Source: Novosphingobium jiangmenense (lineage in GTDB: Bacteria > Pseudomonadota > Alphaproteobacteria > Sphingomonadales > Sphingomonadaceae). Taken from it: 64,000 nucleotides of DNA. The translations under genes were made by a program, and so were the position numbers. Location: the NCBI RefSeq assembly GCF_015694345.1, contig NZ_JADQDC010000003.1, positions 124,001-188,000 on the forward strand, in the 5' to 3' direction. The notes under the pieces are model-generated. The model had not been told where the DNA came from. It did no database searches and saw only the letters and a list, made by a program, of their open reading frames with translations. Positions 1 to 64,000 of the stretch are shown here, in pieces (the stretch's first letter is position 1; every line of letters begins with the position of its first letter).

Positions 1-2
1 CG

Positions 3-308
3 GCGTTCGTCAAGGCCCTGAACGTTCAGATCATCGCCCTTACAGGACCCGCGGATGTCATCCATCGGGTGACTGACAATGCGGGCGTGTTCGTTCAGGT
101 TATCGAACAGGAAGGCAAGGAGGCCCGGATAGAGCACACGACCAGTGCGTTCATCTATAACCGGAACGGGGACTTTTCGGATGCCATCATCCCCGAAGAC
201 GATGACCGCACGGCCTTGCGCAAGCTGCAAGAGGCGGTGGGCGCCGCCCCCCGCGCGGCAGCGTCGGCTGCACCTGCCAGAACTACGGATCAGGCTGCGG
301 GTCGGTAG
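3..308 (+). CDS. SCO1/SenC family protein, C-terminal fragment
   Basis: The reading frame is open from the window edge to TAG at 306-308, so the gene starts outside. About 101 residues are visible. The stretch ALNVQIIALTGP followed by EHTTSAFIYNRNGDF resembles the C-terminal part of Sco thioredoxin-fold proteins, where a conserved His precedes an S-A-F-I-Y strand. Sco proteins deliver copper to the CuA site of cytochrome oxidase. The upstream CxxxC copper motif would lie outside the window, so function rests on this fragment alone. A GTG at 69 is an internal codon, not a convincing start. The last 19 bases overlap the convergent cupin gene. Confidence 0.6.
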   Translation, partial: AFVKALNVQIIALTGPADVIHRVTDNAGVFVQVIEQEGKEARIEHTTSAFIYNRNGDFSDAIIPEDDDRTALRKLQEAVGAAPRAAASAAPARTTDQAAGR

Positions 309-1009
309 ATCGCATAAACCTTCTTGACGTGAACCGTGCTTTCCCACGAGCAGCTGGCGCCTTGCTCCACCAGGAATACGTCACCCTTGCGGAAGGTTTT
401 CTCGCGCCCCGCTTCATCGACGAACGTCACCGCGCCTTCGAGTAGGTGCATCAGCTCGTGGTGCCCATAGCGCATCGGAAGGCGATGGTACGGGCTCGAA
501 TCCCAGGTGCCGCAGACGAACTCGCCGTTCGCGGACCTGAAGTCGGTGAAGTTCCGGCATGAAGGCGTCGGTCCGACGAGCAATTCGGCCAGAGGAGCGC
601 CGGAGGGAGCAAGCGGCGCAGACAAATCGACAGGCGTAATGCCAGCTGCTTCCGAAGCCGGCCCGGCGCAGGTCATCGTTACCACCGTCGTCCCCGTCTG
701 CGCCGACCAATCGAACGCTCGTCCGGCGGGGAGCACGCAACTTGCCCCTTCCGGTACCTGAACGACCTTGCCTTCCCCGGTGAGTTCAAGGCTGCCGGTC
801 AGGACATGGACGAATTCGTCCGCGGTCTGCGGGACTTGGGTGCCGCTGCCTGCGAGACGCAACACCCCGACCGTGACCGCTCCTTCAGGCAATGGAAGAT
901 CGATCCGGTTCGCCGTCCAGGCCTGCGGTTCTGAGCCCGCAGGGGAGGGATTCGCAGCGGCAAATTCGCGCAAGTCGTGGAAGGTTCGGATGCCGGTTAT
1001 CGCGTTCAT
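290..1009 (-). CDS. double-cupin protein
   Basis: 239 residues with two cupin folds. The first (about 30-130) contains TADEFVHVLTGSLELTGEG; the second (about 145-237) contains GHHELMHLLEGAVTFVDEAG followed by FRKGDVFLVEQGA. This layout resembles bicupins of the cupin_3/ureidoglycine aminohydrolase-like group, cytosolic with no signal peptide. His and Glu ligands are visible in the second domain (HHELMH), while the first is poorer in ligands. The substrate cannot be named from sequence. The gene is monocistronic, converges on the Sco-like gene and is preceded by a 165-bp gap that must hold its promoter. Confidence 0.7.
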   Translation of the reverse strand: MNAITGIRTFHDLREFAAANPSPAGSEPQAWTANRIDLPLPEGAVTVGVLRLAGSGTQVPQTADEFVHVLTGSLELTGEGKVVQVPEGASCVLPAGRAFDWSAQTGTTVVTMTCAGPASEAAGITPVDLSAPLAPSGAPLAELLVGPTPSCRNFTDFRSANGEFVCGTWDSSPYHRLPMRYGHHELMHLLEGAVTFVDEAGREKTFRKGDVFLVEQGASCSWESTVHVKKVYAIYRPAA

Positions 1010-1174
1010 ACATGCCCTGGATCAGAATGCTGTGAACCAAGCATAGCGAGGAAGGGCAACGGGTTCTGGCTATCACGCGGCCGGTGCGGCAGGTTCGACC
1101 GTCACCGGCCGGCCGTGCGGCACACTTTACCGACCCGGCCAGTAACGGTTCGACTGCCTCCTTAGCTCCTGACC

Positions 1175-2203
1175 CTAAAGGACCAGAGCCGCGTTGCCGG
1201 CCTCGGCAAAGTACTGTGCCATGGAGTCTGCCGCCTTGTCCGACAGTGCGATGAACGCCCTGCGGCGATCGGTTGCGTCCTCGGCACGACAGAGCAGGCC
1301 GGTCTCGGTCATCTGGCTGATCCACCGCAGCGCAGTCGTCGGCGGCACGCCCGAAGCGATGCACAGCGATGTAACCGAGACGCGCTTGTGCTCTGCCCGC
1401 GCTGCGGTGAGATCCAGCAGCATGTCCCACGCGGGGTCGGCGAAGAGATCACCTTCGAAGAAGCGCGCGCGCAATTGCCTTTGGCGGATGATCTTCCGAA
1501 CCAGCCGGGGATCGGGAAGTGGCGCGCGGTTGCGCGCAGGAATGCGCGGTGCGCAATCCCGGTCACCGGTTGCGTCAAACGAAAAGGCCGAGGCTTCTAC
1601 CCGTGCACTGCCGTCGGGCGTACCCGACAGGGATTCCAGCCGTTGCGCGATTTCGCTGACCTGCTGGGTCAGCCGCAGCAGGGACATGCGGTCATTGTCG
1701 GACAATTCCCGAACACGCCCGCCGCGTGCGGCGAGATGGGGGGAGGACAGGAGATGTCCCAACGCTACGACACGGTCCGCCCTGCCGGGATTGACCAGGA
1801 TTTGTGCATTCGACTGGTCGAGGCAGCCGAAGACGTCGTCGAGGGAGCCGACACTGGTCGAGACGATCATCATCGCGCCTGTACGCGCAACGGACTGATC
1901 GAGTTGTGCCAGTGCAGCCAGATCTGCGCCTTCCAGCATCGGGCAATCGACGAGGACAATGTCGCCCAGCGGAGGTCCGTCGTCCGCTTCGATGATCCGC
2001 TCGAGCCCGGAACTCTGCGCGACGCGGAGGCCTGCAGCGGTGGCATCCTCGGCCATTTCCATTCTGACATAGGCGCGATCCGCCAGCACCGTCACCGAAA
2101 GAGGGGCGCAAGGACTGATCCAGGCGACATCGCCTCCCGTCGTCACGTCATCGAAGAAATCGGGGGCGGTACCGGGTGTGGTGTCAGCTTGGACCAATGT
2201 CAT
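1175..2203 (-). CDS. MarR-type winged-helix protein with N-terminal receiver-like region
   Basis: 342 residues. The C-terminal ~110 residues (LFADPAWDMLLDLTAARAE, then VSVTSLCIASGVPPTTALRW and a wing around DRRRAFIAL) form a MarR-like winged helix-turn-helix. Residues 30-165 look like an alpha/beta Rossmann or receiver-like domain: DIVLVDCP, then MMIVSTSVGSLDDVFGCLD and ILVNPGRADRVVALG. The acidic pocket of true receivers is not clearly present, so phosphorylation is doubtful. A coiled stretch around 170-195 (RMSLLRLTQQVSEIAQRLES) may dimerise. It is probably a DNA-binding regulator; its target is unknown. ATG start at 2203. Confidence 0.65.
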   Translation of the reverse strand: MTLVQADTTPGTAPDFFDDVTTGGDVAWISPCAPLSVTVLADRAYVRMEMAEDATAAGLRVAQSSGLERIIEADDGPPLGDIVLVDCPMLEGADLAALAQLDQSVARTGAMMIVSTSVGSLDDVFGCLDQSNAQILVNPGRADRVVALGHLLSSPHLAARGGRVRELSDNDRMSLLRLTQQVSEIAQRLESLSGTPDGSARVEASAFSFDATGDRDCAPRIPARNRAPLPDPRLVRKIIRQRQLRARFFEGDLFADPAWDMLLDLTAARAEHKRVSVTSLCIASGVPPTTALRWISQMTETGLLCRAEDATDRRRAFIALSDKAADSMAQYFAEAGNAALVL

Positions 2204-2289
2204 CGCGTTTGCCCTCAGTAGGAAACCTTAGTGAGAACATCAGTGGAACAAACTGCCGCACGGTCAAGCAAGACTATCTCGGATTTGGA

Positions 2290-2787
2290 TCAAGGTACGA
2301 TCTCAACCGGGGTGCCATCTGGCACAAGTTGCCATATTTCTTCGATTTCTTCATTGGCGAGGGCAATGCACCCGGCCGTCCAGTCACCGGCGATACGTCC
2401 GGTATCGAGGAAGTTGGGTTGTCCGTGGATGAAAATCTCCCCTCCGGGTGACCTTCCCAGCGATTCGGCATGAGCGCGTTCCTGCTTGTTCGGGTAGGTA
2501 ATGTGGAGTGACAGGTGGTAGGCGCTCGACGGGTTGCCGTAGTCAATGACGTAGCGGCCTTCGGGCGTGCGGCCATCGCCCTCGAACTGCTTGGCTCCGA
2601 CGGGCTGGCTGCCAAGCTGAATGCCGCCGTATGCCCTGCTGACGTGCCCGGATTCGTCCAGCAACAACAGCCGTCGGGCAGCTTTCTCCACGCGGACCGA
2701 AGCGATCGCCGAGGCTTCGGTTGATGGTTCCGCCGCAGCATCGCCCGCCATCATCAGGGCGAGGGGCAGGAGCGCTGATCGGATCAT
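2290..2787 (-). CDS. L,D-transpeptidase (YkuD domain, YafK-like)
   Basis: 165 residues: an N-terminal signal peptide (about 1-19, cleavage near GDAAAE) followed by a single YkuD catalytic domain. The active-site block is visible as IFIHGQ (His121) and DWTAGCIAL (Cys140), the H...GC arrangement of L,D-transpeptidases. Its size and the YGGIQLGSQPVGAKQFEGDG segment match the YafK subgroup. It acts in the periplasm on peptidoglycan, either cross-linking or attaching/releasing proteins, and the sequence does not distinguish these. It is transcribed divergently from the Slam-like gene across a 107-bp gap. Confidence 0.85.
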   Translation of the reverse strand: MIRSALLPLALMMAGDAAAEPSTEASAIASVRVEKAARRLLLLDESGHVSRAYGGIQLGSQPVGAKQFEGDGRTPEGRYVIDYGNPSSAYHLSLHITYPNKQERAHAESLGRSPGGEIFIHGQPNFLDTGRIAGDWTAGCIALANEEIEEIWQLVPDGTPVEIVP

Positions 2788-2894
2788 TTGGTCAACCTAT
2801 CGACGAGAGGCGCGGGAGGCGAGAGCCGAAGCGGGCCAATCGCGGCTTGCGCCCGAACGAGTCCTAACCGATAGTTAGCATCAGTGGGGGTGAC

Positions 2895-4232
2895 GTGCTG
2901 TTGCTGGCGATGCTGAGTGTTGTCTGGGAGCCGTCCGCCCAGCAATCTGCTGGTGGAAGCGGGACATCGGGTACGCCCGAGGCCGCTCCGATCCAGTTGA
3001 CCGCAGCACAGTTGTTCCAGTTTGCCGACGCTGCTCGCGATGCGGGAGACTATGCCGCCGCCGAAGCCGCCTACCGGGCCTTGGCGGGCAACCCGGATAT
3101 CGAGCTGAGAACCGAGGCACGCTTCCGTCTTGCGCTCATGCTGGCCGACCGGATGCAGCGCCCGCGCGATGCGGCGGTGGAACTGCGTCGCATCCTTGAT
3201 GAAAAGCCCGACGTTGCCCGCGTCCGGCTGGAACTGGCCCGGATGGATGCCATGCTCGGGCGACTTGGTGCTGCCGAGCGGGAGTTCCGTGCGGCACAGG
3301 CGTCAGGGCAATTGCCTCCGGATGTCGAGCGAGCCGTGCGCTTCTATGCATCCGCTCTGGCAGCGGCAAAACCGCTTGGTGGAAGTCTCGAGCTGGCGCT
3401 TGCACCTGACAGCAACATCAACCGTGCCACCCGGGCTGATACCTTGGGAACGGTGATCGGCGATTTCACGCTGAGCGATGATGCGAAGGCACAGTCAGGC
3501 CTTGGTCTTTCTGTGCGCGCGCAAGGGTATGTCCGGTTGCCGATCGGCTCCAAGGCGCGAATGCTCGGCCGCATTTCCGGAAGCGGCGACTTCTACCGTA
3601 CGGGCCAGTTCGACGATTATGCGCTTGCGCTGCAGCTGGGGCCGGAGTTCCAATCCGGCGCAGACCGGGTCACGCTTTCGGGTGGTCCATCCTGGCGCTG
3701 GTTCGGGCAAAAGGCGTTCAGCCGTGGCTGGGGCGCATCTGCGGTTTATCAGCATCCCATGGGGAAGCGCACGCAACTGCGGACGGAAGCGGCGCTGTCG
3801 AGGCTCGACAATCAGCGCAACGATCTGCAGGATTCGACGATCTACGCCGGCGCCCTTGGTATTGATCGCGCATTCAGCGCCCGCTTCGGAGGCGGGGGGC
3901 AAATCCGCCTCAGCCGGACCGCTGCGCGCGATCCGGGCTGGTCAGACTGGACGGGCGGTGGGTCGGCCTACCTGTTCCGGGAGATCGGGCGGACGACTCT
4001 TGTGCTCGACGGCAGCTATGCCCGTCTCGAGGCCGACGAACGTCTGTTCCTTTATCCAAGGAAGCGTGTGGACGACCGGTTCGCCGTGGGATTGTCCGCA
4101 ACGTTTCGCGCTATCCAGTGGAAGGGCATTGCCCCTTTTCTGCGCCTGCGGGCCGAGCGCAACCGATCGACAGTAGGGATTTTCGATTTCAGTCGCCGGG
4201 CGGCGGAAGTCGGGCTGACTTCGGCCTTCTGA
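2895..4232 (+). CDS. Slam-like surface lipoprotein assembly modifier
   Basis: 445 residues from a GTG at 2895 preceded by GGGGG; the frame has no upstream ATG after the stop at 2865. A short hydrophobic leader ends near residue 15. Residues ~33-135 contain TPR-like helices (LFQFADAARDAGDYAAAEAAYRAL is split here into FADAARDAGDYAAAEAAYRA). From about 165 to the C-terminal Phe the sequence is beta-rich. It opens with SLELALAPDSNINRAT, which matches the start of the DUF560 barrel of Slam proteins. Slam proteins carry lipoproteins across the outer membrane to the cell surface. The next gene, 18 bp downstream, encodes a lipoprotein with TbpB-like segments, which strongly supports the call. Confidence 0.75.
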   Translation: MLLLAMLSVVWEPSAQQSAGGSGTSGTPEAAPIQLTAAQLFQFADAARDAGDYAAAEAAYRALAGNPDIELRTEARFRLALMLADRMQRPRDAAVELRRILDEKPDVARVRLELARMDAMLGRLGAAEREFRAAQASGQLPPDVERAVRFYASALAAAKPLGGSLELALAPDSNINRATRADTLGTVIGDFTLSDDAKAQSGLGLSVRAQGYVRLPIGSKARMLGRISGSGDFYRTGQFDDYALALQLGPEFQSGADRVTLSGGPSWRWFGQKAFSRGWGASAVYQHPMGKRTQLRTEAALSRLDNQRNDLQDSTIYAGALGIDRAFSARFGGGGQIRLSRTAARDPGWSDWTGGGSAYLFREIGRTTLVLDGSYARLEADERLFLYPRKRVDDRFAVGLSATFRAIQWKGIAPFLRLRAERNRSTVGIFDFSRRAAEVGLTSAF

Positions 4233-4250
4233 GAAGGAAAGGGAGAGGGA

Positions 4251-6887
4251 ATGATTGATCATCGTCGCAGGGCGGCCGCCGCATCGGTCCTGACCATTGC
4301 GCTCATGCTCGCAGCTTGCGGTGGGGGTGGCGGCGTCAGCAGCACACCGGCGCCGGTGCCGACTCCCACTCCGACCCCAAGCCCCACGCCAACTCCGACA
4401 CCCACACCTACGCCAACTCCGACGCCAACACCCACACCTACGCCAACCCCAACTCCGACGCCCACGCCAACTCCAACCGCGAACACCAGCCTGGTGGCAC
4501 CGCTGGTAAGCGAGAGCTTCAAGAACGTCGCATCCGTCGGGACGATCAGTGTTCCGACGAGCGGTGCGGCGGTCAGCACTTCGGCCTCGGCATTGACGCT
4601 GACGGTTTCGTATAATGCAACCAGCCAGTCGTGGACGGTCTCCGACGGCACGCGCAGCCGCACGTTCGGCCCGGGCGATATCGACGCGACCCAGTCCAAC
4701 AGCGCGATCACGACCTACAAGGTCGTATCCGGCAACACGACCGAGTTTCTTTCGCTGACCACTACCGGAACGGCTGCGGGGCAGACTCGCTATGTCGGAG
4801 CCGGGATCTGGCAGCGGCAGGTCAACGGCACCGGGACCATCGACGGCCGCATCTCGGCCTTTGCCTATGGCGTTCAGACCCCGAACGCCTCGTTGCCCCG
4901 GACCGGCGCAGCCAGCTTCGACGTCAAATTGCTTGGCGCGCGCACTTTCAGCACCAACATCTATGCGCTCGGCGGTACGGGCAAGCTTTCGGTCGACTTC
5001 CTGTCCGGTGGCATTGCGGGCAAGGGTTTCTATGACGAGACCGACGTGCAGACCAACGTAACTGCGCGCGGCTACAACTGGAGCGCATTCGCCCTGTTGT
5101 CCAAGAGCGCGAACAGCTTTCTCGGGCAACTGACTTTGGGCAGTGCCGGCACAGGCGAACTGCATGGCACGTTCTTCGGCCCCAATGCCGAGGAAGTCGG
5201 CGCAGCCTTCTCGCAGAATCCCAATTCCGACGTGGCGGCAACCGGCGTGATCTATGGCGCGCGCGGTACGACCCCAGTCAATACTTCGACCAGCCTCGAT
5301 ACTCCTGCCACCGACCAATTCTACCAGCCGCTCAGCGCTTCGGCCAAGGGAACGCTGGACGGCGCTGGCAACCTTTCCTCGGTCGCCGCAGGCAGCGGAC
5401 TTTCCTCAGTCCATCAGGGCGAGAACGGATCTCCGCTGGTGTTCTATGGCACCGACGGCAGGATCATGTGGCAACCGACGAGGGCGTCCAACGTCAGCCT
5501 GTCATATGAGTTCTATACCTCAGGCGATTACCTGCGCGCCGGCATCCTCACCGATCGCCGCTCGAGCGTCGGCCAGATCGACGCCTTCGTCTACGGCTTC
5601 CCAACGACCAACGCGGCCACGCCGCGCACCGGATCTGCCGCCTTCAACGTGTTCCTCAACGGCGGGATCATGGCCAATGGCGCGAAGATCCAGGGCGTGA
5701 ACGGCAATGGCAGCATCAACGTCAACTTCCAGTCGGGCGCGATTTCGACGCTCGGTGCCTATACCGTCGGTAATGCCATTCCGGGAACCGGCGCGGGCCT
5801 GCCGGGCACGCAGTCCGATTCCGGCAACTGGAGCGGCAGTGGAACGCTCTCTGCCAGCGCCAATGCCTTCACCGGCAACATCGCCTTCGATGGCTCCACC
5901 GACTACAGCGGCACCCTGACCGGCAAGCTCTTCGGCCCCGCAGCCGAACAGGTTGGCGCGGTGGTCCAGGCGAGCAGCGCCGCCGGGGCTGTCATGGCAG
6001 CAACGCTTGCGGGCGGGCGCGGATCGGACAGCACGGCTTCACAGAGCGGCCTTGCCGGGCTGACGACGACGACCGTGCTCAACGGCAGCGATGCCCAGTA
6101 TTACTTCACCCCGAGCCTGAGCCCTGCGGAGCAGGCCCTGCTCGACAGCAATATCGAGGTTACCTACAATCCGACCGACAAGTCCTATGTCCTGACTTCG
6201 AAAACGACGGGGGTGAACTTCGGTGGTGCTGCCCAGCTCTCGCAGACGCTGGCCGCTGCCGACCTGAAGACTGCGGAAAGCAGCAGCACGTTCGATGTCT
6301 ATCGCGGTGCGGACTATACGGCACGAGTCTTCAAATTCGGCAGTGGCAACCCCTCGATCGCGCTGACCTACGCCAGCTTCGCTGAAGTTGTCAGAACCGA
6401 TACGGTCGACGGGCGACAGGTCACCACGCACTACTACGTGCCTTTTGGTGGACTGACGCCGAGCTTCCAGATTCCACGTACCGGCTCGGCAACCTACTCT
6501 GGCGTGGTCTACGGCTATGGCCGGAACGGTGCGACCCAGCGGGAGGCTTCGCTTTCGGGCACAAGCACGTTTACCGCTGACTTCGCTGCGGGCACGGGTA
6601 GTGCTGTACTGGCGCTGACGGCTACCGATGTCAGCAACAACGCGGCCTCAAGCCTTGGCAGCTTCACCTACAGCGGTTCGCTGGCGGGCAATTGCCCGGG
6701 TTGTGGCGTCGGCAACACGTTCTCCTTGCGGGGTAGCGGTACCGATGTTCTCAGCACCAGCTTCCTCAACGGCATGTTCTTCGGCGCCAATGCAGCCGAA
6801 TGGGGAGGATCATTCCTGCTGCAACTGAGTCCGCTGGGCGGCCAGCAATCGATCTATACAGGTGTGACCGTCGGCAAGAAGAACTGA
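4251..6887 (+). CDS. probable surface-exposed lipoprotein with Pro-Thr linker and TbpB-like repeats
   Basis: 878 residues. The lipobox LMLAAC places the lipidated Cys at residue 23. CGGGGG follows it, like the Gly-rich anchor after the Cys in Slam substrates such as TbpB and NHBA. Residues 37-76 are almost pure Thr-Pro, a rigid spacer. The rest is beta-rich and contains three related segments ending [13 protein letters not shown] (~307), [13 protein letters not shown] (~560) and [13 protein letters not shown] (~842). These resemble the last strand signature of TbpB-type small barrels. It is very probably translocated by the Slam-like protein encoded just upstream. Ligand unknown; no TonB receptor adjoins it. 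A hairpin follows the stop. Confidence 0.7.
4359..4478 (+). repeat. Pro-Thr coding minisatellite
   Basis: About 20 six-base units encode Thr-Pro dipeptides. Within them a 20-base block (ACACCCACACCTACGCCAAC) occurs at 4398-4417 and 4428-4447, a 30-bp higher-order period. Every unit is a multiple of three, so gain or loss changes linker length without a frameshift. Confidence 0.9.
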
Positions 6888-6893
6888 CGCCTG

Positions 6894-6927
6894 GCAGCCT
6901 CACCATCCGCTTGGACGGTGAGGCTGC
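6894..6927. terminator. hairpin between convergent genes
   Basis: Perfect 11-bp arms GCAGCCTCACC (6894-6904) and GGTGAGGCTGC (6917-6927), with a loop that can pair further (TCC/GGA). It lies between the lipoprotein stop and the purA stop. There is no T-run on either side, so it may be a bidirectional transcript-end hairpin and not a canonical terminator. Confidence 0.55.
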
Positions 6928-6933
6928 GAGTGT

Positions 6934-8223
6934 TCAGTCGACGAAGGGATCGCGCACGAGGATCGTGTCCTCGCGCTCGGGGCTGGTGCTGACCAGCGCG
7001 ACCGGGGTTTCGATCAGTTCCTGCACGCGCTGGATGTACTTGATCGCCTGCGCCGGCAGGTCTGCCCACGAACGCGCGCCGGCGGTGGTGCCAGCCCAGC
7101 CGTCCATTTCCTCGTAGATCGGCTCGACTTCGGCCTGGTCGGCTGCGTGGGCCGGGAAGTAATCCAGCACCTTTCCGCGCAGGCGGTAGCCGGTGCAGAT
7201 CTTCACCTTCTCGAAGCCATCAAGCACGTCGAGCTTGGTCAGCGCGATGCCGGTGACGCCGGAGATCGCGCAGGACTGGCGCACCAGCACGGCGTCGAAC
7301 CAGCCGCAGCGGCGCTTGCGGCCGGTGACCGTGCCGAATTCGTGGCCGCGCTCGCCGAGGCGCTGGCCGACGTCGTCTTCCAGTTCGGTGGGGAAGGGGC
7401 CGGAGCCGACGCGGGTGGTGTAGGCCTTGACGATCCCGAGCACGAAGCCGGTCTGCGAGGGGCCAAGGCCCGAACCCGAAGCTGCCGTGCCCGAGACGGT
7501 GTTCGATGAGGTGACGAACGGATAGGTGCCGTGATCAACGTCGAGCAGTACGCCCTGCGCGCCTTCGAACAGGATGCGCGCGCCGGCCTTGCGCACGGTG
7601 TTGAGCCGCTTCCACACCGGCTGGGCGAACTGGAGCACGTAGGGCGCGATTTCGCGCAGCTCGGCGATCAGCGCTGCGCGATCGACCGGTGGCTGGCCGA
7701 AGCCTGCGCGCAGGGCGTCATGATGGGCGCACAGGCGGTCGAGCTGGGCGTCGAGCGCATCGAGGTGGGCGAGGTCGCAGACGCGGATGGCGCGGCGGCC
7801 GACCTTGTCTTCGTAGGCCGGGCCGATGCCGCGACCGGTCGTGCCGATCTTGCCCGAGCCTGCAGCCTGTTCGCGCAGGCCATCGAGGTCGCGGTGGAGG
7901 GGGAGGATCAGCGGGCAATTGTCGGCAATGGCGAAGTTCTCGGCGTTGATCTCGACGCCCTGGCCGGTGAGCTTCTCGATCTCGGCCTTGAGGGCCCAGG
8001 GATCGAGCACGACGCCGTTGCCGATGATCGACAGCGTGCCGGTGACGATGCCCGAAGGCAGCAGCGAGAGCTTGTAGACCTGATCGCCGACGACGAGGGT
8101 GTGACCGGCGTTGTGTCCGCCCTGGAAGCGGACGACTGCGTCAGCGCGGCTGGCGAGCCAGTCAACGATCTTGCCTTTGCCTTCGTCACCCCACTGGGCG
8201 CCGATCACGGTTACATTGGCCAT
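6934..8223 (-). CDS. purA: adenylosuccinate synthetase
   Basis: 429 residues, the usual family length. The N-terminal [16 protein letters not shown] is the signature GTP/IMP-binding loop, and [22 protein letters not shown] and the terminal FDAVLVR...[14 protein letters not shown] block are family hallmarks. It is a cytosolic enzyme converting IMP plus aspartate to adenylosuccinate with GTP, the first committed step to AMP. It stands alone here, with purM and purN 13 kb away. ATG at 8223; the 5' side runs through a gap that holds a dispersed repeat and tRNA-Gln. Confidence 0.97.
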
Positions 8224-8264
8224 GGATACACTCCTCCACCCTGCCCGGGTGGATCCTCAAGACG

Positions 8265-8291
8265 CCCTTCGACAGGACTCGGCGAAACGGG
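8265..8291. repeat. degenerate copy of CCTTCGACA-type dispersed repeat
   Basis: CCCTTCGACAGGACTCGGCG followed by AAACGGG resembles the intergenic repeat with core TTCGACAGGCTCAGG that I recall as common in sphingomonads. A clearer copy in the opposite orientation lies at 60330-60353. The match is imperfect here. Confidence 0.45.
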
Positions 8292-8401
8292 ATGGATGGG
8301 CGAGGCAACAGCCTCGGATTTCGGTGCGCGCCCTAGGGGCAGACGCAGGCCAAAGTCAAGCGCGGTGCGAAAGGGCCAACCATGTCTTGGGGGATTTCTG
8401 C

Positions 8402-8476
8402 TGGCTGGGGCGGCAGGATTCGAACCTGCGAATGCCGGTACCAAAAACCGGTGCCTTACCACTTGGCGACGCCCCA
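8402..8476 (-). tRNA. tRNA-Gln (anticodon TTG)
   Basis: On the minus strand the acceptor arms TGGGGCG and CGCCCCA pair perfectly, the discriminator is G and CCA is encoded (8404-8402). The anticodon stem CCGGT/ACCGG encloses the loop TTTTGGT with anticodon TTG, and the T-arm carries GGTTCGAATCC. The D-arm CGCCAAGTGGTAAGGC matches bacterial tRNA-Gln. Length is 75 nt with CCA. Confidence 0.96.
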
Positions 8477-8488
8477 GCAGGAGGCGCG

Positions 8489-8516
8489 CTTATAGCGTGG
8501 CTTGCGGGGATGAAAA
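8489..8516 (-). promoter_or_regulatory. candidate tRNA-Gln promoter
   Basis: On the minus strand TTTTCA (8516-8511) is followed by a 16-base spacer and TATAAG (8494-8489), placing initiation a few bases before the tRNA 5' end at 8476. Confidence 0.4.
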
Positions 8517-8554
8517 GGGGTGACCGCACTTGGCAGGCACCCCTTTTGAACAGG

Positions 8555-9421
8555 TTACCAGTTGCGCTTCGGCGGTTGGAGCAGTTCGGGTGCCAAGGTG
8601 TCGAAGTCACCGGCGTCATGCCGTTCCGACAGGCCCTTTTGCGAATTCACGAGGCGGCCGCGGATGACGCCGGGGCGAGCATCGATTTCGCTGACCCAGC
8701 GACCGACGTTCTCGTATTCGTGCATGGATAGGAACGTTGCCGCTTCGCCATAGGCTTCGCCGCGATAGATGTTCCCGAACCAGGTGTAGGTGGCAAGGTC
8801 AGCGATCGTGTAGTCGTCGCCGGCAAGGAAGCGGGTCTTGGCGAGTTGGCGGTTGGCCACGTCGAACAGGCGCTTGGTTTCCATCGCGTAGCGGTCGATC
8901 GCATATTCGATCTTGAACGGGGCGTAGTTGTAGAAGTGCCCGAAGCCGCCGCCGATGAACGGGGCGGAACCGACCTGCCAGAACAGCCAGGATAGGCATT
9001 CCGCGCGCGCCGGACCCGAAGTCGGCAGCAGGACGCCGAACTTTTCTGCCAGATGCATCAGGATCGCACCCGATTCGAACACGCGGAACGGTTCGGGGCC
9101 GGACCTGTCGACCATGGCTGGAATCTTGGAGTTGGGATTGATGTCGACGAAGCCGGACGTGAACTGGTCGCCGTCGAAGATCTTGATCAGCCACGCATCG
9201 TACTCGGCTTCGGAAAAGCCCATCTGGAGCAGTTCCTCAAGCATGATCGTTGCCTTCTGGCCATTGGGCGTGCCGAGCGAATAGACTTGGAACGGATGCT
9301 TGCCGACGGGCAGCTCCCGCTCGCTGGTGGGGCCGGCGATGGGGCGGTTGACGCTGGCGAAGGCGCCGCCATTGGCCTTGTCCCAGGTCCAGACCTTGGG
9401 TGGAACGTACTCTTCGGACAT
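8555..9421 (-). CDS. yghU: YghU-type glutathione S-transferase / disulfide-bond oxidoreductase
   Basis: 288 residues from the ATG at 9421, which has a strong AGGAGG 5 bases upstream. The N-terminal PPKVWTWDKANGGAFASVNR and LPVGKHPFQVYSLGTPNGQK closely resemble YghU of enterobacteria, including the long N-terminal arm before the thioredoxin-like domain. The all-alpha C-terminal domain follows (about 170-280). YghU proteins bind two glutathiones and act as disulfide-bond reductases or peroxidases. Cytosolic, monocistronic, and divergent from topoisomerase IB. Confidence 0.88.
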   Translation of the reverse strand: MSEEYVPPKVWTWDKANGGAFASVNRPIAGPTSERELPVGKHPFQVYSLGTPNGQKATIMLEELLQMGFSEAEYDAWLIKIFDGDQFTSGFVDINPNSKIPAMVDRSGPEPFRVFESGAILMHLAEKFGVLLPTSGPARAECLSWLFWQVGSAPFIGGGFGHFYNYAPFKIEYAIDRYAMETKRLFDVANRQLAKTRFLAGDDYTIADLATYTWFGNIYRGEAYGEAATFLSMHEYENVGRWVSEIDARPGVIRGRLVNSQKGLSERHDAGDFDTLAPELLQPPKRNW

Positions 9422-9454
9422 GTGGCCTCCTGCAAATTTGTTAGTGTTGCATAC

Positions 9455-9460
9455 TATAAT
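9455..9460 (+). promoter_or_regulatory. consensus -10 box upstream of topoisomerase IB
   Basis: A perfect TATAAT lies 50 bases before the chosen ATG at 9510, inside the imperfect inverted repeat GCAT-N6-ATGC. No good -35 is visible at 16-18 bases, so the assignment is tentative. Confidence 0.35.
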
Positions 9461-9509
9461 GCGGCGTTGGCGGAGGAACCGCAAGGACCTCCTGTCCGTT
9501 CGCCGCCAT

Positions 9510-10526
9510 ATGGACAGCAAAGCCGCAAAACTCGTGCATGTCGATGACAGTCTTCCGGGTGTCACGCGCCGGCGATGTGGGCGGGGCTGGGCCTACTTCG
9601 ATGCACGCGGGAATAGAGTTACCGATCGGGCCGAAATCGATCGCCTGAATGCGATAGCGCTACCACCTGCCTATGTGGAAACGTGGTTCTGCCCTGCGCC
9701 CAATGGCCATATCCTGGCAACCGGCGTGGATGCCAAGGGGCGGAAGCAGTACCGCTATCATCCTGATTTCCGGGCGGAGCGTGAAGGGGAGAAGTTTGAC
9801 CGCTGCGCCGCTTTCGGGCGGCTCCTTCCGCTGGTAAGGGCCCGCGTTGAAGAGGAGCTGGCTTCGCGCCAGCTTTCGCGCGATCGCTGTATTGCAAGCG
9901 TGGTGCGGCTGCTGGATACCGGTGGCATACGCATCGGCAACGAAGCTTATGCGCGCAGCAACGCCAGCTTTGGTGCGACCACGCTGCGGATGAAGCATGC
10001 CGAAGTGAAGGGGCAGGTCCTGCGGCTGCGATTCCGCGCGAAGTCCGGCAAGGACCGCGAGATGCGGATGACTGACCGGAGCCTCGTGCGCTTCGTCAAG
10101 AAGATGCAGGACCTGCCGGGGCAGAACCTGTTCCAGTACATCGGCGATGACGGCACACCGTGCGCGGTGGGATCGATCGACGTCAATGACTGGCTACGCG
10201 AGGTGATGGGCGAGGATTTTACCGCCAAGCATTTTCGCACCTGGCGCGCGAGTGTTCTCGGCTTCGATGCGCTGGCACATGCCGAGGGCAAGATACCGCT
10301 GAAGGAGTTGCTGACGCAGGTCTCGGACCACCTTGGCAACACGCCTGCCATTGCCCGCAAAAGCTATGTTCACCCAGCGGTACTGGCCTTGGTAAACGAG
10401 CAGGAGGAGTGGCGCGCCGGGCTGCGTCTGCCGCGTGCAACGCGCTGGCTGAGCCGCGAGGAGCGGGGCCTCATCGCATTGCTGGAGGAAGGACCGGCGG
10501 CAGCTGAACTGCTTGCCGCCGGATAA
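9510..10526 (+). CDS. DNA topoisomerase IB (poxvirus-like)
   Basis: 338 residues from the ATG at 9510 (MDSKAAKLVHVDD). An in-frame ATG at 9459 is possible but adds an Arg-rich stretch that overlaps the promoter. The N-terminal DNA-clamp domain holds RGWAYFDARGNRVTD and LPPAYVETWFCP. The catalytic domain has LLDTGGIRIGNEAYA with its active-site Arg, the KSGKDRE segment, and ARKSYVHP with the nucleophilic Tyr. Type IB enzymes relax supercoils by a 3'-phosphotyrosyl intermediate without ATP. Found in many alphaproteobacteria as a single-subunit accessory enzyme. Confidence 0.93.
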   Translation: MDSKAAKLVHVDDSLPGVTRRRCGRGWAYFDARGNRVTDRAEIDRLNAIALPPAYVETWFCPAPNGHILATGVDAKGRKQYRYHPDFRAEREGEKFDRCAAFGRLLPLVRARVEEELASRQLSRDRCIASVVRLLDTGGIRIGNEAYARSNASFGATTLRMKHAEVKGQVLRLRFRAKSGKDREMRMTDRSLVRFVKKMQDLPGQNLFQYIGDDGTPCAVGSIDVNDWLREVMGEDFTAKHFRTWRASVLGFDALAHAEGKIPLKELLTQVSDHLGNTPAIARKSYVHPAVLALVNEQEEWRAGLRLPRATRWLSREERGLIALLEEGPAAAELLAAG

Positions 10527-10532
10527 GCGCGA

Positions 10533-11891
10533 TCAGTTGTATTCGATCACCGCGTCGCGGCGAAGGTCGCGCAGATAAGTCTGCGCGCGCTTGTTGACGC
10601 GATCGTCTTCCATCTGCGCCATCATCTCGTCGAAATTCGGACCGCTGGCGACCTTGGGGTCGTCGCGGCCGCAAAGCATGAGTACACGCACGCCTTCGTC
10701 GATCGAACCGAAGGGTGGCGTGGTCTGCCCGACAGGCAGGTTGAGCAGCGTTTCCTGCAACTGGGCGGGTAGATCGCGGGCCTTGATCTGATCGTTGGCA
10801 ACGACGGTCGCCCCGATCTTGTTGGCCTGACCCTCCGCATCGCCGCAACCCTTGATCGCCTTCACGGTGGCTGCGAATTCCGCCGCGCGCTTGGTGGCCT
10901 GCTCGTTGGTCGTGCCCTTGGGGAACTCGATCGAGATCTGCTTCAGGCTGAGCAGCGCATCGCGCGGATCGGCCGTGAGCACCTGACGCTTGTCTATCAG
11001 GTAGAGGATCGAGAAGCCGCCGCGGATCTCGACCGGGCCCGCCAGTTGCCCAGGCGCCATCGAGCCCGCTGCCGTGGCGAGTTCGTTGGGCAGCTGGGCG
11101 AGGCGGATCCACCCGAGGTCGCCGCCGACCGATGCGGTCGACGCTTCAGAATACTGGCGGGCATAGGCGACAAAGCTGCCGCCCTGCTTGAGCTGTTCGA
11201 CGATTTTCTCGGCGTTGGCAAAGATCTGCGCCTTGTTCTCGTCGGTCGCGGCGAGGAAGATCTCGCCGATGCGGTATTCCTCGGTGCCCTTCGACGCTTC
11301 GAGCCGCTGCATGGCTTCCTGCACTTCGCCTTCCGAGATGTTCACGAACGGCTGCACGTTGCGGCGAAGCAGGTTCTGCCAGGCGATTTCGCCGCGGATC
11401 TGGCGCTTGAGCGAAGCGGCGGACGAGCCGATGCGCTGGAGATACTTTTCCATGGCCTCGGGCGACTGCCCGAAATTCTGGGTGGCCACGCGCTCGTAAG
11501 TCGATTCCACCTGGGCATCGTCGGCAGGGACGTCGGCCGCCTTGGCTTCCTGGATCTGCAGCGTTTCGTCGATCAGGTTGCGCAGCACCTGCATGCGCAG
11601 ACGCTCCAGTTCCTCGGCTTCGATCTTGCCGCCATTGGCCGAGACGATCAGCGCAAGGCGCTGTTCGACATCGGTGCCGGTCACGATCTCGCCATTGATG
11701 ATCGCGGTGGCGCGCCGGACGTTCGGGTCGTTCTTGCCGAACATCGTCGGATTGGCGGGGATGTTCAGCGGCGCGTTGGCGCCCTGAGCGAGCACTGGCG
11801 TTACCGCAACCGAAAGCGCGGCGAGGGTCGTAGCGGTGAGACCCAGCGTGCGCGATACCGCCTTGCGGGTGATGTTCATCTTGGACGTCAT
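10533..11891 (-). CDS. surA: periplasmic chaperone/peptidyl-prolyl isomerase SurA
   Basis: 452 residues. A signal peptide of about 35 residues ends at VTPVLAQ. The SurA N-terminal chaperone region follows (about 58-200, with NGEIVTGTDVEQRLALIV). Then comes one parvulin domain (about 222-330; EIFLAATDENKA, YARQYSEASTASVGGDLGW) and a C-terminal segment. It escorts unfolded beta-barrel proteins such as LptD to the Bam complex. It lies directly downstream of lptD on the same strand, the conserved lptD-surA order. ATG at 11891; an internal ATG at 11879 is an alternative. Confidence 0.92.
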   Translation of the reverse strand: MTSKMNITRKAVSRTLGLTATTLAALSVAVTPVLAQGANAPLNIPANPTMFGKNDPNVRRATAIINGEIVTGTDVEQRLALIVSANGGKIEAEELERLRMQVLRNLIDETLQIQEAKAADVPADDAQVESTYERVATQNFGQSPEAMEKYLQRIGSSAASLKRQIRGEIAWQNLLRRNVQPFVNISEGEVQEAMQRLEASKGTEEYRIGEIFLAATDENKAQIFANAEKIVEQLKQGGSFVAYARQYSEASTASVGGDLGWIRLAQLPNELATAAGSMAPGQLAGPVEIRGGFSILYLIDKRQVLTADPRDALLSLKQISIEFPKGTTNEQATKRAAEFAATVKAIKGCGDAEGQANKIGATVVANDQIKARDLPAQLQETLLNLPVGQTTPPFGSIDEGVRVLMLCGRDDPKVASGPNFDEMMAQMEDDRVNKRAQTYLRDLRRDAVIEYN

Positions 11892-12017
11892 GGTCTTGAA
11901 AGTGGTCCTGTCGAACTGGCGCTCGTCTGGCGGCCTTCAGCTATGTTTTCTCTCTGGCCGCGCACGGCTTAACCCAAGCTGAGTGGCGCATCAGACGCAA
12001 AAGGGCAATAGAAGAGG

Positions 12018-14300
12018 CTATTTCACCCCGAGGTTCTTGAGCGAAAGCGAGATCTGGAAGGAGTTGCCGCGAACGGCGTCGCCGATGTTCACGTAGTCGC
12101 GCCGCCAGGTAAACGAAAGATCGAGGCAGTCGTCGGTGTAGGCGACGCCAAGGCGGTGGCGCAGCATCTGGAAGCCGTCGGAAGTGCGCGTCGGGTCTTC
12201 GTCGCGGTTGGTGAGGTTGACAATTGCCGATCCAAAAACCGAGAAAGTGCTGGTGATCGGCGTGCGCGCGGCGAAGCGCAATTCCTCGCGGTCCTGAAGG
12301 TCCTCGAAGGTCGTGGCGATGTTGCGGTTCAGCTTCAGATAGCCCGCTTCGATGTAGCGGCGGTGGTTGCCCAGCGTCGCGTCGAATTCGTTGCGGCGCA
12401 GTGCGAAGCTGTCCTTGTCCAGCCGGAAGCGATGGGTGAACTTGACGAGGTCGCCGAACCGGACGGTCGTCCTGCCCACATAATCCGAGGCCCGGTTGGT
12501 GAGGCCGGTTCCGTCAGGAAGCAGTGTGTTCTGATTCGACAGGCGGTAGCTCTGACCCACGGTGGTCATGATGCGCAGACCGGGGCGCTGGAACGTCCAG
12601 TCGAAACCATAGGTGAAGCGCACCCCGTCTTCCACGCGGTCATGGCCGGGAAAGCGGTTCAGCGCGAAGAGGTTGGTGTCCTCGAGATCGACCGAACGCG
12701 AATCCTCGTTTGGGATCTCGAAGTTGCGCACGCCGGGAGTCGCGACGACCTGGAAACGTGGCGTCAGAACCTGGGTGCCGCCAAAGACATCGCCGACGAA
12801 GGGCCACTTCACGTCCACGGCTGCCGTCGCGATGCCGCGCGTCTGCCATCCGGGCAAGCCGCGGTAGACAGCGGTCGTAGTCAGGTCGTTGTCCGAGCTG
12901 TGATAGGCATCGCCGCGCAGGAGGCCGGTCAGCGTCACTTCCTGGCCAAGCCCGGTGATCGTGCGCAAGTCCCACTGCGCGCGAGCGAAGGCGCGCTGGC
13001 TGTCCTGCCCCGCGGTGCGGACGATCGCGAGGCTGTTGGCTTCGAGTTCGAACCTGCCGGGCACACCACTGAAGGTCATGCGCTTGCGATAGTCGATGGC
13101 GGGAAGGGCCAGCGGCACCATGCCCTGGGGGTCATTGACCCGGACGGTCTGGGTTACCCATCCGGCGATGGAGAGGTAGCTGTCGTCGTCAATGCGCTCG
13201 AGGTTGAGCGAGGAGCGCAGGCGGTCGTCGCGGCTGATGTCGTAGCGGCGCAGGAAGGTGCGGTCCGAAGCGACGCGGGCGTTGCCAGTGAGGCTCCAGT
13301 GTGGCGAGAACTGCAGCTTGCCGTTGGCGTCGAGATAGCCGCGCCACGATTGCTGGCTGGCATTGGCCGCGCCGGTCGAGGTGCTGCCGAGCGGAATGCG
13401 CGAGCTGCGCGTGGCATAGCCGGTAACCTGAAAAGCGCCGAGGTTGGTCAGGTGGCGGTACTTCGCCGTCAGCATCGGGAGCGAGCCCGTGTAGAACGTG
13501 CCGGTCAGCGAAAGGTCGCGATTGTCGGCAATGCGCCAGTACCAGGTCTCGCTGATTTCCGCGCCGTTGGCTGCGCCGAGGCGGAAGTCAGGAATGAGCA
13601 GGCCGGTCTCGGCACGGAAATCGGACGTATGGCCGAGGCCTGGAAGTGGCAGGATCGGCACGCCGAACATGCGCAGCGTCGCACCCTTGTACTTCACACG
13701 CTTCTGCTTGGCATCGAAGTACACGCGGGCGGCGGTAACCTCCCAGCTAGGCTTTTTTGGGCAACCCTTGCCGTCCTCGACCGCGCAACCGGAATAGGCG
13801 GCGTTCTCGAGCGTCATGTTGCCGAACTCGTCGCGCGTGCCACGCTCAGCGGCCAAGCGCCCGCCGGTGCGCAAGACGACGAGCAGGTCCTCGATGGCCC
13901 CTGCCTTGAACTCGTCGGTCAGTTCGACCTTGTCGGTGTAGACGGTGTTGCCGTCCTCATCGACGAAACGGATGTTGCCTGTCGCGAGGATCTGCCCGGT
14001 GGTGCGATCCCATGTGACATTGTCGGCGCGGACGGTCTGCACATCGTGGCGAAGCACGACGTTGCCATCGGCGAAGACCTTTTCGGCGTTGCTGTCGTAG
14101 CGAACCTTGTCGGCCTCGAAGCGGACCACATCGTCCACTGACGATTCGTCTCCAGCCGGGGAGGCTAGTGGCGCTTCCTGCGCAATGGCTTGCGAACCAA
14201 GGGTGGAAAACAGCGCCAGTGCCGAAGAGGCAGCGGCCAAGCGCGCAAGGCGCAAGCGTCGATCAAGGGCTTGCGGCTGCGGCCGCCGGGCGGGTTGCAT
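12018..14300 (-). CDS. lptD: LPS-assembly protein LptD
   Basis: 760 residues from the ATG at 14300. A signal peptide ends at GSQAIAQ. An LptA-like periplasmic domain follows (VVRFEADKVRYDSNAEKVFA, repeated TDKVELTD units), then the LptD C-terminal barrel with GVPILPLPGLGH and a long series of beta strands ending in LKNLGVK. It inserts lipopolysaccharide into the outer leaflet with LptE. Cys residues in YSGCAVEDGKGCPKKP could form a disulfide. The frame continues upstream to 14639, but that part overlaps divergent pepA and does not look like protein. A 104-bp divergent promoter region separates it from pepA. Confidence 0.94.
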   Translation of the reverse strand: MQPARRPQPQALDRRLRLARLAAASSALALFSTLGSQAIAQEAPLASPAGDESSVDDVVRFEADKVRYDSNAEKVFADGNVVLRHDVQTVRADNVTWDRTTGQILATGNIRFVDEDGNTVYTDKVELTDEFKAGAIEDLLVVLRTGGRLAAERGTRDEFGNMTLENAAYSGCAVEDGKGCPKKPSWEVTAARVYFDAKQKRVKYKGATLRMFGVPILPLPGLGHTSDFRAETGLLIPDFRLGAANGAEISETWYWRIADNRDLSLTGTFYTGSLPMLTAKYRHLTNLGAFQVTGYATRSSRIPLGSTSTGAANASQQSWRGYLDANGKLQFSPHWSLTGNARVASDRTFLRRYDISRDDRLRSSLNLERIDDDSYLSIAGWVTQTVRVNDPQGMVPLALPAIDYRKRMTFSGVPGRFELEANSLAIVRTAGQDSQRAFARAQWDLRTITGLGQEVTLTGLLRGDAYHSSDNDLTTTAVYRGLPGWQTRGIATAAVDVKWPFVGDVFGGTQVLTPRFQVVATPGVRNFEIPNEDSRSVDLEDTNLFALNRFPGHDRVEDGVRFTYGFDWTFQRPGLRIMTTVGQSYRLSNQNTLLPDGTGLTNRASDYVGRTTVRFGDLVKFTHRFRLDKDSFALRRNEFDATLGNHRRYIEAGYLKLNRNIATTFEDLQDREELRFAARTPITSTFSVFGSAIVNLTNRDEDPTRTSDGFQMLRHRLGVAYTDDCLDLSFTWRRDYVNIGDAVRGNSFQISLSLKNLGVK

Positions 14301-14404
14301 GCGCTTGCCTATCGCACCAGTGCACCCTAACTGCAATTCCACAATTTCCGCTTCCCGCCCTGCCTGCGTCGAAGTGTGACGTCCATTCCGTTCAGGAGTT
14401 CCCG

Positions 14405-15862
14405 ATGAAGGTCGTTTTCCGCACAAGCGATGCCCCGCTTCCCCGTCTTGTAGCCCGTCTCGTGGCGCAGGACGCGTTGCCCTCCGATCTTGACGCGGTG
14501 GTACGCGAGGGTGCTGCTGCGGCGCGGTTCGCTGGCAAGGTGGGGCAGGTCTACGAGGCATTCGTAGCGGGCGAGACCGGCTTGAAGCGGCTCGCTCTGG
14601 CTGGCATGGGCAAGGCGGATGCTGGTGAACGCAGCGCAAATCTCGAGAAGGTTGGTGCGGCGCTGACGGCGAAGTACCTGACTTCGGGCGAGACTTCGCT
14701 GGCTATCGATTTCAGCGGTTCAAGCCTGTCCGGCACAGAGGCAGCTTCCATCCTGTTCGGGGCTCGCTTGCGCGGCTGGCGCCACGATGTCTATCGCACC
14801 AAGCTGAGCGACGAGCAGAAGCCGTCGCTGACCGAGATCGTGGCGGTGAACGCTCCCGAAGGTGCTGCTGCGGCTTGGGAAATCGAATCGGCGCTTGCCG
14901 AAGGCATCGAATTCACGCGCGAACTGGTCGCCGAGCCTGCCAACATCATCTACCCGGAAAGCTTCGTCGAACGCGCCAAAGCCCGCCTTGAAGGCACCGG
15001 TGTCGAGATTGTCGTCCTCGGGCTCAAGGAAATGACCGAGCTTGGCATGGGTGCGCTGCTCGGCGTGGCGCAAGGTTCGGTGCGCGAACCAAAGCTGCTC
15101 GCGATGCGCTGGAAGGGTGCTGACGCTGACAAGCCGACCGCCTTTGTCGGCAAGGGGGTGACCTTCGACACCGGCGGCATTTCGATAAAGCCCGCCGCTG
15201 GCATGGAAGACATGAAGTGGGACATGGGCGGCGCTGGCGCGGTCGCTGGTGTGATGCTGGCGCTGGCCAAGCGCAAGGCCAGGGCCGACGTCATCGGCGT
15301 CTGCGGCCTTGTCGAGAACATGCCCGACGGCAACGCTCAGCGCCCCGGTGATGTAGTCACTTCGATGTCCGGCCAGACGGTGGAAGTGATCAATACCGAC
15401 GCCGAAGGCCGCCTTGTGCTGTGCGATGCGCTGACTTGGGTGCAGAAGGAATATGCGCCCAAGACCATCGTCGATCTTGCTACCTTGACCGGCGCCATGA
15501 TCATCTCGCTCGGCCACGAATATGGCGGCATGTTCGCCAACGATGACGACCTTGCCGCCAAGCTGGACGCTGCGGGCAAGACCTCCGGCGACAAGCTGTG
15601 GCGCTTCCCGCTGGGGCCTTCCTACGACAAGCTGATCGACAGTCCGATCGCGGACATGAAGAACGTCGGGCCCCGCTATGGCGGTTCGATCACCGCAGCG
15701 CAGTTCCTGCAGCGCTATGTCGACAAGGGCGTGGCCTGGGCGCACCTCGATATCGCGGGCATGGTCTGGGCCGACAAGCCCGGCCAGACCTGGGACAAGG
15801 GCGCAACCGGCTTCGGCGTGCGCGTGCTCGACCGCTACGTCCGCGACGTGCTGGAGGCCTGA
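14405..15862 (+). CDS. pepA: leucyl aminopeptidase (cytosol aminopeptidase, M17)
   Basis: 485 residues from the ATG at 14405, preceded by AGGAG. The M17 signature [10 protein letters not shown] begins near residue 330, and the metal-ligand block [18 protein letters not shown] is intact. The N-terminal alpha/beta domain spans about 1-165. It is a cytosolic dizinc or manganese exopeptidase that removes N-terminal residues. In enteric bacteria PepA also binds DNA; nothing in the sequence settles that here. The frame is open further upstream, but that part opposes lptD. DUF2256 and holC follow, the usual pepA-holC neighbourhood. Confidence 0.95.
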
Positions 15863-15868
15863 GGTTCA

Positions 15869-15946
15869 GGCACCGGCCCGCTCCCCCGGGCTGGTCACCT
15901 TGCGAGTAGGCTCTGGGTGGCCGGGCCGGGGGAGCGGGCCGGTGCC
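15869..15946. repeat. 21-bp perfect inverted repeat after pepA
   Basis: Arms at 15869-15889 and 15926-15946 are exact reverse complements (left arm begins GGCACCGGCCCGCTCCC) with a 36-base spacer. No T-run follows. A smaller inverted repeat GCACAAT/ATTGTGC (15949-15955, 15968-15974) lies next to it, before DUF2256. Confidence 0.85.
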
Positions 15947-15995
15947 GCGCACAATTCGCGGATGCGGATTGTGCATCCCGAAGGGATCGATAAAG

Positions 15996-16151
15996 ATGCC
16001 CAAGATGCGGCGCAAATCTGATCTTCCTACGAAGGTTTGCGCCGCTTGCGGTCTCCCGTTCACATGGCGCAAGAAGTGGGAGCGGGATTGGGACAACGTG
16101 AAGTTCTGTTCCGACCGCTGCCGAAGCGGCAAGAGCAAGGTGGCTGGCTGA
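15996..16151 (+). CDS. DUF2256 zinc-ribbon-like small protein
   Basis: 51 residues. It has paired Cys motifs CAACG and CSDRC, separated by the [16 protein letters not shown] core typical of DUF2256, so it probably binds zinc. Start chosen at the ATG at 15996, with AAGGGA 10 bases upstream. Its TGA overlaps the holC ATG by one base, so the two are probably translationally coupled. The function of DUF2256 is unknown. Confidence 0.88.
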
Positions 16152-16582
16152 TGCGCGTCGATTTCTACCAGCTGACGAACGACCCGGCCGAGCAGGTCCT
16201 GCCCCTGATCGCACGTAATACGCTGGGCGCGGGCGAACGACTGCTGGTGGTGTCGGAGGACGAGGCGCAGCTTCGCCGCGTCAGTGAGGCGCTGTGGACG
16301 CGCCTGCCCGAGACGTTCCTCGCCAATGGTCGGGCAGGAACCGGCAACGACGAGTGCCAGCCGATCCTCTTGGCGGATGCACCTGAACCGGCCAACGGCG
16401 CCAGGTATATGGCGCTTGCCGATGGTGTCTGGCGAGAGGGCGCGTTCGAACGGGTGTTCCTGCTGTTCCCGCCCGCCCGCATCGATGACGCACGCGGCTG
16501 CTGGCGCATGCTCGGTGCGCGCGAGGGCGTCGAGCGGCGCTACTGGCGGCAAGAGGGCGGCAAGTGGAAGGAAGGGCCGTGA
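16151..16582 (+). CDS. holC: DNA polymerase III chi subunit
   Basis: 143 residues beginning MRVDFYQLT, the usual start of HolC. LLVVSEDEAQLRRVSEALW and the late REGAFERVFLLF-PPARIDDAR block match the family fold. Chi links the clamp-loader psi subunit to single-stranded DNA-binding protein at the replication fork. The start overlaps the DUF2256 stop. It follows pepA, the order seen in many proteobacteria. Alphaproteobacterial HolC is divergent, so similarity is recognisable but modest. Confidence 0.88.
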   Translation: MRVDFYQLTNDPAEQVLPLIARNTLGAGERLLVVSEDEAQLRRVSEALWTRLPETFLANGRAGTGNDECQPILLADAPEPANGARYMALADGVWREGAFERVFLLFPPARIDDARGCWRMLGAREGVERRYWRQEGGKWKEGP

Positions 16583-16660
16583 GCGCCAACCTTGCACCGC
16601 AGCACAAACATCGCTAGGGGCGCGCGCAATCAGAATCCCTATATCGCAAGGAATGCTCCC

Positions 16661-17083
16661 ATGGCGGTTACCCGCACTTTCTCGATCATCAAGCCCGACG
16701 CCACCCGTCGCAACCTGACCGGCGCGGTCACCAAGATGCTGGAAGAAGCAGGCCTTCGCGTCGTCGCTTCGAAGCGCATCCACATGTCGCGCGAGCAGGC
16801 TGAAGGCTTCTACGCCGTTCACAAGGAACGCCCCTTCTTCAACGACCTGGTCGAATTCATGATCTCGGGTCCGGTCGTTGTGCAGGTTCTCGAAGGCGAG
16901 AACGCCATGCAGCGCAACCGCGACATCATGGGCGCGACCAACCCTGCCAACGCCGAACCCGGCACGATCCGCAAGGAACTGGCTGAGTCGATCGAAGCCA
17001 ACACCGTTCATGGTTCGGACTCGGACGAGAACGCGGCGATCGAAATCGCCTACTTCTTCAAGCCGGAAGAAATCGTCGGCTGA
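16661..17083 (+). CDS. ndk: nucleoside diphosphate kinase
   Basis: 140 residues, the full family length. It begins [18 protein letters not shown], and the catalytic motif [13 protein letters not shown] carries the phosphorylated His. It transfers the gamma-phosphate between nucleoside tri- and diphosphates to balance NTP pools in the cytosol. ATG at 16661; AAGGAA lies about 10 bases upstream. A strong intrinsic terminator follows. Confidence 0.97.
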
Positions 17084-17109
17084 TCGGCATCCACCGCTGA
17101 CATTCGAAG

Positions 17110-17138
17110 GGCCGGGGCAGCAATGCTCCGGCCTTTTT
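17110..17138 (+). terminator. intrinsic terminator of ndk
   Basis: A 9-bp stem (GGCCGGGGC paired with GCTCCGGCC, one G-U) with loop AGCAAT, then TTTTT at 17134-17138. Confidence 0.9.
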
Positions 17139-17174
17139 GCATCAGGCCGCATGCACTTTGGGTCTATGTTGCAG

Positions 17175-17214
17175 CATTGCAACGTATCATTGCAAAAACA
17201 TTGTTATAGGCAAT
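17175..17214 (+). promoter_or_regulatory. CATTG repeats upstream of the TonB receptor
   Basis: CATTG occurs at 17175, 17188 and 17199 (twice as CATTGCAA), and ATTG-N7-CAAT forms an inverted repeat at 17200-17214. The AT-rich block contrasts with its GC-rich surroundings and probably includes the promoter or operator of the receptor gene at 17311. Confidence 0.4.
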
Positions 17215-17310
17215 AACCAACTTTGTAGGTGCCACGTACAAGTGCTAGGAATGTAGCCGTTCCGAAACGAGAACGGTCGGGCCTTCGGGCTCATTCAGGG
17301 AGGATACCTG

Positions 17311-19620
17311 ATGCTTTTCCAACGCGCTTCCGCGCGCCTGCTCGCGCGTACCAGCATGTTTGCTGCCGCTGCCTTTGCGCTTTCCGAGCCTGTCCTTGCC
17401 CAGGACGCGGCGCAGGAAGCGACTGCCGATGACAATGGCGGTGAAATCATCGTCACCGCGCAAAAGCGCGCGCAGTCGCTGTCCGATGTTTCGCTTTCGG
17501 TCGCTGCCGTCGGCACCGAGCAGCTTGCGGCCAACAACACCGTCAACCTCGAAGGCCTGCAGGCGCTGGTTCCCTCGATCAGCTTCGGCAACGACTTCAA
17601 CTTCGCCAAGCTCTTCATCCGCGGCATCGGCCTGTCGAGCTCGCTTCCCGGCGTTGACCCGTCGGTCGCGCTCCACGTCGATGGCGTGGTCGTGAGCCTC
17701 GCGCAGGCGCAGCTCGGTTCGATGTTCGATCTGGAGCGCGTCGAAGTCCTGCGCGGGCCGCAGGGAACGCTCTATGGCCGCAATGCCACTGGCGGCGCGG
17801 TCAACCTGATCACCGCCAAGCCTACTGACAAGCTCGATGGCTATGTTCGCCAGACCCTCGGCGGCGATGCCTTCCTCGTGCAGACGGATGCCGCCATTGG
17901 CGGCCCGATCACGGAGGGTGTGCGCGCTCGTCTCGCCGTCCAGCGTATCAAGCGCGATGGCTTCGGCATCAACGAGTTCACCGGCAACGAGATCGACAAC
18001 GCCAACCAGTGGTCGGTGCGCGGTCATCTGCAGTTCCTGCCGACCGACAAGCTCTCGATCCTGCTGACCGGCGAACTCCACACCGAGAACGACCGCTCGC
18101 TGGCCGTGAAGTTCCGCGAGGTTTCGTTCCCCGGTACGCAGGTCGCCAGCCTTACCGCGCTCGGCCAGCGCACCAATGCCGATGGCAGCGCGGCGTCGTT
18201 CGCCAAGAACGTGCGCAACCTCAACACCAACTATGACCCGATCAACGACCGCAAGCAGTATGCCTTCACCGGCATCATGGACTATGCCGCGTCCGATACG
18301 GTCGCGCTGAAGTCTTTGACCAGCTACCGCAATTTCCGCGCGATCTTCTTCCATGACTTCGACATGTCGTCTTACGCCGGCTACCCGCTGGCGCAGACCA
18401 ACGCCGTGCGGACCAGCGCCAACCACTGGCAGCCGGTGTTCGAGAACCAGTTCAGCCAGGAGCTGCAGCTCAACGTCGATACCGACAAGCTGCATGCCGT
18501 GTTCGCCGGGTTCTACCTGAAGGACCACATCCGCGTCGAAAACCACATCGGTTTCGACGTTCTGAAGAACACCGATCCGTTCCGCGTCCAGTTTGATGGC
18601 AAGCTCGATGTCGAGACCTGGGCCGTGTTCGGCAACGTGACCTACGACCTTACCGACCAGTTCTCGGTCAAGGCGGGTGGCCGCTATTCGTGGGAAAAGC
18701 GCAAGATCAAGAACAACAGCGGCATCGGCACCGCCGCGACCGGCTTCGTTCTCGATCCGCTGCAGTGGGACACCTCGAAGACCTGGGATGACTTCTCGCC
18801 TTCGCTCGGCATCGAGTTCCGTCCGAACGACGACGTGATGGCCTATTTCAACTGGTCGCGAGGCTTCAAGTCTGGCACGGCCGAGATCGGTTCGCGCCGT
18901 TCGGCAGCGGCAGTCACGCCGTTCGTGAACCCCGAGAAGGTCGAAGCCTTCGAAGGCGGCATCAAGTACAGCGCGGGTTCGCTGCAGACCAACCTTGCGG
19001 TGTTCTACCAGAAGCTCAAGAACGGCCAGTTCCAGCGGACCTTCCCGATCCCGAACCCGCCGTTCTTCGCCAGCGCTCTTGAGAACGCTGCTGAATCGCG
19101 TGCTTATGGTGCGGAGTTCGAACTGCGTTGGCGTCCGATCGATGGCCTCGCCATCGATGCTTCGGCAGCGTACCTGAACTCGAAGTTCACCAAGTTCTTC
19201 TCGAAGAACCCGCTGAACGCCGCGCTGTTCGGCCCTGGCGGCGCTTCGCTGCCTGACGAGGACCTGTCGGGCAACGCTACGCGCATGAGCCCGAAGTGGA
19301 CGCTGAACTTCAACCCGACCTACACTGCCGACCTGTCGAGCGGCGCCAGCGTCGTGTTCGGCACGAACGTCTCCTACCGTTCGAAGCAGTACCACACCGA
19401 GTTCAACGACGATCGCATGGCCGCCGATGCCTATGTGATGGTCGATGCCAACGTGAAGTATCGCCACTCGGACGACCGGACTTCGGTCAACCTGTGGGTG
19501 CGCAACCTGACCAACGAACTGGTCTGGGCGGGCAGCTATGCGGTGGCGACCAGCCGCACCATCGGTGGCACGCTGATGCCGCCGCGCACCTATGGCGTTA
19601 CGCTCGGCTACGAGTTCTGA
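17311..19620 (+). CDS. TonB-dependent outer-membrane receptor
   Basis: 769 residues. A signal peptide ends near SEPVLAQDAA, followed by the TonB-box-like EIIVTAQKR. The plug domain (about 50-165) contains LRGPQGTLYGRNATGGAVNL, and a 22-strand-type barrel runs to the terminal GVTLGYEF. It takes up a ligand across the outer membrane using TonB energy. The IVTAQKR subfamily is expanded in sphingomonads, and substrates range from siderophores to plant compounds and aromatics, so the ligand cannot be named. No FecIR-like genes adjoin it. It has its own upstream AT-rich region and a strong terminator, so it is probably monocistronic. Confidence 0.95.
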   Translation: MLFQRASARLLARTSMFAAAAFALSEPVLAQDAAQEATADDNGGEIIVTAQKRAQSLSDVSLSVAAVGTEQLAANNTVNLEGLQALVPSISFGNDFNFAKLFIRGIGLSSSLPGVDPSVALHVDGVVVSLAQAQLGSMFDLERVEVLRGPQGTLYGRNATGGAVNLITAKPTDKLDGYVRQTLGGDAFLVQTDAAIGGPITEGVRARLAVQRIKRDGFGINEFTGNEIDNANQWSVRGHLQFLPTDKLSILLTGELHTENDRSLAVKFREVSFPGTQVASLTALGQRTNADGSAASFAKNVRNLNTNYDPINDRKQYAFTGIMDYAASDTVALKSLTSYRNFRAIFFHDFDMSSYAGYPLAQTNAVRTSANHWQPVFENQFSQELQLNVDTDKLHAVFAGFYLKDHIRVENHIGFDVLKNTDPFRVQFDGKLDVETWAVFGNVTYDLTDQFSVKAGGRYSWEKRKIKNNSGIGTAATGFVLDPLQWDTSKTWDDFSPSLGIEFRPNDDVMAYFNWSRGFKSGTAEIGSRRSAAAVTPFVNPEKVEAFEGGIKYSAGSLQTNLAVFYQKLKNGQFQRTFPIPNPPFFASALENAAESRAYGAEFELRWRPIDGLAIDASAAYLNSKFTKFFSKNPLNAALFGPGGASLPDEDLSGNATRMSPKWTLNFNPTYTADLSSGASVVFGTNVSYRSKQYHTEFNDDRMAADAYVMVDANVKYRHSDDRTSVNLWVRNLTNELVWAGSYAVATSRTIGGTLMPPRTYGVTLGYEF

Positions 19621-19646
19621 GCCGACGCCAAGGCAAAATGACAAGA

Positions 19647-19675
19647 GGCCGCCGGTTCACCCCGGCGGCCTTTTT
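19647..19675 (+). terminator. intrinsic terminator of the TonB receptor gene
   Basis: A perfect 9-bp stem GGCCGCCGG/CCGGCGGCC with a 6-base loop, then TTTTT at 19671-19675. Confidence 0.92.
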
Positions 19676-19704
19676 CGTTAGGGTGGATGTCTGGGAGAGA
19701 TTTG

Positions 19705-19950
19705 ATGCAGGGCATGGGCGGGGGCGATTGCCCTTTCGAATTCAACTTTGATGCAGGCACCTTCAAGGCCGGCGATACCGTGAGCTATCGCATCGTCGGC
19801 AGCCCGATGTTCGAGGACATGCCGTTTGCAGGCGCCCTGCTCGAGGTGCACGATGATCACGTGATCATCGCCGGAGATCCGAACGACGCGTCAGTGCGCT
19901 ATCGCGGCACGCGGGAGAGCAGGCCGCAGGTTCAGGCGAACGAGATCTAG
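19705..19950 (+). CDS. small conserved-looking protein of unknown function
   Basis: 81 residues from the ATG at 19705, chosen because GGGAGAGA sits 5-12 bases upstream; an ATG at 19687 would add six residues. It is acidic and beta-rich, without signal peptide or membrane segment (CPFEFNFDAGTFKAGDTVSY, GALLEVHDDHVIIAGDPNDA). I do not recognise the family. Its stop overlaps the convergent MFS gene by 4 bases. Codon use matches its neighbours, which supports coding. Confidence 0.6.
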   Translation: MQGMGGGDCPFEFNFDAGTFKAGDTVSYRIVGSPMFEDMPFAGALLEVHDDHVIIAGDPNDASVRYRGTRESRPQVQANEI

Positions 19951-21089
19951 GCGGGGAGCGCCTGCTCGCTGCGATACCATTGTGTCAGGCCCCATGCGAT
20001 ACCGGCTATGGCGAGGAGGCCCAGCAGGATCGGCCACGTGTAGCCAAAGCCGCTCGCCAGGAGCGCTGCAGCAACCAGCGCGGCGGTGGAGCAGCCAAGG
20101 TCCCACCCGCCTTCGGTCGCCATGTTGAAGCGCAGGGTGCACTGCGAGCGCTGGGCCATCGCATAGAGGGGCGAGAGCATGGCGGTTGCCAACATGGGTG
20201 CCGCCAAAGCTCCCAGCGCCGTTGCGATGAGCGCGGACAGGGGAGAGGCCCACGCCAAAGCCTTGATCACGAGAACCGCCGCGCCAAGGCCATAGGCAAG
20301 CGCCAGCGAATGCGTGCCGCGCCCGCGGTCGATCAGCCGCCCGATGATCAGGCTGCCCGCCGCCGCGCCCATCCCCGCCAGCGCCAGTGCTCCGCCAAAG
20401 CTCTCGAAGTTCTGGCGCAAGGTCACGAACAGCGCGAGGTTCCATACGACGACCGAACAGCCCGCCTGCAACCCTTCCGCGAAGTAGATGCGCCGCCCAT
20501 TGCGGACGATGACGGGGTCTGCCCGGCTTTCTCGCGGGATCTCAGGGTTGGCCGCTCCCAGCAACGGTGCTCCAGCCAGCAACTGGAGCGCGGCAATGAC
20601 GGCAAAGCCGATTTCTGGCCCGGCGCCTGAAAGCAGGAAGCCACCGGCAACAGGTGCGACAATCCCTACCGCAGCTGTCGTCGCCTGCTGGATCGAGACC
20701 TGCTTGCCCATTTCGGCGTTGTTGCCTGCAGCCGAGACGTAGGCATGGTAGCCAGTCCAGTAGAACACGCTGCCAAGACCTGACACCAGGATGTAGGCTA
20801 CCAGCATCGGTCCCAGTCCCCCGATTAGCGGGAGCATCAGGAACGATCCGGCGCGAATGCCGACACCGAGCAGGAGAACTGTCCGCAATCCATGGGCGTA
20901 GGCGATCGGAAGGACCGCTGCGCGCAAGGCAAAGCGCGAGAGCAGGACAAGGGCAAAGCTTGCCAGCGCCAGCGAAGGTGTGAGGCCCTGCTTCACCAGA
21001 AATCCGACCACGAAAAGACCGCCACTGCCCTCTACAAACGATTGCAGTCCGGCGTGGGCATAAATGCGGCGGATCGTGGTGAGCGCCAT
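19947..21089 (-). CDS. MFS transporter
   Basis: 380 residues and about 12 hydrophobic helices, with no soluble domains. A cytoplasmic loop near residue 195 (NPEIPRESRADPVIVRNGRR) splits two six-helix halves. The second half has SLIIGRLIDRGRG, like the loop 8-9 motif of the major facilitator superfamily. It is an inner-membrane secondary carrier of unknown substrate. ATG at 21089, 7 bases after the purN stop, so it may be read from the purM-purN transcript. Confidence 0.85.
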   Translation of the reverse strand: MALTTIRRIYAHAGLQSFVEGSGGLFVVGFLVKQGLTPSLALASFALVLLSRFALRAAVLPIAYAHGLRTVLLLGVGIRAGSFLMLPLIGGLGPMLVAYILVSGLGSVFYWTGYHAYVSAAGNNAEMGKQVSIQQATTAAVGIVAPVAGGFLLSGAGPEIGFAVIAALQLLAGAPLLGAANPEIPRESRADPVIVRNGRRIYFAEGLQAGCSVVVWNLALFVTLRQNFESFGGALALAGMGAAAGSLIIGRLIDRGRGTHSLALAYGLGAAVLVIKALAWASPLSALIATALGALAAPMLATAMLSPLYAMAQRSQCTLRFNMATEGGWDLGCSTAALVAAALLASGFGYTWPILLGLLAIAGIAWGLTQWYRSEQALPA

Positions 21090-21096
21090 GGTGCTC

Positions 21097-22038
21097 TCAG
21101 AATTCCATCATTGCGGCGAGGCGCTTGGGCGCAACGGCCGCCCAGCTGCGCCGCAGCCAGTCGGCGGCGTGGTCCCAGTCGACATCGGGGCGGTTGAGGA
21201 TGAGGCCCGCCCATCCGCTCGCGCCATAGTACGCGGGCCGGAACCAGATGGTGTCGTCCTGCTCGATCAGCGCGGCCAGTTCATCCTGCCCGCTTGTCTT
21301 TACCAGCAGGGCAACGTGCGGCGTCCCGTGGTGCTGGTCGTTGAAATAGGCGAAGTACTTGCCACCCACGCGCCAGCCCGGAGCGCCGTGGCTTTCGCGT
21401 TCTTCCACTTCGGGAAGACTGGCGGCGAGTTCACGCACCTTGTCCAGCAGCCACTCGGCGCTGCTTTCGCGGGCGACATAGGCGGCCAGCGTTCGCGAAT
21501 AAAGCTGGTGTTCGGCGAACAGGACCCGCGCGGCAAGGGTGTCGCCACTATCGCCGGGGCTGATCGCCACGGGTGTCTGGCCCAGAATCGGACCGTCGTC
21601 CAGCTCAGCAGTGACCAGATGCACGGTGCAACCGCCGTGGCTGTCGCCCGCCGCGATGGCGCGATCGTGCGTGTGCAGGCCCTTGTACTTGGGCAGCAGC
21701 GAAGGGTGGATGTTGAGCATCCGGCCTTCCCACCGCCCGACGAACTCGGGGCTGAGGATGCGCATGTACCCGGCCAGCGCGATATAGCGCGCCCCGGCCC
21801 GGACCACTTCGGCTTCCATCAGCGCATCGTGTTCGGCGCGCGGGATGCCCTTGTGCGGCAGGCAGAACGTCGCCACGCCTTCAGCCTCGGCAAGCTTCAG
21901 GCCCGAAGCCTCCGGATTGTTCGAGAGGACGAGGACGATCTCGTAAGGGCAGTCCACCGCACGGCTTGCATAGAGCAGCGCGGCCATGTTGGTGCCGCTG
22001 CCCGATATGAAGACGGCGACGGGGGCCCGCTCAGCCAA
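21097..22038 (-). CDS. purN: phosphoribosylglycinamide formyltransferase fused to a C-terminal MmcQ/YjbR-like domain
   Basis: 313 residues. Residues ~1-195 are Pur[17 protein letters not shown], the catalytic [15 protein letters not shown], and [10 protein letters not shown] with the active-site Asp. Residues ~215-313 ([57 protein letters not shown]) look like a complete MmcQ/YjbR domain. That is not part of normal PurN, which is about 190-215 residues. PurN uses 10-formyl-THF to formylate GAR in purine synthesis. Start set at the TTG at 22038, which overlaps the purM stop and has GGGAAG upstream. A GTG at 22083 is an alternative. Confidence 0.88.
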
Positions 22039-23137
22039 CGTGGGTCGCTTCCCACGCCGAGCGCGCAGACCACGTCTCGGCACTGCCCGTGACGGTGCAG
22101 CCCTTTTCGCCCGCGACGATCGTGCCGACGCGATAGACGGTTTCGCCTGCAGCAGCGAGATCGGCGGCGAGCGAATCGGCTTCCGCTTCTTCCACAGCGA
22201 GGATCATGCCGATCCCGCAGTTGAAGGTGCGGGCCATCTCTTCGGGCTCGATGTTGCCCTGCGCCTGCAGGAAGGCCATCAGGCGGCTCTGCTCCCAGCT
22301 GTCGGCATCGATGCGGGCGTGAAGACCCTGCGGCAGTACGCGAGGCACGTTCTCGAGCAGGCCACCGCCAGTGATGTGGGCCAGCGCGTTAATCCGGCCA
22401 GAGCGGATGAAGGGCAGCAGGCTCTTCACGTAGATGCGCGTCGGCTCGATCAGGTAGTCGATCAGCAGGCGCTCGTTGTCGAACAGGGCAGGGCGGTCGA
22501 GCTTCCAGCCCTTGTCGGCGGCCAGACGACGGACCAGCGAATAGCCGTTGGAGTGCACGCCCGACGACGCAAGACCGAGCAGCACGTTGCCCTCGGCCAC
22601 GCGGTCGCCGGTCAACTGCTCGCCGCGTTCCACGGCACCGACGCAGAAGCCTGCCAGGTCATAGTCGCCGTCGGCGTACATGCCGGGCATTTCCGCGGTC
22701 TCGCCGCCGATCAGAGCGCAACCGGCCTGCTTGCAGCCCTCGGCAATGCCTGCAACCACGCGCTCGGCCACACCGTTGTCGAGGCGGCCCGTCGCGAAGT
22801 AATCGAGGAAGAACAGGGGCTCGGCACCCTGTACGATCAGGTCGTTCACGCACATCGCGACGAGATCGATGCCGATCTTGTCATGGCGGTCATGATCGAT
22901 CGCCAGCTTGACCTTGGTGCCGACGCCATCGTTGCCGGCAACCAGCAGCGGGTCCTTGTAGCCTGCGGCCTTGAGATCGAAGAAGCCGCCGAAGCCGCCG
23001 AGTTCCGCATCCGCGCCGGGGCGGGCGGTGGACTTGGCCAGCGGGCCAATGGCCTTCACCAGCGCATTGCCAGCGGCGATGTTCACGCCGGCCTTGGCGT
23101 AGCTGTAGCTCTCGGGCTTTTCCTGCTTGTCGCTCAT
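22031..23137 (-). CDS. purM: phosphoribosylformylglycinamidine cyclo-ligase
   Basis: 368 residues from the ATG at 23137. The glycine-rich [12 protein letters not shown] and [11 protein letters not shown], the [14 protein letters not shown] motif and the [14 protein letters not shown] block are PurM hallmarks. It closes the imidazole ring of AIR using ATP. Cytosolic dimer. The 3' end overlaps purN by 8 bases, so the two are co-translated. A 113-bp region with a 16-bp palindrome separates it from the divergent DUF2066 gene. Confidence 0.96.
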
Positions 23138-23207
23138 GGTTGGCGCGCCTAGCGCTTTCCTGCTTGGATTTCCACTTTCGTTTCGGCAAAAGCGGGGCAT
23201 CCAGTTG

Positions 23208-23223
23208 CGGAATTCGAATTCCG
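23208..23223. promoter_or_regulatory. 16-bp perfect palindrome between purM and DUF2066 genes
   Basis: CGGAATTCGAATTCCG is an exact palindrome centred in the 113-bp divergent intergenic region, a position suited to an operator for one or both transcripts. Confidence 0.45.
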
Positions 23224-23250
23224 TGTGCGTTTCGGGCCGGACCTTCGGCC

Positions 23251-24540
23251 ATGACTGGTTTCGGAGTTCCCTTGGTCGCCCTGTCCCTGCCACTCGAAAA
23301 AGCGAAGAACCGCAAGGCGCTGCTGCTCGGCATCGCGCTGCTGGCGGGCCTCGGCGGGGCTGCGCTTGTTGCACAGATCGAAGGCGATCGCGGGATCCCG
23401 CCAATTGCCAGCAACGGCGATTACGAAGTGCGCGGGATCGAGGTCAATGTCAGCGGCGACGACGCCGAGGACGCACGCAACAAAGGCTGGCGCGAAGCGC
23501 AGCGCAAGGCTTGGGTAAAGCTCTGGGGAAGCAATGGCAGCGGAGGGACAGCTCCAGGCCTGGATGATTCGACGATCGAATCCATGGTCTCTGCGGTGGT
23601 GGTCGAGCACGAACAGATCGGTCCTCGTCGTTACATCGCACGCCTTGGTGTGATATTCGATCGTGCCCGCACCGGCGAGCGACTCGGGATGACCGGAGTA
23701 AAGGCTCGCTCGGCACCGCTATTGGTCGTACCCGTGCTTTATCAAGGCGGCGTGGCGACAGTGTTCGAGACCCGCACGCCGTGGCAAAAGGCTTGGGCGG
23801 AGTACCGCACCGGAAACAGTGCGATCGATTACGTGCGCCCGGCCGGTGCAGGTTCCGATTCGCTCCTGCTCACCGCAGGCCAACTGGATCGGCGCAGCCG
23901 CAACTGGTGGCGCCTGATCCTCGACGAGTTCGGCGCATCGGACGTTATCATTCCCATCGCGCGCCTCGACCGGCAGTTCCCCGGTGGCCCGGTCAGCGGC
24001 ACTTTCACCGCGCGCTATGGTCCGGACAACCGCTTCCTCGGCAGCTTCACGCTGACCGCCAAGAGCGAAGCTGACGTTCCCAAAATGCTTGAGGATGCCA
24101 TCGGCAGGCTTGACGGGATCTACACGCAGGCACTGGTGGCAGGCGTGCTGAAGCCCGATCCCACGCTCAACATGGCAGCGGAAATCGACCCCAAGCTGAT
24201 TGAGCAGACCTTGGCGACGGCTGGGCCAGTTGCCGTGCAAGCCACGACGGCAGGCCCGGAAACGGCGCCGACGGCGGCAGCCACGCCCACCGCCGCAGCC
24301 AGCGTCTCGACATTCACTATCCAGTTCGCCACCGCCGACGGTCCCGCAGTCGACGCCGGCATGGCAGCGGTGCGCGGGGTTGCCGGCGTCAAGAGCGCGG
24401 TGTCTAGTTCGATCGCGATTGGCGGCACGTCGGTCATGCGCGTGACTTACGCGGGCGAGATCGAAGCCTTGGCGGCAGCATTGCGGGCGCAGGGTTGGCG
24501 CGTGACGGTCGGCGCAGGCGCGCTTTCGATCCGCAAGTAA
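23251..24540 (+). CDS. DUF2066-like membrane-anchored protein
   Basis: 429 residues from the ATG at 23251. An N-terminal membrane segment ([21 protein letters not shown], ~20-41) is followed by [20 protein letters not shown] and [15 protein letters not shown], which match the opening of DUF2066. A Thr/Ala/Pro-rich linker at ~330-350 leads to a C-terminal region ([34 protein letters not shown]) resembling a small ferredoxin-like domain. It is probably periplasmic. DUF2066 genes neighbour purM and hda in other proteobacteria too. Function unknown. Confidence 0.7.
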
Positions 24541-24571
24541 CCGAACCGCGATTCGAGCGTATAGTCAGCAG

Positions 24572-25186
24572 ATGTCGTCGCAGATCGCCCTTCCGCTGGT
24601 GACAGCGCGCGGTGCCGAAACCGTGGTCATGGGGCCAAGTCTGCTGCCCGTGATCGAAGCGCTGCAGTCTGCATCCACATGGCCTTTCCGCACAGCGATC
24701 CTTGTCGGCCCTCCCCGGTCGGGCAAGAGCCTGCTGGCGCGATGGTTTGCCGAAAGCGGGGCAGGGGAGGTGCTCGACAGTGCCGATTCGCTGCCGGAGG
24801 ACGAGGTGTTCCATCATTGGAACCGTGCTCAGGCGTCCGGGCGTCCGCTCCTCCTGGTCAGCGATCGTGCGCCCGGAGCATGGCATGTCACTCTGCCCGA
24901 CCTCGCCTCCCGCCTCGGCTCGGCCCTGCTGATCGAGATTGGCGCGCCAGATGACGAGCTGGTCGCGGGCCTGATCGTGGAACATTCGGCACGGCGCGGG
25001 CTCGTGCTGGGGGATCAGGTAATGGCCTACCTGTTGCCCAGAGTGGAACGGGCGCATGCCGAAATCGAGTTGCTGATTGAAACTCTTGACCGTCTGTCTC
25101 TTGAGCGTAAATCACCCGTCACCATATCCCTCGCACGCGACGCGCTTGCCGAGCGGACAGGGGAATTCCAGCCGCGCTTGCTTTAA
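24572..25186 (+). CDS. hdaA: DnaA-related regulatory protein HdaA
   Basis: 204 residues resembling DnaA domain III only. The degenerate Walker A GPPRSGKSLLARWF is at ~47, followed by DSADSLPEDEVFHHWN and a lid region; the DNA-binding domain IV is absent. Hda-type proteins promote hydrolysis of DnaA-ATP together with the DNA clamp and so prevent re-initiation. The N-terminal QIALPL fits the clamp-binding QxxLPL motif of the family. It follows DUF2066 by 31 bases and is probably co-transcribed. Confidence 0.88.
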   Translation: MSSQIALPLVTARGAETVVMGPSLLPVIEALQSASTWPFRTAILVGPPRSGKSLLARWFAESGAGEVLDSADSLPEDEVFHHWNRAQASGRPLLLVSDRAPGAWHVTLPDLASRLGSALLIEIGAPDDELVAGLIVEHSARRGLVLGDQVMAYLLPRVERAHAEIELLIETLDRLSLERKSPVTISLARDALAERTGEFQPRLL

Positions 25187-25212
25187 GCGCCTGAAAGAGA
25201 GAGAATCGGGGC

Positions 25213-25938
25213 ATGTTCAACGGCCTGATCGCCTATCTGGACTCGATCCGCTCGCGCGATCCCGCGCCCCGTTCGCGCTGGGAGATTCTTCTCTATCCCG
25301 GTCTGTGGGCCGTCGGCTTCCATCGAGTCGCGCACTGGCTGTTCGAGGCTGAACTCTATTTCCTGGCGCGTGCGGTAAACCACTTCTCGCGCTTCCTGAC
25401 TGCCATCGACATCCATCCCGGCGCCAAGATCGGGAAGCACCTGTTCATCGAGCATGGATTCACCGTGATCGGCGAAACCGCGGAGATCGGTGACAACGTG
25501 ACGATCTATCAGTGCGTGACACTGGGCGGTACGAACCCGACAAACGGCATTCCGGGCAAGCGCCATCCCACCTTGTGCGATGATGCGATCATCGGCTCCG
25601 GTGCCCAGATTCTGGGGCCCATCACGGTGGGCTCACGCGCCCGCGTCGGTGCGAATGCGGTGGTGACCGATGACGTGCCCGAAGGTGCGACGATGATCGG
25701 ACTCAAGGCCCGGTCCACGCTGGTTCCGGCTGAAACCTGGCTCAAGCAGTTCATTCCTTATGGCACGCCCTGCAAGGAACCGTGCGAACCCAATGGCGGC
25801 ACGCGTGTTGATGAACTCGAAGCCGAAGTTGCGGCGCTGAAGGCACAAGTCGCCGCCTTGATTGCTGCCCAGTCGGGCGGTGACGACACCACGCCCGCGC
25901 CGACTCCGAGCACCGTCGGCCGAAGGAACCGCAGCTGA
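25213..25938 (+). CDS. cysE: serine O-acetyltransferase
   Basis: 241 residues. Left-handed beta-helix hexapeptide repeats run from DIHPGAKIGKHLFIEHG through IIGSGAQILGPITVG to VVTDDVPEGATMIG. HGFTVIGETAEIGD and LGGTNPTNGIPGKRHPT are active-site blocks of the short EpsC/SrpH-type enzymes. It acetylates serine with acetyl-CoA, the first step to cysteine. After the catalytic domain the protein carries a predicted coiled coil (VDELEAEVAALKAQVAALIA, ~198-217) and a Thr/Pro tail, which are not needed in shorter homologues. Confidence 0.92.
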   Translation: MFNGLIAYLDSIRSRDPAPRSRWEILLYPGLWAVGFHRVAHWLFEAELYFLARAVNHFSRFLTAIDIHPGAKIGKHLFIEHGFTVIGETAEIGDNVTIYQCVTLGGTNPTNGIPGKRHPTLCDDAIIGSGAQILGPITVGSRARVGANAVVTDDVPEGATMIGLKARSTLVPAETWLKQFIPYGTPCKEPCEPNGGTRVDELEAEVAALKAQVAALIAAQSGGDDTTPAPTPSTVGRRNRS

Positions 25939-25940
25939 GC

Positions 25941-26306
25941 GTGACCGGTCCTGATGCCGGGGCGTCCGGCACGGTCGTCCCCTTTCCGAATGTGCGCGCC
26001 ATGCAGCAGGTGGGGTTCGAACGGCCCGAGCTGCTGAAGATTCTCGACATCTACGGCCGCATGGTCGCGGCAGGCCTGTGGCGGGACTATGCGATGGACT
26101 TCGGCAAGGACGCAGCGGTCTTCGCGGCCTTCAAGCGCACTGCCGAACGGCCTACGGCGCGAATCGAGAAGCGCCCGTCGCTGCGCGGCAAGCAGGGCAT
26201 GTGGGCGCTGTTCGGCGAGGCCGGACAGGTCCTCAAGCGCGGGCACGACCTCGCCGGCGTTCTGTCACCGCTGGAACGGCGTCTGCTGAAGGTTGTCGAA
26301 GACTAA
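25941..26306 (+). CDS. DUF2794 family protein
   Basis: 121 residues from a GTG 2 bases after the cysE stop. The core FERPELLKILDIYGRMVAAG, WRDYAMDFGKDAAVFAAF and IEKRPSLRGKQGMW matches DUF2794, a small family largely restricted to alphaproteobacteria. The N-terminal VVPFPNVR is the usual entry. Soluble, no signal peptide. Function unknown. The stop overlaps the convergent thioesterase gene by 4 bases. Confidence 0.85.
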   Translation: MTGPDAGASGTVVPFPNVRAMQQVGFERPELLKILDIYGRMVAAGLWRDYAMDFGKDAAVFAAFKRTAERPTARIEKRPSLRGKQGMWALFGEAGQVLKRGHDLAGVLSPLERRLLKVVED

Positions 26307-26719
26307 CCTTTTGGCTTGATCAGGAAGTTCATCCAGCAACTGGCAAGCGGCTTGTCGCGATCCGCCTGCCATGCCTCGGCGCGCACATTGGCGATCCGCC
26401 GTCCCGCGCGGATCACCTCGCCGCGCGCAAAGGTTTCCACCGTCACGCCACCGCGCAGGTATTCGACCGAGATGTTGACCGGCTTGATCCGCACCTTGGC
26501 ATCTTCCTCACCCAGCTCGGCATGAAGCGCCATGATCGCAGCGATTTCGAGCATTCCGGCAATTGCCCCGCCGTGCAGGAAGCCGGGACGCCCCATGGCG
26601 CGGTCGGAAAAGTCCATCGCGAGAAGCGGCGAGCCATCCAGCAAGCCTTCGATCCGCATGCCCATCGATCGCGCATAGGGCGGCAATCTTTCGGAAAGGA
26701 ACTCGGCGCTGTCGCTCAT
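26303..26719 (-). CDS. PaaI-type hotdog thioesterase
   Basis: 138 residues with a single hotdog fold. GRPGFLHGGAIAGMLEIAAI carries the HGG motif on the central helix, and the strands around VNISVEYLRGGVTVETFARG complete the sheet. It probably hydrolyses an acyl-CoA; the acyl group is unknown. Its ATG overlaps the stop of the upstream thioesterase gene (ATGA), so the two are translationally coupled and may be paralogues. Confidence 0.85.
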   Translation of the reverse strand: MSDSAEFLSERLPPYARSMGMRIEGLLDGSPLLAMDFSDRAMGRPGFLHGGAIAGMLEIAAIMALHAELGEEDAKVRIKPVNISVEYLRGGVTVETFARGEVIRAGRRIANVRAEAWQADRDKPLASCWMNFLIKPKG

Positions 26720-27219
26720 TTCGCTGCCCCCGGATCGCGCGACCAGCCATCGGCGTCGACCTGGATGAAGATGCCGGCGGCGTGGGCAACCGGATCGGCG
26801 ATGTCACCGTCGTGCGCGATGCCGCGGACGAAGGCCATGGACTTCTTCAACTGATAGCATTCGGCCCAGGCAATGATCGTCTTGCCCGGCGTTGCGGCGC
26901 GAACGTAGTCAACGCGCAGGTCCAGCGTCACCTGCGGCCGGAAACCGCCACGCAGAGCCCAAACCGACATCGATGTTGCATTGTCGAGCAGGCTGATGAT
27001 CGGACCGGAGGCAAGCACGCCGGTCTCGGGATCGCCGACGAGATCCTCCCGCCAGGGCAGGGCCAGTTCGATCCAGTTGTCACCGTGGGTGCGATACTGC
27101 ATGCCGATGAAACCGGTGTGGCCATGCCGCATCATGAACTTGCCGAATTGCGACGGGTCGAAACTCAGACCCGGCGGAATGGCAGGCCGTCCTCCGGTGC
27201 TTTCGGGCGTTGTTTCCAT
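26716..27219 (-). CDS. PaaI-type hotdog thioesterase
   Basis: 167 residues, a hotdog protein related to its downstream partner. The central helix reads VLASGPIISLLDNATSMSVW, where the usual HGG is replaced by SGP, and the sheet VTLDLRVDYVRAATPGKTII follows. Substitution in the HGG position is seen in other members, where an Asp/Asn in the helix acts. Cytosolic, first gene of the pair. Acyl-CoA substrate unknown. Confidence 0.8.
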   Translation of the reverse strand: METTPESTGGRPAIPPGLSFDPSQFGKFMMRHGHTGFIGMQYRTHGDNWIELALPWREDLVGDPETGVLASGPIISLLDNATSMSVWALRGGFRPQVTLDLRVDYVRAATPGKTIIAWAECYQLKKSMAFVRGIAHDGDIADPVAHAAGIFIQVDADGWSRDPGAAK

Positions 27220-27272
27220 GCCGGAATCCCTGCCGCAGCCGAGGCCCGATTACAAGCGCTTCAAGCGCCTGG

Positions 27273-27740
27273 TTAAAACGCGCTTCCCGCCAGCGCGTCG
27301 ATCGCGCCTTGCAGGATCAAGGCCGCCGCGTGCGAATCGATGCGTTCGGCGCGCTTGGCACGGCTGAAATCCTGCTCGATCATCGCCCGCTCGGCGGCCT
27401 GCGTCGTCCAGCGCTCATCCCAGAGCAGGATCGGCAGGCCCAGATCCTCCAGGTTGCGCGCAATTGCTCGGGCGCCTTGCGAGCGGGGGCTTTCCGAACC
27501 GTCCATGTTCAAAGGCAGGCCGATCACCAGACCCTTGACCGAGCGTTCGGCAATCATAGCCTCAAGCTTGGCCTTGTCTGCGGTGAACTTGCCGCGCTGG
27601 AGCGTCTTTCCAGCCGAGGCAAAGCGCCAATCCCGGTCGCAGAGGGCGATGCCAATGGTCTTGGTCCCGGTGTCGAGCCCCATCAGCACACCGCCATCGG
27701 GCAGCGCATCGCGCAAGGCCAAGGCCGATTGGGTAATCAT
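27273..27740 (-). CDS. ruvX: RuvX/YqgF pre-16S rRNA nuclease
   Basis: 155 residues with the RNase H-like fold. The first catalytic Asp is in [18 protein letters not shown], then [15 protein letters not shown], the DERWTT motif, and the last acid in [10 protein letters not shown]. The family finishes the 5' end of 16S rRNA and is essential in several bacteria. Its ATG overlaps the DUF3089 stop by 4 bases, suggesting coupling to that upstream gene. Confidence 0.93.
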
Positions 27741-28861
27741 CTGCCCTGCCCGGCATGCTGCTTTTCCCAGGCCGCCGCGCGCCGGGTGACGTCCGCACGC
27801 AGGTTCGACCAGAACAGCGGGATGTCATAGACATGGTAGTTGTTGCCCGGCAGGACATAGGGGCCAAGGTCCGGCGGGTCGCCGATCATGAGCAGGCCCG
27901 TCTTCTCGTCGCAGCGTGCAGGAACGGCCTTTGCGATCAGTTCGCCGCCCTTGAGATCCGCAGCCGGCTTCAACGTGCCGAGGTTGGCTGATGCAGGAGC
28001 GGCGCCTCCCATGGTTCCCGTCAGCGGATTGGTGCAAAGCACTGGTGGTGCGTCCTTTGCCTTTCCATCAAGCGCGGGGCGCGTTCGATAGGCTTCAAGG
28101 ACAAGCTGCGGATCTGCCGGTTCGGCAAAGCTGGACCAGGTCATGACACAGCCCGTCGCATCGTCCTTGGCGCAGGCGGGCAGGCCCATCGCCGGCAAGT
28201 CATGCTCGACCGAGATCGGCCAGCCGATCGGATAGGCCGCAACCACTCGCGATGCGAGGGGCGTTCCCGCAACGCGATCCTTCAGCAGGTGCATGAGGTG
28301 AAGCGCGCCTTGGCTATGTCCTGCAAGAACGATCGGTGTGTCCTGCGGAACATTCGCCAGAAACGCGTCGAAAGCCTGACGCACATCGAGATAGGCTGAA
28401 GCGAGCGCGAGTTCGCCTTCCGCCTTGTCGGTCAGGAATGCGCCGAAGGCGGCCTGGCGGTAGCGAGGCGCCCAGACCTGCGCTTGTCCGTTGAACGCCG
28501 AGGCCATTCCCTGCACGAAGTAGGTCGCCCTGCGGTTGGTGTCGTTGTCGTCAAGCGGTCCATTCCAGCTGTTTCGGGCGAGATAGCTGGTCGGGTGGAT
28601 GAAGAACACCGCGGCACGGCCTTGTCCCTTTGCCGCCCCAGCAGGGACCCACTGCGCCGGATCGTCCTTCAGGCCGGGTCGGGCAAGCCACATGCGATTG
28701 CCGGCGTAGGCGTCGGCCGGCAGTGGTTCGAGGCGGCCATATGCCACCCTTGGCACAAAGGCGAATCGGGTCAGTTCGTTCTGCCAGATGCGCAGGACGA
28801 AGATTGCCGCGATCACGAGGACCGCAAGAACAGCGATCAGGTAAAGGAACTTGCGGGCCAT
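27737..28861 (-). CDS. DUF3089 alpha/beta-hydrolase-like membrane-anchored protein
   Basis: 374 residues. An N-terminal signal anchor ([18 protein letters not shown]) is followed by an alpha/beta hydrolase core with [20 protein letters not shown], where GHSQG supplies the nucleophile. DVFFIHPTS-like [18 protein letters not shown] and the late [17 protein letters not shown] with the putative His are DUF3089 features. It is probably a periplasmic esterase or lipase of unknown substrate. It overlaps ruvX by 4 bases. Confidence 0.82.
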
Positions 28862-28903
28862 CCTTGTGTCTCTGTCTCTTTGGTGAGGTGCTTCTTCGGG
28901 GCT

Positions 28904-29965
28904 TCAGGCTTCGGCGCGGTTCGCGTCATTGCGCTCCGCCTGGCGTTCAAGCGCGATCTTGAGCATCGCCACGATCGGATCGGCCAGCATCAGCCCAAGG
29001 ATGCCGAACAGGAGTCCGAACATCAACTGGGCACCCAGAACGAGAGCCGGAGCAAGATCGACGGTTCGCTTGGCCACCATCGGGACGATGATGTTGCCGT
29101 CGACAGTCTGGACGACGAGGTAGACGGCGATGCAGAACAGCCCCATCTCGGTCCCGCCGGAAAAGCCCACCATGATCATCAGCGCGCCGGAAATCGGCGC
29201 ACCGATGTTCGGCAGAAAGGCAAGCAATCCTGTCAGCAGGCCGAGCAGGGCAGCCATCGGCACGCCCCACCACGCAAGCAGCGCCCAGGTGGCAACCCCT
29301 TCAACCGCCATGCCGATCAGCCGCCCGAACAGGAGCATGCGCAGCGACTTGCCCATCCGCAGCGCCGTGCCTTCCCAGTGGCGGCGGCTGACTTCCGGCA
29401 GCATCCATGCCACGCCGCGCCGGTACAGATCGGGTTCGAGCACGAAGTAGATCGAAAGAATGAAGATCAGGAATGCGGTGGTGAAGCCGCCGAATATGCC
29501 GCCCAGCGCTCTGGTTACCTGCCCGACACTGCCAAGGACCTGGCTGGCGATGCTTTGAAGGTCCAAGTTCTGAACGCTGATGCCATGGCTCTGCGCCCAC
29601 AGGCTCAGGTTCGTAAGCTGCCGCTGGATGACTTCGGGCAGTTGCGCCGCCTGCGCGGCTATCTGCCCGCCGGCAAAGATCACCAGCCAGACGAGGAAAG
29701 CGAAAGTGCCCAGCAAAACTATCGTGATCCGCAATCCGCGCGGAATCCAGGGGAGCACTCGGGCGAGGAGGCGCTGGCCTCCGTCGATCATCGCGGCGAA
29801 AACGATGCCGCCGATGATGAGCATGATCGGCTGTGCCAGCAGGACGACAAGCGCAAAGATTGCGGCAATGCCCAGCCAGACGGTCGCCTTCTTCGCCTCG
29901 CGCCGGACGAGATCGTCCGTGATGTCGGTCGGTCCGGCCGGTCCTGGCGGATTGACATCATCCAT
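28904..29965 (-). CDS. AI-2E family transporter (PerM-like)
   Basis: 353 residues from the ATG at 29965; a TTG at 29974 overlapping the lepB stop is possible. About eight hydrophobic helices, with the first pair at ~33-75, a long central soluble region (~100-165, IQRQLTNLSLWAQSHG), and a C-terminal bundle with FLPNIGAPISGALMIMVGF. This is the AI-2 exporter/PerM topology. Family members include Na+/H+ antiporters and exporters, so the substrate is undecided. It is last in the pyrE-pdxJ-acpS-lepB series. Confidence 0.85.
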   Translation of the reverse strand: MDDVNPPGPAGPTDITDDLVRREAKKATVWLGIAAIFALVVLLAQPIMLIIGGIVFAAMIDGGQRLLARVLPWIPRGLRITIVLLGTFAFLVWLVIFAGGQIAAQAAQLPEVIQRQLTNLSLWAQSHGISVQNLDLQSIASQVLGSVGQVTRALGGIFGGFTTAFLIFILSIYFVLEPDLYRRGVAWMLPEVSRRHWEGTALRMGKSLRMLLFGRLIGMAVEGVATWALLAWWGVPMAALLGLLTGLLAFLPNIGAPISGALMIMVGFSGGTEMGLFCIAVYLVVQTVDGNIIVPMVAKRTVDLAPALVLGAQLMFGLLFGILGLMLADPIVAMLKIALERQAERNDANRAEA

Positions 29966-29970
29966 GCGCT

Positions 29971-30882
29971 TCAATGTGCTCCTTGATCGCCGCCCGGGCC
30001 AAGCACGCCGCGCAGTTCAGGCCGTAGTCTGGTCCAGGCGCGGCCCGTGCGCAAGGCAGGCCACCAGGTCGCCGGATTCCACGATTCGCTGCCGTTGAGC
30101 GAGAACGTCACGAATTCGGCCCGCCCGCCGACATTGGCCAGCGGTACGGGACCTCCGAGGCCCTTTTCCTCGATTGGCGCCCGGCTGTCGGCGGAATGGT
30201 CCCTGTTGTCGCCCATCAGGAACACATGCCCTTCCGGCACGCGGGTTTCGGGATAGTTGTCGAGCACCTGATCCATGTGATCGATGATCACGTAGCTCGC
30301 GCCGTTGGGCAGGGTTTCACGGAACGCCGGAAGTTCATAGACCTCGCGGCCGTCGGCAAGACGCGTTCGATAGCGTTCGAACATGTCGTAGCACGGGGCC
30401 CCGTCGCAACTGAGTTGCGGATCTGCCGGGATCTGCACCGGTGGCTCGGCCTGTTGCGGGACGAGCCTGCCGTTGAGAATGATCTGGCCATGGATCACCG
30501 CAATCCGGTCGCCCGGCAGTGCCACGACACGCTTGATGTAGTCCTCGTCGCGGTCCGGTGGCACCGCGATGACGATGTCGCCATAATCGGGCGTCCGGGG
30601 GAGAACCCGGTCCTTACCGCGCGGCAGGACGTGGAAAGAGGCCGAGACCCACGACCAGCCGTAGGGATACTTCGAAACGATCAGCCGGTCTCCCACCAGC
30701 AGATTGGGCATCATGGATATCGAGGGAATGTAGAACGGCTTGGCGATCAGGCTGTGAAAGGTCACCACCGCCAGCAGCATCAGGAACAGCCCGCGAATCT
30801 CGGCCCACCAGTCTACGCCCCCCGGCGGCGGGGGAGGAGGGGACAGGTCCTGTTGGGGAGTCTCGGAAAATTCGTCGGTCAA
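29971..30882 (-). CDS. lepB: signal peptidase I
   Basis: 303 residues. A Pro-rich N-terminus (PPPPPPGG) precedes one membrane helix (~28-46). The catalytic Ser is in [15 protein letters not shown], the general-base Lys in [13 protein letters not shown], and box E is [17 protein letters not shown]. It removes signal peptides from exported preproteins at the outer face of the inner membrane. TTG start at 30882 overlapping the acpS stop (TTGA). The S26 insert around residues 130-175 holds a Cys pair (SCDGAPCYD). Confidence 0.95.
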
Positions 30883-31313
30883 GCGTCGCGCTTTTCTGCA
30901 ATGGGGCTGGCATTCAGGGGACGTGCCTCGATTACAACGAAAGCCTGCGCCCAGGGGTGGTCGTCGGTCAGGGTGAGGTGAACCACCGCCTCGTGGCCCT
31001 CGGGAGTGATGGCAGCGAGACGCGCCGCCGCGCCGCCGGTGAGAGCAAGCGTGGGGGCGCCGGACCTGGCGTTGACCACACCGATGTCCTTCATGAACAC
31101 CCCGGCCTTGAAGCCTGTGCCGACAGCCTTGGAGTACGCTTCCTTGGCCGCAAAGCGCTTCGCCAGCGTTCCGGCCATCGTATAGGGCCGCGCCGCCGCC
31201 TTGGCCTTTTCAACCTCGGTGAACACCCGGTTGACGAAGCGCTCGCCAAAGCGATCGAGCGAATTCTGGATGCGCTCGATGTTGCAGAGGTCGGAGCCCA
31301 TGCCGATGATCAA
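30879..31313 (-). CDS. acpS: holo-[acyl-carrier-protein] synthase
   Basis: 144 residues. [15 protein letters not shown] carries the Mg-binding Asp, and [18 protein letters not shown] is the second signature with the conserved Glu and Lys. It attaches 4'-phosphopantetheine from CoA to ACP. The start is a TTG at 31313; no ATG lies in frame between it and the signature. It sits 10 bases after pdxJ and overlaps lepB, in the conserved pdxJ-acpS-lepB cluster. Confidence 0.95.
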
Positions 31314-31323
31314 CGGGCTGTCC

Positions 31324-32067
31324 TCACCGTGCCTCGTCCATCAGCTCGCGCATCCGACGCACTGCGCTTTCCAATCCGACGAAGATTGCCTCCCCGATCA
31401 GGTAGTGCCCGATGTTCAGCTCGGCCAATTGCGGAATCGCCGCGATCGGCTGGACGTTCTCGTAAGTCAGCCCGTGCCCTGCATGGGGTTCGATGCCATT
31501 GCGCGCGGCGAGCGCAGCCATGTCGGCAATTCTCTTCAGTTCGATCGCCCGCTGCTCGCCCTCGGCATGCGCGTACTCACCGGTGTGCAGTTCCACGACC
31601 GGCGCGCCCAGCTTCATCGCGGCCTCGATCTGCCGCGCCTCCGGAGCAATGAACAGACTGACGCGGATACCGGCATCGCTCAGGCGTGAAACGATCGGGG
31701 CAAGACGGTTGTGCTGCCCGGCAGCATCCAGTCCGCCCTCGGTTGTCCGCTCTTCGCGCCGCTCGGGCACGATGCAGGCCGCATGCGGCTTGTGGCGCAG
31801 CGCGATCTCCAGCATCTCGTCCGTCGCCGCCATTTCAAGATTGAGCGGCAGGTTGGTCGCCGCTTGGATCCGCGCGAGATCTTCGTCGCGGATATGGCGG
31901 CGATCCTCGCGCAGATGAGCGGTTATACCATCGCCACCGACGCTCGCGACGATCTCGGCCGCACGTACCGGGTCTGGATGATCACCACCCCGCGCATTGC
32001 GGATGGTTGCAACGTGATCAATGTTGACGCCAAGGCGCAAACGGGCAGGGCGCAGCACGTTGTTCAC
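31324..32067 (-). CDS. pdxJ: pyridoxine 5'-phosphate synthase
   Basis: 247 residues, a complete TIM barrel. [19 protein letters not shown] is the N-terminal signature, [12 protein letters not shown] and [11 protein letters not shown] are active-site strands, and [11 protein letters not shown] is the phosphate-binding end. It condenses DXP with 1-amino-acetone-3-phosphate to make pyridoxine phosphate. Its ATG overlaps the pyrE stop by 4 bases. Confidence 0.96.
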
Positions 32068-32648
32068 GGCTTCGCGCGGCTCCCTGGCTTGACCGCTTCA
32101 GTCGCGGCGAGCTCGGGCGGCAGTTCGTCGGGCGCGTAGGTCGGGAAGTTCAGGGCAACGAGCGGGAAGAACGGCACGCCGAGATCAACGCTGCCAGCAG
32201 ACCTGTCGACCAGCGATGCAGCAGCAATGACCACGCCGCCGGCGTCCTCGATCGCCTTGATCGCCTCGCGGCTGGAGAGTCCGGTCGTGACCACGTCCTC
32301 GACCATCAGCACCTTTTCGCCCGGATTGAGCGAGAAGCCACGGCGCAGTTCGAAGGTGCCGGTCGGGCGTTCGACGAACATCGCCTCGACGCCCAGAGCG
32401 CGACCCATTTCATGCCCGATGATCACGCCGCCCATCGCCGGTGCCACGACCTTCTGGATCTGCTGCCGCAACTCGCGCGGGATTTTCTGGGCCGTTGCCG
32501 CAGCAAGCCTTGAGGCGCGCATCGGGTCCATCAACACGCGGGCGCACTGCAGGTAATGTGCGCTGTGCCGACCCGAAGAAAGCAGAAAGTGCCCTTCGAG
32601 CAGAGCCTGGCTGGCACGGAATTCGGAAAGGATCTCGTCTTCGAGCAT
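32064..32648 (-). CDS. pyrE: orotate phosphoribosyltransferase
   Basis: 194 residues from the ATG at 32648 ([10 protein letters not shown]). [18 protein letters not shown] is the orotate-side block. The PRPP motif [18 protein letters not shown] is intact, and [17 protein letters not shown] completes the site. It converts orotate and PRPP to OMP in pyrimidine synthesis. It is first gene of the pyrE-pdxJ-acpS-lepB operon. The frame stays open far upstream (to 33065), but that part is antisense to ctaC. Confidence 0.95.
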
Positions 32649-32794
32649 CTGTCTGCCTGGAATAATGCTGCAATGCCTCGCAAATGGCCCTTGCCCGCCC
32701 CGGTAGCAACCCTTTTCGAACGGTGCTGTAACGGACTGTTTCGGCCTTGCACCAATGGCCATGAGAGGCCCATGAAAAATATGCGTTCTGCCGC

Positions 32795-32823
32795 TTGAGG
32801 CTTGAGACAACCGCGCGTATAGG
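32795..32823 (+). promoter_or_regulatory. candidate ctaC promoter
   Basis: TTGAGG (32795-32800), a 17-base spacer, and TATAGG (32818-32823). The 12-mer GCGCGTATAGGC around the -10 recurs just upstream of ctaB at 35792-35803. Confidence 0.5.
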
Positions 32824-32845
32824 CCGGTCCGATCGAGGGACTTAG

Positions 32846-32867
32846 AGGAGGTGCGCATGCGCCTCCT
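32846..32867 (+). promoter_or_regulatory. hairpin enclosing an AGGAGG sequence upstream of ctaC
   Basis: AGGAGGTGC (32846-32854) pairs with GCGCCTCCT (32859-32867) over 9 bp including one G-U, with loop GCAT. It buries a perfect Shine-Dalgarno and an ATG at 32857. The ctaC start at 32918 lies 50 bases downstream. Confidence 0.45.
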
Positions 32868-32917
32868 TGATGCAGCGCAACAAGCGCGCAAACAGGGAAA
32901 AAGCGGAAACTTTGACG

Positions 32918-33937
32918 ATGAGTCTTGCCGATACCGCCCGTTCCATGGGCAAAGCTTTCCGGACCTTTGGCGTCGCTGCCGCGCTGACATTCGGGACCCA
33001 GGCCATGGCCGCAGCGCCTGCTGCACCGGTTGCAGCCGAAGCTGCCGCTCCGGTCGCCGCCGCACCGGCTGCTGCCGCCAGCGACTCGGCTGCTCCTGCA
33101 GTCGCCGCTGAAGCTGCTCCGGTCGACAAGGGCTACTACACGCCGATGAAGCCGACGCCCGGCAAGGGTCAGCCGGTCGACAAGGGGTGGACCTTCCAGG
33201 ATCAATACTCGCCGATCGGTGAGCAGGGTCTGTGGATGCACGACGTGATCCTGATGCCGATCATCGTTGCCATCTCGATCCTCGTGCTGGTTCTGCTGCT
33301 GGTCGTGATGGCCAAGTTCAACAAGCGGGCCAACCCGGTTGCTTCGAAGACCAGCCACAACACGCTGATCGAAGTGATCTGGACCCTGGTCCCGGTTCTC
33401 ATCCTGGTGGTGATCGCGGTTCCTTCGATCCGCCTGCTCGCCCACCAGTACGAGCCGGCTCCAAAGGGCGCGCTTACTGTCAAGGTGACGGGCTACCAGT
33501 GGTACTGGGGCTACACCTATCCTGACAACGGCGGCTTCGAAGTCATCTCGAACATGCTGTCGGAAGAAGACGCGCTCAAGGCTGGCGAACCCGGTCACCT
33601 TGCAGTCGACAACCGCATGGTCGTCCCCGCTGGTGAGCCGATCCGCATCCAGACCATCGGTTCGGACGTGATCCACGCCTTTGCCGTTCCGTCGCTGTGG
33701 TTCAAGCTCGACGCCGTGCCGGGCCGCATCAACGAGAAGGTGCTCTTCATCAAGGAGCCGGGCGTGTACTACGGCCAGTGCTCCGAACTGTGCGGCGCCC
33801 GCCACGGCTATATGCCGATCGCGGTGGAAGCCCTGCCGCGCGACAAGTTCGAGGCCTGGGTGAAGACCCAGCCCGGCGGCACCGTCGGTGCTCCCGCAGC
33901 AGCCGCGCCGGCAGCACCTGCTGCCCCTGCTGCCTGA
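32918..33937 (+). CDS. ctaC: cytochrome c oxidase subunit II
   Basis: 339 residues from the ATG at 32918. A signal peptide (~1-28) and an unusually long Ala/Pro-rich stretch (~29-65) precede the two membrane helices (~105-130 and ~150-172). The CuA domain ends with YYGQCSELCGARHGYMPI, holding the Cys, His and Met copper ligands, and YQWYWGYTYPD is the electron-entry patch. It takes electrons from cytochrome c. The C-terminus is another Ala/Pro run. First structural gene of the oxidase cluster; ctaD follows 30 bases on. Confidence 0.96.
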   Translation: MSLADTARSMGKAFRTFGVAAALTFGTQAMAAAPAAPVAAEAAAPVAAAPAAAASDSAAPAVAAEAAPVDKGYYTPMKPTPGKGQPVDKGWTFQDQYSPIGEQGLWMHDVILMPIIVAISILVLVLLLVVMAKFNKRANPVASKTSHNTLIEVIWTLVPVLILVVIAVPSIRLLAHQYEPAPKGALTVKVTGYQWYWGYTYPDNGGFEVISNMLSEEDALKAGEPGHLAVDNRMVVPAGEPIRIQTIGSDVIHAFAVPSLWFKLDAVPGRINEKVLFIKEPGVYYGQCSELCGARHGYMPIAVEALPRDKFEAWVKTQPGGTVGAPAAAAPAAPAAPAA

Positions 33938-33967
33938 CGCCAAGTTCATGAACAAGGTTTGACCGAG

Positions 33968-35659
33968 ATGGCCACCATTCCCGCAAACGAAGGCTTCGAT
34001 GCGCACCACGATGCGCACGACCACGATCATGACCACAAGCCGGGCTTCTTCGCCCGCTGGTTCATGTCCACCAATCACAAGGACATCGGTACGCTCTACC
34101 TGATCTTCGCGATCTTCGCGGGGATCATCGGTGGCGCCGTGTCGGGCATCATGCGTGCCGAACTGGCCGAGCCGGGTATCCAGTACCTCGGCTGGTGGAC
34201 CAACTTCCTCGGCGGCAACGCTTCGGACTTCAACGCCACGCTGCACATGTGGAACGTTCTGATCACCGCCCACGGCCTGATCATGGTGTTCTTCATGGTC
34301 ATGCCCGCGATCATCGGCGGCTTCGGCAACTGGTTCGTTCCGATCATGATCGGCGCGCCGGACATGGCCTTCCCGCGCATGAACAACGTCTCGTTCTGGC
34401 TGACCTTCGTGGGCTTCTGCTCGCTGATGCTGTCGGCATTCGTGCCGGGCGGTACGGGCGTTGGCGCTGGCACGGGCTGGACGGTCTATGCTCCGCTCTC
34501 GACCTCGGGCTCGGTGGGCCCGGCTGTCGACTTCGCGATCTTCTCGCTCCACCTCTCGGGCGCTGGCTCGATCCTGGGTGCGATCAACTTCATCACCACC
34601 ATCTTCAACATGCGCGCGCCGGGCATGACCCTGCACAAGATGCCGCTGTTCGTGTGGTCGGTGCTGGTTACCGCGTTCCTGCTGCTGCTGGCGCTGCCGG
34701 TTCTGGCCGCTGCCATCACCATGCTGCTGACCGACCGCAACTTCGGCACGACCTTCTTCGATCCTGCCGGCGGCGGTGACCCGGTTCTCTACCAGCACCT
34801 GTTCTGGTTCTTCGGCCACCCCGAAGTGTACATCATGATCCTGCCGGGCTTCGGCATTATCAGCCAGATCATCTCGACCTTCTCGAAGAAGCCGGTGTTC
34901 GGCTACCTCGGCATGGCCTACGCCATGGTCGCGATCGGCGTGGTCGGGTTCATCGTGTGGGCGCACCACATGTACACCACCGGCCTCGACGTGAACACGA
35001 AGATGTACTTCACCGCTGCGACCATGGTCATCGCGGTTCCGACCGGCATCAAGATCTTCTCGTGGATCGCGACGATGTGGGGCGGCAGCATCGAGTTCAA
35101 GTCGCCGATGGTCTGGGCAATCGGCTTCATCTTCCTGTTCACGGTTGGCGGCGTCACCGGCGTCGTCCTGGCGAACGGTGGCGTGGACGACAACCTGCAC
35201 GACACCTACTACGTCGTCGCGCACTTCCACTACGTGCTGTCGCTGGGTGCGGTGACCTCGCTCTTCGCCGGGTTCTACTACTGGTTCCCGAAGATGAGCG
35301 GCCGCATGCACTCCGAGTTCCTGAGCCACCTGCAGTTCTGGATCTTCTTCGTCGGCGTGAACCTGATCTTCTTCCCGATGCACTTCCTCGGGGTCCAGGG
35401 CATGCCGCGCCGTTATCCGGATTACGCGCTCGCTTACTCGTACTGGAACAAGATCGCTTCGATCGGCTACGTCATCATGGCTGTCTCGATCGTGATCTTC
35501 TTCATCAACATCCTCTATGCATTCCTTGCCGGCAAGAAGGCTGAAGCCAACTACTGGGGCGAAGGTGCGACGACGCTGGAGTGGACCCTGTCCTCGCCCC
35601 CGCCGTTCCACCAGTTCGAAACCCTGCCGGTGATCGACGACGCCGCTCACGCACACTGA
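33968..35659 (+). CDS. ctaD: cytochrome c oxidase subunit I
   Basis: 563 residues from the ATG at 33968, with 12 membrane helices. Ligands are visible: [17 protein letters not shown] (low-spin heme), HPEVYI with the cross-linked His-Tyr, [11 protein letters not shown] (CuB) and [11 protein letters not shown]. It is the catalytic subunit reducing O2 and pumping protons. The N-terminus before helix I is unusually His/Asp-rich ([14 protein letters not shown]), and the C-terminus ends DDAAHAH. A terminator follows. Confidence 0.97.
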
Positions 35660-35692
35660 GCAGATCGTCGGCCCAAGGGCTGAAAAGAAATG

Positions 35693-35721
35693 GGCCTCCG
35701 GAGCGATCCGGGGGCCTTTTT
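35693..35721 (+). terminator. intrinsic terminator after ctaD
   Basis: A 10-bp stem GGCCTCCGGA/TCCGGGGGCC (one G-U) with loop GCGA, followed by TTTTT. It separates ctaC-ctaD from ctaB and the assembly genes. Confidence 0.9.
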
Positions 35722-35773
35722 CCTTTCCGGATCAGAGGGGCGGGACCTGCCCCAACGCCTCATCCCGTTTCGC

Positions 35774-35802
35774 TTTCCATGAACGTAAAGCGCGCGTATA
35801 GG
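35774..35802 (+). promoter_or_regulatory. candidate ctaB promoter
   Basis: TTTCCA (35774-35779), a 17-base spacer and TATAGG (35797-35802), within the same GCGCGTATAGGC 12-mer found before ctaC. The start codon at 35814 is only ~12 bases downstream, implying a very short leader. Confidence 0.45.
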
Positions 35803-35813
35803 CGCGGCCAATC

Positions 35814-36740
35814 ATGGATTCTGCAACGCCCCTCGGTTCGACCGTAGCCCTGCCCGCGGAGTGGCGCGATTTCTTCGCGTTGACCAAGCCGCGCGTGATG
35901 ACGCTTGTGATCTTCAGCGGCCTGTGCGGCCTGCTGGCAGCGCCGGGCGAGATCCACCCGATCATCGCCTTCACGGCAATCCTGTGCATCGCAGTCGGAG
36001 CTGGTGGTGCCGCCGCACTCAACATGTGGTGGGAAGCCGATCTCGATGCAGGGATGAAGCGGACGTCCAAGCGGCCGCTGCCCTCGGGCCGCATGGACCC
36101 GACCTCGGCGCGTGATTTCGGCTTTGCTCTGTCCGGCGCATCGGTCGTTATCATGGGGCTGGGCGTGAATTGGCTTGCAGCCGCGATCCTTGCCTTCTCG
36201 ATCTTTTACTATGCCTGGATCTATACCGTCTGGCTCAAGCCACGCACGCCGCAGAACATCGTGATCGGTGGCGGGGCGGGGGCCTTTCCGCCGCTGATCG
36301 GCTGGGTCGCGGTGACCGGCAATATCACGCTCATGCCGGTGCTGCTGTTCCTCATCATCTTCATGTGGACGCCGCCGCACTTCTGGGCGCTCGCGCTGTT
36401 CGTGCAGATCGACTACGCCAAGGTCGGCATCCCGATGATGCCGGTCGTCGCCGGTGAAAAGTCGACGCGCCGTCAGATCCTGATCTATGCGCTGCTGCTC
36501 CTGCCGGTCACTCTGGCGCCGTGGTGGATTGGTGGCACAGGTTGGGTATACGGCGTCTCGGCGCTGGTCCTTGGCCTGATCTTTGTCGCACTTTCGATCA
36601 AGGTCGGCCTGCGCGAGTCAGGTCCTGATGACAACATGAAGCCCGAAAAGCGCCTGTTCGCCTACTCGGTGCTCTATCTCTTCGTCCTTTTCGGCATGCT
36701 GGCGGGGGACCGGCTTGCCACAGTGCAAGGCTGGCAATGA
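35814..36740 (+). CDS. ctaB: protoheme IX farnesyltransferase (heme O synthase)
   Basis: 308 residues with nine predicted membrane helices. The prenyl-diphosphate site is [15 protein letters not shown], preceded by [14 protein letters not shown]; the second acidic loop is in the middle of the chain. It attaches a farnesyl group to heme B, giving heme O for the oxidase. The TGA overlaps the start of the next small gene (ATGA). ATG at 35814. Confidence 0.95.
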
Positions 36741-36904
36741 TGAATGACCCCAAGCAGCATACCCACCTCGGCAAGGAAGAGACCGCACTCTATCGCGCGC
36801 GCCAGCGCAGCCGCAACAAGGCGCTCGGCATCGTGCTGGGATCGCTGGCGGTGCTGTTCTTCGCGATCTCGATCGTGAAGATCGCCGCGCAAGTGAGCCA
36901 CTGA
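36737..36904 (+). CDS. 55-residue single-pass membrane protein in the oxidase assembly cluster (CoxF-like)
   Basis: 55 residues encoded from ATGATG at 36737, overlapping the ctaB stop. A polar N-terminus ([20 protein letters not shown]) is followed by a single membrane helix ([19 protein letters not shown]). It lies between ctaB and ctaG, 1 base before the ctaG ATG. Short proteins of this kind at this position are annotated CoxF or oxidase assembly proteins in alphaproteobacteria. Position and topology support the call; a molecular role is not established from sequence. Confidence 0.8.
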
Positions 36905-36905
36905 C

Positions 36906-37547
36906 ATGGTGGGTACCGTAGCGCCCGATGCGCGCAGGAACCGCAACGTCGGCCTGATGGCTGCCGGCGCCGCTTTGGCCATGCTTGGCCTCGGCTATGC
37001 TTCGGTTCCGCTTTACAGGTTGTTCTGCCAGGTGACCGGCTATGGCGGCACCACGCAGCGCGCAACGGCCGACAAGCTGGCGGGCGTGAAGGTTGCGGGC
37101 AAGATGATCCGCGTGCGCTTTGATGCCAACACCGCGCCGGGCTTGCCGTGGATGTTCAAGCCGCAGCAGGTCACGCAGGACCTGCGCATCGGTGAGCGCA
37201 AGATCGCCACGTTCGAAGCCAAGAACCTCTCGGGTCGTCCGATTACCGGCACTGCGATCTTCAACGTGTCGCCCGAGCAGGCCGGCAAGTACTTCAACAA
37301 GATCCAGTGCTTCTGCTTTACCGAGCAGAAGCTCGTGCCCGGCCAGGATGTCCGGATGCCGGTGATCTACTACGTGGACCCTGCGATTCTCGATGATCCC
37401 GGCGCGAACAACATCGAGGAGATCACGTTGAGCTACACCTTCAACGAGACCCCCGAAAGCGCTGCACAGGCGCATAATTCCGCCGGGGCCAAGCCACTTG
37501 CTCTATTGGCAGAAAAGCCTCTGGACCGCGCGCAAGTGCGGCGATAA
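36906..37547 (+). CDS. ctaG: cytochrome c oxidase copper-assembly protein CtaG (Cox11)
   Basis: 213 residues. One N-terminal membrane helix (~15-35, GLMAAGAALAMLGLGYASVP) precedes YRLFCQVTGYGGT. The periplasmic Ig-like domain has the copper motif IQCFCFTEQ and the late DPAILDD...IEEITLSYTF block. It delivers copper to CuB of subunit I. ATG at 36906, directly after the small CoxF-like gene. Confidence 0.96.
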   Translation: MVGTVAPDARRNRNVGLMAAGAALAMLGLGYASVPLYRLFCQVTGYGGTTQRATADKLAGVKVAGKMIRVRFDANTAPGLPWMFKPQQVTQDLRIGERKIATFEAKNLSGRPITGTAIFNVSPEQAGKYFNKIQCFCFTEQKLVPGQDVRMPVIYYVDPAILDDPGANNIEEITLSYTFNETPESAAQAHNSAGAKPLALLAEKPLDRAQVRR

Positions 37548-37628
37548 AGGCCCAAGTGAACTGCGCCCGAAGCGTCCTGCTGCGGGCTAGCCATTACGAC
37601 CAGACTGACTGGGGGAATTGAGGCGATC

Positions 37629-38450
37629 ATGGCCGGCGCAAAGAACCACGATTATCATATCCTTCCGCCCGACGTGTGGCCCTTCATCGGTGCCCTCTCG
37701 GCGCTGACGATGACCAGCGGCGGCGTGCTCTACATGCACAAGATGGCCGGTGGCCATGCCGTGTTCTTCGCAGGCCTCTTGGGCGTGATCGTCACGTTCT
37801 TCTCGTGGTTCGGCAAGATCATCAAGGAAGCCCATGCGGGCGACCACACCCCGGTGGTGCAGCTGCACCAGCGCTATGGCATGATCCTGTTCATCGCTTC
37901 GGAAGTGATGTTCTTCGTCGGCTGGTTCTGGGCCTTCTTCGACTTCTCGCTGTTCCCTTCGACGCTCGCCGAAGTGGTCGGTGGCCAGTGGCCGCCCAAG
38001 GCGATCGAAGCGGTCATGGACCCGTTCGACCTGCCGCTGCTCAACACGCTGATCCTGCTCTGCTCGGGCACCACGCTGACTTGGGCGCACCACGCCCTGA
38101 TCCACGGTGACCGCGAAGGCCTGAAGAAGGGCCTGTGGGCAACGATCATCCTGGGCGCCGTGTTCTCGATGATCCAGGCCTACGAATACGCCCACGCGCC
38201 GTTCGCCTTCGGCACCAACACCTACGGCTCGGCCTTCTACATGGCGACCGGGTTCCACGGCTTCCACGTGATCGTCGGCACCGTGTTCCTCGTGGTCTGC
38301 CTGATCCGCGCCTACAAGGGCCACTTTACCCCGCGCCAGCACTTCGGTTTCGAAGCAGCCGCGTGGTACTGGCACTTCGTCGACGTGGTGTGGCTGTTCC
38401 TGTTCGTCGCCATCTACGTGTGGGGCGGCTGGGGCTACAAGATCCACTGA
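37629..38450 (+). CDS. ctaE: cytochrome c oxidase subunit III
   Basis: 273 residues with seven membrane helices. NHDYHILPPDVWPFIGAL begins the chain, and TLTWAHHALIHGDR, GTNTYGSAFYMATGFHGFH and WYWHFVDVVWLFLFVAIY are strong family blocks. It stabilises the catalytic core. The Glu of helix III is present in RFGSEVMFF-like FIASEVMFFVGWFWAFF. The TGA shares one base with the next ATG. Confidence 0.96.
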   Translation: MAGAKNHDYHILPPDVWPFIGALSALTMTSGGVLYMHKMAGGHAVFFAGLLGVIVTFFSWFGKIIKEAHAGDHTPVVQLHQRYGMILFIASEVMFFVGWFWAFFDFSLFPSTLAEVVGGQWPPKAIEAVMDPFDLPLLNTLILLCSGTTLTWAHHALIHGDREGLKKGLWATIILGAVFSMIQAYEYAHAPFAFGTNTYGSAFYMATGFHGFHVIVGTVFLVVCLIRAYKGHFTPRQHFGFEAAAWYWHFVDVVWLFLFVAIYVWGGWGYKIH

Positions 38451-38821
38451 TGCCGTCTGGCGACAGCCAGCACTCGAAGGGGCAGCCGGGGATTACCCAG
38501 GCTGCCCTTTTCGGTTTGTGCCCGCGCTGCGGGGCCAAGGGGCTTTGGGCTGGCCTTGCGGCGCTGGCAGATCGCTGCCCGACGTGTGGGCTTGAATTCG
38601 AACGCCTCGAACCGCGCGGACGGGGAATGTATCTCGTCGTCCTGCCGGTCACGATCCTGCTGGTTCTCGCGGCGCTCAAGCTGGATGACATCGTCCAGTT
38701 GCCGGTCTGGGCGCTGATCGGCCTGTGGGGCACGCTGGTGCCAGCCGTCGTGACAGCCACCCTGCGCTACGCCAAGGCAACCGTGCTGATGGCGCGACTC
38801 GAAAAGGAAGGTCTCCAGTGA
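38450..38821 (+). CDS. DUF983 membrane protein
   Basis: 123 residues. An N-terminal zinc-ribbon-like part holds two pairs (CPRCGAKGLW and CPTCGLEFERLEPRGRGMY), then two membrane helices. This is the DUF983 layout, a family recurrently placed after ctaE in alphaproteobacteria and probably linked to oxidase assembly. ATG overlaps the ctaE stop, and its own stop overlaps SURF1 by one base. Confidence 0.9.
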   Translation: MPSGDSQHSKGQPGITQAALFGLCPRCGAKGLWAGLAALADRCPTCGLEFERLEPRGRGMYLVVLPVTILLVLAALKLDDIVQLPVWALIGLWGTLVPAVVTATLRYAKATVLMARLEKEGLQ

Positions 38822-39405
38822 TGCGGCGCGTGCCGATCGTCTCCACCGTGATCGTGATTGCCGCCGTCCTGACGATGATCGGGCTCGGCGTGTGGCAGCT
38901 TGAGCGCCTGCAATGGAAGCAGAGCCTTCTGGCGCACTACACTGCCGCCATGGCTGACAAGGCAGAAGCGCCTTTCCCTTCGGCCAATACGCAGGAGATC
39001 GAGGCTGTCCTGTTTCGGCATTCGAGCGTGAACTGCCGCTTCACCTCTGAGTGGAACTCCATTTCAGGGCGAAACGCGAATGATCAGGCTGGCTACGTCC
39101 ACGTCGTGCTCTGCGGGATCGAGGGGAACAGGACGGCATACGTTCAGGCTGGCTGGACCCAAGGGCCGCAACACCCCGATTGGAAAGGCGGCCCGGTAAG
39201 TGGCCTGATCGCTCCCTACATTGGCGGCACCGCTCGTCTGATCGCCGATCCACCTGCTCCCGGCTTCGAGGCCAGTGCAAAGCCTGATCCCAACGACATT
39301 CCCAACAACCACCTCGCCTACGCTGTCCAGTGGTTCTTCTTCGCAGGCGTCGCCTTGGTGATCTACACCCTCGCCCTGCGCAAGCGCTGGCGGGAGCGGG
39401 CCTGA
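38821..39405 (+). CDS. SURF1-family cytochrome oxidase assembly protein
   Basis: 194 residues. A membrane helix at each end (IVSTVIVIAAVLTMIGLGVW and YAVQWFFFAGVALVIYTLAL) flanks a periplasmic beta domain, the SURF1 topology. GVWQLERLQWKQ and the terminal NNHLAYAVQWFFFA are signature blocks. It helps insert heme a into subunit I. It is shorter than typical SURF1 (about 230-250), with a reduced central domain. Last gene of the oxidase cluster. Confidence 0.88.
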   Translation: MRRVPIVSTVIVIAAVLTMIGLGVWQLERLQWKQSLLAHYTAAMADKAEAPFPSANTQEIEAVLFRHSSVNCRFTSEWNSISGRNANDQAGYVHVVLCGIEGNRTAYVQAGWTQGPQHPDWKGGPVSGLIAPYIGGTARLIADPPAPGFEASAKPDPNDIPNNHLAYAVQWFFFAGVALVIYTLALRKRWRERA

Positions 39406-39454
39406 CTCCTCAATCCTTGCCCTTTGCGCCCATGGCCGCTAACCGCGCAAACCC

Positions 39455-40861
39455 ATGAAGTACGTCAGCACCCGGGGGCAGGCACCCTCGCTCGATTTCC
39501 AGGGCGTCACGCTCGCAGGCCTCGCTTCGGATGGCGGTCTCTACGTGCCCGAAACCTGGCCGCAGTTCAGCGCTGACGAGATCGCGGCGATGGCAGGGCT
39601 TCCCTATGCGAAGCTCGCGCAGACGATCATGCAGCCTTTCGTCGGCGACTGCCTGACGCCCGAGCGCCTGCTCGAATTGTGCGAGCAGGCCTATGGCCGC
39701 TTCGCCCATGCCGCCGTCGTTCCGCTCAAGCAGCTGGACGAGACGCAGTGGGTGCTCGAACTGTTCCATGGCCCCACGCTGGCCTTCAAGGACGTCGCGT
39801 TGCAACTGCTCGGACTGCTGTTCGAGGAATTCCTGGCGCGCGGGGATGACCACATCACCATCGTCGGCGCCACCTCCGGCGATACCGGCTCGGCGGCGAT
39901 CGACGCGGTCGCCGGTCGCGCCAAGGTCGACATCTTCATGCTTCACCCGCATGGCCGCGTGTCCGACGTCCAGCGCCGCCAGATGACCACCGTCATTGCG
40001 CCCAACGTCCACAACATCGCCATCGACGGCAGCTTCGACGATGCCCAGGCGATGGTGAAGCGCATGTTCAACGATGCCGCGATGACCAGCCGCTTCGGCA
40101 TCGCCGCGGTGAACTCGATCAACTGGGCCCGCCTGATGGCGCAGGTGGTCTATTACTTCTACGCCGCGCTGCAGCTCGGCGCGCCGCAGCGCAAGGTCGC
40201 CTTCTCGGTTCCGACCGGCAACTTCGGCGACGTGTTTGCAGGCTATGTGGCGGCGAAGATGGGCCTTCCCATCGAGCGTCTGATCGTCGCCACCAACGTC
40301 AACGACATTCTTCATCGCGCACTGTCGAGCGGCGACTATTCGGCCAGCACCGTGACCCCCACCGCTGCGCCGTCGATGGACATCCAGGTCTCCTCGAACT
40401 TCGAACGCCTGCTGTTCGACGGCTGCGGTCGCGATGGTTCGGCAATGGCCGCGCAGATGAAGCACTTCGAAGCGACCAAGGCGATGCAACTGACCAACCA
40501 GCAGCGCGAATCGGCCGCCGAGCTGTTCACCTCCGAACGCGCCGATGCCGGGCAGATGGCAAATGCCATGCAGTGGGCCTATGAAGCTTGCGGCGAAGTG
40601 CTGGACCCGCACACCGCCATTGGCCTCCATGCCGCCCGCATCGCTGAAGGCATCTCTGCCGGCGTTCCCATCGTCACGCTCGCCACCGCACACCCGGCCA
40701 AGTTCGTCGATGCGGTTGAACGCGCCACCGGCGTGCGCCCGGGCCTGCCTTCGCGCGTTGGCGACCTGTTCGAACGCGAAGAGCGCTACGACCGTTTGCC
40801 CGGCGAGTACGACGCTATCGCCGCCTACGTTGCCGAGCGCGCGACGCTCAAGCATGGCTGA
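39455..40861 (+). CDS. thrC: threonine synthase
   Basis: 468 residues starting MKYVSTRGQAPSLDFQGVTL. LAFKDVALQLLG holds the PLP lysine, GATSGDTGSAAIDA the phosphate loop, and VPTGNFGDVFAGY the second PLP-contact block. It is the longer, type-II-like enzyme that converts O-phosphohomoserine to threonine. Its last 8 bases overlap the downstream methyltransferase start, so the two are coupled. Confidence 0.96.
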   Translation: MKYVSTRGQAPSLDFQGVTLAGLASDGGLYVPETWPQFSADEIAAMAGLPYAKLAQTIMQPFVGDCLTPERLLELCEQAYGRFAHAAVVPLKQLDETQWVLELFHGPTLAFKDVALQLLGLLFEEFLARGDDHITIVGATSGDTGSAAIDAVAGRAKVDIFMLHPHGRVSDVQRRQMTTVIAPNVHNIAIDGSFDDAQAMVKRMFNDAAMTSRFGIAAVNSINWARLMAQVVYYFYAALQLGAPQRKVAFSVPTGNFGDVFAGYVAAKMGLPIERLIVATNVNDILHRALSSGDYSASTVTPTAAPSMDIQVSSNFERLLFDGCGRDGSAMAAQMKHFEATKAMQLTNQQRESAAELFTSERADAGQMANAMQWAYEACGEVLDPHTAIGLHAARIAEGISAGVPIVTLATAHPAKFVDAVERATGVRPGLPSRVGDLFEREERYDRLPGEYDAIAAYVAERATLKHG

Positions 40862-41738
40862 TCTCGATCTCCAGCCGAAGCTGATGGTCGGCGAGGGCTG
40901 GGCGGACTTCGCCCTGCTCGATTCCGGCCACGGCCGAAAGCTGGAGCAATATGGCCCGCATCGCTTCATCCGTCCCGAACCGCAAGCGATGTGGACGCCG
41001 CGCACTTCGGACTGGCGCGCGGACGCCCAGTTCGTCCCGGGCTCCGACGAAGACGGCGGCGGGCGCTGGCAGTTCGACCACCCCGTGCCCCGCGAGGGCT
41101 GGGAACTCGGCTGGAACGACGTCCGTTTCACTGCCTCGTGCACCCCTTTCCGCCACCTCGGCTTCTTCCCCGACATGGCCCCGGTGTGGGAATGGATGGG
41201 CGAACGCCTCGCCGGAAGACCTGACGCCCAGACGCTCAACCTGTTCGGCTACACCGGCGTCGGCACGCTGGCGCTGTCCGAGTACGGCCCGGTCACCCAC
41301 GTCGACGCCTCGAAGAAGTCCGTCGCCCAGGCCCGCGCCAACGCACAACTTTCGGGCATGGCCGAACGCCCGGTCCGTTGGATCATCGACGACGCCGCCA
41401 AGTTCACCGCCCGCGAAGTCCGTCGCGGTCGCCGCTACGACGGCATCATCCTCGATCCGCCCAAGTTCGGCCGTGGCCCTGATGGCGAAGTCTGGCGGCT
41501 TGAGGAAAGCCTCCCCGGCCTGATCACCGATTGCGCCCGGTTGCTCGACGCCGACAGCCGCTTCCTCTTCCTCACCGTCTACGCCGTGCGCATGTCCTCG
41601 CTCGCCATCGCCGGCCTGCTGTCCGAAGCGCTGAAGGACCTGCCCGGCACGATCGAGCACGGCGACCTCTGTATCCGCGAACAGGGTGAGGGCGGGCGTC
41701 ACTTGCCCACTGCCATCTTCGCGCGGTGGCGGGTTTGA
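40854..41738 (+). CDS. class I SAM-dependent methyltransferase (RlmI-like C-terminal fold)
   Basis: 294 residues from the ATG at 40854. Motif I is LNLFGYTGVGTLALSEYG, the acidic loop VTHVDASKKSVAQARANAQL, and motif IV LDPPKFGRGPDGEVW. This DPPK/R arrangement is typical of RNA methyltransferases of the RlmI/RlmK class, but the PUA domain is absent. Its target, probably rRNA, is not proven. No dedicated promoter is visible because it overlaps thrC. Confidence 0.82.
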   Translation: MADLDLQPKLMVGEGWADFALLDSGHGRKLEQYGPHRFIRPEPQAMWTPRTSDWRADAQFVPGSDEDGGGRWQFDHPVPREGWELGWNDVRFTASCTPFRHLGFFPDMAPVWEWMGERLAGRPDAQTLNLFGYTGVGTLALSEYGPVTHVDASKKSVAQARANAQLSGMAERPVRWIIDDAAKFTAREVRRGRRYDGIILDPPKFGRGPDGEVWRLEESLPGLITDCARLLDADSRFLFLTVYAVRMSSLAIAGLLSEALKDLPGTIEHGDLCIREQGEGGRHLPTAIFARWRV

Positions 41739-41781
41739 CCTCAGGATTGAAATTTGCAGGCAATGCTGCTATCTGATCCGG

Positions 41782-41811
41782 ACCAAACGACATTGGCTGA
41801 TGCCATTGGAT
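41782..41811. repeat. duplicated ~30-bp element, copy 1
   Basis: ACCAAACGACATTGGCT plus CCATTGGAT with a 4-base spacer. Copy 2 at 41980-42010 is identical in both blocks with a 5-base spacer. On the minus strand each copy contains the sequence around an ATG-TCG-TTT-GGT start. This copy leads into a frame that runs antisense into the methyltransferase gene end. Confidence 0.85.
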
Positions 41812-41847
41812 AAACCCCCATCGTTGCAGCGGTGGGGGTTTCTTTTT
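41812..41847 (+). terminator. intrinsic terminator after the methyltransferase gene
   Basis: AAACCCCCA (41812-41820) pairs with TGGGGGTTT (41833-41841), followed by CTTTTT. It abuts repeat copy 1. Confidence 0.88.
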
Positions 41848-41861
41848 GGACCTGTCCGTTC

Positions 41862-41887
41862 GGGGGACGCGTTGCAGCGCATCCCCC
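41862..41887 (-). terminator. hairpin downstream of the 32-codon frame
   Basis: Read on the minus strand, GGGGGATGCG pairs with CGCGTCCCCC through a 6-base loop, with one U-G pair. On the plus strand the same position is a C-A mismatch, which favours a minus-strand RNA. It begins 5 bases after the small frame's stop; no U-run follows. Confidence 0.5.
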
Positions 41888-41892
41888 TCCCG

Positions 41893-41991
41893 TCAGCCTC
41901 GCTTGCGGCCTGCCACTTCGACCACCTTCAGGATGAGGGTGGCAAAAGCGAACATGGCCCCAAGGAAGAGGCAAAGGTCACCAAACGACAT
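41893..41991 (-). CDS. candidate 32-residue single-pass membrane peptide
   Basis: ATG at 41991 with GGAGAG about 9-14 bases upstream, stop at 41895-41893. The peptide starts MSFGDLCLFLGAMFAF, continues as one hydrophobic helix and ends with the basic tail AGRKRG. This looks like small membrane-active peptides of type I toxin-antitoxin loci or other small membrane regulators. I do not recognise a named family. Its start region is the duplicated 30-bp element (copy 2), and a hairpin follows the stop. Coding status is inferred from the start signal, composition and flanking structure, not from homology. Confidence 0.5.
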   Translation of the reverse strand: MSFGDLCLFLGAMFAFATLILKVVEVAGRKRG

Positions 41992-42010
41992 TGGCTTCTC
42001 TCCATTGGAT
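41980..42010. repeat. duplicated ~30-bp element, copy 2
   Basis: Same two blocks as copy 1 (17 and 9 identical bases). On the minus strand it supplies the Shine-Dalgarno-like GGAGAG and the ATG of the 32-codon frame. Confidence 0.85.
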
Positions 42011-42067
42011 CACGGCAAGATTGCCGCGGAACCGTTAGAGCAGTTTCATAACGAGTTTACGAGATGG

Positions 42068-42098
42068 GGGCGTTGTAGGATGCGCCGTCACAACGCCC
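42068..42098. repeat. 9-bp perfect inverted repeat before folB
   Basis: GGGCGTTGT (42068-42076) and ACAACGCCC (42090-42098) with a 13-base loop, 44 bases before the folB start. It could be a leader hairpin or operator, or end a transcript. Apart from the elements listed, I see nothing else in the 404-base gap 41739-42142. Confidence 0.6.
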
Positions 42099-42142
42099 GA
42101 TGAGATGGACTTTCTGAAATCCCGGTGCCAAAGAGCCCACCC

Positions 42143-42517
42143 ATGTCCGACAGCCTGATCCTCGAAGTCGCCAATCTCGAAACCGATGTCCTGACCGGGA
42201 TATATTCGGAAGAGACTGGCCGCCCGCAGCCGCTGCGCATCACCATGCGCGTCGGGCTCAAGCATCAGGATCGCTACACCGCCGATTGCCCGCTTGCCGC
42301 CAGCAAGAACTACATGGACCTCAAGTTCGCGGCGACCGACGGCTTGCCCAAGGGGGTGCATTTCAAGCTGATCGAGGCCGTGGCAGACCACATCATCGAA
42401 ACGCTGATGTTGCAGGATGATCGGGTTCAGTGGGTGGAAGTGAAGATCGTGAAGCTGGCTATCAGCGAGAACGGCGAGGAAATCGGGATCACCCTGAAGC
42501 GCGAGCGCAAGGCTTGA
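42143..42517 (+). CDS. folB: dihydroneopterin aldolase
   Basis: 124 residues from the ATG at 42143 (MSDSLILEVANLE). LTGIYSEETGRPQPLRI carries the substrate-binding Glu, DLKFAATDGLP and VEVKIVKLAIS with the catalytic Lys complete the tunnelling fold. It converts dihydroneopterin to 6-hydroxymethyldihydropterin in folate synthesis. A GTG at 42125 is an alternative start. The TGA overlaps the TTG of the next gene. Confidence 0.88.
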   Translation: MSDSLILEVANLETDVLTGIYSEETGRPQPLRITMRVGLKHQDRYTADCPLAASKNYMDLKFAATDGLPKGVHFKLIEAVADHIIETLMLQDDRVQWVEVKIVKLAISENGEEIGITLKRERKA

Positions 42518-43275
42518 GCCAGCGCCCGCTCGCGCTAGTCACCGGCGGATGGCGCCGGATCGGCGGCGCGATTGCCCGCAAGCTCGCAGGCGAGGGCTGG
42601 GACCTCGCACTCCACGCCCACCGCCCCTCCACCTTTGACAACGAGTTCAAGGCCCAGCTCGAATGGCTTGGCGCGGCGGTCCATCCCGTTTCGGGCGACC
42701 TCGAAGACCCCGCCTATCCACCGAGTCTGCTGGCGGAGGTCATCACGCTCGCTGGTCGCTCACCGGACCTTTTGGTGAACTGCGCCTCCCTGTTTCACGA
42801 CGATCGTGCCGAGACGATCACGTCTGAAGCGCTCGAGCAGCACTTCCGCGTGAACCTCTTCGCCCCGCTGCTGCTCACCCGCGCCTTCGCCGAGGCCTTG
42901 GGCGAGCGTGACGGTTCGGTGGTCAACATCCTCGACCAGCGCGTGCTCAATCCCGTGCCGGACCAGATCAGCTACACGCTGTCCAAGCAGGCACTCCACG
43001 CTTCGGTGCGGACGATGGCAAGAGCGATGGCGCCCAAGGTGCGCGTCAATGGCGTCGCCCCGGGCCTGATCCTGCCAACCGCCGATTACGATGCCGAGCA
43101 ATGGCGGCGGCTCGAGGACATCATGCCGCTCAAGCGTCTCCCCGGTGCCGACGAGATCGCCGACGCCGTGCACTACCTGGCCAGCGCCAAATCCGTCACC
43201 GGACAGACTTTGTTCGTCGATGCCGGCGCGGCCCTTGAATCTTATGCGCGCGACTTCGTATATCTCGAGAAGTGA
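42514..43275 (+). CDS. SDR oxidoreductase, possible FolM/pteridine reductase-like
   Basis: 253 residues from a TTG at 42514 overlapping the folB stop. The cofactor loop reads [12 protein letters not shown], with the Arg-Arg typical of NADPH-dependent FolM/PTR1-type enzymes in place of the common TGxxxGIG. The NCAS motif is present, and the catalytic Tyr/Lys are in [13 protein letters not shown]. Position next to folB supports pterin reduction. A generic SDR role cannot be excluded. Its stop overlaps the moaA GTG start. Confidence 0.75.
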
Positions 43276-44276
43276 CAGCGCCTGCACCTCTGATTGACCG
43301 GTTCGCCCGCCGGATCACCTACCTCCGCTTGTCGGTCACCGATCGCTGCGATCTGCGGTGCGCCTACTGCATGCCAGAACGGATGGAGTTCCTGCCCAAG
43401 GCGGAAGTCCTTACCCTTGAGGAACTCCACCGCCTCTCGCTCCACTTCATCGCCCGCGGCGTCCGCAAGATTCGCCTGACCGGGGGCGAGCCGCTCGTTC
43501 GCCGGGACATGATGGAACTGGTGCGCGCGCTGGGCCGCAAGCTTGGTGACGGACTCGATGAGCTGACTCTGACGACCAACGGTACGCGGCTTACGGAGTT
43601 TGCAGATGACCTCGCCGCCGCCGGGGTCAAGCGCATCAATGTCTCGCTCGACACGCTGGATCGTGAGGCGTTTGCCAAGCTCTCCCGCCGTGACATGCTG
43701 CCGCAGGTGCTCGAGGGAATCGCCGCCGCAAAGGAGGCCGGGCTCAAGGTCAAGATCAACGCCGTCGCGCTCAAGGACATCAACGAGGCGGAAATCCCCT
43801 CGCTGATCGAATGGGGGCACGGTGCCGGACATGACATGACCCTGATCGAGGTCATGCCGCTGGGCGAGATCGAAGGCGATCGCTTCGATCATTACCTGCC
43901 GCTCGATGCCGTTCGCCGCGATCTGGAGAAGCGCTGGACGCTGACCGACAGCGACGCCCGTTCGGGCGGTCCCGCGCGCTATGTCGACATTGCCGAAACC
44001 GGCGGTCGTCTCGGCTTCATCACCCCGCTCACGGGCAACTTTTGCGCCGGTTGCAACCGCGTGCGCGTCACCGCCACTGGCCAGCTCTACATGTGCCTCG
44101 GTGGCGAGGGGAGGGTCGACCTGCGCGCCGCGCTGCGCTCGGAGGACCCGGACGGCGCCTTGTCCGAATGCTTCGCTCGCGCGATGGGCGAGAAGCAGGA
44201 ACGCCATTCCTTCGTGATCGACAAGCCCGGCGGTGCCCCCGCCGTTTCGCGCCACATGTCCACGACCGGCGGCTGA
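43272..44276 (+). CDS. moaA: GTP 3',8-cyclase (molybdenum cofactor biosynthesis MoaA)
   Basis: 334 residues from GTG at 43272. The radical-SAM cluster motif CDLRCAYC is at ~28. The second [4Fe-4S] ligands are in [19 protein letters not shown], and the C-terminus ends GG as required for activity. It converts GTP to the cyclic dehydro product that MoaC turns into cPMP. The start overlaps the SDR stop (GTGA), and moaD follows 3 bases on. Confidence 0.96.
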
Positions 44277-44279
44277 GCC

Positions 44280-44516
44280 ATGGCAAAGCTCGTGTTCATG
44301 GGGCGGCTCGAAGACGTAGCCGGTGCGCCGGAAATGGCTGTAAAACCGGGACCGGTCGAACAGGTGCTCGCGGCGCTGGAACCGGCTCTGGCGGTCGAAC
44401 TGCTTGGTGAAAAGATCCGCATGGCCCTCAATGGCCGTCTCCTCACAGACGTCGGCGGCATCGTTCTTGCTCAAGGTGACGAACTCGCCTTCCTTCCCCC
44501 GGTGAGCGGTGGCTGA
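44280..44516 (+). CDS. moaD: molybdopterin synthase sulfur carrier subunit
   Basis: 78 residues with the ubiquitin-like fold and the mandatory C-terminal Gly-Gly (PPVSGG). ALNGRLLTDVGGIVLAQGDE resembles the beta-grasp core. The thiocarboxylated C-terminus donates sulfur to precursor Z within molybdopterin synthase. Its 3' end overlaps moaE by 8 bases. Confidence 0.94.
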   Translation: MAKLVFMGRLEDVAGAPEMAVKPGPVEQVLAALEPALAVELLGEKIRMALNGRLLTDVGGIVLAQGDELAFLPPVSGG

Positions 44517-44955
44517 CGTCCGTCTCTCGCTCGATGCGTTCGATCCTGCGGTTGAGATCGCGGGCTTCAACGCTCGTCACCCCAATGCAGGCGGTATTGT
44601 CACCTTCCTCGGCCAAGTGCGCGATTCGGGCGGTGTCGAAGCGCTCGAATTGCAGCACTACGAACCGATGACGCTCCCCGGCATGCAGGAACTTGCCCGC
44701 GTGACCGAACGGCGCTGGCCGCTCGAAGGCCTGCTGATCCTCCACCGCAGCGGGGTCATGTTGCCGGGCGATGCGATCGTGCTGGTCTGCGCCGCGGCGC
44801 GCCACCGCCGCGATGCCTTTGCCGCAGCAGACTTCGCCATGGACCACCTCAAGAGCGAATCTTGGTTCTGGAAGCGCGAGAAGACCGCCGCAGGCTGGCG
44901 CTGGATCGAACCACGCCCTGAGGATCACGAAGACATTTCCCGCTGGCGTATTTGA
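44509..44955 (+). CDS. moaE: molybdopterin synthase catalytic subunit
   Basis: 148 residues from a GTG at 44509. GGIVTFLGQVRDSGGVEALELQ is split here as GGIVTFLGQVRD and VEALELQHYEPM; LHRSGVMLPGDAIVLVCAA and FAAADFAMDHLKSESWFWKR with the catalytic Lys are family blocks. With MoaD it makes molybdopterin. No moaC or moaB lies in the window. Confidence 0.94.
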   Translation: MADVRLSLDAFDPAVEIAGFNARHPNAGGIVTFLGQVRDSGGVEALELQHYEPMTLPGMQELARVTERRWPLEGLLILHRSGVMLPGDAIVLVCAAARHRRDAFAAADFAMDHLKSESWFWKREKTAAGWRWIEPRPEDHEDISRWRI

Positions 44956-45032
44956 CCAGCGCCATTTGATTCCCGTCAAGGAATCGCCGTCCGGACAGGC
45001 GCATGAAGGCTCCAGCACAAGGAGCCCAGTCC

Positions 45033-45455
45033 ATGAGCATGCACATCGCCGTCGACCACATCGAACAGGTCGCCGATATCGTCGAACAACCGCACCACAC
45101 CGTCGTCGATCGCAACTTCGGCCTGCCCGGCGGCCTCTATGCCGTCTCGGCTGGCGGCTACCTCGCCTTCATTGCCATGATGGCCTCGATCTTCGGCAAC
45201 GGCCAGCTCGCCATCCCCATGACGATCTTCGTGCTGTTCATCGCCTGTGCCTTCGGCATCCCTGCCGTCTGGACCAAGCTTGGCGCTGATCGCCACCCGG
45301 ACGCGCTCGGCTGGTACGACTTCCGCCGCAAGGGCATCCAGACACTGTCGGGCAAGCTCGACGCCGGTTCGGCCATGGCGCAGGTGCTGATCCTGCCAGT
45401 CCTGATCGCAGTCTGGGGCCTGGCCATCGCGGTGATCGTGGCCACCGTTCGCTGA
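45033..45455 (+). CDS. membrane protein of unknown function
   Basis: 140 residues from the ATG at 45033, favoured by AAGGAG 8 bases upstream; an in-frame ATG at 45003 has no such site. A soluble N-terminus (~35 residues, HIEQVADIVEQPHHTVVDRN) is followed by two helices (YAVSAGGYLAFIAMMASIFG, IPMTIFVLFIACAFGIPAVW), a cytosolic loop and a last helix (VLILPVLIAVWGLAIAVIV). I do not recognise the family. A hairpin follows the stop. Confidence 0.75.
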   Translation: MSMHIAVDHIEQVADIVEQPHHTVVDRNFGLPGGLYAVSAGGYLAFIAMMASIFGNGQLAIPMTIFVLFIACAFGIPAVWTKLGADRHPDALGWYDFRRKGIQTLSGKLDAGSAMAQVLILPVLIAVWGLAIAVIVATVR

Positions 45456-45476
45456 CCGGTTTTCAGAACCCCCCGC

Positions 45477-45504
45477 AGGGCGCTGCGCCGATGCGCGGCG
45501 CCCT
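45477..45504. terminator. hairpin between convergent genes
   Basis: AGGGCGCTGCGC and GCGCGGCGCCCT pair over 12 bp (one wobble) with loop CGAT. No strong T-run on either side. Confidence 0.55.
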
Positions 45505-45508
45505 CACT

Positions 45509-46048
45509 TTATCCGGCGAGTTGCGATAGCAGCGAATCGATCACCGAAGTCTCGCCCGCGACAAGCGCTTCAACTTCGCTACGCGCCGTCAGCACTGCCT
45601 TGAGGTCCGCGTCCGATCCATCGACCGCGCGATTGCTTGCCTCGGCTTCCAGCCGGTCGAGGTCGGCCAGCGGCAATCCCGCCTGCGCCCGCGCCGATTC
45701 GAGCCGTGCCACCGCCAGCGAAGCCACCGACCAGTTCTCCGTGCCCTTTGCCGCCCCGCGCGCTGCGCTTACCGCACGCGTTGCAGCTGGACGCGCGCTT
45801 TCAAACGCCGAATGTGCCTTGCGCGCCTGTGCGGTCAGATCCGCCAGACGCCTGGCCATGCCCTCGGACATGACCGCGGGCGGTGGCGCCGGAGGCGTCG
45901 CGCGCGCCGTGCGATAGATGTCCTCTGCCGGCCTGCGCGCCAGCGAGGGAAACTTTGCTCGGTCGGCACATCCGCCCAGCATGGTAGCAACGCCAAGCGT
46001 GGCGACGAGGGCAGTGCGACGGGCGGGAAAGGTCTTGTGGCGGGCCAT
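45509..46048 (-). CDS. putative lipoprotein of unknown function
   Basis: 179 residues from the ATG at 46048. The lipobox TMLGGC puts the lipidated Cys near residue 26, after an Arg-rich n-region ([18 protein letters not shown]). The mature part is helical and Ala/Arg-rich ([40 protein letters not shown]-type heptads), probably coiled coil. I do not recognise the family. An ATG at 46060 is an alternative start. The 282-bp gap to rplU on the other side holds no convincing gene. Confidence 0.65.
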
Positions 46049-46330
46049 GGACCTCGCCATAGCATGGACACGCGGGCTCGCCAGCCTTGCTTGCCAGTGT
46101 TGGTGGGCGGCTGCGTGCCAAGTGGCCGGATTTCGGGCGGGAAGCTGCCAGTTCCATTGATAGCGGGCATTGACAGCAGGCCTTCGTTTGACTATCCGCG
46201 CCACTCTTTCCGGGACCCTGCAGCCAGCGGGGTAACGGTATGTTGCCCTCAGTCAGCGATTCGCAGGCGTTGGGCGCCTCATTTGGAATCGCCCAGGGCA
46301 ACCGGGCTTATGGAACGGATACACAGAACG

Positions 46331-46627
46331 ATGTTCGCAATCGTGCGCACGGGCGGCAAGCAGTATCGGGTCGCCGCCGGAGACAAGATCGCGGTCGAGA
46401 AGCTGGCAGGCGAAGCCGGTGACAAGATCACGCTGGGTGAAGTCCTCCTCGCCGGTGAAGGCGATTCGCTGGCTGACGCCGCGAAGGTCACTGTCTCGGC
46501 AGAGATCATCGCCCAGGCGAAGTCGGAGAAGGTGATCGTGTTCAAGAAGCGCCGTCGCCACAACTATCGCCGCCGCAACGGTCACCGCCAGCAGATGACC
46601 CTGCTGCGCATCGTCTCGGTCGCCTGA
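46331..46627 (+). CDS. rplU: 50S ribosomal protein L21
   Basis: 98 residues starting [20 protein letters not shown]. The basic [18 protein letters not shown] motif near the end is the L21 rRNA-binding signature. It is a structural protein of the large subunit. rpmA follows 28 bases on, the universal L21-L27 pair. Confidence 0.97.
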
Positions 46628-46655
46628 GCGCAAACGGAATTCGGAGTAATCTGAG

Positions 46656-46925
46656 ATGGCACACAAGAAAGCAGGCGGCTCTTCGCGCAACGGTCGCGAC
46701 TCAGCCGGTCGTCGCCTCGGCGTGAAGAAGTTCGGCGGCCAGGAAGTGGTCGGCGGCAACATCATCATCCGCCAGCGCGGTACCCGCGTGTACCCGGGCG
46801 CCAACGTCGGCATGGGCAAGGATCACACCCTGTTCGCGCTCGGTGAAGGCCGCGTACGCTTCCACGCTGGCAAGCTTGGCCGCAAGTACGTGTCGGTCGA
46901 CATCATGGCCGAAGCGGCTGAATAA
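46656..46925 (+). CDS. rpmA: 50S ribosomal protein L27
   Basis: 89 residues: [20 protein letters not shown] is the flexible N-terminal arm reaching the peptidyl-transferase centre, and [20 protein letters not shown] follows. Full family length. The start ATG at 46656 has a GGAGT upstream. Confidence 0.97.
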
Positions 46926-46990
46926 CCGGATGGTCATTCAAAGGGCCATCCCGATGGGGTGGCCCCGCCAGCGCTTCGCAGCTGGCCAGT

Positions 46991-47023
46991 AGAGGGAGAG
47001 GGCCCCGCCCATCTCCCTCTTTT
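46991..47023 (+). terminator. intrinsic terminator after rplU-rpmA
   Basis: A 9-bp perfect stem AGAGGGAGA/TCTCCCTCT with a 12-base loop, then TTT. A second hairpin (GGGCCATCCC pairing around 46943-46964) precedes it without T-run. Confidence 0.7.
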
Positions 47024-47159
47024 CATGTCTCCCTCGGACGCAAACCGCTCCCTCGCAATCGGACGCATTGGACGCCCGATCCAGCGCAGGGCGCAATACC
47101 TCTGTCACGTCAGCGCTTTAGCTGCGCGTCGGCAGAGGGGCCGATGAAGGAGACTTGAG

Positions 47160-47729
47160 ATGTTCATTCGCAGCGAACGGCTGTTCCTGCGGCCTGCCTG
47201 GCCGGAGGACTGGGCCGAACTCCACGCCCTGATCGATGACGAGGCCGTCGTCCGCAACCTCGCCCGTGCGCCGTGGCCCTATGGTCCTGATGACGCGAAG
47301 CGTTTCGTGGCGGCACCGCAGGGCGGCAATCACCCGCATTTCCTCGTCACGCTCCCCGGCAGCCACGGCTCCCGCCTGATCGGCTGCGTCGGCCTGATCG
47401 AGGAAGCGGGCGAAACCGAACTCGGCTATTGGGTCGCGCAGACGCATTGGGGCAGGGGCTATGCCACCGAAGCCGTGCGCGGCGTCCTCTCGCTGGCGCG
47501 CACGATCGGCCACCGCCGCGTCAACGCGCGCCATTTCGCCGATAACCCTGCCTCGGCGAGGGTCCTCGAAAAGGCCGGCTTCCGCCCAACCGGCGAGATT
47601 CGCCTCGGCCACAGCGCCGCGCGGTCGCAACCGGCGCCCACGATTCACCATGTCATCGATCTGGTCGTCCCGGTCGATTGCGATGGCCCGGAGGACGGCG
47701 GCTTCGAGCCGATGCGCCGCGCCGCCTGA
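47160..47729 (+). CDS. GNAT family N-acetyltransferase (RimJ/RimL-like)
   Basis: 189 residues starting MFIRSERLFLRPAWPEDWAE, the usual RimJ/RimL entry, with AAGGAG 7 bases upstream. The CoA loop is WGRGYATEAVRGVLSLA, and NPASARVLEKAGFRPTGE is the C-terminal motif. It acetylates an amino group on a protein or small molecule; the substrate is unknown. It follows rpmA after a terminator, so it probably has its own promoter. Confidence 0.88.
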   Translation: MFIRSERLFLRPAWPEDWAELHALIDDEAVVRNLARAPWPYGPDDAKRFVAAPQGGNHPHFLVTLPGSHGSRLIGCVGLIEEAGETELGYWVAQTHWGRGYATEAVRGVLSLARTIGHRRVNARHFADNPASARVLEKAGFRPTGEIRLGHSAARSQPAPTIHHVIDLVVPVDCDGPEDGGFEPMRRAA

Positions 47730-47741
47730 CTTGCAACGAAA

Positions 47742-47764
47742 AAGGGCTCCCTCGGGGAGCCCTT
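47742..47764 (-). terminator. intrinsic terminator of the metal-dependent hydrolase gene
   Basis: AAGGGCTCCC/GGGAGCCCTT form a perfect 10-bp stem with a 3-base loop. On the minus strand it is followed by a T-run (RC of CGAAAAA), 6 bases after the hydrolase stop. Confidence 0.85.
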
Positions 47765-47770
47765 CGATCT

Positions 47771-48664
47771 TCAGCGTGGCATCACCGCATCGGGAAATTC
47801 GCTGTCTGCCTTGCCGATCAGCGCGCGGTCGTCGTGCTGCCACGGATGGAACCCCGGCAGGAAGTAGCTCAACCACGCCGGGAAGATGCGGCGGATCACG
47901 CCCGGCTTCCACAGCAGGTAGGTGGCCAGCTTCCACTTCCACTTCGCGCCGGTCAGCCCGTCCTGCGCCAGCAGGTCCAGCGTATCCTCGACGCGGTGGG
48001 TGATGAAGTTCTTCGTCACCACGACCATCATCAGGCTTTTGACCTTCCAGCGCTTCCACCGGCTCCAGTCGCGAGTCGCATGAAGCCAGGTGTCATAGGC
48101 GACGCCCTTGTGCTCGATCTCCTCGATCGCGTGCCAGCGCCACATGTCCGCCGCTTCCTGCTCCGCCCCGGCGAAATGCGCCGGGTTGGCGAGGAATTCG
48201 TGCGCCATCATCGCGGTATAGTGCTCCAGCGCCATGGTCGCCGCCAGATTGAGGATCACCGGGCGATCCTTGGTCAGCGCGAGCATTTCCTCCACGCGCT
48301 TGTCGATCCGCGCCATGTCGTAGCCGGCGTTCTCGGCCTGACGGTTGAACGCGATGTGCTCGCGCGTGTGGTTGATTTCCTGTTTCACGAAGGCCCGGAT
48401 CTCGGCCTCGAGCTTGGGCGGCACGCCCTCGCGGTGGGCCTTGACTGCCTCGATGAAGAACGCCTCGCCACGCGGGAATGTGCCGGACAGCGCGTTGTGC
48501 CACGCCGTCGCCACCGGATCGCCATTCAACCACCAGCGGCCCGCAGGCTCGTTGCGGCCAAAGCGACGGTCGCGTATCGTGATCGTCAGGTCCGAGGGAG
48601 TGGGCACGGCCTTGCCGGAGGCAGCCGCGCGCTCTAGTGCGATCGTGGGGGTCATGGCAGTCAT
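47771..48664 (-). CDS. predicted metal-dependent hydrolase (PF10118-type)
   Basis: 297 residues from the ATG at 48664; an ATG at 48655 is equally possible. Repeated His/Glu helices, INHTREHIAFNRQ, MALEHYTAMMAHEF and WHAIEEIEHKGVAYD, are the carboxylate/His signature of the family, suggesting a di-metal site in a helical bundle. Substrate unknown. It is divergent from a TetR gene whose start overlaps the promoter, the typical arrangement of a regulator and its target. Confidence 0.85.
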   Translation of the reverse strand: MTAMTPTIALERAAASGKAVPTPSDLTITIRDRRFGRNEPAGRWWLNGDPVATAWHNALSGTFPRGEAFFIEAVKAHREGVPPKLEAEIRAFVKQEINHTREHIAFNRQAENAGYDMARIDKRVEEMLALTKDRPVILNLAATMALEHYTAMMAHEFLANPAHFAGAEQEAADMWRWHAIEEIEHKGVAYDTWLHATRDWSRWKRWKVKSLMMVVVTKNFITHRVEDTLDLLAQDGLTGAKWKWKLATYLLWKPGVIRRIFPAWLSYFLPGFHPWQHDDRALIGKADSEFPDAVMPR

Positions 48665-48671
48665 GAGCCGT

Positions 48672-48699
48672 AATCTAGGCGTGCTTACACCAATGTCAA
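48672..48699 (-). promoter_or_regulatory. promoter of the metal-dependent hydrolase gene, overlapping the TetR start
   Basis: On the minus strand TTGACA (48699-48694), a 16-base spacer and TAGATT (48677-48672). The -35 overlaps the TetR ATG at 48693. Predicted initiation lies at or beside the hydrolase ATG at 48664, implying a leaderless or near-leaderless mRNA. Confidence 0.65.
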
Positions 48700-49280
48700 T
48701 AAGGAAGCGTCTTCCGCCCGAAGAAAGCCGCATGGCCGCGCTTGAAGCCGCGCGCGCGCTGCTGGTGGAGGCAGGACCTCAAGCTGTCACGCTCAAGGCC
48801 GTCGCTGGTCGAATCGGTCGCACCCATGCCAACCTCCTGCATCACTTCGGCTCGGCATCAGGCCTGCAGAAGGCGCTGGCCAAGCACCTCGCTGAAACGA
48901 TCTGCGCCACGATTCGCGAGGCAGTGATTGCCAGCCGGTCCGGCATCGGCAAGCCGCGTGACGTTGTCGACCTCACCTTCGACGCGTTTGACCGTGAAGG
49001 TGCAGGCGCGCTCGCTTCATGGATGCTGCTCTCGGGCAACGAGGACGCGCTCGACCCCATCGTCGAGACCATCCACGATCTCGTCGTCGATCTCGAGGAA
49101 TACAGCTCGGACGCGCAGCGCAGCACCACGCTGGCGTTGACGCTCATGGCCTTGGGCGATGCCCTCATGGGCGGCCCGCTGGCCAAGGGCCTGGAATTGC
49201 CGCGCACCGCTGCGCGCGATCGCGCCGAACAGATGCTGATCGAAGGTATTGCTACCCAGCAGGCTACTCAGGCGGATTGA
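48693..49280 (+). CDS. TetR family transcriptional regulator
   Basis: 195 residues from the ATG at 48693 (MSIRKRLPPEE); an ATG at 48663 would add ten residues. The N-terminal helix-turn-helix is MAALEAARALLVEAGPQAVT then LKAVAGRIGRTHANLLHHFG, followed by a helical ligand-binding domain. It probably represses the divergent hydrolase gene and itself. The last 17 bases overlap convergent ygfZ. Confidence 0.88.
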   Translation: MSIRKRLPPEESRMAALEAARALLVEAGPQAVTLKAVAGRIGRTHANLLHHFGSASGLQKALAKHLAETICATIREAVIASRSGIGKPRDVVDLTFDAFDREGAGALASWMLLSGNEDALDPIVETIHDLVVDLEEYSSDAQRSTTLALTLMALGDALMGGPLAKGLELPRTAARDRAEQMLIEGIATQQATQAD

Positions 49281-49998
49281 GCTCCATCCAGTCGGGCGCA
49301 AGCTCGGCCGGAATATCCTCGACCCGGCGATGGTCCACCGCAAGGCCCAGCTCCGGATAGACCGCGCGCTGCCGCGCCGGGTCAGACTGTTCCAGCGGCA
49401 CCACCACCAGACGGCGGTTGACCTTCTGCCGCCAGTTCATCCGCGCAGTGTTCTCCTGGCCAACGTAGCAACCCTTCGTGAAGCTTACGCCGTTCAGGTC
49501 CACCGCGTTGCATTCCAGCCAGAGCACTTCGCCGTTGCCAAGCTCGGCCTGCCCCTCGGCCACGCCCAGTTTGAGCCGGTGCGCACGCCAGGCGCTGTCT
49601 CCGGCTTCGTCCGCGTCCGACACCGGCGCAATCCAGCGCTGGCCAAGAGCACGCAGCCGTGGATCGTTCGCGCCGCCGTCACCGGGATGATCTTCCCAGA
49701 ACACGCCCAGCGAATCGACCCGCTCGATGCGGATCTTGCGCCGCAACCGGTAGAGCGTCAGGCGCTTGGCCAGCGCGTCAGCCTGTGCCGCCTCGCAATC
49801 GATCAGCAGGCTGTCGAGCCCATCCGGCCAGACGAGTAAGTCGAACAGCACCTTGCCTTGCGGGCTCAGCAGCGCGGTCCACACCGGCAGCACGCCCTTC
49901 ACGTCGTTGGTGACAAGCCCCTGCAGGAAACCGGCGACATCCTCGCCGGGCTCAAGCGGAGAAAGGCGGATCAGCGCGCGTTCGAATAGACGGGTCAT
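49264..49998 (-). CDS. ygfZ: folate-binding protein YgfZ
   Basis: 244 residues from the ATG at 49998. The signature KGCYVGQENTARM carries the conserved Cys, and FLQGLVTNDVKGVLPVWTAL is the N-terminal GcvT-like part. It is a tetrahydrofolate-binding protein related to GcvT that supports iron-sulfur enzymes such as MiaB. It is divergent from pyrC with a 39-bp gap. Confidence 0.93.
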   Translation of the reverse strand: MTRLFERALIRLSPLEPGEDVAGFLQGLVTNDVKGVLPVWTALLSPQGKVLFDLLVWPDGLDSLLIDCEAAQADALAKRLTLYRLRRKIRIERVDSLGVFWEDHPGDGGANDPRLRALGQRWIAPVSDADEAGDSAWRAHRLKLGVAEGQAELGNGEVLWLECNAVDLNGVSFTKGCYVGQENTARMNWRQKVNRRLVVVPLEQSDPARQRAVYPELGLAVDHRRVEDIPAELAPDWMELNPPE

Positions 49999-50037
49999 GA
50001 CTGGTAGATAGGATGCGCCCCCGCTAAGGGGAAGGCC

Positions 50038-51072
50038 ATGACGACGACTCTCACGATCCGCCGCCCCGATGACTGGCACACCCACCTGCGCGACCGTGAC
50101 GTGCTGGTCGGCGTCGCGCCCTATACCGCGCGCCAGTTCGCCCGTGCCATCGTCATGCCCAACCTCTCCCCGCCGATGACCGACGTCGCCGGCGTTGCCG
50201 CCTATCGCGACCGCATCCTCGCCGCGCTCCCGGCGGGCAGTGATTTCACCCCGCTGATGACGCTCTATCTGACCGATTCGACCGACACGGCGGAAGTCGA
50301 ACGCGGCTTTGCCGAAGGCGTCTTCGCCGCCGCCAAGCTCTACCCTGCGCACGCCACTACCGGCTCGGCCCACGGCGTGACCGACATCCGCAACATCTAC
50401 CCGGTGCTGGAAGTCATGCAGCGCATCGGCATGCCCTTGCTGATCCACGGCGAGGTCACCGACAGCCACGTCGACATTTTCGACCGCGAAGCCGTCTTCA
50501 TCGAACGCACGCTCACGCAGCTCGTGGCCGACATGCCGGAGCTTCGCATCGTGTTTGAACACATCACCACAGAGGAAGCGGCGCAGTTCGTCGAAGGGGC
50601 AGGGCCGAACGTTGCCGCCACGATCACGCCGCAGCACCTGCATATCAACCGCAATGCCATGCTCGTCGGCGGTATTCGGCCCCACGCCTTCTGCCTGCCT
50701 GTGGCCAAGCGCGAAAAGCACCGCCTCGCCCTGCGCAAGCTCGCAACCTCAACATGCGACCGCGTGTTCCTCGGCACCGACACCGCGCCGCACGCCAAGC
50801 ACCTCAAGGAGACCGCCTGCGGCTGCGCCGGCATTTTCAACGCGCCCTTCGCGCTGGAAAGCTACATCACCGTGTTCGACGAGGAAGGCGCGCTTGACCG
50901 CTTCGAGGCATTCGCTTCGCTCAATGGCCCCAAGTTCTATCGCATGCCGGTGAACGAAGGCACGCTCACGCTGGAAAAGGCCACGGTCGAAGTTCCCGAA
51001 GTGATCGACTGCAACGGCACCCTGATCGTGCCGTTCCACGCGGGCGAAACGCTCGGCTGGCGCATCGCTTAA
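50038..51072 (+). CDS. pyrC: dihydroorotase
   Basis: 344 residues, the length of the E. coli-type class. [13 protein letters not shown] has the metal-binding His pair, [15 protein letters not shown] the carboxylated Lys, [13 protein letters not shown] and [15 protein letters not shown] further ligands and the catalytic Asp. It forms dihydroorotate from carbamoyl aspartate. AAGGGGAAGG lies upstream of the ATG. The TAA overlaps rarD by 4 bases. Confidence 0.96.
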
Positions 51073-51950
51073 CGCGCCCGCTTGAGCATGTCCCAGCTGT
51101 AGAGGCCGATCGCCGACCAGATCAGTGCGAAGCAGGCGAGGCGGGTCGAATCGAGCGATTCGCCGAAGACCGTCAGTCCAAGGATGAAGCTCAGCGTCGG
51201 CGAGAGGAACTGCACGAACCCCAGCGTGGACAGCGGCATGCTGCGCGCCGCCACCGCAAACAGCAGCAGCGGGATGGCCGTCGCCACGCCCGAGGCGATC
51301 AGCAGCGGCGTCTCGTGCCCACCAATCAACAGCGCCGAGCCTGCAGGTGAGATGGCGCCCAGCCAGACGATAACGAGGGCGGGCACAACGAGCAGCACTG
51401 TCTCGATCGTCAGTCCCGGCACAGCCCCGACCGGCGCCTTTTTCCGCACGAAGCCATAGAATGCGAAAGTGAATGCCAGCGACAGCGCAACCGCCAGCGT
51501 GTCCAGCGCGCCGCCGAGCAAAAGCGCAATGCCGGCTCCGGCCAGTGCCACTGCCGCCCACTGCACCCGCGACAAGCGTTCACCCAGAAAGACGGTGCCC
51601 AGGACGACGTTGATCAGCGGATTGATGTAGTATCCCAGACTCGTCGCCAGCACATGACCGTTGTTGATCGCGATCACGAAGATCAGCCAGTTCGATCCGA
51701 TCAGCAGCGCACTCAGCACCAGCAGTCCCAGAACGTGGCGGCTTGCCAGCGCCGCCCGCACGTCCGGCCACTGCTTGCGGAAGCTGATGATCACGAAACA
51801 CACCGGCACCGTGAACAGCACGCGCCATCCCACCAGTTCGAGCGGTGGTACGGCGTGCAGTGCCCGAAAATAGAGCGGGAGCAAGCCCCACATCACATAG
51901 GCGGCAAGCGCTGCCGCAAGTCCCCGGCCCAAGGTGCTGGATTCGTTCAT
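51069..51950 (-). CDS. rarD: RarD-type EamA transporter
   Basis: 293 residues with ten helices in two EamA halves. [20 protein letters not shown] and [13 protein letters not shown] open the first half and [20 protein letters not shown] is a RarD signature. [20 protein letters not shown] ends the first EamA repeat. Inner-membrane drug/metabolite transporter superfamily, substrate unknown (chloramphenicol sensitivity in E. coli is linked to RarD). ATG at 51950. Confidence 0.92.
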
Positions 51951-52155
51951 GCCGCGTCCCTGCCAGCAATGTCCGCCGGGGCCAACCCCGCTATGGCCGT
52001 CGTTTCATCGGCAACCGCAATCGCTTTATCGCAAACTTCGAATCTGACGCTTCGGTTGCGTTCCGTTCAGGTTGGCAGGCGTAAACCTTAACCAACGAAG
52101 CAGCAGGACCAGACTCCAAACGGTGCGGGTCCTCAAGGAAATGAGGAGAACGTCA

Positions 52156-52653
52156 ATGTTCAACCTGAAGAATACCGCGCTGGCCCTGGTTGCCGCCTCG
52201 ACCGTCGCCACCGCCGTTCCGGCAACCGCCGCAGTCCTTCCGCAGGCCCAGGCCAGCACCGCCATCTCCACGCAGTGGAACGAAGGCTGGGATGGCGAGC
52301 GCTGGGAACATGGCCGCGATCACGGCCGTCGCGACTGGCGCGGTTATGTCCGCGGCGACCGCTACTATGGTCGGGGTTATGATCGCGACTACTATCGCGG
52401 TAACGACCGTGGCTACTACGGTGGCGACCGCGTCTATCGCAACACCCGCGTCTGGCGCGGTGACGATGGCCGCTACTACTGCCGCCGCTCGAACGGCACG
52501 ACCGGTCTCCTGATCGGCGGCGCAGCCGGTGCCCTGCTCGGCCGCGAAGTGGCCGGCAACTACGGTGACCGCACTCTCGGCGCGATCCTCGGTGCCGCCG
52601 GCGGCGCTCTGCTTGGCCGCGAGGTCGACCGTGGCGGCTCGCGCTGCCGCTAA
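52156..52653 (+). CDS. exported glycine-zipper (2TM) protein with Arg/Tyr/Asp/Gly-rich region
   Basis: 165 residues from the ATG at 52156, with AGGAG 8 bases upstream. A signal peptide ends near VPATAA. The middle (~40-115) is rich in R, D, Y and G (RDYYRGNDRGYYGGDRVYR). The end has two glycine zippers, GLLIGGAAGALLGREV and GAILGAAGGALLGREV, as in Rick_17kDa/2TM proteins. It is probably an outer-membrane-associated structural protein. A strong terminator follows. Confidence 0.85.
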   Translation: MFNLKNTALALVAASTVATAVPATAAVLPQAQASTAISTQWNEGWDGERWEHGRDHGRRDWRGYVRGDRYYGRGYDRDYYRGNDRGYYGGDRVYRNTRVWRGDDGRYYCRRSNGTTGLLIGGAAGALLGREVAGNYGDRTLGAILGAAGGALLGREVDRGGSRCR

Positions 52654-52704
52654 GGTTCAATAGCTACTGACCGTCCTTCGGGTCGCACTGAGAAGGTCGG
52701 CAAG

Positions 52705-52739
52705 GGGAGCGCTCCGCACCAGCGGGGCGCTCCCTTTTT
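52705..52739 (+). terminator. intrinsic terminator after the glycine-zipper gene
   Basis: A 13-bp stem GGGAGCGCTCCGC/GCGGGGCGCTCCC (one wobble) with loop ACCA, then TTTTT. Confidence 0.95.
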
Positions 52740-52767
52740 CTTAACCATGTCACGCTAATGCAGCGTC

Positions 52768-52986
52768 ATGCGCAGCCTCGGCCTCATCCTGACCCTTGCT
52801 CTTGCCGCCTGCGGAGCCGCGCCGGTCGAGCAGGACAAGACCCCGCTGGACCCGGTCATGGCCGAAGCGCTCGAAGGCCAGCTCATGGTCGATCCCGACC
52901 TCAGCCAGCAGAACATGCGCAATCTTGCGATCGTCCCCGGCGGTCCGATCGACCCGGCGCTCCCGCTACCCGATCCGAAAAGCTGA
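52768..52986 (+). CDS. small putative lipoprotein
   Basis: 72 residues. The lipobox LALAAC places the lipidated Cys at residue 15. The mature part is acidic (KTPLDPVMAEALEGQLMVDP) and Pro-rich at the end (GPIDPALPLPDPKS). Not recognised. It begins 29 bases after the terminator and ends 3 bases from the convergent astD stop. Confidence 0.7.
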   Translation: MRSLGLILTLALAACGAAPVEQDKTPLDPVMAEALEGQLMVDPDLSQQNMRNLAIVPGGPIDPALPLPDPKS

Positions 52987-52989
52987 AGC

Positions 52990-54405
52990 TTACTCGCTGC
53001 GCAGCCCCACGCCGATGCTGGCGCGCGGCTGGTCCATCTCGGTCGATGCGACGGGGTAGGCGCAATAGTCCGCCGCGTAATAGGCGCTCGGCCGGTGGTT
53101 GCCCGAAAGCCCCACGCCGCCGAAAGGCGCAGCAGATGAAGCCCCGTTGGTCGGCCGGTTCCAGTTGACCACGCCCGCCCTGATGTTCGCCCAGAAGCGG
53201 TTGTAGTCCTGCGGGCTTCCCCCGATCAGCGAGGCCGAAAGCCCGAACCGCGTGTTGTTCGCCTCGGCAATCGCCTCGTCGAAATCGTCGACCTTCACCA
53301 CCTGCAGCAGCGGGCCGAACAGTTCCACGTCGGGCCGCTCGGCGATTCCCGTAACGTCGATGATGGCAGGGCTCAGGAACGGCAGGCCTTCCTGCAGCCG
53401 TACCATGTGCTTTATCGGCCGCCCGCCAGACGACAGCAGATAGACGAAGCTTTCCGTCAGCCCGTCCGCGGTGCGGTTGTCGATCACCGGGCCCATGAAC
53501 GGCGCAGGTTCGTCGAACGGCGCGCCGACGATGATGCGGTCAGCGAGGTGCTTCACCTGGCTCACCACCGCATCGTACATCGAAGACTTCACGATCAGCC
53601 GCCGCCCCGCCGTGCAGCGCTGCCCTGCGCTGGTGAAGGCCGATTGCACGATCAACGTCGCGGTATCTTCGATCTTTGGCGTGTCCCACACCACGATCGG
53701 ATTGTTGCCGCCCATCTCCAGCGCCACCATTTTGCCGGGGTTGGAGGCGAGCTTGCGGTTGATCGCAATCCCGGCGTGGGCAGAGCCGGTGAACAGCACC
53801 CCGTCGATTCCGTCATGCGCCACCAGCGCCTGACCTTCTGCCGGACCACCGATCAGCACCTGCACCACGGCTGCGGAAATTCCGGCACGGTGGAAGCACT
53901 GTGCCAGCATTTCGCCGGTTGCCGGGGTCTTTTCCGAAGGCTTGAACACCACCGCATTGCCCGCGATCAGGGCAGGAACGATGTGGCCGTTGGGCAGGTG
54001 CGCCGGGAAGTTGTACGGCCCCAGCACCGCCAGCACGCCATGCGGCTTGTGGCGCAGCGCTGCCGTACCCTGCAGCGCGCTGTCGAGCTTGCGCTGCGAG
54101 GTGCGGTCGGCATAGGCGCGGACCGAAATCTCGACCTTGTTGACCACGCTTTCGACTTCGGTGCGCGCCTCCCACAGCGGCTTGCCGGTCTCGCGCGCGA
54201 TCATCGTGGCGAGCTTGTCGGCATCCTTGCGCACTTCGTTGGCGAAGCGGCGAACCAGTTCGATGCGCGTGGCGAGCGGCTGAGCCGCCCAGGCCGGCCA
54301 GGCCCGGCGGGCTCGCGCGACGACTTCCTCGACATCGCCGATCTTGCCGCGCCACACTTCGGCGCCGGTTGCGGGTTCATACGAGACGATTTCGGCAGCT
54401 GCCAC
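52990..54405 (-). CDS. astD: succinylglutamate-semialdehyde dehydrogenase
   Basis: 471 residues. The ALDH active site is visible: LEMGGNNPIVVWD (Glu) and SAGQRCTAGRRLIV (Cys), plus GPYNFPAHLPNGHIVPALIA, which is characteristic of AstD. It oxidises N-succinylglutamate semialdehyde in the arginine succinyltransferase pathway. No astA, astB, astC or astE is in the window. The 143-bp upstream gap contains an inverted repeat that could be an operator. Confidence 0.93.
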   Translation of the reverse strand: MAAAEIVSYEPATGAEVWRGKIGDVEEVVARARRAWPAWAAQPLATRIELVRRFANEVRKDADKLATMIARETGKPLWEARTEVESVVNKVEISVRAYADRTSQRKLDSALQGTAALRHKPHGVLAVLGPYNFPAHLPNGHIVPALIAGNAVVFKPSEKTPATGEMLAQCFHRAGISAAVVQVLIGGPAEGQALVAHDGIDGVLFTGSAHAGIAINRKLASNPGKMVALEMGGNNPIVVWDTPKIEDTATLIVQSAFTSAGQRCTAGRRLIVKSSMYDAVVSQVKHLADRIIVGAPFDEPAPFMGPVIDNRTADGLTESFVYLLSSGGRPIKHMVRLQEGLPFLSPAIIDVTGIAERPDVELFGPLLQVVKVDDFDEAIAEANNTRFGLSASLIGGSPQDYNRFWANIRAGVVNWNRPTNGASSAAPFGGVGLSGNHRPSAYYAADYCAYPVASTEMDQPRASIGVGLRSE

Positions 54406-54468
54406 GGATTTGCCTGCTCTTCTTTTCGGTTCTGGCGCGAACGATGGGGTCCCGGTCCCGGGCGTACC

Positions 54469-54487
54469 GTAACGCGGTATTCGTTAC
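54469..54487. promoter_or_regulatory. inverted repeat upstream of astD
   Basis: GTAACG (54469-54474) and CGTTAC (54482-54487) with a 7-base spacer, 64 bases before the astD start. It also lies 60 bases past the selO stop, so it could be a transcript-end element. Confidence 0.35.
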
Positions 54488-54548
54488 CGATTAAACAATA
54501 TTCATGGGCGGGACCACCCCCGCCTTACGGATTTCTACCGGGCGGATT

Positions 54549-55955
54549 TCAACCGGGCGTGTGGCCGACAGGTTCCGGCTTTGCGCCCATCGCCTCGCCC
54601 ATGCGCCGCGTGGCTTCGACCTTGGCCATCAACGCGCTCCAGTCATCCTGCCCGGCAATCGGCGCCCAGATCGCCTCCACCTCGTCGATCAGCATGGACT
54701 GCGGCGCGGCATCGGACCAGTACGGATGGCTACTGTCCGCCGCCGCATAAGGCGCCAGAGCCGCCTTCAACGCCTGCTCCTCCTCGCTCGCCCCGAACGG
54801 CCCGCGCCCGCCGCGATGGGCAAAGAAGAACGCATCCGGCCCAAGGCCTTGCGTCGCCATGACCTTCTCGCAGGCCCCGATCAGCGCCGTGTCTTCCTCC
54901 AGCCCGCGCTGCTCCACGCCCAGCCGCCACAGCCAGCGCCTTGTCATGGCCTGCTGGTACAGTTCGGGGTAGCGGTTCAGCGCCTCGATCAGCGGCGGCG
55001 CTTCAACCAGGGTCCGCAGGGCCACGGCCAACTGCCCGCAATTCCAGTGAATCGCCTCGGGCTGGCGGCCATAGGCATAGAGTCCCTGATGATCGAAGTA
55101 CGCTGCCGTGAACCCCGGTTCCCACTTCGGCAGCCAGCGCCACGGCCCATAGTCGAAGCTCTCGCCGGTGACGTTCATGTTGTCGGAATTGAGCACGCCG
55201 TGGACGAACCCCGCCACCATGTAGCTCGCCGCCATGTCGGCCATGCGCTCGACCACCTGGTTGAAGAACCGCACTGCCGGATGCGGCGCGTCCTCATGCC
55301 CGCCGGGAAAGTTGGCGAGGCAGTAGGTGACGAGCTGCGCCATCTCGTCCTCGAGCTCCAGCGCACCCAGCCGCTGGAACGTGCCGATGCGGATATGCCC
55401 ATGGCTAAGCCGCACCAGCACCGCCGACCGGGTCGGCGAAGGCTCGTCGCCGCGATAGAGCGATTCGCCGGTCTCGATCACCGAAAGCGTGCGGCTGGTA
55501 TTCACCCCCAGCGCCTCGAGCATCTCGGTCGCCAGAATCTCGCGCACCGCGCCTTTCAGCGTCAGCCGCCCATCGCCCGCGCGGCTCCATGGCGTCTGGC
55601 CCGAGCCCTTGGTGCCAAGGTCCAGCTGCCGCCCGCTGGCGTCGAGCATCTGTGCAAAGGTAAACCCCCGCCCGTCCCCCAGATCAGGGTTGTAAACGCG
55701 GAACTGGTGCCCGTGATAGCGCAGCGCCAGCGGCCCCGGCATGTTGTCGGGCAAAGGCTCGAACCGCCCGAAATGCCGCACCCACTCCTCGTCCGACAAC
55801 CCCCTAAGACCGATCTGCCCCGCCGCCCGGTCATTGCGCCAGCGCAAGGTCGTTTCGGGAAAGTCTGCCGCTTTTACCGGATCGCCAATCCAGTCAGCGA
55901 GAGCCATGATGCGGGGGGAGGGGCGATAGATCGCGTCTTGCGGGAGCGCCTGCAT
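54549..55955 (-). CDS. selO: protein adenylyltransferase SelO (YdiU)
   Basis: 468 residues, close to the family length. YHGHQFRVYNPDLGDGRG, LDLGTKGSGQTPWSRAGDGR and GVLNSDNMNVTGESFDYGPW are the conserved pseudokinase blocks. SelO transfers AMP to Ser, Thr or Tyr of redox proteins. The SelO Sec residue of eukaryotes is absent, as usual in bacteria. It is divergent from the alpha/beta hydrolase gene. Confidence 0.94.
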   Translation of the reverse strand: MQALPQDAIYRPSPRIMALADWIGDPVKAADFPETTLRWRNDRAAGQIGLRGLSDEEWVRHFGRFEPLPDNMPGPLALRYHGHQFRVYNPDLGDGRGFTFAQMLDASGRQLDLGTKGSGQTPWSRAGDGRLTLKGAVREILATEMLEALGVNTSRTLSVIETGESLYRGDEPSPTRSAVLVRLSHGHIRIGTFQRLGALELEDEMAQLVTYCLANFPGGHEDAPHPAVRFFNQVVERMADMAASYMVAGFVHGVLNSDNMNVTGESFDYGPWRWLPKWEPGFTAAYFDHQGLYAYGRQPEAIHWNCGQLAVALRTLVEAPPLIEALNRYPELYQQAMTRRWLWRLGVEQRGLEEDTALIGACEKVMATQGLGPDAFFFAHRGGRGPFGASEEEQALKAALAPYAAADSSHPYWSDAAPQSMLIDEVEAIWAPIAGQDDWSALMAKVEATRRMGEAMGAKPEPVGHTPG

Positions 55956-56028
55956 CCGGCAATAGTGGGCATGACCAGGCCTGCCCGCAAGCAGGCTTCC
56001 TTCGATTTCACGCGGAATACCAGACGAA

Positions 56029-56883
56029 ATGGCCGAATACGAAGATCGCTACTGGACCAGCAGCGACGGATTGCGCCTGCATTTCCGATATTTCGATGGT
56101 GACGCATCACGCCCGCCGGTGATCTGCCTGCCCGGCCTCACCCGCAATGCCCGCGATTTCGAGGACCTGGCTGGCCGTCTGGCCGGCACCTGGCGCGTAC
56201 TCTGCCCGGAAATGCGCGGCCGCGGGGACAGCGATTACGCCAAGGACCCGATGACCTACACGCCCATGCACTACCTGCAGGACGTCGAGGCCCTGCTCGC
56301 GCAGGAAGGGATCGAGCGCTTCGTCTCCATCGGCACTTCGCTCGGCGGGCTGCTCACCATGCTGTTGGCGGTGTCCAACCCGCAGCGCATCGCTGCCGCC
56401 GTCCTCAACGATGTCGGCCCCGAGGTTTCCGAAAAGGGCCTCGAACGTATCCGCGGCTATGTCGGGCAGGGGCGCAACTTCGAAACCTGGATGCACGCCG
56501 CCCGCGCGCTTCAGGAAAGCAGTGGTGACGTCTATCCCGATTGGGACATCACCCAGTGGCTGCGCTATGCCAAGCGCATCATGGCCTTGGGCACCGGCGG
56601 GCGCATCGCCTTCGATTATGATATGAAGATCGCCGAGCCATTCGAGGCTCCTGCCGGCGCGACTCCGCAGGTCGACATGTGGCCACTCTACGATGCCCTC
56701 GCCACGCGCCCGCTGCTGATCCTGCGCGGCGAAACCTCCGACATTCTCGAAGCTGCCACGGCAGAGAAGATGGCGAGCCGCCCCGGCGTCGAACTCGTCA
56801 CGCTCCCCCGCATCGGCCACGCCCCGACACTGGACGAGCCGGAAAGCATCGCCGCAATCGGACGCCTGCTGGCCCGGGCATGA
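56029..56883 (+). CDS. alpha/beta hydrolase
   Basis: 284 residues. The oxyanion region VICLPGLTRNARDFEDL precedes the nucleophile elbow IGTSLGGLLTMLLA; the acid is in LRGETSDILEA and the His in PRIGHAPTLDEP. The fold is complete without a large lid. Substrate unknown. The TGA overlaps the start of the glycosyltransferase gene (ATGA), suggesting a two-gene operon. Confidence 0.9.
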   Translation: MAEYEDRYWTSSDGLRLHFRYFDGDASRPPVICLPGLTRNARDFEDLAGRLAGTWRVLCPEMRGRGDSDYAKDPMTYTPMHYLQDVEALLAQEGIERFVSIGTSLGGLLTMLLAVSNPQRIAAAVLNDVGPEVSEKGLERIRGYVGQGRNFETWMHAARALQESSGDVYPDWDITQWLRYAKRIMALGTGGRIAFDYDMKIAEPFEAPAGATPQVDMWPLYDALATRPLLILRGETSDILEAATAEKMASRPGVELVTLPRIGHAPTLDEPESIAAIGRLLARA

Positions 56884-58037
56884 CGGAGAAGCCGCTCAAA
56901 CTGCTCCACCTGCATTCCACCTTCGATGCAGGCGGCAAGGAGCGGCGTGCCGTCGCCCTGATGAACCGCTGGGGCAAGGGGCGCAAGGACCGCCCGATTG
57001 AGCACCACATCGTCTCTGCCCAGCCCGGTGCGATGGGTGCCAAGGCCCTGATCGACAGGAACGTCACCGCCCGTTTCCCCTTCGGCTTCCCCCCGCTCGC
57101 CGGAAAGCTCGGCATCGCCCGCCTGCGCCAGCTCGCCCGCGCCATGCAGGGCTTCGATCTGATCCTCACCTACAACTGGGGCGCGATGGACGCCTGCATG
57201 GCCCACGCGATCTTTGCGCCGACCATGAACCTCGCCCCGCTCGTTCACCACGAGGACGGCTTCAACGCCGATGAAGCGGGTGGGCTGAAAACCAGCCGCA
57301 ACTGGTATCGCCGCATCGCACTCGCCCGCGCCAGCGCGCTGATGGTCCCCTCGCGTCAGCTGGAAGACATCGCACTCACCGTCTGGCACCAGCCTCGCGC
57401 ACGCGTGCAGCGTATCGCCAACGGCATCGATACGGCGCTCTATGCGCGCAAGCCGAAGCCGGATGTTCTCCCGCGCGTGGTCAAGCGCCCCGGCGAAAAG
57501 TGGCTCGGCACGCTCGCCGGACTGCGCGCGGTCAAGAACCTGCCGCGCATGGTCCGCGCCATGAAGGAATTGCCGCCCGAATGGCACCTCGTCATCCTTG
57601 GTGAAGGCCCGGAACGGGAAGCCATCACCGCCGAGGCGATCCGCCTGGAAATCGGCCACCGCGTCCACCTGCCGGGCCACGTCGCCGACCCGTCGCTTGC
57701 CGTCGGGCTGTTCGATCTCTTTGCGCTTTCGTCGGACAGCGAGCAGGCCCCGCTGTCGGTGATCGAGGCCATGGCCGCAGGCCTCGCCGCGGCGAGTCCT
57801 GCCGTGGGCGACGTCGCCGAGATGGTAGCCGAGCCGAACCGCCTCTTCATAACCGCTGCAAACGACGAAGCCGCCTTGGCGCGCGCCATCGCCACGCTCG
57901 CCGCCGACGAGCCGCTACGCCGCACCATCGGCAAGGCCAACCGCGATCGCGCCCGCGCCGAATTCGATGAGTCCGTGATGGCCAGCCGCTATGCGCAAGT
58001 CTACGCCGCAGCTCTCGGCGCAAGCCTGTTCCCCTGA
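56880..58037 (+). CDS. GT4 glycosyltransferase
   Basis: 385 residues from the ATG at 56880. An N-terminal Rossmann domain starts LKLLHLHSTFDAGGKERRAV with the G-G-KER acceptor loop. The C-terminal donor-binding domain has HLVILGEGPEREAI and FALSSDSEQAPLSVIEAMAA, the E-x7-E block of the GT4 family. It probably adds a sugar to a lipid- or polysaccharide-linked acceptor at the inner face of the membrane. Donor and acceptor unknown. Confidence 0.9.
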   Translation: MTEKPLKLLHLHSTFDAGGKERRAVALMNRWGKGRKDRPIEHHIVSAQPGAMGAKALIDRNVTARFPFGFPPLAGKLGIARLRQLARAMQGFDLILTYNWGAMDACMAHAIFAPTMNLAPLVHHEDGFNADEAGGLKTSRNWYRRIALARASALMVPSRQLEDIALTVWHQPRARVQRIANGIDTALYARKPKPDVLPRVVKRPGEKWLGTLAGLRAVKNLPRMVRAMKELPPEWHLVILGEGPEREAITAEAIRLEIGHRVHLPGHVADPSLAVGLFDLFALSSDSEQAPLSVIEAMAAGLAAASPAVGDVAEMVAEPNRLFITAANDEAALARAIATLAADEPLRRTIGKANRDRARAEFDESVMASRYAQVYAAALGASLFP

Positions 58038-58109
58038 AGCACCTTCCGCCGCCGCCTTCATCATGCGTTCACGCGCGGCGCGGCAGGTGGGCCGGAGCAA
58101 TCAATTCCG

Positions 58110-58137
58110 TTGAAAAGGCGGTCCCATCCGCTAAACA
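58110..58137 (+). promoter_or_regulatory. candidate promoter of the yfgM-like/bamB operon
   Basis: TTGAAA (58110-58115), a 16-base spacer and TAAACA (58132-58137), about 50 bases before the TTG start at 58189. Confidence 0.4.
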
Positions 58138-58188
58138 CCGCGCCAGACACACGCTAGCAAACGTCAACCAATTCCTGAAAGCGCTGCC

Positions 58189-58944
58189 TTGGCTCTCCGT
58201 CCCGATCGTCCGCAATCCCGTTCCAACCAACTCGCCGAGCGTTCGGCCGGGGGCGATGCCTTCCTGCGCGAAGTGGATGATGCTCTGCGCGAGGATCAGG
58301 TCTACACCGCGATCCAGAAGTACGGAAAGCCGGTCGGCGCGGTCATCCTCGCCGGGCTGCTCGGCCTTGGCGGCTACCTCTGGTACGAGAACCACAGCAA
58401 TTCCAAGGCCGCCGAACAGGGCGAAGCGCTGACCAAAGCGCTCGACGATATCGAGGTGCGCAACCTCAAGGCCGCGACCGAAGCCGTCGCCCCGCTCGCC
58501 AAGGATGGCACCGATGGCTATCGCGCCACTGCGAAGATGCTGGCAGCGGGCGTCCTGTCCGAACAGGGCAAGAATGCCGAAGCCGCCAAGGCTTTCGCCG
58601 AAATCGCCGCCGATACCGGAATTCCGCAGGCCTATCGCGATCTCGCCACGATCCGCGAAGTCTCGCTGACCTTTGACCAGCTCGGCCCCGACAAGGTGGT
58701 TGAGCGCCTGAAGCCGCTCGCCGTCCCCGGCAACGCCTGGTTCGGCAGCGCGGGCGAACTCGTCGGCATGGCCTATGTAAAGCAGGGCAAGAACGATCTC
58801 GCCGGCGCCCTGTTTGCGCAGATCGCCAAGGACAAGACCGTGCCCGATACCCTGCGCCGTCGGACCCGCCAGATGGCCGGCCTGCTGGGCGTGGACGCCG
58901 TGGAAGATCCTGGCACCGCCACGATCGTCCAGCGCGCGCAATAA
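58189..58944 (+). CDS. YfgM-like tetratricopeptide membrane protein
   Basis: 251 residues from a TTG at 58189, chosen because FLREVDDALREDQ lies near the N-terminus as in related sphingomonad proteins. One membrane helix (GAVILAGLLGLGGYLWY, ~50-66) is followed by a periplasmic TPR-like domain (AEAAKAFAEIAADTGIPQAY, AYVKQGKNDLAGALFAQIAK). This is the YfgM/DUF2133 layout; YfgM works with SecYEG and periplasmic chaperones. bamB follows 18 bases on, the conserved yfgM-bamB order. Confidence 0.88.
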   Translation: MALRPDRPQSRSNQLAERSAGGDAFLREVDDALREDQVYTAIQKYGKPVGAVILAGLLGLGGYLWYENHSNSKAAEQGEALTKALDDIEVRNLKAATEAVAPLAKDGTDGYRATAKMLAAGVLSEQGKNAEAAKAFAEIAADTGIPQAYRDLATIREVSLTFDQLGPDKVVERLKPLAVPGNAWFGSAGELVGMAYVKQGKNDLAGALFAQIAKDKTVPDTLRRRTRQMAGLLGVDAVEDPGTATIVQRAQ

Positions 58945-58962
58945 GCTTTGAGGATGCATTCG

Positions 58963-60303
58963 ATGACGCCGAAACCCACTTTCCGCCGCGCTTCGCTGAC
59001 CAGCGTGGTGGTTCTCGCGCTTGCCCTTGGCGGCTGCGGCGTCTTCAAGAAGAACGTCAAGACCACGCCGACTGTCGGTTCGCGCCAGCCGATCCTCTCG
59101 AAGATCGATGCCGGCACCAAGATCGACGACTCGATCTCTTTGATGACGGTCGTCTTGCCCGCGCCGGAAGTGAACACCGAATTCGCGCAAGGCGGCGGCA
59201 ACGCTTCCAAGTCCTACGGCCACGCCGCGCTGTCGGAATCGCCCTCGCGCGCGTTCAGCGTCTCGATCAAGGGCTCCAACGCCCGCCAGCGCCTCGCCGC
59301 CTCGCCCGTCGTCGGCGGCGGCAAGCTCTTCGCGATGGACACGGACGGCACCGTCCATGCGTTCGACGCCAGCACCGGCGCACGCGTATGGGACACCTCG
59401 GTCCGCGCTGAAAAGCAGAACGCCGGCTCCACCTTCGGTGGCGGAGCGTCCTACGATGACGGCAAGGTCTATGTCACCAACGGCGTCGGCGAAGTCGCCG
59501 CGCTCGATGCCAACTCCGGCGAGATCAAGTGGCGCGTGAAGCCCGCTGGCCCGCTGCGCGGATCGCCCACCGTAGCCTTCGGGCAGGTCATGGTGATGAG
59601 CCAGGACAACCAGCTCTTCGCCCTCAACGAAGCCGATGGCGCAGTGCTGTGGAACGAAAGCGCATCGGTCGGCCAGACCAACGTCTTCGGCGTCGCCTCG
59701 CCCGCTGCCGGGCAGGGCACGATCGTCGCCGGCTTCTCCTCGGGCGAACTCGTCGCCTATCGTTACGAGAACGGTCGCCAGCTTTGGGCCGATGCTCTCG
59801 CGCGCACCTCGATCGCCACTTCGGTCTCGACTCTGACCGACATCGACGCAGACCCGATCATCGAGCGCGGCCGCGTCTATGCACTGGGGCAGGGCGGGCG
59901 CATGGCCGCCTATGAACTGGTCACCGGCCAGCGCATCTGGGAACTCAACCTCGCCGGCATTTCCACCCCCGCCATCGCGGGCGACTGGATCTTCACTCTC
60001 ACGGACGAGGCCAAGCTGCTGTGCATCGCCAAGTCGAGCGGCAAGGTCCGCTGGATGACGCAGTTGCGCCGCTACAAGAACGAAAAGAAGAAGAAGAACC
60101 AAATCCTGTGGACCGGCCCGATCCTCGCCGGCAACCACCTGTGGGTTGCCAACTCGCGCGGCGAAGTCATGCGCGCCTCGGTTGCCGACGGCACGGTCAG
60201 CGAATTCACCAAGCTCGGCTCCAGCGTCACGCTCGCCCCGATCGTCGCCAACCAGACGCTCTACATCCTCGACGACAAGGGCAAGATCACCGCGTTCCGT
60301 TGA
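58963..60303 (+). CDS. bamB: outer-membrane assembly lipoprotein BamB
   Basis: 446 residues from the ATG at 58963, which has GAGGA 9 bases upstream; the ATG at 58954 has no space for one. The lipobox LALGGC gives Cys 24. The mature protein is a series of PQQ-like beta-propeller blades (VHAFDASTGARVWDTSV, EVAALDANSGEIKW, AAYELVTGQRIWEL). It is part of the Bam complex that folds barrels such as LptD and the TonB receptor. The der GTPase gene that often follows is not next here. Confidence 0.92.
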   Translation: MTPKPTFRRASLTSVVVLALALGGCGVFKKNVKTTPTVGSRQPILSKIDAGTKIDDSISLMTVVLPAPEVNTEFAQGGGNASKSYGHAALSESPSRAFSVSIKGSNARQRLAASPVVGGGKLFAMDTDGTVHAFDASTGARVWDTSVRAEKQNAGSTFGGGASYDDGKVYVTNGVGEVAALDANSGEIKWRVKPAGPLRGSPTVAFGQVMVMSQDNQLFALNEADGAVLWNESASVGQTNVFGVASPAAGQGTIVAGFSSGELVAYRYENGRQLWADALARTSIATSVSTLTDIDADPIIERGRVYALGQGGRMAAYELVTGQRIWELNLAGISTPAIAGDWIFTLTDEAKLLCIAKSSGKVRWMTQLRRYKNEKKKKNQILWTGPILAGNHLWVANSRGEVMRASVADGTVSEFTKLGSSVTLAPIVANQTLYILDDKGKITAFR

Positions 60304-60329
60304 TCTGCCGACACCTTGTCATGATCCGC

Positions 60330-60353
60330 TCATCCTGAGCTTGTCGAAGGATG
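60330..60353. repeat. copy of the CTTCGACAAGCTCAGGATGA repeat
   Basis: TCATCCTGAGCTTGTCGAAG plus GATG lies after the bamB stop. I recall this as a widespread intergenic repeat of sphingomonads and other alphaproteobacteria, commonly palindromic at a larger scale. The copy at 8265-8291 is more degenerate. Confidence 0.7.
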
Positions 60354-60412
60354 TCCGCGCAAGGTCGTGATCACAACCATATCCTAACGCTTTGAGCGCT
60401 AAGGACGGGTGC

Positions 60413-61747
60413 ATGAGCGCCCGTCCGGCCCCGCCTCCGTCAGACGTCTCCGCAGGCACCGGCCTTGCCGGGGTCATCGGCCTCGCGCTGTGGGTCCTCA
60501 CCTGCCGCTTCTGGCCGCAGATCGTCACCACGCTCGGCCTCTCGGCCCCTGCCGAAGTCATGGACGGCCCCTCCGCCGCGCTCGCCGCCCTGCTGTTCTC
60601 GGGCAGCGCGATGGTCGGCTACGCGCTGTTGGTCGAAAAGGTCCACTTGCGCCCGTCCACCGGCATAGACTGGTCCTCGCCGCGCCCGTTGCGTGAAGTC
60701 GTCGACATCTCGATCACCAAGATCGCGGGCCTCTGGGCAACATGGGCGCTGATCGGCTTCGCCTACTGCATCGCCCGCTGGTACTGGCGCGGACAGTACG
60801 TCTTCGCGATGGAAGTGCTGGAAAGCGCCGCCCCGGTCCTGTTCCTCGGCGCCATCCCCTACATCTTCTGGCTCGACCGCGTCCTCGTCAACCCGCGCGA
60901 CGCCGCGTGGCACTTCGGCGCCATGCTCATCGGCCGCGAGCCGTGGGACCCTGCCGAGGTAAAGCGCCACGCCCTCGCATGGCTGGTCAAAGGCTTCTTC
61001 TGCGCCTTCATGATCTCGATCGTCCCCGGCGGATTCGCCGCGGTCATCCACTTCGACTGGGCTTCCGTCCTCCACGATCCCGTCGCGCTCGGCACGCTGC
61101 TGATAGAGACGATGTTCATGATCGACGTGCAGATCGCCATGGTCGGCTACCTCGTCACATGCAAGCCGCTGGACGCGCAGATCCGCACCGCCAATCCGCA
61201 CCTTTCGGCGTGGGTGGCTGCGCTGATTTGCTACCCGCCGTTCATCCTGATGGGCGATGGCGACGTGCTCGATTATCGCCATAACGGCGCGGAGTGGGCG
61301 TACTGGCTCCAAGGCCAGACCGGCCTGCTCTGGCTCTGGGCGGGCGCGCTGGTGTTCCTCACCGCCGTCTATGCCTGGGCCACCGTCGCCTTCGGTCTGC
61401 GCTTCTCCAACCTGACCTATCGCGGCGTCCTGACCAACGGCCCCTACCGCTACACGCGCCACCCGGCCTATCTGTCGAAGAACGCCTACTGGTGGCTCGC
61501 TTCGCTGCCGTTCCTCACCACCAGCGGCTCGATGGTCGATGCCATCCGCAACACCGTGATCCTCGCCCTCGTCAGTGCGGTCTACTACTGGCGCGCCCGC
61601 ACCGAGGAGAAGCACCTCCTCACCGAAGACGCCAAGTATCGCGAATACCATGCATGGATGGCAGACCACGGCCTGATCACCGCGTCCTTGCGCAAGCTTG
61701 CCCGCGCCGTCACGCCTCGCCGACCGGTCGCCCAGCCCGCAGAATAA
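60413..61747 (+). CDS. isoprenylcysteine carboxyl methyltransferase-like membrane protein
   Basis: 444 residues from the ATG at 60413, with AAGGA upstream. About ten membrane helices. The C-terminal ~130 residues carry the ICMT/phospholipid methyltransferase signature GPYRYTRHPAYLSKN and EEKHLLTEDAKYREYHAWM. The N-terminal ~300 residues with several helices are an extension not seen in typical ICMTs (190-280 residues). It may methylate a membrane lipid or prenylated compound. Substrate unknown. Confidence 0.82.
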   Translation: MSARPAPPPSDVSAGTGLAGVIGLALWVLTCRFWPQIVTTLGLSAPAEVMDGPSAALAALLFSGSAMVGYALLVEKVHLRPSTGIDWSSPRPLREVVDISITKIAGLWATWALIGFAYCIARWYWRGQYVFAMEVLESAAPVLFLGAIPYIFWLDRVLVNPRDAAWHFGAMLIGREPWDPAEVKRHALAWLVKGFFCAFMISIVPGGFAAVIHFDWASVLHDPVALGTLLIETMFMIDVQIAMVGYLVTCKPLDAQIRTANPHLSAWVAALICYPPFILMGDGDVLDYRHNGAEWAYWLQGQTGLLWLWAGALVFLTAVYAWATVAFGLRFSNLTYRGVLTNGPYRYTRHPAYLSKNAYWWLASLPFLTTSGSMVDAIRNTVILALVSAVYYWRARTEEKHLLTEDAKYREYHAWMADHGLITASLRKLARAVTPRRPVAQPAE

Positions 61748-61750
61748 GCG

Positions 61751-62050
61751 TCAGACTTCGACGCCTTCGTCCGTCTCGAACACGCGGATATTGCGGTCGA
61801 ACAGACCCAGCGTCGCGCGCTCTTCGGCCCACACCTTCATGTGCTCGGCCTGGAAATGCGCCTTGAGCGCCGCCATGTCGCTCCATTTCTCGGCGATGTG
61901 GATCAGCTCGGGATCGAGCACGTCCTGCCCGTAGGCATACTGGATGCAGCCATCTTCCTTGAGCGTCGCCGCGATGACCTTGGCCATCATCGGCTTGATC
62001 GGCTCTATGTTTTCCACCGGAACGCGGACGGTGCCCATCACGATGATCAT
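61751..62050 (-). CDS. antibiotic-biosynthesis-monooxygenase-domain protein
   Basis: 99 residues from the ATG at 62050, sharing one base with the gshA stop. The ferredoxin-like fold MIIVMGTVRVPVENIEPIKP, YAYGQDVLDPELIHIAEKW and AHFQAEHMKVWAEE matches the ABM family, many of which act on quinols. It is probably a cytosolic dimer. It is last in the rsmE-gshA series. Activity is a family inference. Confidence 0.88.
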   Translation of the reverse strand: MIIVMGTVRVPVENIEPIKPMMAKVIAATLKEDGCIQYAYGQDVLDPELIHIAEKWSDMAALKAHFQAEHMKVWAEERATLGLFDRNIRVFETDEGVEV

Positions 62051-63423
62051 CAGAAGCTCTTCTCGCCATAGATGCGCGAAAGGTCGCCGCCCCATTCGCC
62101 GTGGTAAAGGTCCAGCAGGCGTTCGGCGGGCGTCTTGCCCGAAGAGACGATCTCGTCGAGCGGCTGGAGATAGCCCGTCTCGTTGTCGCCCGCCTCGTTC
62201 AGCTGCGCCCGCGCAGCCAAGCCCGAGCGCGAGATTGCCAGCACTTCGGCGGCCACATCGCGCAACTTGCCCCCACCCGGCAGCGTCGCGTCCAGCCCCA
62301 GCTTGGGCACTTCGGCGCGCAGCCTTTCGCGAGCTTCCATGTCCCAGCCCTTGACCAGATCCCACGCCGCGTCGAGCGCGCCCTGATCATAGAGCAGGCC
62401 GACCCACAGCGCCGGCAGCGCGCAGATCCGGCTCCACGGCCCGCCATCGGCCCCGCGCATCTCGAGGAACGATTTCAGCCGCACTTCGGGGAAGGCGGTG
62501 GATAGATGGTCGTTCCAGTCTGCCAGCGTCGGCTTCTCGCCCGGCAGCACCGAAAGCTTGCCCTCCAGGAAATCCCGGAACGAAAGCCCTGCCGCATCGA
62601 TGTACTTGCCCTCGCGGAACACGAAATACATCGGCACGTCGAGCATGTACTCGACATAGCGCTCGTACCCGAACCCTTCCTCGAACACGAACGACAGCAT
62701 CCCCGTGCGCGCCGGGTCTGTATCGGTCCAGATATGGCTGCGATAGGAAAGGAACCCGTTGGGCTTGCCCTCAAGGAACGGCGAATTGGCAAACAGCGCG
62801 GTCGCCAGCGGCTGCAGCGCAAGGCTCACGCGGAACTTCTGCACCATGTCCGCCTCGCTCGAATAATCGAGGTTGGTCTGGATCGTGCAAGTCCGCAGCA
62901 TCATGTCGAGGCCCATCGTTCCCACGCGCGGCATGTGCCGCAGCATGATGTCGTAGCGGCCCTTGGGCATGATCGGCAGTTCTTCGCGGGTCTTGTCCGG
63001 CCACAGCCCCATGCCGAGGTAGGCCAGGCCCAGCTTGTCGCCGATCGTCTTGACCTGCGCCAGATGCCGCCCGGTCTCCGCACAGGTCTGGTGCAGGTTG
63101 ACCAGCGGCGCGCCCGAAAGCTCAAGCTGTCCGGCAGGCTCAAGGCTCACCGCGCCATCGGGGCCCGACATCGCGATGACGTTGTCGCCCTCGATGATCG
63201 GCTCCCAACCGTATTCGGTCAGCGCATCGAGCAGGTCCCTGATGCCGCCCTGCTCGGCATACGAGGGCGCACGGCGATCTTCTGTGCGATAGACGAATTT
63301 CTCGTGCTCGGTGCCGATCCGCCAGTTTTCCTTGGGCTTTTCGCCCTTCTGCATCGGCACCACGAGCATGTCGCGGCTTTCGATTACGGGATCGTTGCTA
63401 TTTGAAACCTGCCGCGTGCTCAT
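62050..63423 (-). CDS. gshA: glutamate-cysteine ligase (plant-like type)
   Basis: 457 residues. IGTEHEKFVYRTEDRRAPSY, VSLEPAGQLELSGAPL and MGLDMMLRTCTIQTNLDYSS are blocks of the plant/alphaproteobacterial GshA class. It joins glutamate and cysteine, the committed step to glutathione, which the YghU-type GST in this window would use. ATG at 63423. A 111-bp gap separates it from rsmE on the same strand, and its stop is coupled to the ABM gene. Confidence 0.95.
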   Translation of the reverse strand: MSTRQVSNSNDPVIESRDMLVVPMQKGEKPKENWRIGTEHEKFVYRTEDRRAPSYAEQGGIRDLLDALTEYGWEPIIEGDNVIAMSGPDGAVSLEPAGQLELSGAPLVNLHQTCAETGRHLAQVKTIGDKLGLAYLGMGLWPDKTREELPIMPKGRYDIMLRHMPRVGTMGLDMMLRTCTIQTNLDYSSEADMVQKFRVSLALQPLATALFANSPFLEGKPNGFLSYRSHIWTDTDPARTGMLSFVFEEGFGYERYVEYMLDVPMYFVFREGKYIDAAGLSFRDFLEGKLSVLPGEKPTLADWNDHLSTAFPEVRLKSFLEMRGADGGPWSRICALPALWVGLLYDQGALDAAWDLVKGWDMEARERLRAEVPKLGLDATLPGGGKLRDVAAEVLAISRSGLAARAQLNEAGDNETGYLQPLDEIVSSGKTPAERLLDLYHGEWGGDLSRIYGEKSF

Positions 63424-63534
63424 GCCCGCATCCGTTAATGGGCAGGACAGCTTTTAGCCAGCCAAATTGTAGCACTTCACCTGCAAGGCATTGTTGCCGG
63501 GTGGAAACGAAATGGCGACAAGTCGGGTCTGTTG

Positions 63535-64000
63535 CTACCCGAACCAGTCGCCCTGCATGCCCATCCACAGCGCAGTTCCGGCAACGGCCGCCGTCTCGCC
63601 GCGAAGGATGCGCGGCCCCAGCGACAGCGCGACTGCAGCCGGATGCGCGCGCACCAGTGCCCGCTCCGCCTCGTCAAAGCCGCCCTCCGGTCCGATCAGC
63701 AAGGCCGCCGGACCGTCGTTGATCGAAAAGGCCACCGCCGCCGGCAAGCCGCCGTTCTCGTCGGCAAAGAACAGCGTGCGCCCCTCCGGCCAGTCGCGCA
63801 GCAGCTGCTCCAGCTTCACCGTCTCGCCCAGATCGGGCAGCGCTGTCCGCGCGCACTGTTCTGCCGCTTCGGTCATGATCGTCAGCGCCCGCTCGGGATT
63901 GAGCTTGTCAGCCACGCACCGCCGCGTCACCACCGGCACGACCTTGGCCGCGCCCAGTTCCGTCGCCTTTTCCAGCACCAGATCGAAGTTCGGCTTCTTC
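63535..64000 (-). CDS. rsmE: 16S rRNA m3U1498 methyltransferase, C-terminal part
   Basis: The frame runs off the right edge, so the N-terminal PUA-like domain is missing. About 154 residues of the SPOUT knot domain are visible. ALLIGPEGGFDEAERALVRA and LSLGPRILRGETAAVAGTAL hold the trefoil-knot SAM site. RsmE methylates N3 of U1498 in 16S rRNA. The upstream residues KKPNFDLVLEKATELG continue the family sequence. Confidence 0.93.
   Translation of the reverse strand, partial: KKPNFDLVLEKATELGAAKVVPVVTRRCVADKLNPERALTIMTEAAEQCARTALPDLGETVKLEQLLRDWPEGRTLFFADENGGLPAAVAFSINDGPAALLIGPEGGFDEAERALVRAHPAAVALSLGPRILRGETAAVAGTALWMGMQGDWFG

What the first reader, a model, noticed from the sequence alone, without database searches (positions are those of the whole stretch)
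41782..42010. Duplicated start-region element with a 32-residue membrane peptide: possible small-protein or type I toxin-antitoxin locus
Between the thrC operon and folB, a 17-base block plus a 9-base block occur twice, 198 bp apart. On the minus strand each copy contains an ATG-TCG-TTT-GGT start. Copy 2 has GGAGAG upstream and opens a 32-codon frame that is one hydrophobic helix with a basic tail (MSFGDLCLFLG...AGRKRG), ended by a hairpin that only pairs fully as minus-strand RNA. Copy 1 leads to a frame with no such helix, like a decayed paralogue. Tandem copies, a tiny hydrophobic peptide and dense RNA hairpins are features of type I toxin loci. That function is inference.
Basis: partly seen in the sequence, partly recalled or inferred. 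Interest (0 to 1): 0.68.

Follow-up and report, generated by a model that had tools for sequence, protein, structure and literature searches.

The report
Sphingomonad RNA-controlled toxin-like peptide module

Summary
Copy 1 is not a decayed paralogue: its plus strand is antisense to the minus-strand Shine-Dalgarno/start region, with its own promoter (TTGAAA-17-TATCTG) and terminator hairpin. This predicts a ~67-nt antitoxin RNA with 17+9 nt of perfect complementarity to the peptide's start site. Among 92 loci, almost all sphingomonad, start sites pair far better with their own copy (57 tested: mean -40.5 against -23.0 kcal/mol for mismatched pairs). The hairpin after the ORF (A) and the antisense terminator hairpin (B) carry the same 6-nt loop in 57 of 61 representatives, although loops differ between loci. 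Wobble pairs show that A evolves as toxin-strand RNA (58 G-U, 4 A-C) and B as opposite-strand RNA (1 against 50). The peptide is under purifying selection (pN/pS 0.23). The module is a ~350-bp presence/absence cassette; close relatives have an empty site. It is built like par_pAD1 (Fst/RNA II) of Enterococcus, but the peptide is unrelated by the libraries scanned and the hairpins are separate and loop-matched. One branch seems to start at AUA/AUU/AUC/ACG. Expression and toxicity are untested.

The parts
41893..41991 (-). 32-aa hydrophobic peptide ORF (MSFGDLCLFLGAMFAFATLILKVVEVAGRKRG), putative type I toxin
   Evidence: homologues; pN/pS 0.23 over 33 pairs of relatives
41998..42003 (-). Shine-Dalgarno GGAGAG
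42011..42028 (-). 5' leader hairpin CGCGGCA-ATCT-TGCCGTG
   Evidence: some stem found upstream of the start in 55 of 57 representatives, without a control, and by eye about a dozen of those picks are other stems
41862..41887 (-). hairpin A of the toxin mRNA, loop CUGCAA (41877-41872)
41980..42010 (-). mRNA target site: repeat copy 2 (17 nt, 41996-41980) plus ATCCAATGG (42010-42002), covering the start codon and the first two bases of the SD; 5 nt between them stay unpaired
41747..41775 (+). promoter of the antitoxin RNA, TTGAAA-17-TATCTG
   Evidence: similar sites in relatives; not reported by the E. coli consensus scan
41781..41847 (+). predicted antitoxin sRNA of about 67 nt (5' and 3' ends inferred)
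41782..41811 (+). sRNA pairing arm: 17 nt + 4-nt gap + 9 nt complementary to the toxin RBS/start; predicted duplex -44.5 kcal/mol
   Evidence: own versus cross-locus test in relatives
41812..41847 (+). hairpin B plus CTTTTT: intrinsic terminator of the sRNA, loop UUGCAG (41824-41829), complementary to loop A

Best explanation
A type I toxin-antitoxin-like module. The minus strand encodes a short mRNA: 5' hairpin, SD, single-helix membrane peptide, 3' hairpin A. The plus strand encodes a ~67-nt antisense RNA, transcribed towards the mRNA from its own sigma-70-type promoter and ended by hairpin B. The sRNA's apical loop (UUGCAG) kisses the mRNA's loop A (CUGCAA), and its 5' arm then zips onto the RBS and start codon through 17+9 bp, blocking translation. 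When the sRNA is lost or its transcription falls, for example after loss of the replicon, the peptide would be made and would act on the membrane. Shown by sequence and comparison: anatomy, complementarity, locus-specific matching of both contact sites, strand assignment of both hairpins, recurrent sRNA promoter, purifying selection on the peptide, presence/absence behaviour. Inferred: that both RNAs are expressed, the kissing step, translational block and toxicity.
For: Own start region/copy duplex mean -40.5 kcal/mol against -23.0 for cross-locus pairs; 10000 permuted means never below -26.3; the own sRNA is best for 40 of 57 mRNAs and top-3 for 50 of 57. Loop A = loop B in 57 of 61 representatives against a permutation mean of 6.2 and maximum of 15; loops differ together between close relatives. 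Strand-neutral stem count in 55 of 61 representatives: A 58 G-U / 4 A-C, B 1 G-U / 50 A-C; folding-based version, 57 loci: 61/2 and 2/50. Antisense site with TTGA and at least 7 of 12 consensus matches in 51 of 57, against mononucleotide shuffles with mean 9.9 and maximum 17. pN/pS 0.23, 33 disjoint pairs. In three genomes with several modules the cognate sRNA pairs best for 9 of 9 mRNAs tested. Empty sites at the MTase-folB junction. Three plasmid copies. Weak support: transitions between mRNA and copy favour those that keep G-U pairing, 71 to 29 (binomial p 3e-5), see against.
Against: No expression or toxicity data. The 71:29 transition bias is not clean: transversions are skewed too (A>C 38 against C>A 12, G>T 25 against T>G 10, G>C 20 against C>G 6), so composition or SD constraint contributes. 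The toxin promoter is not recognisably conserved. Hairpin A is not followed by a U-tract (1 of 57 with at least 5 T in 12 nt) and hairpin B on its own strand only modestly (21 of 57), so transcript ends are uncertain outside the window's own sRNA. Four of 61 representatives lack matching loops by the script (L063 has a shortened A, L072 and L090 are offset in register by eye, L026 lacks B). L008 has no cognate start/copy pairing (-17.5, 43 other copies pair better). L142 (same locus as L026) and L147 show no recognisable antitoxin copy. The promoter logo was drawn on sites chosen for TTGA and TA, so those columns are high by construction.
Confidence: 0.82

Rival explanations
1. Antisense-controlled but non-toxic small membrane protein (a regulator of a membrane complex or a stress peptide): same RNA mechanism, no addiction role.
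For: Many chromosomal copies seem to sit at recurring sites (by eye) and peptide function is untested; small membrane proteins can be regulatory (general knowledge).
Against: Patchy presence (8 of 99 genus genomes), clean empty sites, plasmid copies, 7 profile hits in one genome and locus-specific pairing all fit an addiction-type module better.
Confidence: 0.17
2. One reading: tandem paralogous ORF starts, copy 1 a decayed toxin gene.
For: An ATG-TCG-TTT-GGT start lies in copy 1 on the minus strand, opening a 73-aa frame without the helix.
Against: In relatives the second copy is followed by an opposite-strand promoter-like site. Copies stay matched locus by locus although sequences differ between loci. 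Hairpin B's wobbles are valid only on the opposite strand.
Confidence: 0.02
3. The direct repeats reflect recent duplication or gene conversion rather than selection for RNA pairing.
For: Gene conversion could also keep copies alike within a locus.
Against: It does not predict opposite wobble strands in A and B, identical loops inside different stems, or a recurrent antisense promoter. Whether similarity stops sharply at the pairing sites was not tested.
Confidence: 0.02

Closest known systems
par locus of plasmid pAD1 (Fst toxin mRNA RNA I / antitoxin RNA II) and its Gram-positive homologues
   Same: Toxin mRNA and small antitoxin RNA read in opposite directions across direct repeats at the translation start; second contact through stem-loop loops; 5' stem-loop in the mRNA; ~30-aa single-helix peptide with charged C-terminus; plasmid and chromosomal copies (passages of PMC7472228 and PMC4147584).
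   Different: par uses one shared bidirectional terminator; here two separate hairpins have different stems and matched loops, A evolving on the mRNA strand and B on the sRNA strand. The Fst/Ldr peptide signature is nearly absent: W in 1 of 92 peptides, P/D/S/TxxxG in 3 of 92. No library family matches convincingly. Hits only in the window's family among genomes searched.
Enterobacterial type I pairs with short discontinuous pairing (ZorO/OrzO, ShoB/OhsC)
   Same: Short sRNA whose complementarity to the toxin mRNA is a separate repeated stretch (recalled; PMC3919570 seen only in search listings).
   Different: Those genes are recalled as divergent or adjacent, with pairing in the 5' UTR; here they are convergent, with matched loops.
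Hol-Tox / TxpA / BsrG peptides of Firmicutes
   Same: Short hydrophobic helix with basic tail; a loose pattern resemblance (recalled).
   Different: No such Pfam match for 10 members; antitoxin anatomy differs (recalled).

Membership tests
Type I toxin-antitoxin system (general) | Short hydrophobic peptide gene conserved as protein | tested here: met
   pN/pS 0.23; 19-aa Kyte-Doolittle maximum 2.37
Type I toxin-antitoxin system (general) | Small RNA able to base-pair with the toxin mRNA | tested here: met
   (sequence and comparison only; expression not tested)
Type I toxin-antitoxin system (general) | Peptide is toxic and the RNA prevents toxicity | not testable with these tools
   needs expression assays
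par_pAD1 / Fst | Direct repeats over the toxin start site | tested here: met
par_pAD1 / Fst | Convergent promoters | tested here: inconclusive
   antitoxin promoter found; toxin-side promoter not identified
par_pAD1 / Fst | Single shared bidirectional terminator | tested here: not met
   two hairpins with opposite strand signatures
par_pAD1 / Fst | Fst/Ldr superfamily peptide signature (W after the helix, P/D/S/TxxxG) | tested here: not met
   W in 1 of 92 and the motif in 3 of 92 peptides; no Pfam or NCBIfam match. The signature is soft: the review says Fst of pAD1 itself has V for W (PMC7472228 passages)
Hol-Tox / TxpA | Match to the family's Pfam model | tested here: not met
   no such match for 10 members at E up to 10
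Rfam antitoxin RNA families | Match at gathering threshold | tested here: not met
   only a tRNA in the window

The most novel reading that the evidence does not exclude
A previously undescribed toxin-antitoxin family in which each locus carries a two-part RNA identity code: a 6-nt loop pair on two separate terminal hairpins, one per RNA, and a start-site arm. The code changes in concert between loci, so several modules can coexist in one cell with limited cross-talk. One branch starts its toxin at AUA/AUU/AUC/ACG behind a strong Shine-Dalgarno, which would tie toxin dose to initiation fidelity.
Probability: 0.5. Interest if true: 0.82.

Novelty: new variant of a known kind. Interest (0 to 1): 0.74.

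Why it matters
No title or abstract start listed by my searches of the held papers (some listings were capped) describes a type I system in sphingomonads, a group much used in biodegradation work. The family is nearly invisible to annotation: ~30-aa frames without matches in the libraries scanned. It offers a natural set of dozens of matched RNA pairs for studying how loop contacts and start-site arms co-evolve and stay specific. The apparent non-AUG branch would bear on how bacteria use near-cognate start codons.

Tried and rejected
Rfam scan of the window: only a tRNA. The sigma-70 consensus scan missed the sRNA promoter because it demands T at the last position of the -10; comparison with relatives brought it out. 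Pfam, NCBIfam, PADLOC, PHROGs and PDB gave no convincing match; the best were PADLOC PDC-S15 at E 0.0069 for 1 of 20 members and Pfam DUF4244 at 0.023 for one, below its cutoff. A conserved toxin promoter was sought upstream of the leader hairpin in 43 loci without success. Class search: only the window's own genome of 385. Phage collection: no match; viral contigs: one, L193, with the full module by eye. A fourth plasmid hit (Phyllobacterium, E 7) was dropped. The weaker hits (L011-L016, L018-L021, L025) lie in open frames of 128-488 aa and were dropped. Not in the 92 loci of the statistics: L005 (same contig as L124), L024/L147 (no second hairpin or copy), L033-L058, and the loci fetched later (L132-L193). 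L076 is in the 92 but gave one hairpin only. 'Decayed paralogue' and 'simple duplication' readings were rejected for the reasons given under rivals.

Full report
1. Observation. The repeat, the 32-codon frame, its SD and the hairpin after it are in the window as described. The 17-nt repeat occurs only twice in 64 kb even with 3 mismatches allowed, and no shuffled intergenic sequence reached that length (0 of 2000).

2. Re-reading the anatomy. Two direct repeats on one strand mean that the other strand of copy 1 is antisense to copy 2. On the plus strand copy 1 follows TTGAAA-17-TATCTG (41747-41775) and runs into an intrinsic terminator, 13 pairs with tail CTTTTT. The predicted RNA 41781-41847 pairs with the minus-strand mRNA over 17 and 9 nt, with 4 nt (sRNA) and 5 nt (mRNA) between them, covering the start codon and the first bases of the SD, at -44.5 kcal/mol. 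The loop of its terminator (UUGCAG) is the exact complement of the loop of the hairpin behind the ORF (CUGCAA).

3. Relatives. A protein search found homologues in the family. A 20-row profile (A2) gave hits at E below 1e-5 in 13 of 397 family genomes by my reading of the rows (29 of 397 at E <= 0.1; one of the 13, G147, was not confirmed by motif), in 14 of 296 order genomes at E <= 0.001, all in the window's family, and in 1 of 385 class genomes at E <= 0.01, the window's own. A scan of named genomes gave 73 loci, almost all labelled Novosphingobium, Sphingomonas or Sphingobium; a few carry other labels such as 'Alphaproteobacteria', 'Proteobacteria' and 'Microvirga'. The window's genus is probably Novosphingobium: the contig of same-genus genome G502 has the length of the contig behind L070, labelled Novosphingobium. 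Three plasmids carry it. For statistics I used the 73 loci plus 19 others; 91 of these 92 gave two hairpins, and 11-mer clustering reduced them to 61 representatives.

4. Pairing of the start site. In the 57 representatives with matching loops (4 dropped), the mRNA start region (49 nt) pairs with the RNA from its own downstream copy at a mean of -40.5 kcal/mol, against -23.0 for copies from other loci and -20.2 for shuffled own copies; the lowest of 10000 permuted means is -26.3. The own copy is best for 40 of 57. Among transitions between start region and copy, 71 keep a G-U pair and 29 do not (p 3e-5), but transversions are skewed as well (for example A>C 38, C>A 12), so I give that test little weight.

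5. The two hairpins. Loops A and B are the same hexamer in 86 of 91 loci and 57 of 61 representatives; permutation mean 6.2, maximum 15 of 10000. There are 16 different hexamers among the 57 matched representatives. Close relatives differ in both loops together: L104, L115, L116 and L122 carry TAGCAG, CTGCAA, TTGCCG and TAGCCG respectively, each in both hairpins. Counting non-Watson-Crick positions in the stems with a strand-neutral finder (55 of 61 representatives), A has 58 G-U and 4 A-C, and B has 1 G-U and 50 A-C, read on the toxin strand. A-C on one strand is G-U on the other. So A has been selected as toxin-strand RNA and B as opposite-strand RNA.

6. Promoters and ends. The opposite strand upstream of the copy has TTGA in 52 of 57, with at least 7 of 12 consensus matches in 51 of 57 (50 mononucleotide shuffles: mean 9.9, maximum 17). 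The site is the best in ~115 nt. Aligned on TTGA the logo reads TTGAA-N17-CTATnT; TTGA and TA are high by selection, A at the fifth position (0.81) and the T two bases after TAT (0.73) are not. The toxin side shows no conserved promoter. The [AG]AACG that follows hairpin A in 40 of 57 reads as CGUU[U/C] behind hairpin B on the sRNA strand, a short U-tract; hairpin A lacks a U-tract in 56 of 57 by that count. Where the mRNA ends is therefore unknown.

7. The peptide. Thirty-three disjoint pairs of branch-I ORFs give pN/pS 0.23. A 19-residue stretch has mean hydropathy 2.37. Nothing in Pfam, NCBIfam, PADLOC, PHROGs or PDB matches convincingly.

8. Second branch. In G049 (7 profile hits), G182, G052, G273 and G175 the aligned peptide lacks an AUG start. 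An SD of the AAAGGAGGTGA type, which I recall as close to a full anti-SD complement, stands 8 nt before an in-frame ATA, ATT, ATC or ACG in 9 of the 10 loci tabulated (spacing chosen by inspection; L017 of G273 likewise). For L153 the script locked on a neighbouring GGAGG; by eye the codon 8 nt after the other one is ATA. An in-frame stop just before the SD of L146 limits the alternatives there, though GTG and ATA remain. The start assignment is inference. In G049 (5 of its 7 hits, the two broken ones left out), G182 (2 of 3) and G052 (2 of 2) the cognate sRNA gives the best duplex for 9 of 9 mRNAs, twice by only 1.3-1.4 kcal/mol. Broken modules exist: L142 has no hairpin B or copy, L144 no recognisable start, L147 no copy (by eye).

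9. Genomic behaviour. In the genus, 8 of 99 genomes have the peptide at E <= 0.001. I looked at the MTase-folB junction in 14 of the 93 genomes with a FolB hit (the best-scoring 14): 5 hold the module, 8 have 39-75 nt there and one (L165) about 195 nt of other sequence. The relative with 98% identical FolB (G990) has about 54 nt where the window has about 404. The module is a discrete gain-or-loss cassette. The neighbour upstream is a 23S-methyltransferase-like frame, with hits well below the curated cutoffs; the neighbour downstream passes the FolB-domain cutoff.

10. Comparison. Reviews describe par_pAD1 as convergent RNAs with direct repeats at the toxin start, a shared bidirectional terminator whose loops form the first contact, and a 5' stem-loop in the toxin mRNA (passages of PMC7472228 and PMC4147584). 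The present module is built like that, but fails two membership features: the shared terminator and the Fst/Ldr peptide signature (W in 1 of 92, P/D/S/TxxxG in 3 of 92). A 2025 paper states that type I systems had been identified only in Proteobacteria, Firmicutes and Tenericutes (PMC12390103, abstract and passages). Listings of my searches for sphingomonad or alphaproteobacterial cases show none by title or abstract start (one search listed 12 of 59 papers, 10 of 1,100). Two of those papers I probed by passages: one mentions only an FnrS RNA in Sphingopyxis (PMC13414033), the other has the words only in its reference list (PMC4642849). The library lacks many papers, including the two type I surveys I looked for, so priority is not established.

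11. Verdict. [quoted passage not shown]

Noticed in passing
L140, L141, L143, L145, L146, L148-L150, L153, L154: A branch of the family appears to begin translation at AUA, AUU, AUC or ACG, 8 nt after a strong Shine-Dalgarno.
   Followed up: partly
L101 (start codon at locus position 1001): An otherwise AUG-type member has ATT at the start position; GTG or TTG appear in L062, L063, L072, L107, L109, L111 and L129.
   Followed up: no
L066-L131, downstream flank: Many Sphingomonas copies lie next to the 3' end of a gene whose C-terminus reads like a thiolase (motif recalled; the one family search tried failed), which suggests a second favoured chromosomal site (by eye).
   Followed up: no
L068, L069, L084, about 145-190 nt past the stop codon: A further stretch of the same hairpin style (for example GGGCCCCGAACGATTTGGGCCCC in L068 and L084) follows the module, possibly the remains of a second module.
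   Followed up: no
L142, L144, L147: Members without a recognisable antitoxin copy or start, apparently decayed modules.
   Followed up: partly
L193: One 5.3-kb IMG/VR contig carries a complete module by eye; whether it is truly viral is unclear.
   Followed up: no
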